A stretch of 54,148 nt of DNA, taken from contig JAJYMC010000030.1 in the NCBI GenBank assembly GCA_021787335.1, forward strand, positions 1 to 54,148, read 5' to 3'. The notes under the pieces were generated by a model. It was not told the origin of the DNA. It was given only the letters and a program-made list of their open reading frames with translations, and searched no databases. Made by a program: the position numbers and the translations under genes. This DNA is from Bacillota bacterium (GTDB lineage Bacteria > Bacillota > Sulfobacillia > JAJYWN01 > JAJZPE01). Below, in pieces: positions 1 through 54,148 of this stretch. Numbering within the stretch: position 1 is the first letter of the stretch; each line of letters begins with the position of its first letter.

Positions 1-430
1 GGGACGCACGGTAGTACGGCTCATTCTTGAGCGGAAGCCACAGGAACCCGTCGCTGGTGGTCAGGCGCAGAACAAACCTGTCTCCATCCTGAACGATCCG
101 GTATCCGCGAGTGCCCATCCCGATTGGCTGAAGCCTCTTGATGACCGGCGCTCCGTTCTTCAACCCCCCTTCCCGCCGGGCCTTCCAGGACCGCATGATG
201 TGGCACGTCTGATTTAGTGCCACCCGGAGCGATTCGGAAGGCAACGAGACTTCGCCCTTGACCTGATGGTAAGCCTCCCGATGCAACCGCCCGAGGGAGG
301 TGGTGTCCAGTTCCTTCGCCTTCTCCACCAGCAATGACAGGGCTTTCGTATACTGCTCCTGCATAGCCGAAAGCGCCTGCACCTTTCTGGTGGTTGGCTC
401 AAGAAGCCGAACCTTCAGTGAGTTCTGCAT
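1..430 (-). CDS. TnpB/IS605 OrfB-type protein, N-terminal part (partial)
   Basis: An open frame begins at the ATG whose complement is at 428-430 and runs off the left edge, giving 143 codons without a stop. The translation starts MQNSLKVRLLEPTTRKVQAL, followed by a helical region (YTKALSLLVEKAKEL, LHREAYHQVKGEV, SLPSESLRVALNQ, SWKARR) and then a beta-rich part (YRIVQDGDRFVLRLTT). This order of an N-terminal helical domain followed by a beta-rich segment is typical of IS200/IS605 OrfB/TnpB proteins, the RNA-guided nuclease ancestors of Cas12. The RuvC catalytic residues would lie beyond the window, so activity cannot be judged. The sigma-A promoter lies only 6 bp upstream of the ATG, so the transcript may be leaderless. 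A tnpA partner is not visible. Confidence 0.7.
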   Translation of the reverse strand, partial: MQNSLKVRLLEPTTRKVQALSAMQEQYTKALSLLVEKAKELDTTSLGRLHREAYHQVKGEVSLPSESLRVALNQTCHIMRSWKARREGGLKNGAPVIKRLQPIGMGTRGYRIVQDGDRFVLRLTTSDGFLWLPLKNEPYYRAS

Positions 431-436
431 GATTCC

Positions 437-466
437 ATTTTACACCAGCGAACATGTGTTCGTCAA
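437..466 (-). promoter_or_regulatory. sigma-A promoter with LexA-like box for the tnpB-type gene
   Basis: On the minus strand a TTGACG (-35, 461-466) and a TAAAAT (-10, 437-442) are separated by 18 bp. The spacer and -35 edge contain CGAACACATGTTCG (449-462), a CGAAC-N4-GTTCG palindrome matching the Bacillota LexA (DinR) box. Its position would let LexA block RNA polymerase. The promoter is seen directly; LexA control is inferred. Confidence 0.6.
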
Positions 467-477
467 GCGGAAGGAGG

Positions 478-528
478 GAAGCCGCCATTCCTCTCAGGGC
501 TAAAGCCTCTGGGCTTCCTGGCGGCGGT
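478..528. repeat. IS200/IS605-type end hairpin
   Basis: An imperfect stem-loop with outer arms GCCGCC (481-486) and GGCGGC (520-525) encloses the inner motif CAGGGCTAAAGCCTCTGGG. The form ATTCCTC...GCTAAAGC...GGGCTTCC resembles the subterminal hairpins of IS200/IS605 elements. It lies between the tnpB-type gene and the tldE-like start, so it probably marks an element end next to that gene. Confidence 0.5.
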
Positions 529-531
529 TTT

Positions 532-2010
532 GTGAAGAACGATTCCGACCGGGTCCTCAGTCTCCTCGAGAGGGCCCTCTCCTGGGTCGAGGCCGACCAG
601 GCCGAGATCGTCTGGCAGTCGGGCGAGGACTACCTGACCCGTTTCGCAAACAACGTGATCCATCAGAATGTCGCCGAGAGGTCCGGCGAGGCGCGCCTCC
701 GGGCCGTACTCGGGCGCAAGGTCGGCTTGGCCAGCACGCGCGACCTCAGCGAGGAGGGCCTCCGGGCGGCCGCCCGCGAGGCTGCGGCCATCGCCCGCCT
801 GCAGCCGGACAACCCCGATTTCAAGTCGTTGGTCTCGGCGGTCGACGTGGCCGCCATGGCGGGCGCGACGGGTTCGGGCACTGCGGGCGTGATAGGCTCG
901 AGCACCGCGGGTGCCGCTCCGGCCGGCGACCGTTCGCTGCCGGCGAGCGCTTTCGCCGCCCCGCGGACGGTCGCCTACACCCCCGAAGAAAGGGCCGACG
1001 CCGTCCGCGTCGTCACCGACCGGGCCAAGAAGCACGGCCTGGAATCGGCCGGCGCCTACAGTACCAGCTTCACCCAGCTGGCCGTGGCCAACAGCCTCGG
1101 GGTCCGCGCCTTCACCGACCTCAGCGACGCGACCCTGACCGCCGTGGTCATGTCGGGGACCGGCTCGGGCTACGCCGACGCGCACTCGCGCGACACCGGC
1201 CGCATCGACCCGGCCGCCGTGGCCCAGGAGGCCGTCGAGAAGTGTCTCGCCAACCGCGAACCGGTGGGCATCGACGCCGACGAGTACGAGGTCATCCTGG
1301 AGGAGTATGCGGTCGCCGAGTTCCTGGAGTACCTGAACTACCTCGGCTTCTCGGCCCTCGCCTTCCAGGAGGGTCGCAGCTTCATGAGCGGCCACCTGGG
1401 CCAGCGGGTGATGGACCCCAAGCTGACCATCTACGACGACGGCCTGGACGCGGCCGGGAGCCCGCTCCCGTTCGACTTCGAGGGCGTGCCGAAGCAGCGG
1501 GTGACCATCATCGAGGGCGGGGTGGCCCGTGGCGTCGTCTGGGATAGCTTCACCGCCGGCCGCGAAAAGCCGCCGAGCGAGCGTGGCACTTCACCGGCCG
1601 ACGGCGCGCCGCGTGGCGGCGACGCTCCACGGCGCTCGACCGGTCACGCCGGGTTGCGCGCCCCCTTCGCCGCCAACCTCTTCATCGCCGCCGGCGAAGC
1701 CTCGAAGCAGCAGATGCTCGAGCAGACCGAGCGCGGTCTGCTCATCACCCGTTTCCACTACATCCGGCCGGTCCACCCGACCCGGACCGTCGTCACCGGG
1801 ATGACCCGCGACGGCACCTTCCTCGTCGAGCACGGGAAGATCGTCGGCCCGGTCAAGAACTTCCGCTTCACCCAGAGCATCACCGAGGCCTTCTCCGACG
1901 TCCGCCAGATCGGCCGGACGCGCAAGACCGAGGGCTGGATGTATGGCTCCGTCACCGTGCCCGCCCTGCACCTCGGACGGTTCAACTTCACCGGCCGCAC
2001 CGATCATTGA
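532..2010 (+). CDS. TldE/PmbA-like metallopeptidase-family protein
   Basis: The protein of about 492 residues has the two-part TldD/PmbA architecture: an N-terminal domain (SLLERALSWVEADQAEIVWQ) and a C-terminal domain (GRSFMSGHLGQRVMDPKLTI ... GRFNFTG). There is no HExxxH zinc motif, so it resembles the non-catalytic TldE (PmbA) subunit rather than TldD. In the family TldD and TldE form a heterodimeric peptidase that degrades unfolded peptides and can trim RiPP leader peptides. No TldD partner is visible. The GTG at 532 was chosen because an upstream ATG at 454 would translate the IS end hairpin. Ala/Gly/Ser-rich inserts lie near residues 110-150 and 345-375. The IS end directly upstream may have cut the gene off from its original promoter or partner. 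Confidence 0.75.
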   Translation: MKNDSDRVLSLLERALSWVEADQAEIVWQSGEDYLTRFANNVIHQNVAERSGEARLRAVLGRKVGLASTRDLSEEGLRAAAREAAAIARLQPDNPDFKSLVSAVDVAAMAGATGSGTAGVIGSSTAGAAPAGDRSLPASAFAAPRTVAYTPEERADAVRVVTDRAKKHGLESAGAYSTSFTQLAVANSLGVRAFTDLSDATLTAVVMSGTGSGYADAHSRDTGRIDPAAVAQEAVEKCLANREPVGIDADEYEVILEEYAVAEFLEYLNYLGFSALAFQEGRSFMSGHLGQRVMDPKLTIYDDGLDAAGSPLPFDFEGVPKQRVTIIEGGVARGVVWDSFTAGREKPPSERGTSPADGAPRGGDAPRRSTGHAGLRAPFAANLFIAAGEASKQQMLEQTERGLLITRFHYIRPVHPTRTVVTGMTRDGTFLVEHGKIVGPVKNFRFTQSITEAFSDVRQIGRTRKTEGWMYGSVTVPALHLGRFNFTGRTDH

Positions 2011-2061
2011 GGGCCCGCGATACAGCAGGCCGCACCGACCACTGAGGAGGCGCCCCGTCTC

Positions 2062-3362
2062 TTGGCCCTTCGCTCTCTCATCGTCTTCGCCGTGACCATG
2101 GCCCTGGTCCTCATCCGCCCATACAAGGTCAACGTCGGCCTGGCCGCCGTCATCGGCGCCGGGCTGACGCTGGTTTCCGGGGTCGTCGGACTGCCCGAGG
2201 TCGCCGCCGTCTGGCGGATGACCTGGAACGCCACGCTGGCCCTGATCTTCATCATCATCGTCTCGTTGGTGCTGGACGCGGCGGGCTTCTTCCGCTGGGC
2301 GGCCCTCCACGTCGCCCGGGCCGGGCGCGGCCGCGGGCCCCGCCTCTTCGTCCTGCTCATCCTGATGGGCGCGGCGATGTCGGCCCTCTTCACCAACGAC
2401 GGGGCCATCCTCATCCTCACGCCCATCGTCGCCGAACTGGTCGAGGCGGTCGGCTTCGCCCACGCCGCCGGCCTGGCCTACGTGATGGCCGTGGGCTTCG
2501 TCGTCGATACGGTCAGCACGCCCCTCATCACCAGCAACCTGGTAAACATCATCAACGCCGACTTCTACCACCTCGACTTCCTGGCCTACGCCCGGGCCAT
2601 GGCCTGGCCCTCGCTGGCCGCCCTGGCGGCCAGCCTCATCGTCCTCGTCCTCTTCTTCTGGCGCGAACTGCCCGCCCGCTATGACCCGGAAGACCTGCCG
2701 GTTCCGGAGTCGGCCGTCCGCGACCGGCCGACCTTCCTCGCCGGCCTGATCGTCTTGGCGGCCATGGTCGTCGGCTTCTTCGCCGCCCGGGCTCTGGGCC
2801 TGCCGGTCTCGGCCATCATCGGCGCGGCGGCCCTGGCCCTCCTGGCCGTGGCCATGGCCCCCCGGCCCCCCGGCCCAGCGGCCGCCGGCCCTTGCTCGAC
2901 CGGGCGTCCGCGGGGACCCTCCTGAAGGCCGCCCCGTGGCCGGTGGTCATCTTCTCGGTGGCCATGTACCTCATCGTCTTCGGCCTCCGGAACGCCGGCC
3001 TGATAGACGGCGCGGCCCGCCTCGTGGCCGCGGCGGCGGCGCACGGGCGGGCGGCGGGGGTGATGGCCATCGGCGTAGGTTCGGCGGCCCTCTCGGGCGC
3101 GGTCAACAACCTCCCGGCGACGATGATCGGGGCGCTGACCGTGGCCGGGTCGGGGTCGGGCCACTCCCAGCTGGTCTACGCCAACATCATCGGCTCGGAC
3201 ATCGGGCCGAAGCTGACGCCCATCGGCTCCCTGGCCACGCTGCTGTGGCTCGACTCCCTGCGACGGCACGGCCTGACCGTGACCTGGCAGTACTACCTGA
3301 AGGTCGGGTTAATCATCACCCCGCCGGTGCTCATCGCCGCTCTGGCAGCCTTGGCCCGGTGA
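2062..3362 (+). pseudogene. arsB: ArsB/NhaD-type membrane transporter, frameshifted
   Basis: Two adjacent frames together give one ArsB-like permease of about 430 residues. The first (TTG at 2062, AGGAGG at 2044-2049) carries the N-terminal membrane segments and FTNDGAILILTPI. The second continues with APWPVVIFSVAMYLIVFGLR, AVNNLPATMIGAL and YANIIGSDIGPKLTPIGSLA, all signatures of arsenite efflux permeases. The frame changes by -1 within about 2850-2895, beside two runs of six C (GGCCCCCCGGCCCCCC). A lost C in either run would explain it, as a real mutation or an assembly error. If repaired, this would be an inner-membrane arsenite/antimonite efflux or related anion permease. No arsR, arsC or arsA is nearby, so the substrate is inferred from family only. 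Confidence 0.75.
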
Positions 3363-3565
3363 TCGTCCCCAAGACCTTCCAATCACACCCCCTTCAAGCT
3401 GGCCCTCAGGGCGCTTCCAAAAAGGCCTTCTTTCGCAGCTAAACCCCGCTCCCAACACTAAAAAAAGACCCCCCGGCGGCCGATATCTTATATGAAGTAT
3501 AGATTGGCCGGCGTAAGGCACCCGAGCGCGCGCCGGCCGACATGGCAAAGGGGTGGAAGGGGACG

Positions 3566-5092
3566 ATGTTTGGTTCCGACGACAGGGAACTGATCAAGCG
3601 CATCGTCCGCCTGGCTTCGACATTGCTGGCGGCCTCCGGGGCGGCCGGCCTGCTCAGCGCTTACGTTCCCTACCGGCAGCCCGGTGTCAACTTCGCCGGG
3701 ATGTGGGGTGTGCTGCTGGGGGCCACCGCCTTGTGGGCCGTCATTGTCTTCATGCCCTGGGTCCGCTTCCGGCCGGTCTACCTCATCCCCTCGACCGTGC
3801 TCGGCCTGGGGCTCATCGCTCTCGGCCAGTATCTCGTGGCCGGCGACCGAGGGACCTTCATCTCCCTCGTCTACCTCGTCCTGGTCCTTGGCGCGACCTT
3901 TTACACGCCGCGCGAGACCCTGCTCCTGTCAATCTTCACGGCCCTCCTGACGGGCCTGCCCATCGCCTATGACTACAACGCCGATTTCGTCCGCCGCTGG
4001 ATCGTCCAGTTGCCGGTCATCATCGGGGTCGGCTACTTCAGCTCGGTGGTCATCAACGAGCTTAAGCGCTCCAGCCGCGAGCGGCTGGAGATGGCTGCCA
4101 TCGCCGAGGCGGCCAGGGTCTCGACGACCCTCGACCTGGCGGCCACCCTCCAGGCCACGGCCGACCAGCTCGGCCAGGTCCTGAAGTCCGATGCCAGCCT
4201 CGTCTACATGCTTGAGGACGACCTCCTGACCGTCCGAGCGGCCACCTTCAACGCCGCGGTCTTCCCCGAGGCGGTGGCTGAGCGGGTCCGCTCGCATCCG
4301 GTTCGGGTGGGGAACGGCCTCACCGGGTGGGTGGCCGAGCACGGCGAGCCCATCGTCACCGGCGACGCCGAGCGCGACCCACGGGCGGGCCATGTCCCGG
4401 GCACGTCCTATGACGACCTGTCCTACGTCCTCGTGCCCCTCAAGGTGGAGGACCGGGTCATCGGGGTCATCAGCAACATCAAACAGGGGAAAGACCAGTA
4501 CCATAAGGACATCCTGGGCCTCGTCTCCATCTTCGCCGACCAGGCGGCGGTGGCCATCGAGAACGCCCGGCTCTACGAGGAAACGCGCGAGCTGGCCGCC
4601 ACGGACAGCCTGACCGGCCTGAAGAACTGGCGCTACATCAGCGACCGCCTGGAAAGGGAACTTCGGCGGGCGATCGCCGCGAGGGGCGAGGTCTCTCTGG
4701 TGATGATGGACTGCGACCAGTTCAAGGCGGTCAACGACCGCCTCGGCCACCTCAACGGCGACCGGCTCCTGCGAGAACTGGGCCGCTGCATCGAGGGCGT
4801 CCTCACCGAGGGGCGCGTCCTCGGCCGCTACGCCGGGGACGAGTTCATCATCCTCCTGCCCGACACCGGGGCGAGCGAAGCCAGCCGCCTGGCCGAACTG
4901 GTCCGGTCGACCGTCTCCGAGACCGAGTTCTCCCTTCAGGGCGGCGTTGTCCGGATGACCATCAGCCTGGGCGTGGCCACCTACCCGCGGGACGGGCGGG
5001 ACGCCGAGGCCCTCCTGAAGGCGGCCGACGACGCCATGTACCGCTCGAAGACCACCGGCGGCAACTTCGTCTCCAGCGCGGCGGGGGATTGA
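3566..5092 (+). CDS. Membrane-anchored GAF-GGDEF protein (putative diguanylate cyclase)
   Basis: The N-terminal part (about 160 residues) has five or six hydrophobic segments. A GAF domain follows (DLAATLQATADQLGQ ... GNGLTGWVAEHGEPIVTGD ... FADQAAVAIENARLYEE), then a GGDEF domain beginning ATDSLTGLKNWRYI. The signature is AGDEF in GRYAGDEFIILLP. The first Gly to Ala change is tolerated in some active cyclases, so c-di-GMP synthesis is plausible but not certain. No RxxD inhibitory site stands five residues before the signature. The ATG at 3566 follows GGAAGGGG; an in-frame ATG at 3542 has no ribosome site. The gene is monocistronic and ends at the hairpin later duplicated by the IS. Confidence 0.85.
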   Translation: MFGSDDRELIKRIVRLASTLLAASGAAGLLSAYVPYRQPGVNFAGMWGVLLGATALWAVIVFMPWVRFRPVYLIPSTVLGLGLIALGQYLVAGDRGTFISLVYLVLVLGATFYTPRETLLLSIFTALLTGLPIAYDYNADFVRRWIVQLPVIIGVGYFSSVVINELKRSSRERLEMAAIAEAARVSTTLDLAATLQATADQLGQVLKSDASLVYMLEDDLLTVRAATFNAAVFPEAVAERVRSHPVRVGNGLTGWVAEHGEPIVTGDAERDPRAGHVPGTSYDDLSYVLVPLKVEDRVIGVISNIKQGKDQYHKDILGLVSIFADQAAVAIENARLYEETRELAATDSLTGLKNWRYISDRLERELRRAIAARGEVSLVMMDCDQFKAVNDRLGHLNGDRLLRELGRCIEGVLTEGRVLGRYAGDEFIILLPDTGASEASRLAELVRSTVSETEFSLQGGVVRMTISLGVATYPRDGRDAEALLKAADDAMYRSKTTGGNFVSSAAGD

Positions 5093-5117
5093 CCCCAGGA
5101 AAACCAGCTCCAATAAG

Positions 5118-5148
5118 GACAGCCAGCCCCCTGACGGGGCTGGCTGTC
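5118..5148. repeat. Left 31-bp direct repeat: palindromic terminator duplicated by the IS
   Basis: The arms ACAGCCAGCCCC and GGGGCTGGCTGT flank a short loop. An identical copy lies at 6768-6798, on the other side of the insertion element. The original single hairpin would have been the bidirectional terminator between the convergent GGDEF and feo transcripts. Confidence 0.85.
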
Positions 5149-5160
5149 AGACTGTTGACA

Positions 5161-5194
5161 AAGACCGCGATTTGCTGCGGTCTTCCCTTTTTTC
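5161..5194 (+). terminator. Inward-facing terminator at the IS left end
   Basis: The perfect 8-bp stem AAGACCGC/GCGGTCTT is followed by CCCTTTTTT. It would stop outside transcription from entering the transposase gene, a common feature of IS ends. A TAGAAT box just downstream may serve the transposase promoter. Confidence 0.7.
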
Positions 5195-5207
5195 TGGTAG
5201 AATGTAG

Positions 5208-6619
5208 ATGAGGTTAGATGCTGGAGTGGAGGGCAAAGAGATGCTCTTCGACAATGGCGAGGAAAGGGCCAAGCAGTTTGAGGTGGCGTGTTTGGAGGAC
5301 CTGGTCCGGCCGAACCATCTCCTCCGGAAAATCAAGAAGCACGTGGATTTTGGGTTCATCAAGGAAAAGGTGAAGGGCCTCTACTCAGAGGACAGTGGGC
5401 GTCCAGACCGTGGACCCCATTGTCCTCTTCAAAATGCTCTTCATCGGCTACCTTTTTGGTATCCGCTCCGAGCGGCGGCTGGTCCATGAGATTGCCGACA
5501 ACGTGGCCTACCGCTGGTTTCTCGGGTTCTCCCTGAACGACCGAATCCCAGAGCACTCGACGCTGAGCCAGAACCGCCGGCGGCAGTTTAACGGGACGAC
5601 GATACATCAAGAGATCTTCGATGAGATTGTCCGCCAAGCGATCCGCCACGGCCTGGTCGATGGCAAGGTTCTTTACAGTGACGCGACCCACATCAAGGCC
5701 AACGCCAATAAGCGCAAGCATCTCTTGAAGCAGGTCCCTGTGAGCACCAAGAGCTACTTGGATGAGCTCGATAAGGCCATAGAGGAAGACCGCCGGAAAC
5801 ACGGCCTAAAACCCTTTCGCCCGCAGAAGGAGGTGAAAGTGGAAACCCGAGAGATCAAGGTAAGCACGACTGACTCCGATAGTGGGTACATGGTGCGAGA
5901 CGGAAAGCCGGAGGGCTTCTTCTATCTGGACCACCGTACTGTGGACGGGGCCCACAACTTTGTCACCGACGTACACGTTACCCCGGCGACGGTCAACGAT
6001 TCGGTTCCCTATCTCGATCGGCTTGAGCGGCAGCAGAAGGCTTTCGGGTTCAAGGTTGAGGCCGTGGCCCTCGATGCCGGATACCTTACCGCTCCTATCT
6101 GTCACGGATTCGAGGAGAGAAAGATCTTCGGCGTGATTGGCCATCGCCGGTTCCACTCGACCAAAGGACTGTTCCCAAAGTCCAGGTTCAAGTATGATCC
6201 AGAGACTGATAGGTACAGGTGCCCCGGGGGAAAGGAACTCACCTACCGGACAACCAACCGTGAGGGGTATCGTGAGTTATAGGTCGAACCCCAATGACTG
6301 CAGGGGTTGCGAGTTTCTAGACCGCTGTACCCGCTCAAAGAGCGCCCAGAAAACACTAACCCGACACGTTTGGGAAGATGACCGGGAACAGGTCCACGCA
6401 AATGGCCTCACGACCGAGGGCAAAGACATCTACGATGGCCGTAAGGAGACCATTGAGCGAAGCTTCGCGGACGGCAAAGAGTTACACGGCCTGAGGTACG
6501 CCAGGATGCGGGGCCTACCCAAAGTACTGGAACAGTGCTTACTCACGGCCGCGGCCCAAAACATCAAGAAGCTGGCTCTGATCCTCAGCCGACGGGAGTA
6601 CCATCTCCAAGCGGCCTAG
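5208..6619 (+). pseudogene. IS1182-type DDE transposase, two +1 frameshifts
   Basis: Three consecutive frames make one transposase of about 470 residues. They read FEVACLEDLVRPNHLLRKI, then VDPIVLFKMLFIGYLFGIRS ... VLYSDATHIKANANK ... VALDAGYLT, then YRSNPNDCRGCEFLDRC ... KETIERSFADGKELHGLRYA. The presumed DDE residues are Asp in SDATHIKANANK, Asp in ALDAGY and Glu in TIERSF. One extra base near 5406 (after GGGCGTCCA) and one extra T near 6276 (CGTGAG-T-TATAGG) account for both breaks. All other family landmarks are present, so decay is recent or the errors are from sequencing. The start may be the in-frame ATG at 5241 (MLFDNGEERAKQ). Confidence 0.85.
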
Positions 6620-6767
6620 AAAAGGCAAAAGGCAGCGGTTTCCCCAGCCTCCCCTGTAGTGTGGAGGCTGATTTCATGCCCAAAGCCCCGCCCGATTCTC
6701 GCTGACAGCCACTCCAAAAAGGAGAAGCCCTCCGGACAGAGTCTCGGAGGGCATATGTCAACAGTCT

Positions 6768-6798
6768 GACAGCCAGCCCCCTGACGGGGCTGGCTGTC
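6768..6798. repeat. Right 31-bp direct repeat (terminator copy)
   Basis: This is identical to 5118-5148. It now terminates the leftward feo transcript, while the left copy serves the GGDEF gene. Confidence 0.85.
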
Positions 6799-6831
6799 TT
6801 GGTCTTGAGGATAGAACAGGTTGAGGCCGGG

Positions 6832-7086
6832 TCAGCGGGCTGGCGTCGCCCGGCTGGGCCCATGGACACTGGCCTGCCGGCAATTTCGGCAGTCCAGCGG
6901 GGGCAACCACTCCATGCATCGTGGGCAGGCCAGGGCCAGGGGGTTGCTGATCGGCAGGCCGCAACGGGGGCAAGTCCGGGGCCCGGCCAGGCAGGCGCAC
7001 CCGGCCGCGGGTCCGCCGCCGGGTCGAGTGCCGGGCCCCCCTTCGGGACGGGGGTCACGCTTAGCCACCTTCTTGAGGAAAGCCAT
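6832..7086 (-). CDS. Small double zinc-ribbon protein downstream of feoB
   Basis: This 84-residue product starts at an ATG two bases after the feoB stop, so it is translationally coupled to feoB. After a basic Gly/Pro-rich N-terminus (MAFLKKVAKRDPRPEGG) it carries paired Cys motifs: CACLAG, CPRCGLPI, CPRCMEW and CRNC. These are likely to bind one or two zinc (or iron) ions. Position suggests an accessory to ferrous iron uptake, analogous in place but not in sequence to FeoC. That is inference. No homolog was recognised. Confidence 0.6.
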   Translation of the reverse strand: MAFLKKVAKRDPRPEGGPGTRPGGGPAAGCACLAGPRTCPRCGLPISNPLALACPRCMEWLPPLDCRNCRQASVHGPSRATPAR

Positions 7087-7088
7087 CT

Positions 7089-9005
7089 TTACACCCCCAG
7101 GCCGGCCAGACCGAGAGCCATCGACACCAGGCCGCCCACCCCGAACGCCAGGGCCCAGCTGGCGAACCACAGCACCGAAGCTTCGCGCAGGCCGCGCTCC
7201 TTATAGATGACTGTCACCGAGGCGATGCAGGGGACGAAGAGGGTGATGGTCACGGCGGCCACGATTCTTTGGACCGGCGTCAGCGCCAGAGTGAAAAGTC
7301 CGGCGGCGCCGAAGTCCCTCCGGATGATGCCCATGATGAACGCATCCGCCGCCTGCTTGGGAAGGTGCAACCAGCCCACCGTCAGCGGGGCGAAGAAGGC
7401 CTCGATGCGCGGCAGGGCGTTGGTCACCTGAAGGACGCCGATGAAGAGCGCGCCGTAAAAGAAAAGGGGCCCGGCTTCCCGGATAAACATGACCGACTTG
7501 CCCCACGTTTTTGCCAGTACGTTATCCACTCGCGGCAGGCGCAGCGGCGGCAGGTCGATCAGGAGGTCGGTGGACCGCCCCGGCAGGAACCGTTCGAGGA
7601 GCGCCCCGATGACCCCGAAGAAGATGAACATGACGCCGGCGTACAGGATGAACGTCAACGGGCCGGTCCCCGCGAGCAGCCCGGCGATCACGCCGATTTG
7701 CGCGGAGCAAGGAATGGCCAATCCGAGAAGGGCCACAGCGATGGTTCGTTCCCGCGCCGACCCCAGGAGACGAGTGGTGATGGTGGCCATGGTCACGCAG
7801 CCGAAGCCCAGGATCAGCGGGATGACCGCCCGCCCGTTGAGCCCGATTTTGACCAGGGCCCGGTCGGCCAGGGTCGCCACGCGGGGCAGGTACCCCGAGT
7901 CCTCCATAACCGACATGGCCAGGTAGAAGACCACGACCAGAGGAAGGAGAAGGCCGACGAGATAGGTGACGGTCATGGTCAGCACACCGAACTCACCGAT
8001 GAGGATGGTCCCGAGCGGCGTCCCCGCCGGGGCCAAGGCTCCGACCAGGCGACGGACGAACGGCTCATAGAAGCCCCGCATGACCGTCTTCTCGGTGAAG
8101 TTGACGACGATCTGAGCGGTGAGCACACCGATCAAATAGTAAAGGGCCGCGAGGACTAGGCCGAGGATGGGCAGACCGGTCAGCGGGCGGATGGTCAGCT
8201 TCGCCAGGAAGCCGGCCAACGAGAATCGCTCCGGCGAAGGGCTGCGGACCGCCTTGACGATGGCGGCCACCCGCCCGCGCCGCCGCCGGTAAAGATCGTC
8301 GCGGAGGCCGCCGGGGGTCAGCCCATGCCTGGCGGACACCACCGGGTCGTCTTCAAGGATGAGGAGGGCATGCGCCCAAGGGATGCCGCGGCCGAGGAGC
8401 GGCGCCAGCTCCGCCTCCAGATCGGGATCGGCCCGCCCCGAGCAGACCAGCTCAAGCGACTCTTTCAGCTCCTTGAGGCCCTGGCCCCTGACGGCGACGG
8501 TCGGGATGACCTGGACTCCCAGCAGCTCGCTCAACTTGGCGGGGTCAATATGCTCGCCCTGGCGCTCGGCCTCGTCGGTCATATTGAGGGCCACGATGAC
8601 CCGCTTGCCCAGGTCGATCAGTTGCAGGGTGAGGAAGAGGTCGCGGTCCAGGTGGGTCGCGTCGACAACATTAACCACCATGCTGGCCTCGAGGATGACG
8701 TCTCGGGCGACTCGCTCCTCGTCATTGAACGATGAGACTCCGTAGACCCCCGGCGTGTCGATGACCGTGTGGTCGCCGTAACGACCGGTCGAGACATCAA
8801 CGGTCGTCCCTGGATAGTTGGAGACGTCGACGTACAGCCCCGTGAGGGCATTGAAGAAGACCGACTTGCCGGCGTTGGGGTTGCCGGCCAGGACCAAGCG
8901 GTGCTCACCCTCGCTGGTCTCCGGGCAGCAGTCGGCTCCGCGGCCGCGGCTCTGGCCATGACCACCGTGGCCGTGATTGTGACCGTGATGACCGTGGCGC
9001 GCCAT
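7089..9005 (-). CDS. feoB: Ferrous iron transport protein B
   Basis: This membrane Fe(II) transporter of about 638 residues has an N-terminal GTPase domain. The G motifs are GNPNAGKS (G1), DTPG (G3) and NMTD (G4). It is followed by paired gate domains and multiple membrane segments (GYLPRVATLADRAL, NGRAVIPLILGFGCVTMA, IPCSAQIGVIAGL). The ATG at 9005 overlaps the feoA stop in TGATG; an upstream in-frame extension is feoA sequence. The first 20 residues are unusually His-rich (MARHGHHGHNHGHGGHG), probably a metal-binding tail. Cotranscribed with feoA and the zinc-ribbon gene, it likely responds to iron through the operator upstream of feoA. Confidence 0.95.
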   Translation of the reverse strand: MARHGHHGHNHGHGGHGQSRGRGADCCPETSEGEHRLVLAGNPNAGKSVFFNALTGLYVDVSNYPGTTVDVSTGRYGDHTVIDTPGVYGVSSFNDEERVARDVILEASMVVNVVDATHLDRDLFLTLQLIDLGKRVIVALNMTDEAERQGEHIDPAKLSELLGVQVIPTVAVRGQGLKELKESLELVCSGRADPDLEAELAPLLGRGIPWAHALLILEDDPVVSARHGLTPGGLRDDLYRRRRGRVAAIVKAVRSPSPERFSLAGFLAKLTIRPLTGLPILGLVLAALYYLIGVLTAQIVVNFTEKTVMRGFYEPFVRRLVGALAPAGTPLGTILIGEFGVLTMTVTYLVGLLLPLVVVFYLAMSVMEDSGYLPRVATLADRALVKIGLNGRAVIPLILGFGCVTMATITTRLLGSARERTIAVALLGLAIPCSAQIGVIAGLLAGTGPLTFILYAGVMFIFFGVIGALLERFLPGRSTDLLIDLPPLRLPRVDNVLAKTWGKSVMFIREAGPLFFYGALFIGVLQVTNALPRIEAFFAPLTVGWLHLPKQAADAFIMGIIRRDFGAAGLFTLALTPVQRIVAAVTITLFVPCIASVTVIYKERGLREASVLWFASWALAFGVGGLVSMALGLAGLGV

Positions 9006-9247
9006 CAGCGCTCGACCCCCGGCTGGTGCGAAAGCATGCGGATGGTGATCTGGCGAGCCAGCCTTCGGCCGATGGCCAGCCGAAAGGTGCCCTTGCGGAT
9101 GACGATTGGCCCGCCAGGCAACGCTTCTTCGCACTGGACGGCCTCGCCCTCGCTCAGCCCGAAGCGAATGATCTGGGCTCTCACGTTACCTTCGGGTAGC
9201 TCCTGGATGGCCGCCCACTGCCCTCTGAGGGCCTTGTCGAGGGTCAT
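9005..9247 (-). CDS. feoA: Ferrous iron transport protein A
   Basis: This 80-residue SH3-like protein (FGLSEGEAVQCEEALPGGPIVIRKGTFRLAIGRRLARQITI) shows the usual FeoA pattern ending in a basic helix. It is thought to act at the membrane with FeoB. The ATG at 9247 is preceded by AAGGAGCT (9254-9261). A longer frame upstream would run through the promoter, so it was rejected. The gene overlaps feoB by one base. Confidence 0.92.
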   Translation of the reverse strand: MTLDKALRGQWAAIQELPEGNVRAQIIRFGLSEGEAVQCEEALPGGPIVIRKGTFRLAIGRRLARQITIRMLSHQPGVER

Positions 9248-9262
9248 CGGTCCAGCTCCTTG

Positions 9263-9279
9263 TTGAGAATATATCTCAA
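9263..9279 (-). promoter_or_regulatory. Palindromic operator in the feo 5' leader (Fur-like)
   Basis: TTGAGATATATTCTCAA (minus strand) is a perfect TTGAGA-N5-TCTCAA palindrome. It lies between the -10 box and the feoA ribosome site, overlapping the expected transcript start. One half of the Fur 7-1-7 motif is matched with one mismatch. Iron-responsive repression by Fur or a DtxR-type regulator is inferred from context. Confidence 0.6.
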
Positions 9280-9284
9280 TAAAG

Positions 9285-9313
9285 ATTATAAGAGAGCCCC
9301 CCTTATTTGTCAA
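9285..9313 (-). promoter_or_regulatory. Consensus sigma-A promoter of feoAB
   Basis: TTGACA (complement of 9308-9313) and TATAAT (complement of 9285-9290) are separated by exactly 17 bp. This is a perfect match to consensus and implies strong transcription that needs repression. Confidence 0.9.
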
Positions 9314-9366
9314 GGGGTGCCTTCTAAAACCTGCAAGGCGGCCAAATGAGGAACCGGGCAACAAGC

Positions 9367-9404
9367 AGGACCGGCGGCCCCGTGAAGGGCGGCCGGTCCT
9401 TTTT
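9367..9404 (+). terminator. Hairpin terminator between feo and the zinc-ribbon gene
   Basis: The stem AGGACCGG (9367-9374)/CCGGTCCT (9393-9400) runs into a T tract on the plus strand. It lies between the divergent feo promoter and the 3' end of the minus-strand gene at 9427. It may act in either direction, but the T tract favours plus-strand transcription. Confidence 0.55.
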
Positions 9405-9426
9405 CGTCAGCGAGATGAGGAAACGC

Positions 9427-9693
9427 CTAGATGAGCCGCAGCCGCCTGGGCCGGGACGCCGTCCGGCGGGACATCGAGACGACGCGGCCCGCGGGGCGAG
9501 CCGAATTCACCGGGACGGCCGGCCTCTCGCCGGCCCCCGCCGCCTCGCCACGTCCAGGGATGACCCGCAGAGGCCGGTCGCATTCGGGCGAACCGGTCAG
9601 GTCCTTGTGACAATGGGGGCAGATCCAGTGGTCGTAGAACGTGGCCGCCGAGTAGGAGTAACCGCCGCAGTAGTAGCAGCGCTTCCAGGGCAA
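9427..9693 (-). CDS. Small zinc-ribbon protein
   Basis: This 88-residue protein starts at a TTG (complement of 9691-9693) with GGAGG about 9 bases upstream. It opens with CYYCGGYSYSAATFYDHWICPHCHKDLT, two CxxC pairs 18 residues apart that form a treble-clef or zinc-ribbon knuckle. A low-complexity basic tail (SMSRRTASRPRRLRLI) follows. It is read away from dnaE. The function is unknown. The TTG start and the lack of an obvious longer ORF make the exact N-terminus uncertain. Confidence 0.5.
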   Translation of the reverse strand: MPWKRCYYCGGYSYSAATFYDHWICPHCHKDLTGSPECDRPLRVIPGRGEAAGAGERPAVPVNSARPAGRVVSMSRRTASRPRRLRLI

Positions 9694-9908
9694 CTGACTC
9701 GCCTCCGGGTCGTTCGGTCACCGCTATCATATTCCACCGTCCGCTCCGGGATTTGCCGAAAACTGTAAGCGACCATCACGCAAAAACCGACCCAGGCTGG
9801 GGGTCCGGCGGGACAGGAATCGCGGCCCGCGAGGACGTATTTAACCAACAGGGCAATCCCGCCGGGGCGGTCGCGCCCACACGCTCACGTCCGCAAGGAG
9901 GCCAGCCG

Positions 9909-12900
9909 ATGGCCGAGTTCGTCCACCTTCACCAACACACCGAATACAGCCTTCTCGACGGGGCCGCGCGGATCGCCGCGCTGCCCGAGACGGCCCGTGC
10001 CCACGGCTCGCCGGCCATGGCCATCACCGACCACGGCGTCATGTACGGGGTCATCGACTTCTACAAGGCGATGAAGGCCGCCGGGGTCAAGCCGATCATC
10101 GGCTGCGAGGTCTACGTGGCCCAGCGGACCATGGCCGACAAGCAGCCGCACGTCGACGACTCGCCCTACCACCTGGTCCTGCTGGCCGAGGACGAGGAGG
10201 GCTACCGCAACCTGATGCGCGTCGTCTCGGCCGGGCACCTCGACGGCTTCTACTACAAGCCGCGGGTCGACCGCGACCTCCTGGCCGCCCACTCGAAGGG
10301 CCTTATCGCCCTCTCGGCCTGCCTGGCCGGGGAGCTTCCGCGCCTCATCCTCGACGACAAGGCGGCCGAGGCCCGTCGCGTGGCCGGGCTCTACGCCGAC
10401 ATCTTCGGCCCCGGTCGCTTCTACCTCGAACTGCAGGACCACTTCCTGGACGAGGAGCGCCGGGCCACCGCCGAACTGCTGAAGATGGCCCGCGATCTGA
10501 ACCTGCCCCTGGTGGCCACCAACGATGCCCACTACATCAGCCGTGAGGACGCCCGGGCCCACGAGATCCTCCTGTGCATCCAGACAGCGACCAATATCGA
10601 CGACCCGAACCGCCTGCGTTTCCCGAACGACGAGTTCTACCTGAAGAGCCCGGACGAGATGGCGATGCTCTTCCCGGACCACCCCGAGGCCCTGAAGAAC
10701 ACCCTGGCCATCGCCGAGCGCTCCAACGTCGACCTGACCTTCGGCAAGATAAAGCTCCCGGCGTTCCAGGTGCCGGCGGGGGAGACCCTCGAGTCCCATC
10801 TCCGGAGGAAGTGCGACGAGGGGCTCATCCGGCGCTATGGCGAGCCCGATCCGGACGGCCGGGGCGGGCCGACCGCGGAGCACCGCCAGCGCGTCGATTA
10901 CGAGCTGTCGGTCATCAACCGGATGGGCTACGCCGGCTACTTCCTGACCGTCGCCGACTTCGTCAACTACGCCAAAGCCCAGGGCATCCCGGTCGGGCCA
11001 GGCCGCGGCTCGGGCGCCGGCAGCCTCGTCTCCTACGTCCTCGGGATCACCGGCATCGACCCCATCCGCCACGGCCTTCTCTTCGACCGCTTCCTCAACC
11101 CCGAGCGGGTGGACATGCCCGATATCGATACCGACTTCTGCGACCGGCGGCGCGACCGGGTCATCGACTATGTCACCGACAGGAACGGCGCCGACCGCGT
11201 GGCCCAGATCATCACCTTCGGGACCCTCGGGGCCAAGGCCGCCGTGCGCGACGTCGGGCGGGCCCTCAACCTGACCTACGCCGAGGCCGACAAGATCGCC
11301 AAGATGATCCCCTTCTCCCTGGGGATGACCATCGACCGGGCCCTCGAACTGAATCCCGACCTGAAGGCGCTCTATGACGCGGGCGGCTCGGTCCGCGACG
11401 TCCTCGACCTCTCCCGCGCCGTCGAGGGTTTGCCGCGTCACGCCTCGGTCCACGCGGCCGGCGTGGTCATCTCGCCGGTGCCCCTGGTCGAGCAGGTGCC
11501 CCTCCAGCGCACGCCTGACGGCCAGGTCATCACCCAGTTCGACATGAACCACCTGGCCCAGCTCGGCCTGCTGAAGATGGACTTCCTCGGCCTGCGCAAC
11601 CTGTCGGTCATCGACGACGCCCTGGCCGCCATCGAGAAGAACCACGGGAGCCGGCCCGACCTGGACGCCCTGCCGCTCGACGACCCGGAGGTCTACAAGA
11701 TGTTGGCGGCCGGCGACACGGTCGGCGTCTTCCAGGTCGAGAGCTCGGGCATGACCGACCTCCTCAAACGGATGAAGGCCGAACGCTTCGAGGACCTCGT
11801 CGCCGCCATCGCCCTCTTCCGGCCGGGCCCGATGCAGATGATCGACCTCTACCTCAACCGGCGCAACCGACGCGAGAAGATCGACTACATCCACCCGGCC
11901 CTGGAGCCCATCCTCAAGGAGACCTACGGGGTCATGGTCTACCAGGAGCAGGTGATGAAGGTCGCCAGCGTCCTGGCGGGCTTCAGCCTCGCCCAGGGCG
12001 ACCTCCTCCGCCGGGCGATGGGCAAGAAGAAACCCGAAGTCCTCGAAGCCATGCGGAAGCAGTTCCTCGAGGGCTGCGAGAAGAACGGCATCCCGGCCGA
12101 GACGGCCATCCGCGTCTACGACCTCATCTACAGCTTCGCCGGGTACGGCTTCAACAAATCGCACACGGCCCCATACGCCCTCATCGCCTATCAGACGGCG
12201 TGGCTCAAGCTCCGCCACCCGGGCGAGTACATGGCCGCCCTCCTGTCCAGCGTCGGCGCGGGGAGCGCGAAGATGGCCGACTACACGACCGAGTGCGCCC
12301 GGCTCGGCCTCGAGGTCCTGGCCCCCGACGTCAACTCGAGCGGCCCCAGCTTCGAGGTTGACCGGGCCGGCCGGAGCATCCGCTTCGGCCTGCGGGCGGT
12401 GAAGAACGTCGGCGAGGGCGCCGCCGAGAACGTCGTCAAGACCCGCGAGACCGGCGGCCCCTTCGGCTCCCTCCGCGACTTCTGCGAGCGGGTGGACAGC
12501 CGGATCATCAACAAGCGGGTGGTCGAGAGCCTCATCAAGGCAGGGGCCTTCGGCTCCCTTGGGGCGCGGCGCTCCCAGCTCATGGCCACCCTCGACGAGG
12601 CCGTCGAGGCGGCCCAGGAGGCGCAGCGGCGCCGCGAGGAAGGACAGCTGTCCTTCTTCGACCTGGAAACCGACCTCGGGGAGAAGCCCGAGGATGCCGC
12701 GACCGCGGGCGCGAGCGGTCAGGGAGCCTCGGCCTTCGCCCGGCACGCCGACCTGTTGCCCGACCTCGATGAGTTCCCCGGGCCGACCCTCCTGGCCGGG
12801 GAGAAGGAGGTCCTCGGGCTCTACCTCTCCGGCCACCCCCTGGCCCAGCACGAGGCCGAACTCAGGCGGCGGGCCACGGTCACCAGCACCAAGCTGGCGG

Positions 12901-13586
12901 AGCTGCCGGAAGGCAGCCCGGTGGTGATGGGCGGGATGGTCGCCGCCACCCGTCGGGTGACCACGCGCAAGGGCGACCAGATGCTCTTCCTGACCCTCGA
13001 AGACCTCACCGGCACGGTCGAGGTGGTGGTCTTCCCGCGAGTCTTCCGCGAGGCCCGCGACCTACTCGAACGCGACCGGGCCATCCTGGTCACCGGGCGG
13101 ACCAACTCGGTCGAGACGTCGGCCCGCTTCCGCGGCCGCCGGGGGGGCCTACAGGCCCCGCCGCCGGCCGACGAAGGCGTGGCCGGGGTGTTGCCCGCCG
13201 ATGAGGACGAGGCGGCCGCCGCCCGCGACGCCGGCGAGGACGCGCCGGAGATAAAGATAATCGCCGAGAGCGTGGTCGCCCTCGACGCGGCCGGAGCCGG
13301 AGCCGGGGCCGGGCCGACCATGGAAGCCGCCCGGACCCTCTACGTGCGCCTGCCTGGCGAGGACCCGGCCAGGGCCCCGGAGGACCTTCTCGACACGGAG
13401 ACCCGGACCGTCCTCAGCGCCCACCCGGGGAACTGCGCCCTGATTCTGCTCTTCACGTCCGACGACGGACAGCGGGTCTCCAGGGACTCACGCTTCCGCG
13501 TCGACGGGGGCGACGAACTCCTGGCCGTCCTTCGCGAGCGCTTCGGTCCCGATAACGTCCGGTTCGGCAAAGCTCAACGGCGCTGA
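9909..13586 (+). CDS. dnaE: DNA polymerase III alpha subunit
   Basis: This replicative polymerase has about 1,225 residues. The N-terminal PHP domain begins FVHLHQHTEYSLLDGAARI. The C-family palm carries GRGSGAGSLVSYVLGITGID and the catalytic PDIDTDF near residues 404-410. The thumb/fingers region includes FRPGPMQMIDLYLNRR and AGYGFNKSHTAPYALIAYQT. An OB-fold follows (PVVMGGMVAATRRVTTRKGD). The C-terminal tail carries Ala/Asp-rich inserts. The ATG at 9909 has AGGAGG 7 bases upstream; the in-frame extension back to 9753 is non-coding. The form is DnaE1-like, not PolC, because no internal exonuclease domain is present. Confidence 0.95.
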   Translation: MAEFVHLHQHTEYSLLDGAARIAALPETARAHGSPAMAITDHGVMYGVIDFYKAMKAAGVKPIIGCEVYVAQRTMADKQPHVDDSPYHLVLLAEDEEGYRNLMRVVSAGHLDGFYYKPRVDRDLLAAHSKGLIALSACLAGELPRLILDDKAAEARRVAGLYADIFGPGRFYLELQDHFLDEERRATAELLKMARDLNLPLVATNDAHYISREDARAHEILLCIQTATNIDDPNRLRFPNDEFYLKSPDEMAMLFPDHPEALKNTLAIAERSNVDLTFGKIKLPAFQVPAGETLESHLRRKCDEGLIRRYGEPDPDGRGGPTAEHRQRVDYELSVINRMGYAGYFLTVADFVNYAKAQGIPVGPGRGSGAGSLVSYVLGITGIDPIRHGLLFDRFLNPERVDMPDIDTDFCDRRRDRVIDYVTDRNGADRVAQIITFGTLGAKAAVRDVGRALNLTYAEADKIAKMIPFSLGMTIDRALELNPDLKALYDAGGSVRDVLDLSRAVEGLPRHASVHAAGVVISPVPLVEQVPLQRTPDGQVITQFDMNHLAQLGLLKMDFLGLRNLSVIDDALAAIEKNHGSRPDLDALPLDDPEVYKMLAAGDTVGVFQVESSGMTDLLKRMKAERFEDLVAAIALFRPGPMQMIDLYLNRRNRREKIDYIHPALEPILKETYGVMVYQEQVMKVASVLAGFSLAQGDLLRRAMGKKKPEVLEAMRKQFLEGCEKNGIPAETAIRVYDLIYSFAGYGFNKSHTAPYALIAYQTAWLKLRHPGEYMAALLSSVGAGSAKMADYTTECARLGLEVLAPDVNSSGPSFEVDRAGRSIRFGLRAVKNVGEGAAENVVKTRETGGPFGSLRDFCERVDSRIINKRVVESLIKAGAFGSLGARRSQLMATLDEAVEAAQEAQRRREEGQLSFFDLETDLGEKPEDAATAGASGQGASAFARHADLLPDLDEFPGPTLLAGEKEVLGLYLSGHPLAQHEAELRRRATVTSTKLAELPEGSPVVMGGMVAATRRVTTRKGDQMLFLTLEDLTGTVEVVVFPRVFREARDLLERDRAILVTGRTNSVETSARFRGRRGGLQAPPPADEGVAGVLPADEDEAAAARDAGEDAPEIKIIAESVVALDAAGAGAGAGPTMEAARTLYVRLPGEDPARAPEDLLDTETRTVLSAHPGNCALILLFTSDDGQRVSRDSRFRVDGGDELLAVLRERFGPDNVRFGKAQRR

Positions 13587-13630
13587 CCTCCGCATATCAT
13601 GAACCGTCTCACACGCGGGGGGAGAATCGT

Positions 13631-14155
13631 TTGCCTGAGCGGAACCTGCCCGAGAACGGCGGGGCGGTCGTGGCCGCCCTCGCCCAGCGGGGGGTCGCCC
13701 TGTCCGACATCGCCGCCATCGTTCACGACCTCCAGTCCAAACACTGCCCGGGGCTGACCCTCGATGATTGCCTTGAGAGCGTTCGTAAGGTGCTGGCCAA
13801 ACGCGAGGTGCAACAGGCGATCCTGACCGGGATCGCCGTCGATGTCATGGCCGAAAGAGGGATGCTGCCCGAGCCCCTCCTGACCATCATCGTCGATGAC
13901 GACCCGCTCTTCGGGGTCGATGAGATCCTCGCCCTGGCCATCACCAATGTCTACGGGTCCATCGGCCTGACCAACTTCGGCTATCTCGACCGTGAGAAGC
14001 CAGGCTTGCTCGCCCGGCTCAACGCGGGGGGCAGGAACAGCCGGGAGGTTCACACTTTCCTTGATGACCTCGTGGCCGGGGTGGCCGCGGCGGCCGCCGC
14101 CAAGATCGCCCACGGACGCGGTCCACGTCACACAGCGCGCCGGCCGGCCCCCTGA
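13631..14155 (+). CDS. pgpA: Phosphatidylglycerophosphatase A family protein
   Basis: This 174-residue protein closely fits the PgpA/YutG family: QAILTGIAVDVMAERGMLPE, DEILALAITNVYGSIGLTNFGYLDREKPG and HTFLDDLVAGVAAAAAAKIAH. The family hydrolyses phosphatidylglycerol phosphate to phosphatidylglycerol at the membrane in a Mg-dependent way; conserved Asp residues in FLDD and YLD are probably catalytic. The Bacillota YutG version lacks the transmembrane helices of the E. coli enzyme, as here. The start is TTG at 13631 after GGGGGGAG. The stop codon sits in the loop of the terminator hairpin. Confidence 0.85.
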   Translation: MPERNLPENGGAVVAALAQRGVALSDIAAIVHDLQSKHCPGLTLDDCLESVRKVLAKREVQQAILTGIAVDVMAERGMLPEPLLTIIVDDDPLFGVDEILALAITNVYGSIGLTNFGYLDREKPGLLARLNAGGRNSREVHTFLDDLVAGVAAAAAAKIAHGRGPRHTARRPAP

Positions 14156-14172
14156 GGAGGCCGGCCGTCTTA
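14141..14172. terminator. Bidirectional hairpin overlapping the pgpA stop
   Basis: The 9-bp stem CGGCCGGCC (14141-14149)/GGCCGGCCG (14159-14167) encloses the TGA stop of pgpA and is followed by TCTTAT. It separates the convergent genes pgpA and the minus-strand gene at 14175. Confidence 0.65.
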
Positions 14173-14174
14173 TC

Positions 14175-14861
14175 TCACTGTAACGGCAGTCGCTTGTTGT
14201 TCATCTTGTCCGAGCCCGGCTTGGTGACGTTGCCGCTGCCGCCACCGGAGCCGCCCCCGCCGGACGAGCCCCCGCCGGACGAGCCCCCGCTGGAGCCGCC
14301 CCCGCCGGACGAGCCCCCGCCCTTGCCCACGCCCGCGGCCAACCGGGCCGACTCCTCGAACTCCTTGACCTGCGCGGCCAGCAGGCTCAGGCTCTTGCTC
14401 TGGAAGAGGGCCGCCTGCGACTGGGCCAGGGCCGACACCGCTTGCTGCATGGACCTGGCCACCTGGGCGTCGGTCATGGCCGTCTGCTCGGCGACCTTCG
14501 CCTGCAGCTGCTCCACCAGGTGCAGGAACGGACCGGGGTCGCTCGACAGAGAGCCCTCGCCCTGCTCGAGCTGCTGCGACACCCGATCGACCAGCGAGAA
14601 GACCTGCTCCATTCGGCGGGCGTCGCCGACCTTCTCCGAGGCCGTCGTCAGGGAGCCCTGCAGTTCGTGCTCCGTGACCATCTGCTCGGAACGCGTCCCG
14701 GTGCGTATGACCGCGACCAGTTGCTGCAGTCGCTCGAACTCACTCTTGGGCGTCCCCGACGGCGCCTTCGCGCTTTCCCTTATCTGCTCGATGACGAGGT
14801 CGCCCGGCGGCCCTTGCGTCTCAGCCTTCTTGCCCTCCTCGGTTCCCGAGTCCTTGGACAA
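14175..14861 (-). CDS. Coiled-coil protein with Gly/Ser-rich C-terminal tail
   Basis: About 228 residues, not recognised. The central 120 residues are helical and Gln/Glu/Ala-rich (RRMEQVFSLVDRVSQQLEQG, VEQLQAKVAEQTAMTDAQ, VSALAQSQAALFQSKSL). A run of GGGSSGGGG-type repeats follows, then a short basic end. There is no signal peptide or membrane segment. The TTG at 14861 is preceded by GGAGGT at 7-bp spacing; the GTG at 14870 would place the ribosome site inside the gene. The tail may be a flexible linker or surface-exposed. A spore-associated role is conceivable but unsupported. Confidence 0.65.
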   Translation of the reverse strand: MSKDSGTEEGKKAETQGPPGDLVIEQIRESAKAPSGTPKSEFERLQQLVAVIRTGTRSEQMVTEHELQGSLTTASEKVGDARRMEQVFSLVDRVSQQLEQGEGSLSSDPGPFLHLVEQLQAKVAEQTAMTDAQVARSMQQAVSALAQSQAALFQSKSLSLLAAQVKEFEESARLAAGVGKGGGSSGGGGSSGGSSGGGSSGGGGSGGGSGNVTKPGSDKMNNKRLPLQ

Positions 14862-15142
14862 TGGTCTCACCTCCGTGAACTGCGAATCCTGCCTTTAGTA
14901 TGGCCCGTCGCCGCCCCGACGCGCGGAAAAGAAGGAATTCCTGAGGGTCAGGTCGAACGAACCCGCGAAGCCCTCGCCACGGCGCAATTCGGCGTGCCCA
15001 CACGGCCCGGAAAAAGAGGAATCCGCGAGGGAGCCTAGAAAGGAATACCCGACGCTCGCCCGGTCAAACACTAGTCAAGCTTGCTATAACCGGCCTAGGC
15101 CGACACGTCGAAGGAGCAATCCTAAGGAGGGCCTGAGCAAGC

Positions 15143-15343
15143 GTGTGGACCGTGGTTTACATCGCCCCGAACATGGCCATCGCCGAGATGCTCAAGGAGA
15201 TACTGAGCAAGGAAGGCGTCCTGGTGATGCTCCGCTCACTCGGGGTCCCCCACCTCGGGGCTTCTGGCTCGGTCGAGGTCCTCGTGCCGGAAGGCGAGGT
15301 CGAGGAGGCCCACGATATCCTGTTCAGCGTCCTCGGCCGTTAG
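15143..15343 (+). CDS. DUF2007-like putative signal-transducing protein
   Basis: This 66-residue protein reads VVYIAPNMAIAEMLKEILSKEGVLVMLR ... VEVLVPEGEVEEAHDIL. It is an alpha/beta ferredoxin-like fold typical of DUF2007 proteins that bind small ligands or PII-like partners. GTG start with AAGGAGGG upstream. Genes of this kind often precede glycolytic genes in Bacillota, as here with pyruvate kinase 100 bp downstream. The function is unknown. Confidence 0.75.
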   Translation: MWTVVYIAPNMAIAEMLKEILSKEGVLVMLRSLGVPHLGASGSVEVLVPEGEVEEAHDILFSVLGR

Positions 15344-15442
15344 GTCACGGGTCGCGAGTCCGTCGCAGAGCAAGCCCATCGGCGGGCGTCTTCCGAGGCG
15401 TCCGCTTTTTGCTGCCCAGGTTGAAAGAGAAGGGGAGAGTGC

Positions 15443-16885
15443 ATGCACCGCACCAAGATCGTCGCCACCCTCGGCCCGGCGAGCCAGGATCCGGCCGTCC
15501 TCAAGGGGATGGTCCACGCCGGGTTGAACGTCGTCAGGCTGAACCTGGCCCACGGCCGCCATGAGGAGCATCTGGCCCGCTTGCAGGCGGCCAGGCAAGC
15601 GGCTGCTGAAGCCGGGGTCCGCCTCGGCTGTGTCGTCGACATCGCCGGCCCCGAGATCCGCACGGCCGGCCTACCGGCCGAGGGCCTCGACCTCGTCGCC
15701 GGGCAGGAGGTCGCCTTCATCCCGGTCGACGCGGGCGCGGCCGCGGGGGCCTCGCGGGCCGCGGCCCAGACCGTACCCGTCGATTACGCCGGCCTCGCCG
15801 GTGACGTCCGCCCGGGCCAGCGCGTCCTGATGGACGACGGCAACCTCGTCCTCGAGGTGACGGCCGTCGCCGCGCCCAGCGTCTCCGCGCGGGTCATCGC
15901 CGGCGGACACCTCCTCGGCGGGAAGAAGCTGAACCTGCCTGGCGCGGACCTCAAGCTTCCATCCCTCAGCGAGAAGGACAGGACGGCCATCGCCTTCGCC
16001 GCCGAGGCGGGCGTGGACTACGTCGCCGTCTCCTTCGTCCGCCGCGCGGAGGACATCGTCGCCGTCAGGGAGGCCATCGCCGCGGCGGAAGGGGACCAGC
16101 TGGTCATCGCCAAGATCGAGACCGGCGGCGGTCTGGCCAACCTCGACGCCATCATCGAAGTCAGCGACGGCCTGATGGTGGCCCGCGGCGACCTCGGGGT
16201 GGAGATCCCGGCCGAGGACGTGCCGCTCCTGCAGAAGGCGATGATCGCCAAAGCCAGGACGGCGGGGAAGCCCGTCATCACGGCCACCCAAATGCTCGAG
16301 TCGATGGTCGAGCGGCCCGTGCCCACGCGGGCCGAGGCCAGCGACGTCGCCAACGCCATCCTCGACGGCACCGACGCGGTGATGCTCTCGGCCGAGACGG
16401 CCATCGGTAAGCACCCGGTGGAGGCCGTGGCGACCATGGCCCGCATCGCCGAGCGGGCGGAGACGGCCATCGACCACCGCGCCTTCCTGGAGAAGACCGT
16501 GGCCGGCGACGGCGGCACGACCGACGCCATCAGCCGGGCGACGTGCGTCGTGGCCGACCGCCTGGGGGCGGCGGCCATCCTCACCGCGACCACCTCCGGC
16601 AGCACGGCCCGGGCCATCGCCCGCTTTCGACCGGCCCGTCCGATCATCGCCGCGACGCCCAATGAGCGCGTCGCCCGGCGGCTCGAACTCGTCTGGGGCG
16701 TGCAGTCCGTGATCATCCCGCTGATCACCAACACCGACGCCATGCTGACCGCGGCCGTCGACCGGTCTGTCGCCGTCCGCCTGTTGCGGAACGGCGACGT
16801 GGTGGTCATCACGGCCGGCATTCCGGTCGGCGTGCCCGGCACGACCAACCTCCTGAAGGTGCAGACCGTCGGCGAGAGGGTGTAG
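15443..16885 (+). CDS. pyk: Pyruvate kinase
   Basis: The 480-residue protein begins MHRTKIVATLGPAS, followed by the TIM barrel (VVRLNLAHGRHEEH, VDIAGPEIRT). A lid B domain follows, then IAKIETGGGLANLDAIIEVSDGLMVARGDLGVEIP and PVITATQMLESM. The C-terminal allosteric domain contains ILTATTSGSTARAIARFRP. It converts phosphoenolpyruvate and ADP to pyruvate and ATP. The usual IENxxG near the catalytic Lys is IETGGG here, a small deviation. The extra PEP-utiliser domain found in many Bacillus enzymes is absent. The gene ends at a strong terminator. Confidence 0.93.
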   Translation: MHRTKIVATLGPASQDPAVLKGMVHAGLNVVRLNLAHGRHEEHLARLQAARQAAAEAGVRLGCVVDIAGPEIRTAGLPAEGLDLVAGQEVAFIPVDAGAAAGASRAAAQTVPVDYAGLAGDVRPGQRVLMDDGNLVLEVTAVAAPSVSARVIAGGHLLGGKKLNLPGADLKLPSLSEKDRTAIAFAAEAGVDYVAVSFVRRAEDIVAVREAIAAAEGDQLVIAKIETGGGLANLDAIIEVSDGLMVARGDLGVEIPAEDVPLLQKAMIAKARTAGKPVITATQMLESMVERPVPTRAEASDVANAILDGTDAVMLSAETAIGKHPVEAVATMARIAERAETAIDHRAFLEKTVAGDGGTTDAISRATCVVADRLGAAAILTATTSGSTARAIARFRPARPIIAATPNERVARRLELVWGVQSVIIPLITNTDAMLTAAVDRSVAVRLLRNGDVVVITAGIPVGVPGTTNLLKVQTVGERV

Positions 16886-16911
16886 GAAACACCACGCTTT
16901 GCTGCGAACGG

Positions 16912-16944
16912 CCCCCGCAGGTCTCTTGGACCTGCGGGGTTTTG
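16912..16944 (+). terminator. Rho-independent terminator of pyk
   Basis: The 11-bp perfect stem CCCCGCAGGTC/GACCTGCGGGG with a 5-base loop is followed directly by TTTT. Confidence 0.9.
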
Positions 16945-17038
16945 CTTGGTGTCGAACGTTTCCGGCCATCAGCGGCAGGAGGGAATCCGGAGACGTCGAA
17001 AGCCGGCCGCCATCGCTAATCGATGGAGGCTGGTCTGA

Positions 17039-17803
17039 GTGGGAATGCCGAGCACGCTCGAGGCTTTGGTCATCATGCTGCTCCTCCTGATGCCTGGGGC
17101 GATTGTCTACCACACAGCCGTATCATTACCGGCTTTCAGGCTTACGGGCAACGCGGGGTTGATTCGGTGGGTGATAATTAGCGCCCTGTACGATAGCTGC
17201 GCATTTCTGCTGCTTGAGGCGGTGAGGTTCGCCCTTCTGTTGACGACGCGCGCATATACTGCGATAGGGTTTTTCTTTGGCTCCCTTATGGCCAACCTCG
17301 AAAGTGAGGTATCCTTGCTTATTGGGCTAAGCGTTCTTGCACCCTTTGTCCTGGGCCTCACCTTGAGGAAATGGCTTCACGGAAGAGGATTTCGCAAAGC
17401 GCTTGCGCTCTTCGTGATTGGCTGGGCACCCCTGACCGCCGAGACCCCGCCCGAGCTCGTTCCCACGCCTTGGGACAGGGTCTTCAGCCAAGGGAAGCGC
17501 TTGTTAATAATAGCGACTTTCCCCGACGGCTCCCGAATCGGTGGATGGTTCAGAGGAAAGGCCTTCGCGACCAGCGCTCAGCAGGTTTTCCTCACGGATA
17601 CTTTCAGGGTCGGTCCGGAAGGAAGAACCATGCCTGGTGAGGAATTTCAACCACCAGCGGCCTCTATCGGTTGCTTGATCGAAATCAATAAGGTCCAAGC
17701 CCTTGAGATCATTGAGCTTGCCGAGGAAGGAGGTGCCGATGATGGCGGGCAGGATCGTCAAGCCCAAGAAGCGCTCGCGGCGGGAAGACTATCATCCCCT
17801 TGA
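17039..17803 (+). CDS. DUF6338 family membrane protein
   Basis: This 254-residue protein has three or four N-terminal membrane segments (ALVIMLLLLMPGAIVYHTA, IISALYDSCAFLLLEAVRFALLL, LLIGLSVLAPFVLGLTL). A cytoplasmic beta-rich domain follows with PTPWDRVFSQGKRLLIIATF at about residue 142, then GGWFRGKAFAT and QQVFLTDTFRVGPEG. This layout, including the PTPWD motif, matches DUF6338. The role is unknown. Base composition is lower in GC than the neighbours, which suggests acquisition. The start is GTG 17039 or ATG 17045, both after GGAGG. It overlaps the next small gene. Confidence 0.75.
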   Translation: MGMPSTLEALVIMLLLLMPGAIVYHTAVSLPAFRLTGNAGLIRWVIISALYDSCAFLLLEAVRFALLLTTRAYTAIGFFFGSLMANLESEVSLLIGLSVLAPFVLGLTLRKWLHGRGFRKALALFVIGWAPLTAETPPELVPTPWDRVFSQGKRLLIIATFPDGSRIGGWFRGKAFATSAQQVFLTDTFRVGPEGRTMPGEEFQPPAASIGCLIEINKVQALEIIELAEEGGADDGGQDRQAQEALAAGRLSSP

Positions 17804-17906
17804 AAAGGGTTATGTGCCGCCGCCGGGCCTTGGCGGGACACCGCTAAAGCCGCCGCCCTGGGTAAGAAGCAATATAACCCGGCCGCAAGACAAGAAGCCG
17901 GATTGA
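17739..17906 (+). CDS. Small Pro/Lys-rich protein paired with DUF6338
   Basis: This 55-residue product starts at ATGATG with a perfect AAGGAGGT ribosome site, and overlaps the end of the DUF6338 gene in another frame. The sequence KPKKRSRREDYHPLEKGYVP, then PPGLGGTPLKPP, resembles short low-complexity proteins with KGYxP motifs seen next to DUF6338 genes. It probably acts with that membrane protein. No folded domain is evident. Confidence 0.6.
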   Translation: MMAGRIVKPKKRSRREDYHPLEKGYVPPPGLGGTPLKPPPWVRSNITRPQDKKPD

Positions 17907-17986
17907 GTGAGACATAAGCCGGCCAACCAACGAAAAATCGACCCCCGCGGGCCTGGGCAGACTAGGCGGCGGGGGTGATCTATTTC

Positions 17987-18478
17987 ATGTTCCTGTTCAT
18001 CAACCCGATCTGGCTCTGGCCCGGCTTGGCCGTCATCGTCTGGGTCGCGGCCCTGGCCCTGGTGCCGCCGCGGCGCTTCGGGGCGCTCCTGCCCATCGGC
18101 CTCCTCGGCGGCTTCTTCCTGACCCTGGCCATCCAGTACCTGGCCGTCGACGTCCTTGACCTGTGGCGCTTCAACCTCGCCTTCGCCGGCCCGACCATCT
18201 ACCTCGCGCCGCTGTGGCTGCTCATCGCCTACATCCCCGAGGTCATCCTGTTCATCCACTGGTACCCGGTCAACAACGTCTCACGGGTCTTCTACATCGT
18301 CCTCTTCGCCCTGGCCAACACCCTCGTCGAGTGGGCCTTCGTCGGCGCGGGCCTGCGCTACTACGTCCACTGGAACGTCCTCTTCACTTTCACCCTGGCC
18401 GTCGTCGTCCACCTGATCGTCCTCGGCCTCTACGTGGCCACCGGCGGCCGGGAGAAGCTCGCCACCGGCAAGGCCTGA
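17987..18478 (+). CDS. CBO0543-like integral membrane protein
   Basis: About 163 residues, mostly membrane helices (PIWLWPGLAVIVWVAALALV, GLLGGFFLTLAIQYLAVDVL, APLWLLIAYIPEVILFIHWY, VFYIVLFALANTLVEWAFV, VLFTFTLAVVVHLIVLGLYVA). Length and the YIPEVILFIHWYP-type stretch fit the CBO0543 family of Bacillota membrane proteins of unknown function. The ATG at 17987 sits 9 bases after GGGGGTGA; a GTG at 17975 would put this site inside the gene. Confidence 0.7.
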   Translation: MFLFINPIWLWPGLAVIVWVAALALVPPRRFGALLPIGLLGGFFLTLAIQYLAVDVLDLWRFNLAFAGPTIYLAPLWLLIAYIPEVILFIHWYPVNNVSRVFYIVLFALANTLVEWAFVGAGLRYYVHWNVLFTFTLAVVVHLIVLGLYVATGGREKLATGKA

Positions 18479-18581
18479 GGACGGCCCCGGTATGCCAGGG
18501 GCGCGGACGGGGTCCCCGGGCCCCGGCCGCGAGAGGAAAACGCCCACCCGCCGAGAATTCCAGGTACCCGGGGGTGATAGC

Positions 18582-19970
18582 TTGAGCCACGAACCCGAGC
18601 CATACCGGATCAAAGTCATCGAGCCGATCAGGAAGACCAGCCCCGAGGAGCGCCGGCGGATCATCAAAGAGGCCGGCTACAACCTCTTTGCCGTGCCGTC
18701 CGAGGACGTTTTCATCGACCTCCTCACCGACAGCGGCACCTCGGCCATGTCCGACCGGCAGTGGGCCGGTCTGATGGTCGGCGACGAGGCCTACGCCGGC
18801 AGCCGCAACTTCTTTAACCTCCGCGACGCGGTCGGCCGGGTGATGGGCTTCCCCTTCGTCATCCCGACCCACCAGGGGCGGGCGGCCGAGCACGTCCTCT
18901 TCTCGACGCTGGTCAAGCCGGGCCAGGTCGTCCCGAACAACATGCATTTCGACACGACCAAGGCCCACGTCGAGCACCGCGGGGCGAGGGCGGTCAACCT
19001 GGCCATCGACGCGGTCTACGACCCGGTCTCGCACAACCCGTTCAAGGGCGACATGGACCTCGACAAGCTTGAGGCCTTCCTCAAAACGAAGGTCGGCCCG
19101 GACGGCACCGCCCGGGCCGAGGTCCCGATGGTCATGGTCACGGTCACCTGCAACAGCGGCGGCGGCCAGCCAGTGTCCCTGGCCAACCTCCGCGGCGTGC
19201 GCCAGGTGGCCGACAGGTACGGCGTCCCGGTCTTCATCGACGCCGCCCGCTTCGCCGAGAACGCCTTCTTCATCAAGGAGCGCGAACCGGGCCAGCAGGG
19301 CCGGTCCATCGCCGACATCGTCAAAGAGATGTTCAGCTACGCCGACGGCTGCACGATGAGCGCCAAGAAGGACGCCCTGGTCAACATGGGCGGCTTCATC
19401 GCCATGCGCTCCGAGGAGCTGTACCGGCTGGCCACCGTCTGGGCCGTCCTCTTCGAGGGCTTCATCACCTACGGCGGCCTGGCCGGCCGCGACCTCGAGG
19501 CGATGGCCCGCGGGCTCGAGGAGGTCCTCAGCGAGGACTACCTCCGTGACCGCATCGGTCAAGTCCGCTACCTCGGCCAGCAGCTCCTCGACGCGGGTGT
19601 CCCGATCATCGAGCCCATCGGCGGCCACGCCGTCTACCTCGACGCCAAGCGCTTCCTGCCGCGCATCCCGCAGGACCGCTTCCCCGCCCAGGCCCTGACG
19701 GTGGAGCTTTACATCGAAGGCGGCGTCCGCGGCGTCGAGATCGGCACGGTCCTCGAGGGCAGCGACCCGGCCACCGGCGAGAACATCTATCCGACCCTGG
19801 AGATGGTCCGCCTGGCCATCCCCCGCCGCGTCTACACCAGCCGGCACATGGACTACGTGGCCGACGTGGTCAAGCGGGTCCACGCCCGCCGCGATTCCGT
19901 CCGCGGCCTGAAGTTCACCTATGAGCCGCCGGTCCTGCGCCACTTCACGGCGCGGTTCGAGCCGGCCTGA
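18582..19970 (+). CDS. tnaA: Tryptophanase
   Basis: This PLP enzyme of about 462 residues would split L-tryptophan into indole, pyruvate and ammonia. The PLP lysine is in TMSAKKD (Lys263). Three residues known to separate tryptophanase from tyrosine phenol-lyase all match tryptophanase: Asp124 in HFDTTKAH, Ile387 in GVEIGTV and His454 in VLRHFTARF. The paralog at 24591 has the phenol-lyase residues at the same places. The TTG at 18582 follows GGGGGTGA; the ATG frame back to 18492 is low-complexity. No TnaC-like leader peptide was found. Confidence 0.88.
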   Translation: MSHEPEPYRIKVIEPIRKTSPEERRRIIKEAGYNLFAVPSEDVFIDLLTDSGTSAMSDRQWAGLMVGDEAYAGSRNFFNLRDAVGRVMGFPFVIPTHQGRAAEHVLFSTLVKPGQVVPNNMHFDTTKAHVEHRGARAVNLAIDAVYDPVSHNPFKGDMDLDKLEAFLKTKVGPDGTARAEVPMVMVTVTCNSGGGQPVSLANLRGVRQVADRYGVPVFIDAARFAENAFFIKEREPGQQGRSIADIVKEMFSYADGCTMSAKKDALVNMGGFIAMRSEELYRLATVWAVLFEGFITYGGLAGRDLEAMARGLEEVLSEDYLRDRIGQVRYLGQQLLDAGVPIIEPIGGHAVYLDAKRFLPRIPQDRFPAQALTVELYIEGGVRGVEIGTVLEGSDPATGENIYPTLEMVRLAIPRRVYTSRHMDYVADVVKRVHARRDSVRGLKFTYEPPVLRHFTARFEPA

Positions 19971-19985
19971 GGCCGGTCGAACCCG

Positions 19986-20069
19986 CCCGGCGCCCAACCC
20001 GGCGCCCAACCCGGCGCCCAACCCGGCGCCCAACCCGGCGCCCAACCCGGCGCCCAACCCGGCGCCCCG
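19986..20069. repeat. 12-bp tandem repeat, six perfect copies plus a partial
   Basis: The unit CCCGGCGCCCAA is repeated head to tail immediately after the tnaA stop, with a degenerate seventh copy. Each unit contains the palindrome GGCGCC. It lies in the intergenic space between tnaA and the convergent ger operon. Confidence 0.95.
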
Positions 20070-20093
20070 CCAAACCCCCACCAACGCTGAACG

Positions 20094-20126
20094 AGCCCGG
20101 CCTATGCGCCGGGCTTACCGGTTTTT
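20094..20126. terminator. Hairpin between tnaA and the ger operon
   Basis: The stem AGCCCGGC (20094-20101)/GCCGGGCT (20108-20115) is followed by ACCGGTTTTT. It covers the stop of the convergent germination gene and may serve both transcripts. Confidence 0.6.
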
Positions 20127-21392
20127 CCGGCGCCGGCCCGCCCCGCCTCCTGATGTCCCCGCTTCGAGCCGCGCCTTCCAGCGGGCCACGGCCCGGTCCC
20201 CGATGATGTCCTCCGCCTCCGACCCGGGGCCGGTCACCGCCTCACCCCAGAGGATGATCCCCCTGGGTGGCTTCGCTCTTCCGGCGCCGTATGGGCCATT
20301 GCGCCGGCCCAGGCCCAGTCCGCGGGCCCAGGCGACGGCGTGGATGGTCATCGGGACCCCTATGGCGGCGAGGAAGCCCAGGGCGGTGAAGTAGGGGAAC
20401 GTCTTGATGAAGGCGGCCGTGTTCGGCACCAGCAGGCTGATGACGACGGCCAGGCCGGTCCAGCCAAGGGTGATCCAAGGACGGCCGGCCCGGGGCAAGC
20501 CGGTGAGCTCGATGGTGGCGGTGGTCATCGCCCACAGATTGAGGGCCAGGTTGATGTAGACGAGGACGATGTTGCCGACGAGGACGAGGATCCCCAACCG
20601 TTCGATCAGGAAGCCCTCGACCCTGAGCAGGCGGAGGACGCTGGCCGGGGGGTAGGCCACCCGCAGCACTCCGATGAAGCCGAAGCTGCCGACGCAGTTC
20701 ACGAGGACCAGGTAGGCGATCCCCAAGAGGACCACGAAGGCCAGGAAGACGGCCCGCGGTCCGAGGTTCAGGCGCTTCACGAACGGGGTCACCATCAACA
20801 GGACGTGGACGTTCAGGAATAGATAAAACGTAGCAAAGCCGGACTCGACCACCGGCAGGAGATGGGGGGCGTGGATGACGATGAACGGAGGGTAAACCTT
20901 GGTGAGCGCGAAGGAGTAGATGGCCAACGTGACCAAGACGGCCAGGCCCAGGACGATCTCAGCCGAGCGGGCGATCCCGAAGATCCCCTGTTGGGCCTGA
21001 TAGGCCGAGAGGCCGAGGAGGGCCACGATCAGGACCACTTCCGGGGTGACCGGGAAGAAAACACTTTTCAACAGGTCAAGGAAATTCCTCGCGGCAAAGC
21101 CGACGAAGGCCAGGGTGAAGGCGATTTCGGCGAGGAGCACGGGGTACGCCAGCCAGCCCAGGGCGATCTTGAAGGAGCCGATGGCCGACAGCCCCGGGAA
21201 GAGCTGCCCCCAGCGGACGCTCATCCAGGCGGCGGCCAGGCCCAGAGCCCACGCCAAGAGGAGGCCGTAATAGGCGTCAAACCCTCCCTTCATGACCAGC
21301 TCCCGTGGAAAGGTGAAGAGCCCGAGGGCCATCGTGGCGCCGAGGGTCAGGTAGAAGAGCTCGGAACTGGTCATGCCGTGACCATTGCCCAT
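20115..21392 (-). CDS. Spore germination receptor, B subunit (GerAB/GerKB-type permease)
   Basis: About 425 residues with roughly ten membrane helices of the APC superfamily endospore germination permease type (SSELFYLTLGATMALGLFTFPREL, AEIAFTLAFVGFAARNFL, FLNVHVLLMVTPFVKRLNLG). The B subunit sits in the spore inner membrane and forms the germinant-binding pocket. A hydrophilic C-terminal extension of about 70 residues (RRNGPYGAGRAKPPRG onward) is longer than usual. The ATG at 21392 has GAGGGG upstream; a GTG at 21401 is also possible. It is the last gene of operon 1, whose order is A-C-B. Confidence 0.85.
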   Translation of the reverse strand: MGNGHGMTSSELFYLTLGATMALGLFTFPRELVMKGGFDAYYGLLLAWALGLAAAWMSVRWGQLFPGLSAIGSFKIALGWLAYPVLLAEIAFTLAFVGFAARNFLDLLKSVFFPVTPEVVLIVALLGLSAYQAQQGIFGIARSAEIVLGLAVLVTLAIYSFALTKVYPPFIVIHAPHLLPVVESGFATFYLFLNVHVLLMVTPFVKRLNLGPRAVFLAFVVLLGIAYLVLVNCVGSFGFIGVLRVAYPPASVLRLLRVEGFLIERLGILVLVGNIVLVYINLALNLWAMTTATIELTGLPRAGRPWITLGWTGLAVVISLLVPNTAAFIKTFPYFTALGFLAAIGVPMTIHAVAWARGLGLGRRNGPYGAGRAKPPRGIILWGEAVTGPGSEAEDIIGDRAVARWKARLEAGTSGGGAGRRRKNR

Positions 21393-21404
21393 GGCCGTCA
21401 CCCC

Positions 21405-22630
21405 TCAACTGATGAGTCCTTTGCGCTTCAGCCGGACCGTGGCCCTGACCTCGACCGGCACCGTGGGGAAGAGCGAACTCCAATCAATCTTCTCCCACAG
21501 CTCGGGTCTCTGGTAGAGGACCATCGACCCCAGCCCCAGGACGTCGGAGCCCGCTTCCTGGAGCCTTCTCAGGGTCTCGCGGGCCTGCGCCTCGATGGCC
21601 CTGGCGGCTTCGTTCTGGATGCGGACGAAATCGCCCTCCGTGGTGGTCAGCGTGGTCGACCTGACCTCGCCGATTCTCCCCTTGCCCATGAGGTCGATCC
21701 GGAAACGAATTTGACCGCCCTCGGTTATGAGCCGCACCTTCCTGCGGATCACCAGGTGCAAGACCTCGTCGTACTCGCCGCTTTCGGACGGGCCCAGCCG
21801 GAGCGAGTCATGCTCCGCCTTGCCCAGTAGATAGAGCAGGCCGGTGGTCTCCTCAAAACTGAGCCAGTCGACGAGCCGCCAGGCCTGATCATTAAGGAGC
21901 GCAACCCCCCCGACCACCGGCTCTGTCCTGTCCTGACCTCCTCCTCCCGGTTGGGTCGTCGCCGCGGCGCCCCCTTCGGTGGTCGTGCCGGGCATGAAGA
22001 CCGTCGGTAACCCCTGGTCGAAGCCAGGCTCCCAGCCCCTGATGTAGAACTCGGCCAGGCGGACCCGGACGGTGTTTGGATGCTGATCGGCGACGGTGAA
22101 GGTCGAGTGCAGGGAGGTGGACGCCATCTTGTCCGGCGGCGAGCTGAGCGCCAGGATGTCCTTGCCCTTGGCCCCCCTGGCAATCATGCTGAAGGCCGCT
22201 TTGTCCAGCTCCGCATAGCGAGCCAGCTCCTCGACGATCGGACGAAGCCCCTCCATGGCCAGACCCTCGCCGAAGATGACCACCCGCACGTGACCGAGGA
22301 AGATCTGCCGGCCGTTGACTGTCTGCAGGTTTTTCAGGGCTTCGAGGAAGGTCTCGCCGTTCGCCGAGGTTATATAGAAAGGCGGCCCCCCGGCGGCGGC
22401 GCCCCCAGCGCCGCCCCCGGCCGCCCCCTTGATCGCCTGTGGGATGACGATCTGGAGGGTCACCTCATAGCGGCCCTGCCCGGTCTCACCTTTGTCGACG
22501 GCCATGCCGACGACCAGGGCCCTCGTGGTCACCGGGTGATAGTCCCAACAGCCGCTTGTGGAGAGGACCAGGACAAGGCATAGGATGACCAAGGCGGTCC
22601 GTTTCCGGCTCCGTCTGGCGCTCCTCGGTC

Positions 22631-22634
<4 letters not shown>
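21405..22634 (-). CDS. Ger(x)C family spore germination lipoprotein (operon 1)
   Basis: This 409-residue lipoprotein has the signal peptide KRTALVILCLVLVLSTSGCWD and lipobox cysteine Cys29. It is followed by the usual GerC layout: VVGMAVDKG, EALKNLQTVNGRQIFLGHVRVVIFGEGLA, and a C-terminal EAARAIEAQARETLRRLQ helix with DVLGLG. The C subunit is anchored on the outer face of the spore inner membrane and completes the receptor. A Gly/Ala-rich insert (GAAGGGAGGAAAGG) and a Gly/Thr-rich loop are unusual. It overlaps gerA1 by a few bases. Confidence 0.9.
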
Positions 22635-25967
<3,333 letters not shown>

Positions 25968-25988
25968 CGCGGAGCCGATTTTCGCTTG

Positions 25989-26013
25989 CGCCCGGCGGGA
26001 TGCCCGCCGGCTC
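25989..26013. terminator. Hairpin between convergent tpl and ger operon 2
   Basis: The 8-bp stem CCGGCGGG/CCCGCCGG has a 3-base loop at 26000-26002. No T tract is present, so termination may be weak. Confidence 0.5.
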
Positions 26014-26022
26014 AACCGGTGG

Positions 26023-27258
26023 TCATCGAGGCCAGGTGGCTGTGGTCGTCAGGCCAAACCGCGACAGCTTGGCCTTCACGCTGACCTCAACCGGCAGGGC
26101 CCGGAACTCATCGCTCCACCTGGTGCCGAGTTCTTTCCACAGTTGCGGGTACCGGCGGTGCACGGCCGCCCCGAAGCCGAAGACGTCTGCTCCCAGCTCC
26201 TTGGCCTTGTCCACGCTGGCCTGTATTTCGGCCGCTATGGCCTGGCTCTGAGCCGCTTCAAGCTGTGAGAACATCTCCGGCTTGGTGAGGTCGCCCGACG
26301 AGAGCTGCTCCTCCAGGTTTCCTTCCTCCGTTATCTCCACCCTCACCACCAGACGCCCCTCTTTGAGCTGGGGCGTCACTTTACCATGGGCCCGAATGAT
26401 CTCCAGACTCACATCGCCGGCTTCACTCCCGGGCGATCTGACCACGATGATCCCGTTCTTGACTTCGCCCCGTACCCAAAGCAGCCCCCTGGTCTCCCGA
26501 TCGTCCATCCAGCCCACCATCCGGTCGCCCAGGAAGACGGCGGTATCCCGCAAGCGGAAGGTGAAACGTTGCTTACCCTGCCCCCCGCTACCGACGCCGC
26601 TCCTATCGCCACCCTCCGTATCTTCCGCGGAAGGGGTTTCCTCCAAAGGGATGACCTCGATGCCGGGGGCGAAAGGCTCCTGGCCTTCGGCCGAGAGGGC
26701 GAGGCAGAAGTCGTGCAGCCGGACGGCCGGGACGAACGAAGTGGCATAGGAGGCCTTGACCATGGAATCCATAGCTTTGGCGGGTATCTTCTCTAACTCG
26801 TGCTCGGCCTTGAGAACGGGTTCCGCCTCACCCTTGGTCACCAGCACCCAGATCAGGTCCCGTAATTCACGGTAACGGTTTATGAAGTCGAGAAAGGGGG
26901 CGATACCGTCACGGGCCATCTCCTCGCCGATCACGACCGTATAGGCTTGGCTCCACCTGATCTCGCGGGACGATTGGAGAGCCGCCCGACGGGCAGCGTC
27001 GAAAACCGTGCTTCCCCCGACGGAAAGGATCCACACCGCCGGAGAGCTACCGCCCCCCATCGCCGGGGGTTTCACCTCGCCGGCCCGGATCAGTTGCAAG
27101 GTGAGCCGGACGGCATCGGGAGGCTGGCCCTTATCCAGGCCTACGGCGGCAAGGAGCCCCAGGCGGCTGAGTTCCACCCGGTTCCAGCAACCGAAGGTGA
27201 AGACCAGGAGGAGAAGGATAAGCGCCGCAAGCCGGGCTGTCCGGCTGGTGAGGGTCAT
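26023..27258 (-). CDS. Ger(x)C family spore germination lipoprotein (operon 2)
   Basis: This 411-residue protein has signal peptide and lipobox LLLLVFTFGCW (Cys24), then RVELSRLGLLAAVGLDKG, AARRAALQSSREIRWSQAYTVVIGEEMA and the C-terminal helix AQSQAIAAEIQASVDKAKEL with GADVFGFG. This is the typical GerC order. It overlaps gerB2 by four bases and is the last gene of operon 2 (order A-B-C). Only distantly similar to the operon-1 paralog, so the receptors probably differ in germinant. Confidence 0.9.
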   Translation of the reverse strand: MTLTSRTARLAALILLLLVFTFGCWNRVELSRLGLLAAVGLDKGQPPDAVRLTLQLIRAGEVKPPAMGGGSSPAVWILSVGGSTVFDAARRAALQSSREIRWSQAYTVVIGEEMARDGIAPFLDFINRYRELRDLIWVLVTKGEAEPVLKAEHELEKIPAKAMDSMVKASYATSFVPAVRLHDFCLALSAEGQEPFAPGIEVIPLEETPSAEDTEGGDRSGVGSGGQGKQRFTFRLRDTAVFLGDRMVGWMDDRETRGLLWVRGEVKNGIIVVRSPGSEAGDVSLEIIRAHGKVTPQLKEGRLVVRVEITEEGNLEEQLSSGDLTKPEMFSQLEAAQSQAIAAEIQASVDKAKELGADVFGFGAAVHRRYPQLWKELGTRWSDEFRALPVEVSVKAKLSRFGLTTTATWPR

Positions 27259-28361
27259 CCCGATTTCCGCCTCCCTGTCCGCCTGAGTAGTGTTACCAGG
27301 AGCAATAGGGCAGGTATCACGGTGGTGAAGACGAGGACATACGGAGCCCAGATGCGGTAGGAAGCGAATTCAATGAGAGCGGGTAAGTTGGGGAACTGGT
27401 AGATGGAGAGAACGACGGCGAGCAGGCCAAGAGGGAGGACGAGGGGCCTCCAGCTCGGCAAGTTCGTCGCCTGGGCCAGGGCTAGGGCAGCCAGGTAGTA
27501 CCACACCGACAGCTTAACGAACGCCCCCAACACCCAAATGAGGACATGCAGCATCTCTATGCGTTCAACGAATTCGCCTATGGAGATCATGCGAATAAGG
27601 GTGAAATAGGCGAAGGTCCGGCTGCGGCTCTCTTCAGGGCCGAGCACGCCCAGCACGGGTAGGGTAACCAGCAAGACGAAAAAGGTAGCAAGGGTGAAAG
27701 CGCCCACGGCCACGCGGGTGGCCTTGTCTTTCCGGCGTAGCAGGGGAGCTATCATTCCCAGGACGGCTACCTCCGCCATGCGAGCCGCGATGGTGCCTCC
27801 CCCGTGCAGCACCGGCCCCAAGCCATTCTCCAGGACAGGTTGGAACATCCTGAGGTCGAAGTCCTTGATCGCCAGGACAGGGACCAGGAGTACCACGAGC
27901 AGTATCGGCGGGACGAGCACCTCGGCGATTGTCCCGATGGGACCTATGCCGTTGCGGGCGGCGGACGCGCCCACGATAACCAGGGGTAGGGTGAAAGCAA
28001 GGAGGGGGGTTTGGGGTAGGACTGCCGCGGTCATGAACAGCCCCACCTTGCTCAGAGTTATGGCGGTGAAGTGAAAGAAGAACCAGGCGTAGAGGAACCC
28101 GATGACCTTTCCGGCCGGACCCAGAACCACCTCGGCCTGCTGGACCAGACTGTGTTCGGGATAACGGGAGGTCAGGGCCAGCACGGGCAGGGCCAACAAG
28201 AAGACGATGGGCAGGCTGATGATCTCCGAGATCCATACGTCCTGGTTGGCTGGCGGGCTGGTCAGTTCAGGCAGGAAGACGATGACGTGGATGAGCCGCA
28301 AGATGACCATCAGGAGGACCGCCTGCCGGACCGTGAGCCTACCTTCGTCCAGAGGCTTCAC
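27255..28361 (-). CDS. Spore germination receptor, B subunit (operon 2)
   Basis: This 368-residue endospore germination permease has about ten helices. Landmarks are LTVRQAVLLMVILRLIHVIVFLPEL, a GKVIGFLYAWFFFHFTAITLSKVG core and a short basic C-terminus (LLRRTGRRKSG). The GTG start overlaps gerA2 by four bases. It has the usual family length, unlike the B subunit of operon 1, which carries a long tail. Confidence 0.88.
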   Translation of the reverse strand: MKPLDEGRLTVRQAVLLMVILRLIHVIVFLPELTSPPANQDVWISEIISLPIVFLLALPVLALTSRYPEHSLVQQAEVVLGPAGKVIGFLYAWFFFHFTAITLSKVGLFMTAAVLPQTPLLAFTLPLVIVGASAARNGIGPIGTIAEVLVPPILLVVLLVPVLAIKDFDLRMFQPVLENGLGPVLHGGGTIAARMAEVAVLGMIAPLLRRKDKATRVAVGAFTLATFFVLLVTLPVLGVLGPEESRSRTFAYFTLIRMISIGEFVERIEMLHVLIWVLGAFVKLSVWYYLAALALAQATNLPSWRPLVLPLGLLAVVLSIYQFPNLPALIEFASYRIWAPYVLVFTTVIPALLLLVTLLRRTGRRKSG

Positions 28362-29953
28362 GTTGTGGTGTTCCCTCCGTTCTCACTTCCTCCCCTGTCC
28401 GTGCCGGCCCGATTACCCGCCGGGTCTCTGGGGGCCGTCTCTTCCGGACAGGTAAGGATGCTCCAGACCGGGAGGGGTTCGGACGGCATCGTGCGCGGCG
28501 TTTCCACGGCCGTCGGGACGAAGGTCGAAAGATAGGGCACACCGAAGGAACGCAGAGAGGCCAGGTGTACGAGGAGCCCGGCGAAGAAGATCGCGGTCCC
28601 GTAGAATCCGATGATAGCGGTGAAAATGAGGGCCAGCAGGCGGAGGAGGACGCTGGGTTGGGTCAGAGCGGGCGCGGCGAAAGAAGCCACGGCGGAGAAA
28701 GCGACCACGATGATGACCTGGGCGGCAACCAGGCCGGCTTTGACGGCCGCATCACCAATGATCAGCGTACCCACGATGCTGATGGCCTGCCCGACGGGCC
28801 GGGGCAACCTGGAGCCGGCTTCTCGCACGATCTCGTAGGCCGCCCCCATGAGCAGGACCTCGACTGCCACCGGGAAAGGGGTTCCCTCGCGGGCCGCCAT
28901 CATCGTGATGATGAGGGGTCGCGGTATCATTTCCTGGTGGAACGTTTCCAGGGCCACATAAAAGGAAAGAGACAGGAGGCTGGCCAGCCAGGCCACGAAC
29001 CGCCCGCAGCGGAGGGTGACCGCGTGTATCCGGCGGATGTAAGGGTCTTCGGCGCTCTGGAACATCTCCATGAACAGATGGGGAACGGTGAGGACGAAAG
29101 GCGAGCCCTCACAGAGGATGGCCACCCGTCCTTGTAGTAACCTCAGCGCCGCCACGTCCGGCCTCTCGGTGGCTCCCACGGTCGAGAACGGGGACCACGA
29201 GCAATCTTCGATGAGTTTTTCGATCTGGCCCGACTCCAGGACGGCGGCGGGATCTATCCTTTCCAGGCGCCGCCTGAGTTCTTGAAGAACGCGATCTTCC
29301 GGCAACTTCTCGATATAGGCGAGGCACACCTTGGTGCCCGTGCGCCGTCCCAGCACCATGGCCTCCAGCCGGAGGTCGGCATTTCGTATCCTGCGGCGCA
29401 GGAGCGAGGTGTTTACGCGAAGGGATTCGGTAAATCCTTCCTGGGGTCCCCGGATTGTTACCTCAGTGTTCGGTGCCTCCACTGCCCGTGTCTGCCACGA
29501 TCGCGTTTCCAGCACGAGGGCGTGGGGTTCACCGTCTATGAACAGCGCGGTCTCTCCGATCAAGACCTCGGCCAGCACTTGGGACCAGATGGTAGCCTCT
29601 TTGAGGCTTGGAACCGCCAGGATACCGTGGCGAACGAGATCGCTGAGCTTGCCCATGGACGGATTGGTCACTCTCAGGAGGGGGTCGATAATATCGCGGG
29701 CGATCATGTCCTTGTTGACCAGCCCATCCACGAACAGAAGGAATGCCCGCAAGCGTTGGTCCTTGCCCAAACGCAACTGCCGGATGACCACATCTTCACC
29801 CCGGCCGCGCAGCGCCTGGGCTGTCCCGAGGTTGGCGTCAAGGCAGGACGACACCTTGCGGCCGGGGCTTTCCAGGTCGGGGGCAGAGCTTCCATGACCC
29901 AGATGGGTTCTCTTAGCCCGGCGGCTGAAGGTGCCCAGCAGGCGCTGTAGCAA
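28358..29953 (-). CDS. Spore germination receptor, A subunit (GerA family, operon 2)
   Basis: This 531-residue protein has an N-terminal cytoplasmic domain (VVIRQLRLGKDQRLRAFLLF, VDGLVNKDMI, TEVTIRGPQEGFTESLRVNT). The GerA-type membrane domain follows (AAREGTPFPVAVEVLLMGAA, RLPRPVGQAISIVGTLIIGD, LRSFGVPYLSTFVPT). The start is a TTG at 29953 directly after GGAGGGGGAGC. It is the first gene of operon 2; no clear sigma-G promoter could be assigned upstream. Confidence 0.9.
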   Translation of the reverse strand: MLQRLLGTFSRRAKRTHLGHGSSAPDLESPGRKVSSCLDANLGTAQALRGRGEDVVIRQLRLGKDQRLRAFLLFVDGLVNKDMIARDIIDPLLRVTNPSMGKLSDLVRHGILAVPSLKEATIWSQVLAEVLIGETALFIDGEPHALVLETRSWQTRAVEAPNTEVTIRGPQEGFTESLRVNTSLLRRRIRNADLRLEAMVLGRRTGTKVCLAYIEKLPEDRVLQELRRRLERIDPAAVLESGQIEKLIEDCSWSPFSTVGATERPDVAALRLLQGRVAILCEGSPFVLTVPHLFMEMFQSAEDPYIRRIHAVTLRCGRFVAWLASLLSLSFYVALETFHQEMIPRPLIITMMAAREGTPFPVAVEVLLMGAAYEIVREAGSRLPRPVGQAISIVGTLIIGDAAVKAGLVAAQVIIVVAFSAVASFAAPALTQPSVLLRLLALIFTAIIGFYGTAIFFAGLLVHLASLRSFGVPYLSTFVPTAVETPRTMPSEPLPVWSILTCPEETAPRDPAGNRAGTDRGGSENGGNTTT

Positions 29954-30039
29954 GCTCCCCCTCCGTTCATGCCCACCGTGAGACCGAGTGGATCGGTATC
30001 GTTACCTTGGTATCCTTTCAACCGGAGGCGACCATTAAC

Positions 30040-30189
30040 CGAAAGCTCGGCGATGACCTTCTTAACGTCGACCTCGGGACGGCCTCGACCTTTTGCGTCA
30101 TGAGAGAAGGCCTCTACCGAGGCACGACCATCGTCCCGGGGTGGCCGTCTACCGGTGGCTGGGTCGAGGCAAGCGGACGGCGGCCCTGA
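30040..30189 (+). pseudogene. Possible remnant of type III pantothenate kinase
   Basis: A short frame reads LLNVDLGTASTFCVMREGLY then RGTTIVPGW. This resembles the CoaX core VDFGTATTFD...GEYLGGAIAPG. It lacks the N-terminal ATP-binding segment and the rest of the protein, and ends in unrelated sequence. It lies in the 376-bp gap between ger operon 2 and the nucleotidyltransferase, where nothing else was recognised. The match rests on about 30 residues, so it is tentative. Confidence 0.35.
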
Positions 30190-30329
30190 TGCCGGCGTTG
30201 CGCCCGGAGCCGGCCCATTGGGGGGCGGGAAAAAGCAGAGGTTGAGGTCGGAGGGGGAAGCGGGGAGGGTGCCCCGTGGTATCGGCGCGACGCCGGGTCT
30301 CCCAATAGGGCGGTAGGAGGAATCCGTCA

Positions 30330-31034
30330 GTGCAGGACGTCGTTCAACGTTACATCGAGCACATGATGAAGAAGCACGGCGTATCCGCGGTCATGGCGGC
30401 AGGTTCGTACGTCACCGGCCGGATGGGGCCGAACTCGGACATCGACCTCTTCTTCATCTGGCCCCGCGAATACGAGGCCTTGCGTGGCCGGGAGTTCTTC
30501 GAGGGCCTGGAGTTCGAGTACTTCATGTCGCCGGAGTGGAAGTTCTACGACCGGATGAGGGGTGACCCGGTCTCCGTCCGCGTCTATTCGCAGGGCAGGG
30601 TGATCGACGACCCCGAGGGCCGGCTCCAGAAGATAATCGACACGGCCAAGGAGAAGGCCGCCGAGCGACCGCCAGCCCCTGACGAGAGGCTCCGTCGCGA
30701 TTTCAAGTTCTGGCTCGAAACCATCCGCCGGGACGGTGAGGATCTCTTTGACCGGAAGTCCTTCGACAACCTCGCCTACTTCATCGGGGCCAACCTGCCC
30801 CGGATGACGGACTTGGCCGCTCGGTTGAGAGGAGCCCCTCCGGTCTACGGCAAATATGGGGTCGAGGAGATCGAGGCCGCCGAACCGGCATACGGCGCCC
30901 TGCTACGCGACCTGCTCCGGTCGGCCCCATCCAACCGCGGCCGCCGGGAGGCGTGGGTCGGGCTCTGCTCGTATCTGGAAAGGCAGCTAGGGGAGGTCGA
31001 CGTGACCGATTACTTCAGCCTGCAAAAGCTCTAG
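30330..31034 (+). CDS. Nucleotidyltransferase-fold protein
   Basis: This 234-residue protein has the polymerase-beta-like motif GSYVTGRMGPNSDIDLFFIW, with Gly25-Ser26 and the metal-binding pair Asp37/Asp39. A helical C-terminal half follows (LRRDFKFWLETIRRDGEDLFD, FIGANLPRMTDLAARLRG). This resembles aminoglycoside or protein nucleotidyltransferases, but the substrate cannot be inferred. It is not MNT/HEPN-paired: no HEPN gene follows. GTG start with TAGGAGG upstream. Confidence 0.75.
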   Translation: MQDVVQRYIEHMMKKHGVSAVMAAGSYVTGRMGPNSDIDLFFIWPREYEALRGREFFEGLEFEYFMSPEWKFYDRMRGDPVSVRVYSQGRVIDDPEGRLQKIIDTAKEKAAERPPAPDERLRRDFKFWLETIRRDGEDLFDRKSFDNLAYFIGANLPRMTDLAARLRGAPPVYGKYGVEEIEAAEPAYGALLRDLLRSAPSNRGRREAWVGLCSYLERQLGEVDVTDYFSLQKL

Positions 31035-31080
31035 GCTTCGCCGCCAGAGTGACCGGCTTGGCCGCCGGGGGGGTGTCACC

Positions 31081-32022
31081 GTGGTCTACGTTCTGGCCGC
31101 CAACCTCATCTGGGGCAGCGTCGGGGTCTTCGCCCGCTGGAGCGGCGCCTCTTCGTCGGTCATCGTGTTCTTCCGGCTGGTCTTCGGCTGGGCCGCGCTG
31201 GCCGTCATCGGGCCGGTCGTCAGGCGGCGTGACGGTTTCGTACGAGCGGGTGGCCAGGGTGCGCCGGGTACCGCTGGTCCCGCCACCGGCGCCGCTGATG
31301 GCCTGGGCGCTCCTGGTGTCGCCGCCGGCCCCGGCCGCCCCGTCTGGCTCCTGGCCGCGGCCGGCATCGTCCTCGCCCTCAATTGGGTCTTCTTCTTCCG
31401 AGCCCTGTTGACGACGACCTTTCTGACGACCATGGTCGCCTACTACACGGCCCCGCTCATCGCCGCGGCGGCGGCCCCGTGGGTCCTGGGTGAGTGCGGC
31501 TCGCCCCGGGCTTGGGCCGGCCTCGGCTTATCCTTCCTCGGCGTGGCCGTCACCATCCTCGGGGGTCAGCGCGGCGGGGCCGCCGCCGGGCCGGCCGCCA
31601 TTGGGACCACCTACGCCCTCATCGCCGCGGTCTTCTATGCGGGGGCCCTCCTGTTCGGTCGGTACCTGCGCGACGTCCCGGCCCCGACCCTGGCCAAGTG
31701 GGAGACCGGCGCGGCCGCCGTCGCCTTCGCGCCGCTGGTCCTCGCCGGGTCCGGGCCGTTCGCCGCCGCCATGCGCTGGCCGTCCATCGCCATCCTTGGT
31801 CTGATGGGGTTGGTGCACACCGCCTTCGCCCTGACCATGCTTCTCAAGGGCCTGCAACTGGTCCCCGCCCGCGTCGCCGGCCTGTTGACCTACGTCGACC
31901 CGATCAGCGCGGTCCTCTTCGCGTGGCTCTTCTTCGGTGAGAACCCGGGCGCGGCGGCCCTCGCCGGCGGCCTGATGGTCCTGGCCGGGAACCTCGTCGG
32001 CCGACCGACGGCGGGCGGTTGA
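31081..32022 (+). CDS. EamA/DMT-family transporter
   Basis: This 313-residue protein has ten predicted helices in two EamA repeats. The first begins VYVLAANLIWGSVGVFARW and the second AIGTTYALIAAVFYAGALLFGRYL, ending in LLTYVDPISAVLFAWLFFGENPG, the typical EamA signature. It is likely an inner-membrane exporter of small metabolites. A Gly/Ala/Pro-rich cytoplasmic loop of about 40 residues between helices 2 and 3 is longer than usual. GTG start at 31081; the gene is 46 bp after the nucleotidyltransferase and 16 bp before the epimerase. Confidence 0.82.
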   Translation: MVYVLAANLIWGSVGVFARWSGASSSVIVFFRLVFGWAALAVIGPVVRRRDGFVRAGGQGAPGTAGPATGAADGLGAPGVAAGPGRPVWLLAAAGIVLALNWVFFFRALLTTTFLTTMVAYYTAPLIAAAAAPWVLGECGSPRAWAGLGLSFLGVAVTILGGQRGGAAAGPAAIGTTYALIAAVFYAGALLFGRYLRDVPAPTLAKWETGAAAVAFAPLVLAGSGPFAAAMRWPSIAILGLMGLVHTAFALTMLLKGLQLVPARVAGLLTYVDPISAVLFAWLFFGENPGAAALAGGLMVLAGNLVGRPTAGG

Positions 32023-32038
32023 ACGTGGAGGTGGCGAC

Positions 32039-32986
32039 TTGCGCATCCTCATCACCGGAGCCGCCGGGAACCTGGGCGGGTTCCTCGCCCGTCACCTGGC
32101 GGGCCGGGGCCATGAACTGAACCTGATGGTCCACCGGCGCCCGTTGGCGGCCGACCTCGCGGAGCACCCAAGAGTCAGGGTCTACCGCGCCGACCTCGCG
32201 GACCCGCGGACGCTCGCCGCGCCCTGCCGCGACAGCGACGTCCTCATCCACTTCGCCGGCGTCCTCTTCGCCCCGCGGCCGGAAGCCTTTCTCCCGACGA
32301 CTAACACCGAGTACGTGAAGAACCTCGTCGGGGCGGCCCTGGACGGGGGCGTCAAGCGGTTCGTCGCCGTCAGCTTCCCGCACGTCGAGGGAGAGACCAC
32401 GCCGGGGGCCCCGGCCACCGGCCGAATGGAGGGCCGCCCTTCCTCGGTTCACGCCCGGACACGGCTGGCGGCCGAGCGGCACCTTTTCGAGTCCTGCCGT
32501 GGGCAGGCCATGGTGCCGGTGGCCCTTCGGGCCGGCTTCATCTATGGGCGCGGAGTCCTCATGCCCGAAGCCGCGCGGAGGCTCATGCGTCACGGCCTTC
32601 TGCCCGTTTGGCCCGGGCCCACCTGGACCCACCCGATCTCTCTCGAGGACTTCCTGGACTGCGCCGAAGCGGCCCTGACCCGTCCCGGCATCAATGGAGT
32701 CTACAACCTGGGCGACGACGAGCCGGTCACCCTGCAGCGCTTTCTGGACCTGCTCGCCGACCACTGGGGTTACCGCCGGCCGGTACGCCTCCCGGCCTGG
32801 TCCTTCTACGCCGCGGCCGCGGCCGTCGAGGGCTTGGCCACCATCTTCCACACTGCCTCCCCGCTGACCCGCGACTTCATTCGGATTGGGATGGCCTCCT
32901 ACGTCTCGGATACGTCGCGGATGAAACGGGAACTGCTCGCGGAACTCCATCACCCCAGTTTCGTCGAAGGATTGAGGATGCTCTAG
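32039..32986 (+). CDS. NAD-dependent epimerase/dehydratase-like protein (atypical active site)
   Basis: This 315-residue extended-SDR protein has the nucleotide-binding ILITGAAGNLGGFLA, then YRADLADPRTLAAPCRDSDVLIHFAG. The expected YxxxK is replaced by His-Ala-Arg-Thr-Arg in SVHARTRLAAERHLFE, so ordinary SDR catalysis is doubtful. The C-terminal substrate domain is present (GVYNLGDDEPVTLQRFLDLL). The TTG start has GGAGG upstream. It may be a binding or regulatory homolog, or use a different mechanism. It is probably cotranscribed with the EamA gene. Confidence 0.78.
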   Translation: MRILITGAAGNLGGFLARHLAGRGHELNLMVHRRPLAADLAEHPRVRVYRADLADPRTLAAPCRDSDVLIHFAGVLFAPRPEAFLPTTNTEYVKNLVGAALDGGVKRFVAVSFPHVEGETTPGAPATGRMEGRPSSVHARTRLAAERHLFESCRGQAMVPVALRAGFIYGRGVLMPEAARRLMRHGLLPVWPGPTWTHPISLEDFLDCAEAALTRPGINGVYNLGDDEPVTLQRFLDLLADHWGYRRPVRLPAWSFYAAAAAVEGLATIFHTASPLTRDFIRIGMASYVSDTSRMKRELLAELHHPSFVEGLRML

Positions 32987-33125
32987 ACCCGGCCGCCGGC
33001 GCCCAAGGCTTAGCTGCCGCGGGGACATATTACCCGCCGGCCGCGGTCCCCAGATGACGGCTTTATCACCTTCCGGCCATTGGTAGAGAGCAGGCCGAAA
33101 ACCAATTCTCAAATCGTCAGGATTG

Positions 33126-33155
33126 AGGACATTCCCGGCAGGAATGTTCTCTTTT
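33126..33155 (+). terminator. Hairpin in the gap before the ABC importer operon
   Basis: The stem ACATTCC (33129-33135)/GGAATGT (33141-33147) with a 5-base loop is followed by TCTCTTTT. It could end the upstream transcript or attenuate the importer operon, whose start is 227 bp downstream. The rest of 32987-33381 shows no convincing gene or known riboswitch. Confidence 0.6.
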
Positions 33156-33381
33156 GCATCGAATCCACAGAAAAACCAAGGGACGGCAAGGGCCCCAAAC
33201 ACCAACTTAACCACTCACGACCGCTCTCTTCGCCTCTACGTGTCCGGCTCCGACCCGCGGGTTCCTGTCGAACCGCCTGAACGTTCCCTTCAAAAGACAT
33301 GGGAGGTGACCGGTGGCATAGGGGCGGCCCATTCTCCAGAACCAGCAACGAACGAAGCAAGAGACAACGGAGGGGAAGAAC

Positions 33382-34983
33382 GTGAGTAAACGCAAGACCT
33401 GGCACCTGATGCTGGCCGCGGTCGTCGTGGCGGCCCTTCTGGTCCTCACCCTATCCGCGGGGTGCGCCAAGAACCAAGCCGCCGGCCCCGGCTCCGAGAA
33501 GCCGCGCAAGGGCGGCAACCTGACCATCGGCGTCGACCGTGAGACCGACACCTTCGACCTGTACCAGATGACCTGGTCGGCCGGTCAGGCTTACGTCTAT
33601 GACACCCTGATCACCCGTGACTGGAACTACAAGTACGCCCCCGGTCTGGCCGAAACCTGGGAGAGCACCCCGGACGGCAAGACCTGGACCTTCCACCTGA
33701 AGAAGGGCGTCAAGTGGCAGGACGGCACCCCCTTCACGTCCAAGGACGTGAAGAAGCACTTCGAGGTCATGCTCGACCCGAAGACCGCGGCCGCCAACGT
33801 CCTCGACTACACCTGGATCAAGTCGATGGAGACCCCGGATGACAACACCATCGTCTTCAAGCTCGACGCCCCGTTCCCGAACCTCCTCTTCAAGATCGGC
33901 CAGAGCTACGGCGCCATCCAGTCGCCGGCCGCCTACGCCAAATACGGCCCCAACGGCACCAAGGAGTACGGGACCAAGATCGCCGTCGGGACCGGTCCGC
34001 TGAAGCTGAAGGAATGGGTCCCCGGTGACCGGATCGTCCTCGAGCGCAACAACGATTACAACTGGGGCGCTCCCTGGCTCGACAACAAGGGCCCCTTCTA
34101 TCTCGATACCCTGACCTACCGCGTCATCCCCGACTCCTCGACCCGCGTGGCCGAGCTGGAGACGGGCAACGTGCAGGTCCTCCTGGACGTGCCGGTCGAG
34201 CACTACGACCGGGTCTCGAAGATGCCCAACGTCCAGGTCTTCAAGCAGCCGGCTTTCGGCCTCGGCTACCTCGCCTTCGGCACGGCCAACAAGCCGTTCA
34301 ACAACCCCAAGGTCCGCGAGGCCATCAACCTGGCCATCGACCGCGAAGCCATCGCCAAGGCGGTCTTCTTCAACCTCGTCCAGCCGGCCTACGGTTACCT
34401 GCCGCCCGGCCTGGCCGAGTCGTATGAGGACAAGAACGCCATGAGGTACGACGTCGCGGCGGCCAAGAAGCTCCTCGCCGAGGCCGGCTACCAGAACGGC
34501 TTCAAGACCACCCTCGCCACCCAGAACCGGACTGAGCACGTCCGCGCGGCGCAGGCTCTGCAGCCGATGCTCGAGGCCATCGGCATCAAGGCCGAGATCG
34601 TCCAGTACGACGAGGCCGGCTACAAGAGCTTCCTGAAGTCCGGCAAGCAGCAGCTGTTCATGCGCCAGTACTCCTGGGACAACGCCGACATCCTCCAGTG
34701 GTTCCTGGAAAGCCGGCAGGCTCCGTATCCGGGCCACTCCCTCTGGAAGGACAACAAGACCGACCAATTGATCGCCACGGCTGAGAACGCAGTCACCCCG
34801 GACATCCGCACCCAGAAGTACATCGAGCTCGAGAAGTACCTCATCGACCAGGCCGTCTGGGCGCCGCTGTGGTACCCCATGAGCATCCAGGCCGTCCGGA
34901 CCGACCTCGTCGGCGGCTACCGCGCCTATCCGGGCGGCGGTGACGTGTTCAACGACGTCTGGTTGAAGAAGGCCACTAAATAG
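33382..34983 (+). CDS. ABC transporter substrate-binding lipoprotein (dipeptide/oligopeptide family)
   Basis: This 533-residue family 5 solute-binding protein has lipobox LSAGC (Cys28), then GGNLTIGVDRETDTFDLYQM, FHLKKGVKWQDGTPFTSKDV and VREAINLAIDREAIAKAVF. It is typical of DppA/OppA-type receptors that capture peptides outside the membrane and deliver them to DppBC. GTG start after GGAGGGG. It is followed directly by the two permeases, and the operon ends in an N-acyl-D-amino-acid deacylase, so N-acylated or D-amino-acid-containing peptides are plausible ligands. Confidence 0.9.
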   Translation: MSKRKTWHLMLAAVVVAALLVLTLSAGCAKNQAAGPGSEKPRKGGNLTIGVDRETDTFDLYQMTWSAGQAYVYDTLITRDWNYKYAPGLAETWESTPDGKTWTFHLKKGVKWQDGTPFTSKDVKKHFEVMLDPKTAAANVLDYTWIKSMETPDDNTIVFKLDAPFPNLLFKIGQSYGAIQSPAAYAKYGPNGTKEYGTKIAVGTGPLKLKEWVPGDRIVLERNNDYNWGAPWLDNKGPFYLDTLTYRVIPDSSTRVAELETGNVQVLLDVPVEHYDRVSKMPNVQVFKQPAFGLGYLAFGTANKPFNNPKVREAINLAIDREAIAKAVFFNLVQPAYGYLPPGLAESYEDKNAMRYDVAAAKKLLAEAGYQNGFKTTLATQNRTEHVRAAQALQPMLEAIGIKAEIVQYDEAGYKSFLKSGKQQLFMRQYSWDNADILQWFLESRQAPYPGHSLWKDNKTDQLIATAENAVTPDIRTQKYIELEKYLIDQAVWAPLWYPMSIQAVRTDLVGGYRAYPGGGDVFNDVWLKKATK

Positions 34984-35904
34984 GTGCGAACGTACCTGTT
35001 CCGACGGATTCTCTTGATGATTCCGGTTGTCCTGGGGGTCACGGTGGTGGTGTTCCTCATCATCCACCTGGCCCCCGGGGACCCGGTCCTTCTCCTCGTC
35101 GGCGAACGGGCCCCCCAGGAGGTCTATGACCGAGTGCGCCACGTCTGGGGGCTCGATCGTCCGCTCATCATGCAGTACTTCACCTTCCTCGGCAACGTCC
35201 TGCGGGGCAACCTGGGCATGTCCATCCAGATGCGCCGGCCGGTGGCCGAACTCCTGGCCGGGGCCATCCCGGTGACCATGGAGCTGGGGTTTGCGGCCAT
35301 GGCCATGGCCGTCTTCATCGGCGTCATCTCGGGGGTCATCTCCGCGGTGCGGGCCGGTTCGGCGGCCGACCAGGTGACCATGGTCGGGGCCCTTCTTGGG
35401 GTCTCCGTCCCAGGGTTCTGGTTAGGTCAGTTGCTCATCTTGCTTTTCGCCGTGCACCTGCAGTGGCTGCCCGTGTCCGGCTACGGAGGTCTCAAGTACC
35501 TCATCTTGCCAGCTCTGGCCATGGGCTTCGCCGACTCGGCGGTCACCGCCCGGACCACCCGCTCCAGCATGCTGGACGTGATACGACAGGACTTCGTCCG
35601 CACGGCCAGAGCCAAGGGGCTCGGGGAACGGGTCGTCATCTACAAGCACGCCCTCCGCAACGCCATGCTCCCCGTGGTCACCCTGATCGGCCTCGACCTT
35701 GGGTACCTCCTGGGCGGGACGGTGGTCATGGAAGAGGTCTTCAGCCGGCCGGGCATGGGCCGCCTGATGATCAACGGCATCCTTTCCCGCGATTACCCGG
35801 TCGTTCAGGGCGTCCTGCTCATTCTGGCCATCTCGGTGGCCCTCTGCAACCTCCTGGCCGACATCGCTTACGTCTTACTCGATCCGCGGATCCGCCTGCA
35901 ATAG
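34984..35904 (+). CDS. ABC transporter permease (DppB-like)
   Basis: This 306-residue permease has six helices and the EAA loop TARAKGLGERVVIYKHALRNA. The N-terminus RTYLFRRILLMIPVVLGVTV is typical of DppB/OppB. The GTG start directly abuts the TAG stop of the binding-protein gene. No ATPase genes follow, so the complex must use ATP-binding subunits encoded elsewhere. Confidence 0.9.
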   Translation: MRTYLFRRILLMIPVVLGVTVVVFLIIHLAPGDPVLLLVGERAPQEVYDRVRHVWGLDRPLIMQYFTFLGNVLRGNLGMSIQMRRPVAELLAGAIPVTMELGFAAMAMAVFIGVISGVISAVRAGSAADQVTMVGALLGVSVPGFWLGQLLILLFAVHLQWLPVSGYGGLKYLILPALAMGFADSAVTARTTRSSMLDVIRQDFVRTARAKGLGERVVIYKHALRNAMLPVVTLIGLDLGYLLGGTVVMEEVFSRPGMGRLMINGILSRDYPVVQGVLLILAISVALCNLLADIAYVLLDPRIRLQ

Positions 35905-35925
35905 GGCGGAGGGAGGGCACAGCCA

Positions 35926-36750
35926 TTGGGCAGGTGGAAACGGTTCACCAAACGGTCGTCGGCGCGGATCGGGATCATCGCCGTGGTCATCTTCCTCGTC
36001 GTCGCCGCCTTCGCGCCGTGGCTGGCGCCATACGGCTACCGGGCTCAGAACCTGAACCGCGTCCTCGAGGCGCCGAGCCATGATCACCTGCTGGGCACGG
36101 ACGAGTTCGGACGCGACGTCCTCAGCCGGATAATCTACGGCACACGGATCTCGCTGGCCGTCGGGGCCATCGCCGTGGGCATCGGGATGACCGTCGGGAC
36201 CATCCTCGGGGCCATCGCCGGCTACTGGGGAGGGTGGATGAGCCTCGTCATCATGGGCCTGGTCGACGTGGTCTGGTCATTCCCGACCATCCTTCTAGCC
36301 ATCGGCTTCGTGGCCGTCCTGCGCCCCGGGCTGACCAGCGCGATGATCGCCCTCGGCCTGGTGACCTGGCCGTCGTATGCCCGGATGATGCGGGCTCAGG
36401 TCCTGTCGCTTAGGGAGAAGGAGTTCGTCGAGGCCGCCAAGGCCCAGGGCCTAACCGACACGCGCGTCCTTATCCGGCACATCGGGCCGAACGCCATGTC
36501 GCCCATCATCGTCCTCGCCACCCTGGGGATGGCCGGGGCCATCCTGGTCGAGTCGGCCCTGAGCTACCTCGGCCTGGGCGCCCAGCCGCCCGCCCCAAGC
36601 TGGGGGGCGATGCTCAGCTCCGGCCGCAACTTCATCTACCGGGCGCCGTGGTTGACGGTCGCTCCCGGACTCGCTATCATGTTTGTGGTGCTGGCTTTCA
36701 ACCTCTGCGGCGACGCCCTGCGCGACGCCTTCGACCCCAGGAAGGTCTGA
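35926..36750 (+). CDS. ABC transporter permease (DppC-like)
   Basis: This 274-residue permease has the OppC-type N-terminus WKRFTKRSSARIGIIAVVIF, then HDHLLGTDEFGRDVLSRIIYGTRISL and the EAA loop EAAKAQGLTDTRVLIRHIGP. TTG start with GGAGGGAGGG upstream. It is the partner of the preceding DppB-like gene. Confidence 0.9.
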   Translation: MGRWKRFTKRSSARIGIIAVVIFLVVAAFAPWLAPYGYRAQNLNRVLEAPSHDHLLGTDEFGRDVLSRIIYGTRISLAVGAIAVGIGMTVGTILGAIAGYWGGWMSLVIMGLVDVVWSFPTILLAIGFVAVLRPGLTSAMIALGLVTWPSYARMMRAQVLSLREKEFVEAAKAQGLTDTRVLIRHIGPNAMSPIIVLATLGMAGAILVESALSYLGLGAQPPAPSWGAMLSSGRNFIYRAPWLTVAPGLAIMFVVLAFNLCGDALRDAFDPRKV

Positions 36751-36872
36751 ACCATGCCCCGTTGGCATCGGAATCAGGCGGCGCCCGCTCGGGGGGCGCC
36801 GTCCTCATCGTCGGGCCCGGCGGAGTCCGCCGCGCCGGGCGACCTTCATCCACATCGCGGGAGGCGGTCCCT

Positions 36873-38498
36873 CTGTACGACTTCCTCATCAACAATGCGC
36901 TCGTCATCGACGGGTCAGGCGCAGCCGGGTTCAGGGCCGACGTCGGCGTGGCCATGGGTCGCGTGGCCTTCGTGCGCCGGCACGACCCGCCGGGGGCCAT
37001 CCCCGCCGGGCAGGCGACGGCGCAGGTCATCGACGGGACGGGCCTCGTCCTGGCCCCGGGCTTCATCGACATCCACAACCATTCCGACCTGGCCATCCTG
37101 GCCGACCCACAGGCCGAGAGCATGCTCGGGCAGGGCGTGACGACCATGGTCGTCGGCAACTGCGGCAGCTCGGCCGCGCCCTGGCTTGGGCCCGAGGGCG
37201 GCCCCTTCGCCATGCAGATGAAGGAGGACGGCTCACGCGGCCTGGACCTCGACTGGACCTGGCGCTCCTTCGGCGACTACCTCGGCCGGGTCCAGGCCGG
37301 CCGGCCAGCCATCAACGTCGCCGCCCTGGCCGGCCACGGCGCCATCCGCCATCAGGTCATGGGCCTGGCCACCCGGGCCCCCGACGCCGCCGAGACGCGG
37401 AAGATGAAGGCCATGCTCGAGGGCGCTCTGGCCGACGGGGCCGTGGGCCTCTCGACCGGCCTCGTCTACTACCCCAGCTGCTACGCCACCACCGATGAGC
37501 TGGTCGAGCTGGCGGCCATGGCCGGCCGGGCCGGGAAGCTCTACTGCTCGCACATCCGCAGCGAGGCCGAGGCCCTCCTGGAGTCCGTCGCCGAGGCCAT
37601 CGAGATCAGCCGCCGGGCCGGCGTTTCCACGGAGATCTCGCACCTGAAGGCGGAGAGCCGCCTGATGTGGGGGTGTCTCAAGGAGGCCCTGGCCCTCATC
37701 GACAAGGCCCGGGCCGAGGGGCTCCCGGTCGACGCCGACCAATACCCTTACACCGCCTACAACACCGGCCTCGACTCCTTCCTGCCGCCGGAGGTCATGG
37801 AGGGCGATTGGCGGGCCGTCCTCTCCAGCCCTTCCGGCCGCGCCCGGATGCGTCGGGCCATGGACGAGGGCAACCCGCCGGCCTGGACCTCGTCCATCCG
37901 CGGCATGGAGTGGGGCGACTTCTTCGTCGACGAGACCGGCGACCCGGCCAAGGACGGCAAGTCCATCGCGGCCATCGCCGAGGCCCAGGGCAAGGACCCC
38001 TACGACGCCTTCTTCGACCTGCTCCTGGAGGGCGGCCTGGGTGTCTCGGTCATCGGCCACGCCATGAACGAGGACGACGTCCGGCTGGCCATGGCCCGCC
38101 CGGACATCATGGTCGGCTCGGACGGCTCGGCCCTGCCGTATCAGATCAGGCCGGGCAGCGGGTCGCTCGGCCGCGGTCACCCGCACCCGCGCAACTTCGG
38201 GACCTTCCCGCGCGTCCTCGCGCGGTATACCCGCGACGTCGGGCTCCTCAAGCTCGAGGCGGCGGTCCACAAGATGACCGGCCTCCCGGCCAAGAAGCTC
38301 GGCCTGCGCGACCGTGGCCTGATCCGCGAGGGCCACTGGGCCGACCTCGTCCTCTTCGACCCGGCGGCCATCCGCGACACGGCCACCTTCGAGGTCCCGC
38401 GGTCCCGCCCCGAGGGCATCCGCTGGGTCTTCGTCAACGGCTTCCCGGCCCTGACCCCGCAGGGCTGGGCGGAGAGGGCCGGACGGGCGATAAGGTAA
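36873..38498 (+). CDS. N-acyl-D-amino-acid deacylase (D-aminoacylase), probable CTG start
   Basis: This amidohydrolase of about 541 residues has the family order YDFLINNALVIDGSG, PGFIDIHNHSDLA (HxH metal site), GNCGSS (the D-aminoacylase metal Cys), YCSHIRSEAE, STEISHLKAE and MVGSDGSALP. It would release D-amino acids from N-acyl-D-amino acids. The only start that gives the normal N-terminus is CTG at 36873, with GGGAGG 8 bases upstream; no ATG, GTG or TTG is in frame nearby, except a TTG at 36762 without a ribosome site. It is the last gene of the importer operon and is followed by a strong terminator. Confidence 0.88.
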   Translation: MYDFLINNALVIDGSGAAGFRADVGVAMGRVAFVRRHDPPGAIPAGQATAQVIDGTGLVLAPGFIDIHNHSDLAILADPQAESMLGQGVTTMVVGNCGSSAAPWLGPEGGPFAMQMKEDGSRGLDLDWTWRSFGDYLGRVQAGRPAINVAALAGHGAIRHQVMGLATRAPDAAETRKMKAMLEGALADGAVGLSTGLVYYPSCYATTDELVELAAMAGRAGKLYCSHIRSEAEALLESVAEAIEISRRAGVSTEISHLKAESRLMWGCLKEALALIDKARAEGLPVDADQYPYTAYNTGLDSFLPPEVMEGDWRAVLSSPSGRARMRRAMDEGNPPAWTSSIRGMEWGDFFVDETGDPAKDGKSIAAIAEAQGKDPYDAFFDLLLEGGLGVSVIGHAMNEDDVRLAMARPDIMVGSDGSALPYQIRPGSGSLGRGHPHPRNFGTFPRVLARYTRDVGLLKLEAAVHKMTGLPAKKLGLRDRGLIREGHWADLVLFDPAAIRDTATFEVPRSRPEGIRWVFVNGFPALTPQGWAERAGRAIR

Positions 38499-38538
38499 GC
38501 CCGGCTCGACGGTCCTCCCGCACGGTGGAAATAGAGAA

Positions 38539-38570
38539 GGGCGGTGCGTCACGCACCGCCCTCATCATTT
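38539..38570 (+). terminator. Terminator of the importer/deacylase operon
   Basis: The perfect 10-bp stem GGGCGGTGCG/CGCACCGCCC has a 3-base loop, then TCATCATTTT. It faces the 3' end of the convergent glutamate synthase operon. Confidence 0.85.
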
Positions 38571-38606
38571 TGGGCCACGCCGGTTCCGGTTACCCTCTGG
38601 CTCCGG

Positions 38607-39365
38607 TCATTGCGCGTATAGCCGCCCATAGGGCCGGAGGAAGCGCGGGTAGAGCTTGACGAAGCCCTCGGTAGGGATTTGGCCGGCGCCGCGCCCGCGG
38701 CCGGCGCCGCGCCCGCGCCCAAAACGACGCCGGTAATCCTCGATGACCCCGGCGAGGAAGGCCTGGTCCGCCTCGTCCGGCTCGGCCACCCCGACCTCCT
38801 TGCCCAGCTGCTCCGGGTCGACGCGCCCGCGGATGAAGATGGCGCCTCCGTGCATCCCGGTCCCGATGAAGTTGGCGGCGAGCCCATCCCCGCCGAGCCC
38901 GAGCAGGACCACCCGCCCGCCGGCCATGTACTCGCCGAAGAAGTCCTGAGCGGTCCCGCCGATGACGATCACCGGGACCTTCGAGCCATACTCCTTGAGG
39001 TGAATGGCGCAGCGATAGCCGACGTTCCCCTCGACGAAGACCCGCCCACCGCGCATCGACATGGCCAGGACATCGCCGGCGCCACCATGGACGATGATCT
39101 CGCCACTGTTCATCGTGTTGCCCAGCCCGTCCTGGGCGTTCCCATGGACCTCGATGGTCGGCCCGTCCATGAAGGCGCCGAGGTCGTTGCCGGGTGTCCC
39201 GTACACGTCGACCTTGACCGGCTTCCTCAGGCTGGTGCCGATGTACCGCTGCCCGTGGACGTTGCGCAGGACGACGGCCTCGTTCCCGGCCTCCGCGGCG
39301 GCCCTGACCCGGCCGTTCAGGTCGCGCTGGTCGACTCCCCTGGCGTTGATGACGAACCGGCTCAA
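38607..39365 (-). CDS. Glutamate synthase GXGXG-domain subunit (GlxC/GltB C-terminal type)
   Basis: The 252-residue beta-helix protein has repeating GG/GxG motifs: FMDGPTIEVHGNAQDGLGNT, SGEIIVHGGAGDVLAMSMRGG, VFVEGNVGYRCAIHLKEYG, VIGGTAQDFFGEYMAGGRVV. This is the GXGXG domain that packs against the FMN domain in glutamate synthase. It is the last gene of the five-gene minus operon. Near the C-terminus a duplicated 18-bp GC-rich unit (38682-38720) encodes GRGRGAG twice, a recent slippage product. Confidence 0.88.
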   Translation of the reverse strand: MSRFVINARGVDQRDLNGRVRAAAEAGNEAVVLRNVHGQRYIGTSLRKPVKVDVYGTPGNDLGAFMDGPTIEVHGNAQDGLGNTMNSGEIIVHGGAGDVLAMSMRGGRVFVEGNVGYRCAIHLKEYGSKVPVIVIGGTAQDFFGEYMAGGRVVLLGLGGDGLAANFIGTGMHGGAIFIRGRVDPEQLGKEVGVAEPDEADQAFLAGVIEDYRRRFGRGRGAGRGRGAGQIPTEGFVKLYPRFLRPYGRLYAQ

Positions 39366-39390
39366 GCCCCAGCCCCCCTCACTGTGAGAC

Positions 39391-40896
39391 TCACGCCCCA
39401 GCCCCCCTCACCCCGAGGACCTTCAACTCCCAATCCTCCAGACCCACCCCGCGGAGCTGGAGCCGGTTACCGCGCAGGCTCTCGATGGCGTTGATCCCCA
39501 TGCCCCCGAGCATCTCCTTGATCTCCAGGCTCCAGGCCCGCAGGAGGTTGACCAGATGGCGGGTGGCGATGTCCGGGTTGAGCCGCTTGGTCAGCCACGG
39601 GTCGGTGACGGCGATGCCCCAGTTGCACTTGCCTGTGTAGCACATCTGGCATAGGGTGCAGCCCATGGCGACGAGGGCGGCCGTGCCGATGTAGACGGCG
39701 TCCGCCCCGAGGGCGATCGCCTTGACCACATCCGCGCTGCTCCGGATGCCACCCGCGGCCAGGATCGAAGCGTGGTTCCGGATGCCCTCCTTGACCAGCC
39801 GGTCGTGGACGGCCGCCAGGGCCAGTTCGATGGGGATGCCGACGTTGTCCCGGATGACCTTCGGCGCGGCCCCTGTCCCCCCGCGCAGGCCGTCGATGGC
39901 GATGATGTCGGCCCCCGCTCGGACCGCCCCGGAAGCGATGGCCGCGGCGTTGTGGACAGCGGAGATCTTGACGCAGACCGGCTTGGCGTAACCGGTCGCT
40001 TCTTTCAGGGCGCCGATGAGCATCGCCAGGTCTTCGATAGAGTAGATGTCGTGCTGGGGTGCCGGCGAAAGGGCGTCGGTCCCGGCCGGGATCATCCTGG
40101 TCCTGGCCACCGGCGCCGTGACCTTCTCCGCCGGGAGATGGCCGCCGATGCCGGGTTTCGCGCCCTGCCCGATCTTGATCTCAACGGCCGCGGCGCTCTC
40201 CAGGTAGTCCAGGTCGATACCAAACCGCCCGGAAGCGCACTGGACGATGGTGCGGTTGCCGAAACGCCGGAATTCCGCGGGCCAGCCGCCTTCCCCCGTA
40301 TTGTAAAGGGTGCCGAACTCCTGGGCCGCCTGATTCAGGGCCAGGTGGGCGTTGTAGCTTATGGCCCCGTAGGACATGCCCGAGAAGACGATCGGCGTCT
40401 CGACCACGAGTTGGGGGCCAAGCTCGGTGGTCAGTTCGCCGTCAAGGTCGTCGAAGTCCAGCCGGTCAGGTTTCCGCCCGAGGAAGGTCCGCAGCTCCAT
40501 CGGCTCCCGCAGCGGGTCGATCGAAGGGTTCGTCACCTGGCTGGCGTTGAGGAGCAGGTGGTCCCAGTAGATTCGGAAGGGCTTGTCATTGCCGGCACCG
40601 GTCAGGAGGACACCACCGGTATCCGCCTGTCGCTGCAGGTCGCGTATGTGCTCCGGGCGCCAGTTGGCGTTGGGCCGGATCTCCATCGGGTTGAACCGCA
40701 CCGCCAAGGCCCGCGTCGGGCAGAGGGCCTCGCAGCGGTGGCAGCCGACGCATCGCTCGTCCCTGGACCGGACCTCGTCGGTCTCGGCGTCATAGGAGTG
40801 GACTTCGAAACTGCACTGGTTGACGCAGACCTTGCAGCGGATGCAGCGGGCGTCATCCCGGTCGACGATGAACTGGGCAGGGGCGAAGAATGGCAT
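39391..40896 (-). CDS. Glutamate synthase FMN/Fe-S subunit (archaeal-type GltB2)
   Basis: About 501 residues. The N-terminus is a ferredoxin-like domain (CIRCKVCVNQC, CVGCHRCEALCP). The FMN barrel follows with SGMSYGAISYNAHLALNQAA, GEGGWPAEFRRFGN, KPGIGGHLPAEKV, ISAVHNAAAIASGAVRAGAD, IDGLRGGTGAAPKV and a C-terminal CTLCQMCYTGKC cluster site. It should transfer channelled ammonia to 2-oxoglutarate. The ATG at 40896 overlaps the upstream stop; the frame up to 40974 belongs to that gene. A ferredoxin domain fused to the barrel is typical of archaeal and thermophilic Bacillota enzymes. Confidence 0.9.
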   Translation of the reverse strand: MPFFAPAQFIVDRDDARCIRCKVCVNQCSFEVHSYDAETDEVRSRDERCVGCHRCEALCPTRALAVRFNPMEIRPNANWRPEHIRDLQRQADTGGVLLTGAGNDKPFRIYWDHLLLNASQVTNPSIDPLREPMELRTFLGRKPDRLDFDDLDGELTTELGPQLVVETPIVFSGMSYGAISYNAHLALNQAAQEFGTLYNTGEGGWPAEFRRFGNRTIVQCASGRFGIDLDYLESAAAVEIKIGQGAKPGIGGHLPAEKVTAPVARTRMIPAGTDALSPAPQHDIYSIEDLAMLIGALKEATGYAKPVCVKISAVHNAAAIASGAVRAGADIIAIDGLRGGTGAAPKVIRDNVGIPIELALAAVHDRLVKEGIRNHASILAAGGIRSSADVVKAIALGADAVYIGTAALVAMGCTLCQMCYTGKCNWGIAVTDPWLTKRLNPDIATRHLVNLLRAWSLEIKEMLGGMGINAIESLRGNRLQLRGVGLEDWELKVLGVRGAGA

Positions 40897-42020
40897 CAGG
40901 CGTTCCCCCCGACCGCTTCGGCGGCTACCGGCCTCAGACGGGCGATGACGGGCTCGCCGCCGCTCGGGATCCATGTGGCGTCAAGCTTCGGACTGATGAC
41001 CCGGATGGCCGACTCCTCGGAGCTGAGGAAGACGAGGTCGCCGCGCCGTGCCGCCACCAGCGGGCGCAAGCGGATGCGGTCGGCCAGCCCGATCATCTCG
41101 CCGTGGTGGGCGACGATGATGGAGAACGGGCCGTTCATCAAGAGCCCTCCGAAAGTGGCCCGAAGAGTGGCGTGCCGCCTTCGCTCGCGCTCACTCATCC
41201 GGTCGATGGCCTCCCAGAGGGGCGGCGCGAAGACGGCGGCCAGGGTCTCGACGGGCAACCGGTGACGGCGAGCCAGCAGGTCGACCCCGTAGGCCAGGAC
41301 CTCGGTGTCGGTCTGCATCGTGCAGGCGTAGCCGTACATCTCCAGGAACCAGCGGTTGGTGTCGTACGACGACAGCTCACCGTTGTGGACCACGGTCCAG
41401 TCCAGGATGGAGAAGGGATGGGCGCCACCCCACCACCCGGGGGTGTTGGTCGGGAAGCGGCTGTGGCCGACCCAGAGATAGCCCTCGTAATCGTCGAGGC
41501 AGTAGTACCGGCCGATGTCCTCCGGGTAGCCGACGCCCTTGAAGACGCCCATGTCCTTGCCGCTCGAGAAGACGTAGGCGCCGTCGATCCCGGTGTTGAT
41601 GGCCATCACCTTCTTGACCACGTAGTCGTCCTGGCCGGCCCGGGCGACGCCTTTCTCCACCCTGAGGAAGTAGCGGCGCAGGATCGGGGCGCCATCGATC
41701 TCGGCCGTCGCGCGGTGGGGGATGGCCTCATGGTGGACGACCTTGAAGTGGCTGCGCAGGAAGGCCTCCGTCCGCTTGCGCCCCTCTTCGTGCTCGTACA
41801 TCAGGTGAAAGGCATACTCCTCGCGGAACTCAGGGTAGATCCCGTAGGCCGCGAAGCCGCCCCCGAGGCCGTTCCCCCGGTCGCGCATGTTGGCCATCGC
41901 TTTGAGGATGTCCCGGCCCCGGAGCGGGCGGCCGGAGGTGTCCATCATCCCGAATAGCCCGCAGCTCTCGATGAGCTTCCCGTCGCCGTATGGGTTTTGG
42001 AGCTTGGCCACGGAGGTCAA
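40896..42020 (-). CDS. Class II glutamine amidotransferase subunit of glutamate synthase
   Basis: About 374 residues. The nucleophile is Cys20 in ESCGLFGMMDTSG, so the protein starts with a short propeptide that may be removed to free Cys. The Ntn core continues with VGHSRFPTNTPGWWGGAHPFSI and WTVVHNGELSSYDTNRWFLE, ending with FLSSEESAIRV. It hydrolyses glutamine and supplies ammonia. The TTG at 42020 overlaps the upstream TGA (TTGA) and follows GGGAAGGG; an ATG at 42071 overlaps the previous gene by 55 bases and lacks a site. Confidence 0.85.
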   Translation of the reverse strand: MTSVAKLQNPYGDGKLIESCGLFGMMDTSGRPLRGRDILKAMANMRDRGNGLGGGFAAYGIYPEFREEYAFHLMYEHEEGRKRTEAFLRSHFKVVHHEAIPHRATAEIDGAPILRRYFLRVEKGVARAGQDDYVVKKVMAINTGIDGAYVFSSGKDMGVFKGVGYPEDIGRYYCLDDYEGYLWVGHSRFPTNTPGWWGGAHPFSILDWTVVHNGELSSYDTNRWFLEMYGYACTMQTDTEVLAYGVDLLARRHRLPVETLAAVFAPPLWEAIDRMSERERRRHATLRATFGGLLMNGPFSIIVAHHGEMIGLADRIRLRPLVAARRGDLVFLSSEESAIRVISPKLDATWIPSGGEPVIARLRPVAAEAVGGNA

Positions 42021-43369
42021 GACGCGATCCCTTCCCTCGAAAAGTATTGAGACCTTATCTCCTCGGGCCATTGGGCCAGCCCGAAGTTTCTCAGGAGGCT
42101 CTCCTTGAACCCCCCGACCGCGACTTGCCGCCGGATGAGCCCGGCGACAAGGCCGCAGCGGTCGACCGCGTCGCCCACGCAGACCAACCCGACCAGGCGC
42201 CCGTCCCGCAGGACGAGCTTGCGGCCGTATGCGCCGGGCGAGCTCCCAGGCGGTGGGCCGGCGCTCAATATCTCATAACCATCGCCCCCTGTCTCCGGGG
42301 GATCGACTAGGCCCGCCGAGGCCACCGTCAGACCGAAGCAGTGGAACGTGTTCATGGTTACCTGGCCGGGCAGGGCCGCCGGGTGTCCGGCCATGTTCAG
42401 GCCGGCCACGCGGCCGCCGGCGTAGGCGGTGGGCCAGATGGGGAACGGTCTGGAGCCGCCCCTCAGGAGGTCGCCGACCTCGACCGCGTCCCCGGCGGCG
42501 TAGACGTCCGAGTACGGCGTGGCCATGTGCTCATCGACCGCGATCCCCCGCCCCGGCGGGAGGTTGAGCCCTTTCAACAGCTCCGTCCGCGGACGCACGC
42601 CGGTGGCCACGATGACCACGTCGGCCGGGAGCTCGCGTAAGCCACCGGACTCACCGCCCTCGATGGCGACCGAGCCCACGCGGGTCGGGTCCGAGGGGTC
42701 GGCCTTCAGGGCCTTGACCGCCCTGGAGGTGAGCACGGTCACGCCGTTGGCCTCCAGGGCTTGCTGGACCAGGGCCGAGGTGCCCCGGTCGAGCACGGTG
42801 GCGAGCGGGCGGTCAAGCCCTTCGACCACGGCCACCTCGAGGCCCACCTGCCGCAGGGCCTCGGCCGCCTGCAGCCCGATGAAGCCGGCTCCGATGACCA
42901 CCGCGGAATGAGGCCGCGGTCTGGCCCCTTCGCCGCCGCGCGGTTCCAGCCAGGCCGCGACCGCCTGGGCGTCGGCCAGGCTCGCCAAGGTGTGCACGCC
43001 CAGGAGTTCCCGCCCGGGGATCGGCGGTATCTTGGCGACGCTGCCGGTGGCCAGGAGCAGCCGGCCGTATGAGATCTCCTCGCCGGACGAGAGGAGGAGC
43101 CGCCGGTCTTCTTGATTCACCGCGTCGACCCGCACCCCGAGGCGGGCCTCGACGCGGTTCTCCTCCAGGAAGCCTTTCGGACGGTAGGCGATGTCGTCGG
43201 CGGAAGCACCGGCGGTGATGACGCGGGTGATCAGCGGCCTGGAGTAGAAGGCTGCCCGTTCCTCGGAGATGACGGTCAGCCGCCCCGCCGGGTCGACCGC
43301 TCTAATGGCTTCGATGGCCCCGGCCGCCGCCGCCGAGCTGCCGACGACGCAGTATTCGTGGTGGGTCAA
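42017..43369 (-). CDS. FAD/NAD(P)-dependent oxidoreductase of the glutamate synthase operon
   Basis: About 450 residues with two Rossmann motifs: an N-terminal variant CVVGSSAAAAGAIEAIR for FAD, and VVIGAGFIGLQAAEALRQVG for NAD(P)H. The FAD-binding YAAGDAVEVGD and a C-terminal dimer domain are present. It probably passes electrons from NAD(P)H to the ferredoxin subunit and then to the FMN subunit. The TTG at 43369 follows GGAGGC and overlaps the upstream TGA, the same arrangement as the next junction. The frame up to 43639 lies within the ferredoxin gene. Confidence 0.85.
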   Translation of the reverse strand: MTHHEYCVVGSSAAAAGAIEAIRAVDPAGRLTVISEERAAFYSRPLITRVITAGASADDIAYRPKGFLEENRVEARLGVRVDAVNQEDRRLLLSSGEEISYGRLLLATGSVAKIPPIPGRELLGVHTLASLADAQAVAAWLEPRGGEGARPRPHSAVVIGAGFIGLQAAEALRQVGLEVAVVEGLDRPLATVLDRGTSALVQQALEANGVTVLTSRAVKALKADPSDPTRVGSVAIEGGESGGLRELPADVVIVATGVRPRTELLKGLNLPPGRGIAVDEHMATPYSDVYAAGDAVEVGDLLRGGSRPFPIWPTAYAGGRVAGLNMAGHPAALPGQVTMNTFHCFGLTVASAGLVDPPETGGDGYEILSAGPPPGSSPGAYGRKLVLRDGRLVGLVCVGDAVDRCGLVAGLIRRQVAVGGFKESLLRNFGLAQWPEEIRSQYFSREGIAS

Positions 43370-43839
43370 CCGGCCACGCCTCCTCTGAGTCCGTGGGTCT
43401 TGTCCGTCTTGACCATCTCCAAAGCCCCATTGGGACAGTTGGCCACGCAGGCCGGGACGGCCAGGCCGGCGCACAGGTCGCACTTCACGGCGGTGGGCTT
43501 CTCCCCTCCGCTTCGGCTGATGGCCCCGTATGGGCAGGCCAGAACGCAGGTCCAGCAACCGACGCAGCGGTCGGGGTCCGACTGGACCGTACCATCCGCG
43601 AGCCGCCGCATGGCCCCGCTGACGCAGGCGTAGACGCAAGCGGGCTCCTCACAGTGGCGGCATTGGATGGCCGCGGCGAACGGCCGGTTCTCCTCGACCT
43701 TTATCCGCGGGATCGGCCGAGCGCCCTTGCCGCGCCAGGCTCGCACGAGGTCCCGGCCCTCCGCGTGGCTGGCCGCGCAATACACCTCGCATAGCCGACA
43801 AGCGATGCACACTTCCTGCTTGGCGTAGATCTGCTGCAC
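43366..43839 (-). CDS. Four-cluster (4Fe-4S) ferredoxin-type electron carrier
   Basis: This 157-residue protein resembles HycB/DmsB-type carriers. Four Cys groups are visible: CIACRLCEVYC, CRHCEEPACVYAC, CVGCWTCVLAC and CDLCAGLAVPACVANC. It is the first gene of the glutamate synthase operon and likely the electron bridge to the FMN subunit. GTG start (complement of 43837-43839) with GGGGGTG upstream; the longer frame to 43875 runs into the leader terminator. Confidence 0.85.
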   Translation of the reverse strand: MQQIYAKQEVCIACRLCEVYCAASHAEGRDLVRAWRGKGARPIPRIKVEENRPFAAAIQCRHCEEPACVYACVSGAMRRLADGTVQSDPDRCVGCWTCVLACPYGAISRSGGEKPTAVKCDLCAGLAVPACVANCPNGALEMVKTDKTHGLRGGVAG

Positions 43840-43873
43840 GCCGGCACCCCCGGACCTGGTTAAATTTGAATAC

Positions 43874-43925
43874 AAAAAAGCCCACGGGCAGTCCAGATTG
43901 ACTGGAACTTGCCGCGTGGGCTTTT
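43874..43925 (-). terminator. Attenuator-like terminator in the glutamate synthase leader
   Basis: On the minus strand, arms GCCCACG and CGTGGGC (extended by GGCA/TGCC) frame an inner hairpin and are followed by TTTTTTGT. It lies 35 bases before the first start codon, so it can act only as a conditional terminator. Its 5' arm reuses the AAAAGCCC at the 3' end of the riboswitch aptamer, so aptamer folding would prevent the terminator. Confidence 0.85.
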
Positions 43926-44035
43926 GTCCCTACGGTGTCGATCGGCGCACAGGCCGACCCGGTACCGCTCGGTCGTGCGCCGGACCTCATCCCGCCAGCT
44001 CGGCCAGCGCGGATCCCTAGGTACCTTTCCAGAGG
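43905..44035 (-). ncRNA. ykkC-class riboswitch (likely ppGpp-type) of the glutamate synthase operon
   Basis: Conserved blocks of the ykkC class appear in order on the minus strand: CTAGGGATCCG, then GGTCCG, then the variable stem GGCGCAC/GTGCGCC, then ACACCGTAGGGACAAAAGCCC. ykkC subtypes sense guanidine, ppGpp, PRPP or nucleoside diphosphates. The glutamate synthase context favours the alarmone ppGpp subtype, but exact specificity cannot be read by eye. The terminator shares the AAAAGCCC strand, which implies an ON switch: ligand present, terminator blocked. Confidence 0.8.
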
Positions 44036-44078
44036 CTTATGCATTTCAATGAATAAACTAGCGGATATATTGTGGCCT

Positions 44079-44107
44079 ATGATAGCACACCCATCTACCC
44101 CTGTCAA
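44079..44107 (-). promoter_or_regulatory. Sigma-A promoter of the glutamate synthase operon
   Basis: TTGACA (complement of 44102-44107) and TATCAT (complement of 44079-44084) are separated by exactly 17 bp. Transcription would start just before the riboswitch. Confidence 0.85.
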
Positions 44108-44108
44108 C

Positions 44109-44150
44109 GGGGGTTTGTCCGAGGGTGTTTGTCCGAGGGGGTTTGTCCGA
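44109..44150. repeat. Three 14-bp tandem repeats next to the -35 box
   Basis: The units GGGGGTTTGTCCGA (44109-44122), GGGTGTTTGTCCGA (44123-44136) and GGGGGTTTGTCCGA (44137-44150) directly adjoin the -35 of the glutamate synthase promoter. The 14-bp pitch is not an integral helical repeat. They may be activator-binding sites or a simple slippage array. Confidence 0.8.
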
Positions 44151-44371
44151 TTTGTGATGGGTTTTTGCGTGGTCACCTTACGGGTGACATATTCACTGTC
44201 CCATCAGGCGTCGATAGAGGCGTGACCGGCTGCCGCGGACGGCTGTTCGAGAAGGAGCCACCGTCATCTTGGGCGAACCTTCAGAAACGACCGAGAAGGC
44301 TAAAGGGCCGCTGGGTGCCGAATGGCCCTTCAGGCCATCAACCGGGAGTCGGGCGGGAAGGGGTTGTGGGA

Positions 44372-45142
44372 ATGCGGTACGATCTCGAGGGCAAGGTCAT
44401 CCTCATCACCGGCGGCAGCCGGGGGATCGGGTTGGAACTCGCCAAGATGGCCGTCGAGCAGGGGGCCAAAGTGGCCATCTGCGCCAGGAAGCAGGAAGGG
44501 TTGGAGGCCGCGCGGACGGCTCTCGAGGCCATCGCCGGCGCCGGTAGGGTGATGGTCATGGCCACCCACATCGCCGAAGCCGACCAGGTCGACCGGCTCT
44601 TCGAGGCCGTTCTGGAGCGCTTCGGCCAGCTGGACGTCCTGATCAACAACGTCGGGATGAACCTCCTCACGCCATCCCTGACCGACTCCGACCCGGCCCT
44701 CTGGAAGAAGATCATCGACACCAACCTGAACGGCACCTACCTCTGCTCGCGGCGGGCCGCCCAGGCCATGAGGGAGCGGGGGAGGGGGAAGATAATCAAC
44801 ATCTCCTCCGTCGCCGCCCACCGGGCCGAACCGGGCCTCGGCGTCTATGGGGTGGCCAAGGCCGGCATCGAGGCCCTCACCCGCGTGCTGGCCGTGGAAC
44901 TGGCCCAGCACAACATCCAGGTCAACGCGGTCGCCCCGGCGATGGTCAGGACGGGCTTCTCCGCCGCCTTCTGGTCGAACGAGGATATCCACGAGAAAAT
45001 CGTCTCCGCCGTGCCCGCCGGTCGCCTGGCCGAGCCGGCCGACGTCGCCCACGCCGTCCTCTTCCTGGCCTCCGACGCGGCCGACTACATCACCGGGCAG
45101 ACCCTTCTCATCGACGGTGGCCGGACGGTGGCTTCACTGTGA
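44372..45142 (+). CDS. SDR-family oxidoreductase (3-oxoacyl reductase-like)
   Basis: This 256-residue classical SDR has [40 protein letters not shown] (YxxxK plus upstream Ser) and the C-terminal [22 protein letters not shown], all complete. It probably reduces a 3-oxoacyl or related carbonyl with NAD(P)H. It is immediately followed by a thiolase relic, which suggests a former acyl-CoA or hydroxyalkanoate pathway. The ATG at 44372 was chosen; the frame back to 44072 crosses the promoter and repeats of the divergent operon. Confidence 0.85.
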
Positions 45143-45487
45143 GCGACCCCGTGGCCGATGGCAAGGGCCGCGTCACCGTGGTCGAGGCAGACGAGGGCCC
45201 GGGCCGGCCTGACCCTCGACGACATCGGCCTCATCGAACTCAACGAGGCCTTCGCCGCGCAGTCCATCGCCGTGCTGCGCGACCTCGGCCTCGATCCCTT
45301 CGACCCGCGGGTGAACCCCAACGGTGGGGCCATCGCCCTGGGACATCCCCTGGGCTGCAGCGGGGCCCGTATCCTGACGACTCTGCTCCACGAGATGAAG
45401 CGCCGCCCCGACGTCCTTTACGGCCTGGCGACCATGTGCGTCGGGGTCGGGCAGGGCGAGGCGACCATCGTCGAGCGGCTGGACTGA
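45139..45487 (+). pseudogene. Acetyl-CoA acetyltransferase (thiolase) remnant
   Basis: The first part reads [15 protein letters not shown], a mid-protein thiolase motif. After a frame change it jumps to [20 protein letters not shown], then [19 protein letters not shown] and [16 protein letters not shown], the C-terminal half with the catalytic His and Cys. About 280 N-terminal residues, including the nucleophile, and an internal stretch are missing. It follows the SDR directly, so it is a decayed partner gene. Confidence 0.75.
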
Positions 45488-45518
45488 TTTGACTTCGACG
45501 CCCGGCCCAGAGCGCCGC

Positions 45519-45956
45519 TTACGGTCCAAAGACCGCCACCATGACCAGAGTCAGAAGGCCCACCAAGACCGGCACCCCCACGGCAATCCAGTAAGCCAGC
45601 CGGCGAGGAGCTGGCCGGCCGAAGAAGAATCCGGCCCCGGCCGCGACGAGCATCAGTCCCAGCACCAGCCCGATTCCGTTGCGGAAAAGGACGCCGGCGA
45701 GCACGCCGAGCAGGGCGAGGACCGCCCCGGACCAGGGCACGGCGATGGCCAGGACGGTGATCCCGAGCACCGGCACGAGTTGCACGAAGTGGCCGATGCC
45801 CTCCAGACTCCAGCCCGCGGTCTCTCCAAAGGCGAACATGGCGAAGAACGAACTCACCAGCACCGCCAGGACCGTGGCGAGCCAGCCAAGGCGGTTCGCC
45901 CAGGCCGACGGCAGGCGGCCTGGGGCGGTGGATCCGGGCGTCTCTACCAATGACAT
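45519..45956 (-). CDS. Small integral membrane protein
   Basis: The 145-residue protein has four hydrophobic segments (LGWLATVLAVLVSSFFAMFAF, VQLVPVLGITVLAIAVP, ALLGVLAGVLFRNGIGLVLG, WIAVGVPVLVGLLTLVMVAVF). The ATG at 45956 is preceded by GGGGGG. No family was recognised; it is GC-rich like the host. It lies between the thiolase relic and the E1-beta relic. Confidence 0.6.
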   Translation of the reverse strand: MSLVETPGSTAPGRLPSAWANRLGWLATVLAVLVSSFFAMFAFGETAGWSLEGIGHFVQLVPVLGITVLAIAVPWSGAVLALLGVLAGVLFRNGIGLVLGLMLVAAGAGFFFGRPAPRRLAYWIAVGVPVLVGLLTLVMVAVFGP

Positions 45957-45994
45957 CTTGAGGCCCCCCTTTCACTTCAGCCTATGTACAACCC

Positions 45995-46046
45995 AAAGAC
46001 CGTAGCCGATTCGGAAGGATGTTTATTCCGATTGGCTACGGCCTTT
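45995..46046. terminator. Long bidirectional terminator hairpin
   Basis: The 8-bp outer stem CCGTAGCC/GGCTACGG, flanked by AAAG/CTTT, encloses a second pair TCGGAA/TTCCGA. It would end the minus-strand E1-beta fragment and plus-strand transcription alike. Confidence 0.75.
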
Positions 46047-46062
46047 ATCACCTGCTCACTGT

Positions 46063-46353
46063 TCAGAGAGCCGCCCGAATCGCTTCCTTGATCCTCTCCA
46101 CGTTCGGCACGCTCAGGTTCTCCAAGGGTTTCGAGAACGGGATGGGGATGTCCAGGCCGGCGCGCCGGACCATCGGCTTCTTCAGCAGTCCGAAGCCTTC
46201 TCCGCCGGCGAAGAGCGCCCCGACCTCCGTCCCGACGCCGCCGGTGACCGCACCCTCCTCGACGACCACCAGCCGCCCGGTCCTGCGGACCGAAGCCAGC
46301 AGGGTCTCGCGGTCGAAGGGGACCAGCGTCCGCGGGTCGATGACCTCCACGTC
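46063..46353 (-). pseudogene. Truncated E1-beta (2-oxoacid dehydrogenase) 3' fragment
   Basis: The last 96 codons of an E1 component beta subunit (DVEVIDPRTLVPFDRETLLA ... PMVRRAGLDIPIPFSKPLEN) match the 3' end of the gene at 53507-54148. By eye the DNA is roughly 80-90% identical over about 290 bp. Similarity stops at about 46353, where the lower-GC sactipeptide island begins. There is no N-terminal part, so it is a relic left by insertion or duplication. Confidence 0.85.
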
Positions 46354-46390
46354 GGACTCTTACGTTTCTCTATACCGCGGACTCCGAAAT

Positions 46391-46406
46391 CCAAGCGATT
46401 GCTTGG
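46391..46406. promoter_or_regulatory. Inverted repeat upstream of the precursor gene
   Basis: CCAAGC-GATT-GCTTGG is a perfect 6-4-6 palindrome about 62 bp before the sactipeptide precursor start. It could bind the NarL-type regulator encoded at the end of the cluster. This is inference from position and symmetry. Confidence 0.45.
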
Positions 46407-46468
46407 AGGCTGCGTTTCCCAATGAGCGAACACCTCTTTCGAATGACCGGCGAAAGGAGGTGTTACTC

Positions 46469-46600
46469 ATGGACCAGCCCGTGGTGACCCCGGACAACGC
46501 GTGTGCTTGGTGTTCCATCTGTGCCATTTGCTGGCTTGATGGTCCGGTCCCAGATTTCGAGGGATTCAGTATTGCGTCTCTTTGGGGTTTGTTTGCCTAA
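46469..46600 (+). CDS. sboA: Subtilosin A-like sactipeptide precursor with four cysteines
   Basis: This 43-residue peptide is the same length as Bacillus SboA. AAGGAGGT lies 7 bases before the ATG. The core reads CAWCSICAIC then WLDGPVPDFEG; subtilosin has CATCSIGAAC then LVDGPIPDFE, so the hairpin turn DGPxPDFE is nearly identical. Cys12, Cys15 and Cys21 align with the three subtilosin donors; Cys18 is new. Acceptor positions are Phe30, Phe33, Ala36 and Trp39, spaced three apart like the cysteines. Mature peptide would begin near Asn10. It is invisible in long-ORF lists because of its size. Confidence 0.92.
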   Translation: MDQPVVTPDNACAWCSICAICWLDGPVPDFEGFSIASLWGLFA

Positions 46601-46616
46601 ACGGCCGGGGGTGAGG

Positions 46617-46649
46617 CCTCAGAGAGGGTTGATTCAGCTCTCTCTGAGG
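46617..46649 (+). promoter_or_regulatory. Hairpin between precursor and maturase genes
   Basis: A perfect 10-bp stem, CCTCAGAGAG/CTCTCTGAGG, has a 13-base loop and no T tract. It probably lowers read-through or stabilises the precursor mRNA, keeping precursor in excess over the maturase, as is common in RiPP operons. Confidence 0.65.
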
Positions 46650-46704
46650 TCAGTGTTATGTGGGGCTTCTTTGAAGGTCGGGAAGAAGCCTGTGCGGGAG
46701 GGCG

Positions 46705-48162
46705 ATGGTTGACATGGATGTGCTGAACCTATACCCCAGCCCCCGGGTTCGCATGCAACTCCACCTGAATCCAATCTCCAGCTCGGTTATGGTGCCGAGG
46801 GATTCTATCAAGACTAGGGCTGGATCCACGGAAAACCTAATGAATCTCAATAGAACAGCGGCCGAGATTCTTGTCATGTGTGACGGATCCATTACCGGGG
46901 AGAGAATCCTAGTCCGTCTCTGCAACCAATACGGGAAACCCGTGGAAGAGAAGCGGCCTTGGGTCCGAGACTTCCTAATACAGGTACAGGGACTGGGATT
47001 GCTGGACTTTTCGGAGACGCCTACCCCCGGAGGGCCATCCATTTCGGTCACGGGCTCTTTCACCCATCCGACCCCCGCTCATGCGACGGTTGAACTCCTT
47101 TCGCGGTGCGATCTGAGATGCCGGCACTGCTACTATGAAGCTTCCCCCGAGGCCGACGAGGTGATGCCTTATGAACGTGCCGCTGAACTGTTTGAATTGC
47201 TGAGCCGGCACGGGGTACTCGGGATCGAGCTTACGGGGGGTGAAGCGCTCATTCACCCCGACTTCCAACGCATCTTCCGGTGTGCAGTTCAGACCTATGA
47301 GACAGTAGCCCTGCTCACCACCGGAACTCACATCTCGGATGGCATTGCCGACCTGATCGCTAGCTACAGGGAACAGGTGGTCGTCAGCGTTTCCCTGGAT
47401 GCCCCATCGGCTGAGATTCATGACGCCTTCAGGGGGGCTAAGGGGGCTTTTGACCGAACATGCGCTGGGATACGACGGCTCAGCAAACGTGGTGTCGTTT
47501 CCCGCGTCAGCATGAGTGTCTTCGAAGACAATAAATGGCTCATCGAGAATACTCTCATACTAGCCAGAGAATTAGGAGCGCGGTTGTTCACCTACGAAAA
47601 GGTCGAGCCGTTTGGGCGTGGGCGTGAGCTGGAGATTCGGTTCACGGCCGACGAATATGCCCGATACGCAGATTATGAAAAGGATTTGCACCGGAAGTAC
47701 GCTTCTTTCATCGGGATGATGACCACCGAGCAAATGGCCCGGTATAATCAACAGCATAACTGCGGGGCCGGTTGGCGTTCGGTGGCCATCAGTCCTTTGG
47801 GCGTGGTTAGACCCTGCGTGATGGCCCCCAAAGGCTTCATGGACTTGGGGAACATCTTCACCCAATCTTACGAAGAGGTATTTGGGAGTCCACTGGTGCG
47901 TAGGCTGATGGAACTCCGAGCGCCCGTCAAGGGTACCACTTGCCCGCCCGATTGCAAGAGCAGGTACTTCTGTAGGGGGTGCTTTGTCCGGGGTTTTAGG
48001 ACGAATACTGTGTCCGCCCCGCGTACCTGCTCTTGGATCAAGGACAATATGATGGGAGGACACCTCAACAGCTTAATTGAGCTGGAAGCCGTAAGCGGAA
48101 TGCCCCGGGCTGAGGAGTCTATCGATCACGCCGACGGGCATCGTGGGGGGGACCGAGCATAG
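46705..48162 (+). CDS. albA: AlbA-type radical SAM/SPASM sactionine synthase
   Basis: This 485-residue maturase has an N-terminal PqqD-like recognition domain (residues 40-105: NLNRTAAEILVMCDGSITGE). The radical SAM motif is Cys135-Cys139-Cys142 in SRCDLRCRHCYYEASPEA, followed by IELTGGEALIHPD and VSMSVFEDNKWL. The SPASM domain has NCGAGWRSVAISPLGVVRPC and CKSRYFCRGCFVRG. Sequence order and long identical stretches match Bacillus AlbA, which links Cys sulfur to alpha-carbons in subtilosin. The start may be ATG 46705 or 46714. It is 105 bp downstream of the precursor gene. Confidence 0.93.
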   Translation: MVDMDVLNLYPSPRVRMQLHLNPISSSVMVPRDSIKTRAGSTENLMNLNRTAAEILVMCDGSITGERILVRLCNQYGKPVEEKRPWVRDFLIQVQGLGLLDFSETPTPGGPSISVTGSFTHPTPAHATVELLSRCDLRCRHCYYEASPEADEVMPYERAAELFELLSRHGVLGIELTGGEALIHPDFQRIFRCAVQTYETVALLTTGTHISDGIADLIASYREQVVVSVSLDAPSAEIHDAFRGAKGAFDRTCAGIRRLSKRGVVSRVSMSVFEDNKWLIENTLILARELGARLFTYEKVEPFGRGRELEIRFTADEYARYADYEKDLHRKYASFIGMMTTEQMARYNQQHNCGAGWRSVAISPLGVVRPCVMAPKGFMDLGNIFTQSYEEVFGSPLVRRLMELRAPVKGTTCPPDCKSRYFCRGCFVRGFRTNTVSAPRTCSWIKDNMMGGHLNSLIELEAVSGMPRAEESIDHADGHRGGDRA

Positions 48163-48173
48163 AAAGCACTGAA

Positions 48174-48929
48174 TTGGCGCAGCCCCAGACACCGGTCCTG
48201 CAGGTTGCCGGCCTAACGAAGTGCTACCACACGAAAGAAGCGGTCAAGGACCTTTCATTTGTCGTAAACCCCGGTGAAATCGTTGGCCTCTTGGGTCCGA
48301 ACGGAGCCGGGAAGACAACAACCATGAAGACGATCGTCGGCCTGCTCCGGCCAACCCAAGGGGAGGTGTTCATCGAGGGGATATCCGTCCTGCGGGATCC
48401 CGTCAGAGCGAAACGACTCCTCTTCTTTGTGCCGGATTCACCGTCGCCGTTTTCGAGCATGACCGGCCTCGAGTATATTCGTTTTGTCGCCTCGGCCTAC
48501 GGCTTACCCCCTCGGGAGAGGCAAGCCCGGGTGGTCTCGTATCTGCGGGAGCTGAAGCTTGAAAATGATCTTCCGAGGAGGGTTTCCGGCTACTCCCGCG
48601 GCATGAAGCAGAAGCTGGTACTAGTTGCGGCATTCATGGTCCGCCCTCGCCTATTGATGTTGGATGAGCCGGTCAGCGGGCTCGATACGCTGGCCATAGC
48701 CCGTCTGAAATCGTTCCTGAGGGAACACATAGAGGCCGGCCGCAGCGTGCTTCTGTCAACACATCTGATGTTCCTGGCTGAACAGCTTTGTGACCGGCTG
48801 GTCATCCTGTCCCGTGGGAAGCTTGTCACCTCGGGCACCATGACTGCCATTCGCGCCCGGAGCGGCGATGAACAAGCAACTCTGGAGGAGATTTTCCTGG
48901 AGATGACCGACGATGGCCGCCAGGTCTGA
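48174..48929 (+). CDS. ABC transporter ATP-binding protein (AlbC-like)
   Basis: This 251-residue ATPase has Walker A GLLGPNGAGKTTT, the signature VSGYSRGMKQKLVL and Walker B RLLMLDEPVSGLD, with the H-loop in STHLMFL. The MKQ signature is typical of ABC-2 type systems. It is TTG-started and overlaps the next gene by 17 bases, so the two act together. In the subtilosin cluster AlbC has the same role in export or immunity. Confidence 0.88.
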   Translation: MAQPQTPVLQVAGLTKCYHTKEAVKDLSFVVNPGEIVGLLGPNGAGKTTTMKTIVGLLRPTQGEVFIEGISVLRDPVRAKRLLFFVPDSPSPFSSMTGLEYIRFVASAYGLPPRERQARVVSYLRELKLENDLPRRVSGYSRGMKQKLVLVAAFMVRPRLLMLDEPVSGLDTLAIARLKSFLREHIEAGRSVLLSTHLMFLAEQLCDRLVILSRGKLVTSGTMTAIRARSGDEQATLEEIFLEMTDDGRQV

Positions 48930-50487
48930 CGCCGGCTCCACCTGGGCGCTGTTCCTCTATACGTTCCGTGATGCCTTCCGCCTTGGGAAGCTCGGAATTG
49001 GACGATTCCTGGCCATGGCAGTGTTAGGCGTTATCGGCCTGAAGTATCTTATCAGCCTCTACATTTCGGCGTTTGCCCTTCTGGGCCCGCCCCGGCTCGC
49101 CTTCAACCTGATTGTCGGTGCCGCGTTCGGTCTCCAAGGCCTTTTGTTTTACCTCGGCTTCATCTGGCTATTGGGTTCATTGTACCTGCACGACGAGATT
49201 GAAAACCTTCTGTCGTTGCCGTACTCGGAATATCGAGTGATGATGGCCTTCTTCCTCCCCGCCCTTGGGCGTGCCTATTTGGCTGAATGCCTCATGGTGG
49301 GGCCGTTAATAGCGGCTTTTGCGTTATCGTATGGACCGGCGCCCGTGGTGTGGCCGCGGTTGATCGGGCTGCTTGCCCTATTGCCAGCGATAGCCTTGGG
49401 GATGGCACTGCTCTTTCTGATGTTCCTGGTGGCCCGGGTGGCGGGCGGTGGGCGCTTATTGGTCCTGGCCGCCTCGGGGGTCATACTCCTTGCGGCCGGC
49501 GTGTCGTTTCGCAACCAGGCCGGAATGGCCACCGAGACACTCTGGGCAGCAACGGCGTCCCCGTTTTTCTGGATATTAACGGCCGGCTTGGTGGTGTCCA
49601 TTTCGGCTGCCGCTTGGGAAGCGGTTCCCCGCTGGTGGATCCGCGGGCGGGAGTTCGTCTCAGCCGACCGGGAAAGGAAGGCCCGCAGGCCGTATTCAGA
49701 CGCCGGGCTGCTGAGTAGGGGAGGGAGGCTGACCACCACCGCCTTCGTCCGCCGGGAGTGGGCCCTGTTCTTCTCCGTTCCGCCCTATGTGGTCAACTAC
49801 GTGGCGACGGCGGCCGTCGGAACCCTTCTCCCGCTCCTCACAGTGCGACAGCTCACTACCGGGGCGGTGGATTACTTCGGGCGGCTTCTCGCAGACGGCA
49901 AGTCACCATACGTATTGGTATCACTCGCTATCATCAACATCCTGGGCCTTATCATGTCATCTTCTCTAACTGCCTTTTCGCGTGAGGGCACGGAATGGTG
50001 GGCGCTGCGGGCACTCCCGGTATCCCTGGCGCGTGTAGTGATAGCAAAGCTGATTGCCAATGGAGCCTTGGACATACTAGGGACTATGCCCGCTCTTCTT
50101 GCGGTTCTGATTCTTTTCCCTCTCTCCGGTCCGCTTCGAATAGCGCTATTCATGGACGCAGTTCTATCTTCATGCCTGCAGATGACGGTGAGGCTTGCCG
50201 TGGATATGACCCACCCCACTTTCGAATGGACCGAACCGCTCCAACCGATGCGCGGTCCGAAGCGCTACGCGTCCTACGCAGTCAATCTGGTGTTGATCCT
50301 CGGCTCTGGGGCTCTGGCAGCCATGTCCCCCTGGATTGGCGAACATCTGGGGACCGTCTATCTGCTGGAACTCGGAGCCCTCGAAATGCTAGAGGCGCTG
50401 TCATTAGTCGTCTTGCTTCTGGCGCAAGCGGGCAAAGCAGAACGCGGTAACAACCTGCTGTTGAGTCGGCTGGTCAACCAGGGGTAG
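48913..50487 (+). CDS. ABC-2-like membrane subunit (AlbD-like position)
   Basis: This 524-residue protein has about 12 predicted membrane helices (IGRFLAMAVLGVIGLKYLI, FGLQGLLFYLGFIWLLGSLY, IGLLALLPAIALGMALLFL). A FSREGTEWWALRALPVSLARVVIAK segment follows, typical of ABC-2 permeases with large cytoplasmic loops. It overlaps the ATPase gene, so it is its partner. It occupies the albD place but is longer; homology to AlbD itself could not be shown by eye. Confidence 0.8.
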   Translation: MAARSDAGSTWALFLYTFRDAFRLGKLGIGRFLAMAVLGVIGLKYLISLYISAFALLGPPRLAFNLIVGAAFGLQGLLFYLGFIWLLGSLYLHDEIENLLSLPYSEYRVMMAFFLPALGRAYLAECLMVGPLIAAFALSYGPAPVVWPRLIGLLALLPAIALGMALLFLMFLVARVAGGGRLLVLAASGVILLAAGVSFRNQAGMATETLWAATASPFFWILTAGLVVSISAAAWEAVPRWWIRGREFVSADRERKARRPYSDAGLLSRGGRLTTTAFVRREWALFFSVPPYVVNYVATAAVGTLLPLLTVRQLTTGAVDYFGRLLADGKSPYVLVSLAIINILGLIMSSSLTAFSREGTEWWALRALPVSLARVVIAKLIANGALDILGTMPALLAVLILFPLSGPLRIALFMDAVLSSCLQMTVRLAVDMTHPTFEWTEPLQPMRGPKRYASYAVNLVLILGSGALAAMSPWIGEHLGTVYLLELGALEMLEALSLVVLLLAQAGKAERGNNLLLSRLVNQG

Positions 50488-50586
50488 TGTTCCGAGAAAA
50501 TTTATCCAGAAATAGAAGAAGGAGGGTATACGCCGGTAAGAGAATTATCCCAACAGGTAGGCGTGATGGACCAAGGGGGCGCCGAA

Positions 50587-52416
50587 ATGATGGGGAGTCG
50601 TGAACCAAAAGCCAGGACTGGGTCCCGTGATTGCCTGCGTCGGTTCGTTCTAGATATGAAGGGGCTCTGGTTCTCCTGGGGTGTTATCATCGCTCTCATC
50701 AACTTTGCCGCCGTGCCATCTGTTCTATCGCCCCTGATCATACGAACCCTAATTGACCGAGCGCTTGCGGAACTACAGTTCAGCCTGTTTCTGTGGCTCA
50801 CTTTGGCCTTGGTGGGACTGTATGTCCTGCAATTGACACTATGGGCAGCAAGAGACTACCTTCAGAAAGCAACGGCTCAAAGGGCCATACTCAAGCTCAG
50901 GATTCGCCTGTTCGGGAAGCTGACCCGGATGAGGCGCTCCTTTTATCTTCAACACCCCGGCGGCGAGCTAATCAGTCGTTTGGAGAGCGATGTCACTCAG
51001 GCCGAGGCCCTGGCATCTCATCTCCTTGCCGCCACTTTGAGTGAGGGCCTGATGGTCCTCTACGCCCTGGTCGCCATGGCCATCCTCAATATCTACATGT
51101 GCTTGAGCGTGCTGTCCGCTTTCCCCCTCCTGCTCATGGTGCAGAAACGTTACAGTGCCCAGGTCCGGAGCACCACGATAAAATCCCGACAAGCACAGGC
51201 CGGGTTGCTGGCTGTCCTGCAGGAAACACTCCTGGGTCTGGAATGGATTCAGAATGTGGCTGGCGAGAAAAGGGCCGGTAAGCGCTACTTGCTGCAAGCT
51301 AGGCAGGTCATCGCCCGGCAATTGGAGGCGGCTAGGATTGCGGTACTCGTCTCTTCGGGCCTCGGCCTCAACGGCATAGTCATAGCGATGATTGCGTACG
51401 GCCTCGGAGGGTACTTTGTCCTTATCGGCGTCTTCACGATCGGTACGCTTATCGCCTTTAAGAGCTACCTGGACCGTTTCACGACCTCTCTTTCAGTCGT
51501 GGCTCAGCTATGGGTCGACGCCGAAAGGAGTTTGGCCTGTCTTGAGCGGGTCTATTGGCTCCTGGACCATCCTGACGAGCTGAAGCGTGGAGGGCGGCAA
51601 CCACGACACATTGCCGGGCGAATCCAGTGCCGGGACGTCAGCCTTTCCTCGGCCGGCCAGCCCATTCTGAGCCGTCTAAACATGGACATTGACGAGAACG
51701 AATTCGTGGCTGTGGTCGGCCCCAACGGGTCTGGGAAGAGCACGGTGGTCAATCTCCTGCTTCGTCAGGTGGATCCCGACGCAGGGGAGATCCGCCTTGA
51801 TGAACACCCCTTGTCACAGTATGACCCAGTCTCGCTTCGAAGGCGCATAGGAATAGTCTCAGATCGTCACTTCTTCTTCTTTTCCACGGTTCGAGATAAT
51901 CTTATCTTCATGAAACCGAATGCCAGCAAGGAGGAACTCAGCCACGCTTTAGAGCAAGTGGGACTGGGCCAGTGGATCCGGGGCTTACCTGACGGGTTTG
52001 ATACTGTCGTCGGGGAACGAGGCCTGCGCCTCTCGTCCGGTGAGCGTCAACGATTGGCGATTGCCAGAGTCCTCCTTCAGGACCCCGATGTAGTCATCCT
52101 TGATGAAGCCACGTCTTCCTTTGATAATTTGGCTGAGCGTGACATCTATAGAGTGCTGAACGAACGGTTTCGCGGCAAGAAGACGATTCTGCTTGTCACT
52201 CACCGTCTTACGGTGGTCCCAGGCACGGATCGTATTTTCGTCATAGACCAGGGTCGAGTAGTCGAGACCGGCAACCACCAACAGCTGGCTAATCGACCGG
52301 GCGGTCTCTATCGGAGATTATGGGAGGCGGCTCAAGGGGACGGGGGTGACCCGTTGGGCGTGGGTCGACCCCAGTCCGAGACCGCCTTTGTGACTCTGGC
52401 TACTCCCCCCCTTTAA
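50587..52416 (+). CDS. ABC exporter with fused TMD-NBD
   Basis: About 609 residues. An exporter-type membrane domain (SWGVIIALINFAAVPSVLSP, RTLIDRALAELQFSLFLWLT) is followed by an ATPase: Walker A VVGPNGSGKSTVVNL, signature LSSGERQRLAIARVL, Walker B VVILDEATSSFD, H-loop LLVTHRLT. There is no C39 peptidase domain, so it is not a leader-cleaving exporter. ATG 50587 follows AAGGGGG; a GTG at 50563 is also possible. It probably exports or removes the mature sactipeptide. The Bacillus subtilosin cluster lacks an equivalent. Confidence 0.88.
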   Translation: MMGSREPKARTGSRDCLRRFVLDMKGLWFSWGVIIALINFAAVPSVLSPLIIRTLIDRALAELQFSLFLWLTLALVGLYVLQLTLWAARDYLQKATAQRAILKLRIRLFGKLTRMRRSFYLQHPGGELISRLESDVTQAEALASHLLAATLSEGLMVLYALVAMAILNIYMCLSVLSAFPLLLMVQKRYSAQVRSTTIKSRQAQAGLLAVLQETLLGLEWIQNVAGEKRAGKRYLLQARQVIARQLEAARIAVLVSSGLGLNGIVIAMIAYGLGGYFVLIGVFTIGTLIAFKSYLDRFTTSLSVVAQLWVDAERSLACLERVYWLLDHPDELKRGGRQPRHIAGRIQCRDVSLSSAGQPILSRLNMDIDENEFVAVVGPNGSGKSTVVNLLLRQVDPDAGEIRLDEHPLSQYDPVSLRRRIGIVSDRHFFFFSTVRDNLIFMKPNASKEELSHALEQVGLGQWIRGLPDGFDTVVGERGLRLSSGERQRLAIARVLLQDPDVVILDEATSSFDNLAERDIYRVLNERFRGKKTILLVTHRLTVVPGTDRIFVIDQGRVVETGNHQQLANRPGGLYRRLWEAAQGDGGDPLGVGRPQSETAFVTLATPPL

Positions 52417-52472
52417 CCCGCTCCCCATGCCGCATCGCGCCAGGGGAAAACTCGCGAAGGGAAAGATAAGCC

Positions 52473-52634
52473 ATGGCGAGACTCACGTATCGGCTCCTGG
52501 TGTTGGTCCTCTTCATCTATATGGCGATAACCAACATCGGGAGCCCCTTATCGCTTCTTCTGGTTTTGGCCAGCATAGTTTGGGCCTTTGACACATACAG
52601 GCGGTTTACGAGGCAGCGTGGCCACCGGCCCTGA
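52473..52634 (+). CDS. 53-residue membrane protein (AlbB-sized immunity candidate)
   Basis: This short gene encodes a peptide with two hydrophobic stretches (LLVLVLFIYMAITNIG and LSLLLVLASIVWAF) and a basic end (YRRFTRQRG). The ATG at 52473 has AGGGAAAG upstream. Bacillus AlbB, also 53 residues and membrane-bound, lies in the subtilosin operon and helps immunity. Position and size fit such a role; sequence homology is not demonstrable by eye. Confidence 0.65.
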   Translation: MARLTYRLLVLVLFIYMAITNIGSPLSLLLVLASIVWAFDTYRRFTRQRGHRP

Positions 52635-52649
52635 AGGAGTCAATGATCA

Positions 52650-53366
52650 ATGCCATACTGTATTCGAATGGTCGTAATCGATAGTCAGCCTCTCTTCGTC
52701 CGGGGCTTGGTTGATGCCTTGAACGGGGGGACCGACATAAAGGTGGTCGGGACGGCACAAGACTCTGCAACGGGCATGACCCTTTGCCTGCAGAGTCATC
52801 CGGATGTCATATTGCTCGCTCTCGATCTCTGCGACGCCGATGGATTGACCTTCCTTCAATCTATACTGCACAAAGAACCCCGCGCCCACGTGGCCATTCT
52901 GGCCATAGAAGACAGTCCTCTCATCGCGAAGGACGCTCTTGCTGCGGGAGCACGGGGATACATGGTCAAGACGTCCAACGCCTCGCGTGTTCGTCAGATG
53001 GTTCTTGAGGTGGGCTGCGGAAGGGTTTGGGTTGACCCAGTGGTCTTGGCGAAAGCGCCGTTGTTGAAAACCTCCCCCCGCGATCGTAAGAGCAATCGCG
53101 GGGAACTAACCAGCCGTGAGCGGGAGGTAGCACGACTCACTTTGAAGCACCACGGCAATGTGAGCAAAGTTGCCACAGAGCTTTATTCCTCTCAGAGCGT
53201 CGTGCGGTATCATCTGTCGAACATCTATCGAAAGCTCGGCTGTCAAGGCATCGGAGACTTGGTCCTGCAGCTAAGTCAGAGCAGGTGGGACTTTGCGCCC
53301 ACCCGGAGCCCGCCACCGACAACGCAGAATGCCTCATCCAGAAATGAGCCTGATAGCCTCACCTAG
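52650..53366 (+). CDS. NarL-family orphan regulator with degenerate receiver domain
   Basis: This 238-residue protein has an N-terminal receiver domain (MVVIDSQPLFVRGLVDAL). The phospho-acceptor position in VILLALDLCDADG is Ala57 instead of Asp, although Lys (MVKTSN) is conserved. The C-terminal LuxR-type HTH reads LTSREREVARLTLK ... VVRYHLSNIYRKLG. It is therefore likely phosphorylation-independent. No histidine kinase is nearby. As last gene of the sactipeptide operon it probably controls the cluster, perhaps through the inverted repeat at 46391. Confidence 0.85.
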   Translation: MPYCIRMVVIDSQPLFVRGLVDALNGGTDIKVVGTAQDSATGMTLCLQSHPDVILLALDLCDADGLTFLQSILHKEPRAHVAILAIEDSPLIAKDALAAGARGYMVKTSNASRVRQMVLEVGCGRVWVDPVVLAKAPLLKTSPRDRKSNRGELTSREREVARLTLKHHGNVSKVATELYSSQSVVRYHLSNIYRKLGCQGIGDLVLQLSQSRWDFAPTRSPPPTTQNASSRNEPDSLT

Positions 53367-53408
53367 TGAATCGACCGGCAAAAGCTGCAATCACATAGAT
53401 CAAAACTA

Positions 53409-53437
53409 GGCGGGCCGCCCATGGTTGGTGGCCCGCC
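53409..53437. terminator. Terminator between the regulator and the convergent E1-beta gene
   Basis: The 8-bp stem GGCGGGCC/GGCCCGCC has a 13-base loop. On the minus strand it is followed by TAGTTTT, so it best fits as the terminator of the E1-beta gene. Confidence 0.7.
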
Positions 53438-53506
53438 ATGTGTCACGCGACGCTAATAAGGTGCCGCAGCCCCTTCTGGCTAGGCCGACCACTGAGTGTG
53501 TCTCCG

Positions 53507-54148
53507 TTACCGCGCTGCGCTCCTGACGGCCTTCTTGATCCTCTCCGCGCTCGGTACGCTCAGGTTCTCCAAGGGCTTGGCGAACGGGATCGGGATGTCC
53601 AGGCCGGCGCACCGGACCATGGGCTTCTTCAACAGCCCGAAACCCTCCCCGGTGGCGAACAGCGCTCCGACCTCGGCCCCGACGCCGCCGGTCACCGCGC
53701 CCTCCTCGACGACCACCAGCCGGCCGGTCCGGCGGACCGAGGCCAGAAGGGTCTCACGGTCGAAGGGGACAAGCGTCCGCGGGTCGATGACCTCGACGTC
53801 GAGGCCGTCCTCGGCGGCCAGCTCGTCGGCGGCCGTCAGGGCCAGCGGGACCATCCCCAAGACGGCCAACACCGTCACGTCCTTGCCCGGCCGCTTGATG
53901 TCGGCCACGCCGAATGGGATCATGTACTGCTCCTCGGGCACCTGTCCGTCGGTGAAGTAGAGCAGCTTGTGCTCGAAGAAAAGGACCGGGTTGTCGCTGC
54001 GGAGGGCCGTGGTCAGGAGGCCCTTGGCGTCGTATGGGCTCGAGGCGACGACCACCTTCAGCCCCGGGACATGCATGAATAGGGCCTCCAGGCTCTGCGA
54101 GTGCTGGGCGGCGAAGGCCAGCCCGGTCCCGCCCGGCGTCCGGACCAC
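53507..54148 (-). CDS. 2-oxoacid dehydrogenase E1 component, beta subunit (partial)
   Basis: The last 213 codons of a TPP-dependent E1-beta subunit are present; the 5' end is beyond the window. Landmarks are QHSQSLEALFMHVPGLKVVV, SPYDAKGLLTTALRSDNPVL, FFEHKLLYF and the transketolase C-terminal domain VEVIDPRTLVPFDRETLL. It is part of a pyruvate, acetoin or branched-chain dehydrogenase complex. The C-terminal region is duplicated at 46063. The substrate cannot be fixed without the E1-alpha and E2 neighbours. Confidence 0.9.
   Translation of the reverse strand: MVRTPGGTGLAFAAQHSQSLEALFMHVPGLKVVVASSPYDAKGLLTTALRSDNPVLFFEHKLLYFTDGQVPEEQYMIPFGVADIKRPGKDVTVLAVLGMVPLALTAADELAAEDGLDVEVIDPRTLVPFDRETLLASVRRTGRLVVVEEGAVTGGVGAEVGALFATGEGFGLLKKPMVRCAGLDIPIPFAKPLENLSVPSAERIKKAVRSAAR

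What the first reader, a model, noticed from the sequence alone, without database searches (positions are those of the whole stretch)
46469..46600. Four-cysteine subtilosin relative: a complete 3-residue-spaced thioether ladder
The precursor aligns with Bacillus SboA over its full 43 residues, keeps the DGPxPDFE turn and the three donor Cys (12, 15, 21), and adds Cys18 where SboA has Gly. In subtilosin the bridges are 12-39, 15-36 and 21-30 (precursor numbering); each pair sums to 51. The new Cys18 would pair with residue 33, which is Phe here and Ala in SboA, and Phe is a favoured acceptor. All four donor and acceptor positions are then evenly spaced three apart. I predict a four-sactionine, hairpin-shaped peptide, possibly head-to-tail cyclised.
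Basis: partly seen in the sequence, partly recalled or inferred. Interest (0 to 1): 0.95.

Follow-up and report, generated by a model that had tools for sequence, protein, structure and literature searches.

The report
Four-cysteine subtilosin-type bacteriocin gene cluster
The window holds a gene cluster for a relative of the antibiotic peptide subtilosin A with a fourth cysteine exactly where its ladder of sulfur bridges has a gap, and a culturable bacterium (Aneurinibacillus thermoaerophilus) carries a sister cluster with the same feature, so a four-bridged subtilosin can be tested directly.

Summary
Window 46469-46600 encodes a 43-aa subtilosin-family precursor (PF11420, 38.6 bits; 19/43 identical to SboA without gaps) with Cys12/15/18/21. 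It sits upstream of an AlbA-type radical-SAM/SPASM maturase, an AlbC/AlbD-like ABC pair, an MsbA-type ABC exporter, a 53-aa membrane protein and a LuxR-type regulator. The cluster is a low-GC island between an E1-beta gene and a thiolase that adjoin in two relatives. A scan of about 85,000 species genomes found 19 subtilosin-type loci, three with Cys18. Aneurinibacillus thermoaerophilus shares Cys18, Phe33 and the gene set, and its AlbA is the nearest relative found (44%). I judge a four-thioether peptide probable (about 65%), but bridge 18-33 is inferred. Three corrections. A complete ladder spaced by three is not new: thurincin H has it; what is new is its occurrence in the subtilosin family. 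AlbE and AlbF, the cleavage/cyclisation proteases, are missing from this cluster and its sister, so head-to-tail cyclisation is weakly founded. The predicted acceptors at 36 (Ala) and 39 (Trp) are non-standard. Verdict: new variant of a known kind.

The parts
46453..46468 (+). Shine-Dalgarno region (GAAAGGAGGTGTTACTC) of the precursor gene
   Evidence: Read directly from sequence
46469..46600 (+). Sactipeptide precursor, 43 aa, four donor Cys (12, 15, 18, 21); subtilosin family
   Evidence: PF11420 38.6 bits; phmmer to 1pxq E 5e-7; 19/43 identical to SboA
46615..46651 (+). 17-bp intercistronic RNA stem-loop between precursor and maturase, probably giving precursor excess by partial termination or mRNA protection (role inferred)
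   Evidence: Fold of 46601-46704: -47.8 kcal/mol, z -3.5 against shuffles; terminator-like site
46705..48162 (+). AlbA-type radical-SAM/SPASM sactisynthase with N-terminal RRE (PqqD-like) domain, 485 aa
   Evidence: PF05402, PF04055 and PF13186; NF012164 AlbA best hit, 315 bits (below its equivalog cutoff of 850); all CxxxCxxC and SPASM Cys conserved; predicted fold best matches SkfB 6efn
48174..48929 (+). ABC ATPase, AlbC-like (31% to AlbC, 43% to the Aneurinibacillus homologue)
   Evidence: PF00005; tblastn
48913..50487 (+). ABC permease, distantly AlbD-like
   Evidence: 26% to AlbD over 212 aa, E 8e-7; 28% over full length to the Aneurinibacillus permease
50563..52416 (+). MsbA-type ABC exporter without C39 peptidase domain; not found in the three-Cys loci examined
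   Evidence: PF00664 and PF00005, no peptidase domain; 39% full-length match only in the Aneurinibacillus cluster
52473..52634 (+). 53-aa membrane protein, AlbB-sized; homologous to the 50-aa protein of the Aneurinibacillus cluster
   Evidence: 38% identity, E 2e-6; homology to AlbB itself not shown
52650..53366 (+). LuxR/NarL-type response regulator, likely cluster regulator (inferred from position)
   Evidence: PF00072 and PF00196
46063..46356 (-). 3' fragment of an E1-beta (transketolase-like) gene, left edge of the island
   Evidence: 273-nt direct repeat, 89% identical to 53529-53801
53507..54148 (-). E1-beta gene copy (runs off the contig end), right edge of the island
   Evidence: PF02779 and PF02780; in relatives it lies next to the thiolase without the island

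Best explanation
A horizontally acquired bacteriocin cluster that makes a subtilosin-type sactipeptide with four sulfur-to-alpha-carbon thioethers. Shown by sequence: the precursor, the AlbA-type RRE/radical-SAM/SPASM enzyme, two ABC systems and a regulator sit together in one orientation, and a sister cluster exists in A. thermoaerophilus. Inferred: the RRE binds the leader; the radical-SAM cluster makes a 5'-deoxyadenosyl radical that abstracts the alpha-H of each acceptor; and the SPASM clusters assist C-S bond formation, giving nested bridges 12-39, 15-36, 18-33 and 21-30. The MsbA-type exporter secretes the peptide. The AlbC/D-like ABC pair and the 53-aa membrane protein most likely give immunity. 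Leader removal is done by a protease encoded elsewhere, and the product is more likely linear than head-to-tail cyclic.
For: Precursor family match. Maturase domains, all Fe-S Cys conserved, profile and fold match to SkfB and CteB. Sister cluster in A. thermoaerophilus with Cys18, Phe33, AlbA 44%, exporter 39%, ATPase 43%, permease 28% and the small membrane protein. AlbA tree: window and A. thermoaerophilus pair at 88/87, and placing either with the Bacillus/Staphylococcus AlbAs is rejected (AU p 1.7e-4 and 5.9e-5). Cys18 found in four loci; Phe33 only with Cys18 (2 of 4 against 0 of 14, Fisher p 0.039, not corrected for kinship). Four-rung, 3-spaced ladders are made by another SPASM sactisynthase, ThnB (thurincin H, PMC8172795).
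Against: No bridge was measured. Acceptor Ala36 matches T28A, which B. subtilis AlbA does not process (PMC8172795), although natural homologues L030, L032, L039 and L042 also have Ala36, and Trn-beta and RumC1 use Ala acceptors. Trp is not among the acceptors listed in a review (PMC8326336). Two of the four Cys18 precursors have Ala33, not Phe33. The two Phe33 cases are the sister pair, so the covariation may be one event.
Confidence: 0.65

Rival explanations
1. Three subtilosin-like thioethers form and Cys18 stays free, or makes a disulfide or another link after export.
For: SboA homologues work with three Cys. The other two Cys18 precursors, L028 and L030, carry extra Cys (9 and 19, or 42) and have Ala33. 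Ala36 is a doubtful acceptor for AlbA.
Against: Cys18 lies exactly on the 3-residue spacing and is kept in two clusters whose maturases are only 44% identical, both with Phe33. With no other core Cys in the window or A. thermoaerophilus peptides, an intramolecular disulfide partner is lacking if the other three are bridged.
Confidence: 0.2
2. A four-bridged, head-to-tail cyclic product, with cyclisation by an M16 pair encoded elsewhere in the genome.
For: The SboA-like leader length fits, and the genome has an M16 pair at G000:C24 (446 and 434 aa), one member with HFLEH.
Against: AlbE/AlbF homologues are absent from this cluster and from the A. thermoaerophilus cluster. The C24 pair is far from the cluster and resembles common housekeeping M16 pairs (own knowledge, YmfF/YmfH). 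C-termini of the family vary freely.
Confidence: 0.1
3. The cluster is decayed or silent and makes no peptide.
For: The island is flanked by a truncated E1-beta copy and a truncated thiolase, so the locus has been rearranged. No sigma-70-like promoter was found upstream.
Against: All seven genes are open and full length, all catalytic Cys are kept, ribosome-binding site and intercistronic hairpin are intact.
Confidence: 0.05

Closest known systems
Subtilosin A (SboA/AlbABCDEFG) of Bacillus subtilis
   Same: Ungapped 43-aa precursor with DGPxPDFE turn and donor Cys12/15/21; AlbA-type maturase; AlbC/D-like ABC pair
   Different: Fourth donor Cys18 with Phe33; Ala36 and Trp39 as predicted acceptors; no AlbE, AlbF or AlbG; extra MsbA-type exporter and a LuxR-type regulator
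Uncharacterised cluster of Aneurinibacillus thermoaerophilus L 420-91 (NZ_FNDE01000038.1; L034/L055)
   Same: Cys18 and Phe33, EGF motif after the turn, same gene set apart from the regulator, no AlbE/F
   Different: Gene order (exporter directly after albA), no response regulator, Ser36 and Ala39 at the other acceptor positions; maturase 44% identical
Thurincin H (ThnA/ThnB) of Bacillus thuringiensis
   Same: Four donors spaced by three, acceptors spaced by three, constant pair sum (PMC8172795)
   Different: Inner loop of 5 instead of 8 residues, and (own knowledge) an unrelated core sequence and leader; the predicted set here includes Trp and Ala acceptors
Thuricin Z/huazacin
   Same: Four nested bridges with constant sum
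   Different: Spacing of four, two radical-SAM enzymes
Staphylococcal subtilosin-type peptides (hyicin kind)
   Same: Subtilosin family, same register (L027, L040)
   Different: Three Cys only, Gly18

Membership tests
Subtilosin_A family (PF11420) precursor | Pfam profile match over curated cutoff | tested here: met
   38.6 bits against 25
Subtilosin_A family (PF11420) precursor | Three donor Cys and DGPxPDF turn in register | tested here: met
   Cys12/15/21 and DGPVPDFE
Sactipeptide | Cognate RRE/radical-SAM/SPASM maturase next to the precursor | tested here: met
   PF05402, PF04055, PF13186; conserved Fe-S Cys; SkfB/CteB match
Sactipeptide | Cys S to C-alpha thioethers in the product | not testable with these tools
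   Needs mass spectrometry or NMR
Subtilosin A-type cyclic sactipeptide (sbo-alb cluster) | AlbE and AlbF M16 proteases in the cluster | tested here: not met
   tblastn of B. tequilensis AlbE/F against window: no hit at E 0.01; PF05193 matches in the genome lie on other contigs
Subtilosin A-type cyclic sactipeptide (sbo-alb cluster) | Head-to-tail cyclic backbone | not testable with these tools
   Needs mass spectrometry
AlbA equivalog (NF012164) | Score over equivalog cutoff | tested here: not met
   315 against 850 bits, best of all NCBIfam hits: AlbA-like, not a B. subtilis AlbA equivalog
Thurincin H-type four-rung ladder | Donors and acceptors both spaced by three | tested here: inconclusive
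   Donor spacing met; acceptors are only predicted

The most novel reading that the evidence does not exclude
The four-Cys clusters are a separate, early branch of the subtilosin family that makes linear, four-rung ladder peptides without AlbE/F. The 6-residue gap in the subtilosin A ladder would then be a lost rung (Cys18 and acceptor 33), not the original state.
Probability: 0.2. Interest if true: 0.6.

Novelty: new variant of a known kind. Interest (0 to 1): 0.48.

Why it matters
It makes the register rule of sactisynthases directly testable. One added Cys at the skipped rung, with or without Phe33, asks whether an AlbA-type enzyme counts register along the hairpin or reads each acceptor's identity. 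A natural pair of maturases that process three or four rungs on nearly the same scaffold is useful for engineering stapled peptides. The sister cluster is in a culturable type strain, so the product can be sought without the unnamed host. Finding clusters without AlbE/F would separate thioether formation from macrocyclisation within one family.

Tried and rejected
Search of 101 relatives with the precursor gave only chance-level hits (best E 0.003); the two best, L002 and L003, lack a C..C.....C..[DNE]G motif. Search of the 154 genomes of the class with the maturase gave two distant radical-SAM proteins only (L023, L024), used as outgroup. Plasmid search with the precursor: none; with the maturase: generic radical-SAM proteins at 30% or less. 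PF11420 in the order of A. thermoaerophilus (1 of 15), its class (6 of 399), the class of the Acidobacteria MAG (1 of 93) and the phylum of the Omnitrophota MAG (1 of 14) added no further Cys18 precursor. Whether Cys18 and Phe33 covary was tested and is suggestive only. Whether the four-Cys maturases form one clade: in the best tree but unsupported (65/56 and 42/3). Full-text literature searches found no report of a four-Cys subtilosin, but subscription journals are not held. Absence of AlbE/F is not exclusive to four-Cys clusters: the three-Cys Corynebacterium MAG cluster (L058) also shows none.

Full report
What is there. Window 46469-46600 (+) encodes MDQPVVTPDNACAWCSICAICWLDGPVPDFEGFSIASLWGLFA, 43 aa, with a strong ribosome-binding site. 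It belongs to Pfam Subtilosin_A at 38.6 bits against a cutoff of 25 and matches the solved structure entry of subtilosin A, 1pxq, at E 5e-7. Aligned without gaps to SboA it has 19 of 43 identities. Donors Cys12, 15 and 21 and the turn DGPxPDFE are kept, and Gly18 is Cys. It left out that the residues in the other two acceptor positions differ from SboA: Ala36 for Thr and Trp39 for Phe.

Surroundings. Downstream on the same strand lie a 485-aa AlbA-type enzyme with RRE, radical-SAM and SPASM domains, an AlbC-like ATPase, a distantly AlbD-like permease, an MsbA-type exporter with no C39 peptidase domain, a 53-aa membrane protein and a response regulator. Every cluster-binding Cys of the maturase is conserved against its relatives; a profile of the family finds SkfB and CteB, and the AlphaFold2 model (mean pLDDT 75.7) matches SkfB best, with SuiB and CteB among the next. 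Between precursor and maturase there is a 17-bp hairpin (fold z -3.5), of the sort that gives precursor excess; that role is inferred.

Origin. The cluster is 57% GC with GC3 of 0.59 to 0.72 per gene, against 67 to 69% GC and GC3 of 0.82 to 0.94 in the flanks. It lies between an E1-beta gene and a truncated second copy of that gene's 3' end (273 nt, 89% identical). In a congener and a family member E1-beta lies next to the thiolase with nothing of the cluster between. So the cluster was acquired; the mechanism is not known, and none of the island's genes is an integrase.

Relatives. A degenerate pattern for CxxCx5CxxDGPxPDF, leaving residue 18 free, was scanned against one genome each of about 85,000 species: 19 loci. 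With later hits there are 18 distinct precursors, all in one register. Four have Cys18: the window; A. thermoaerophilus (CAICGGCAACLADGPIPDFEGFGVSIVAGIF); an Acidobacteria MAG, on a 5-kb contig that ends before any maturase (CASCSICALCLADGPIPDFEGAGLAGLFGLCAR); and an Omnitrophota MAG with extra Cys. Phe33 occurs only in the first two (Fisher p 0.039, uncorrected for kinship).

The Aneurinibacillus cluster is the informative one. It holds the precursor, AlbA (44%), the same exporter type (39% over its full length), a 50-aa membrane protein (38%), ATPase (43%) and permease (28%), then unrelated genes. Neither it nor the window has AlbE or AlbF. The exporter was found in no three-Cys locus, though several of those loci are short. 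In the maturase tree the two pair together (88/87), and moving either one to the Bacillus/Staphylococcus AlbAs is rejected (AU p 1.7e-4 and 5.9e-5). The Omnitrophota maturase joins them without support.

Interpretation. The pair-sum rule is not special to this peptide: thurincin H (sum 32), subtilosin A (35 in mature numbering) and thuricin Z (42) all obey it (PMC8172795; computed), because they are nested hairpins. Thurincin H already has four donors and four acceptors each spaced by three. So the architecture is known and its occurrence in a subtilosin scaffold is what is new. If bridges 21-30 and 15-36 form, a nested bridge from Cys18 must end at residues 31 to 35, and regular spacing gives 33. 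That Phe33 is shared with the only other four-Cys cluster of this gene content supports this, but it may be a single inherited change.

Doubts. B. subtilis AlbA does not accept Ala at the Thr28 position (precursor 36) (PMC8172795); this enzyme is only about 35% identical to AlbA and several natural homologues have Ala36, so a different tolerance is plausible. Trp is not in the acceptor list of PMC8326336. Cyclisation: AlbE/AlbF are held responsible for leader cleavage and macrocyclisation (PMC12300986, PMC12731061). They are absent here. The genome has five M16 peptidase matches on other contigs, including a pair at G000:C24 with one HFLEH member, which might act in trans. I put head-to-tail cyclisation at about 10 to 15%.

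Verdict. A real, probably functional, four-Cys subtilosin-type sactipeptide cluster of a rare kind: new variant of a known kind, and directly testable, since one carrier is a culturable type strain.

Noticed in passing
46063-46356 and 53507-54148: 273-nt direct repeat (89%) of the 3' end of an E1-beta gene flanks the cluster; in the coding comparison 23 of 39 changes are synonymous and the fragment's frame is open, so it may come from a functional copy of another lineage brought in with the island.
   Followed up: partly
45158-45487: 3' fragment of a thiolase gene following an SDR gene; relatives G001 and G002 have longer spacing consistent with a full thiolase here, so the locus may also have suffered a deletion.
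   Followed up: partly
L028:4249-4890: Omnitrophota MAG: a subtilosin-type core with six Cys (9, 12, 15, 18, 19, 21) at the end of a 213-aa ORF with an unusually long leader and a Tat-like SRRDLL motif, next to an AlbA-like gene.
   Followed up: no
L029:564-650: Bacillus thermotolerans has a second precursor-like frame (NACSVSTVCVIDGPFPDFEIVGITGTVDISN) that lacks the first donor Cys; it may be decayed or a two-bridge form.
   Followed up: no
L058:9560-13004: Corynebacterium MAG three-Cys subtilosin cluster without detectable AlbE/AlbF and with Trp39/Ala36 acceptor positions like the window.
   Followed up: no
L044: A subtilosin-type cluster with at least two precursor copies, nearly the same as that of Enterococcus devriesei (L043), lies on a contig listed in the viral collection (IMG/VR), possibly prophage-linked or mis-called.
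   Followed up: no
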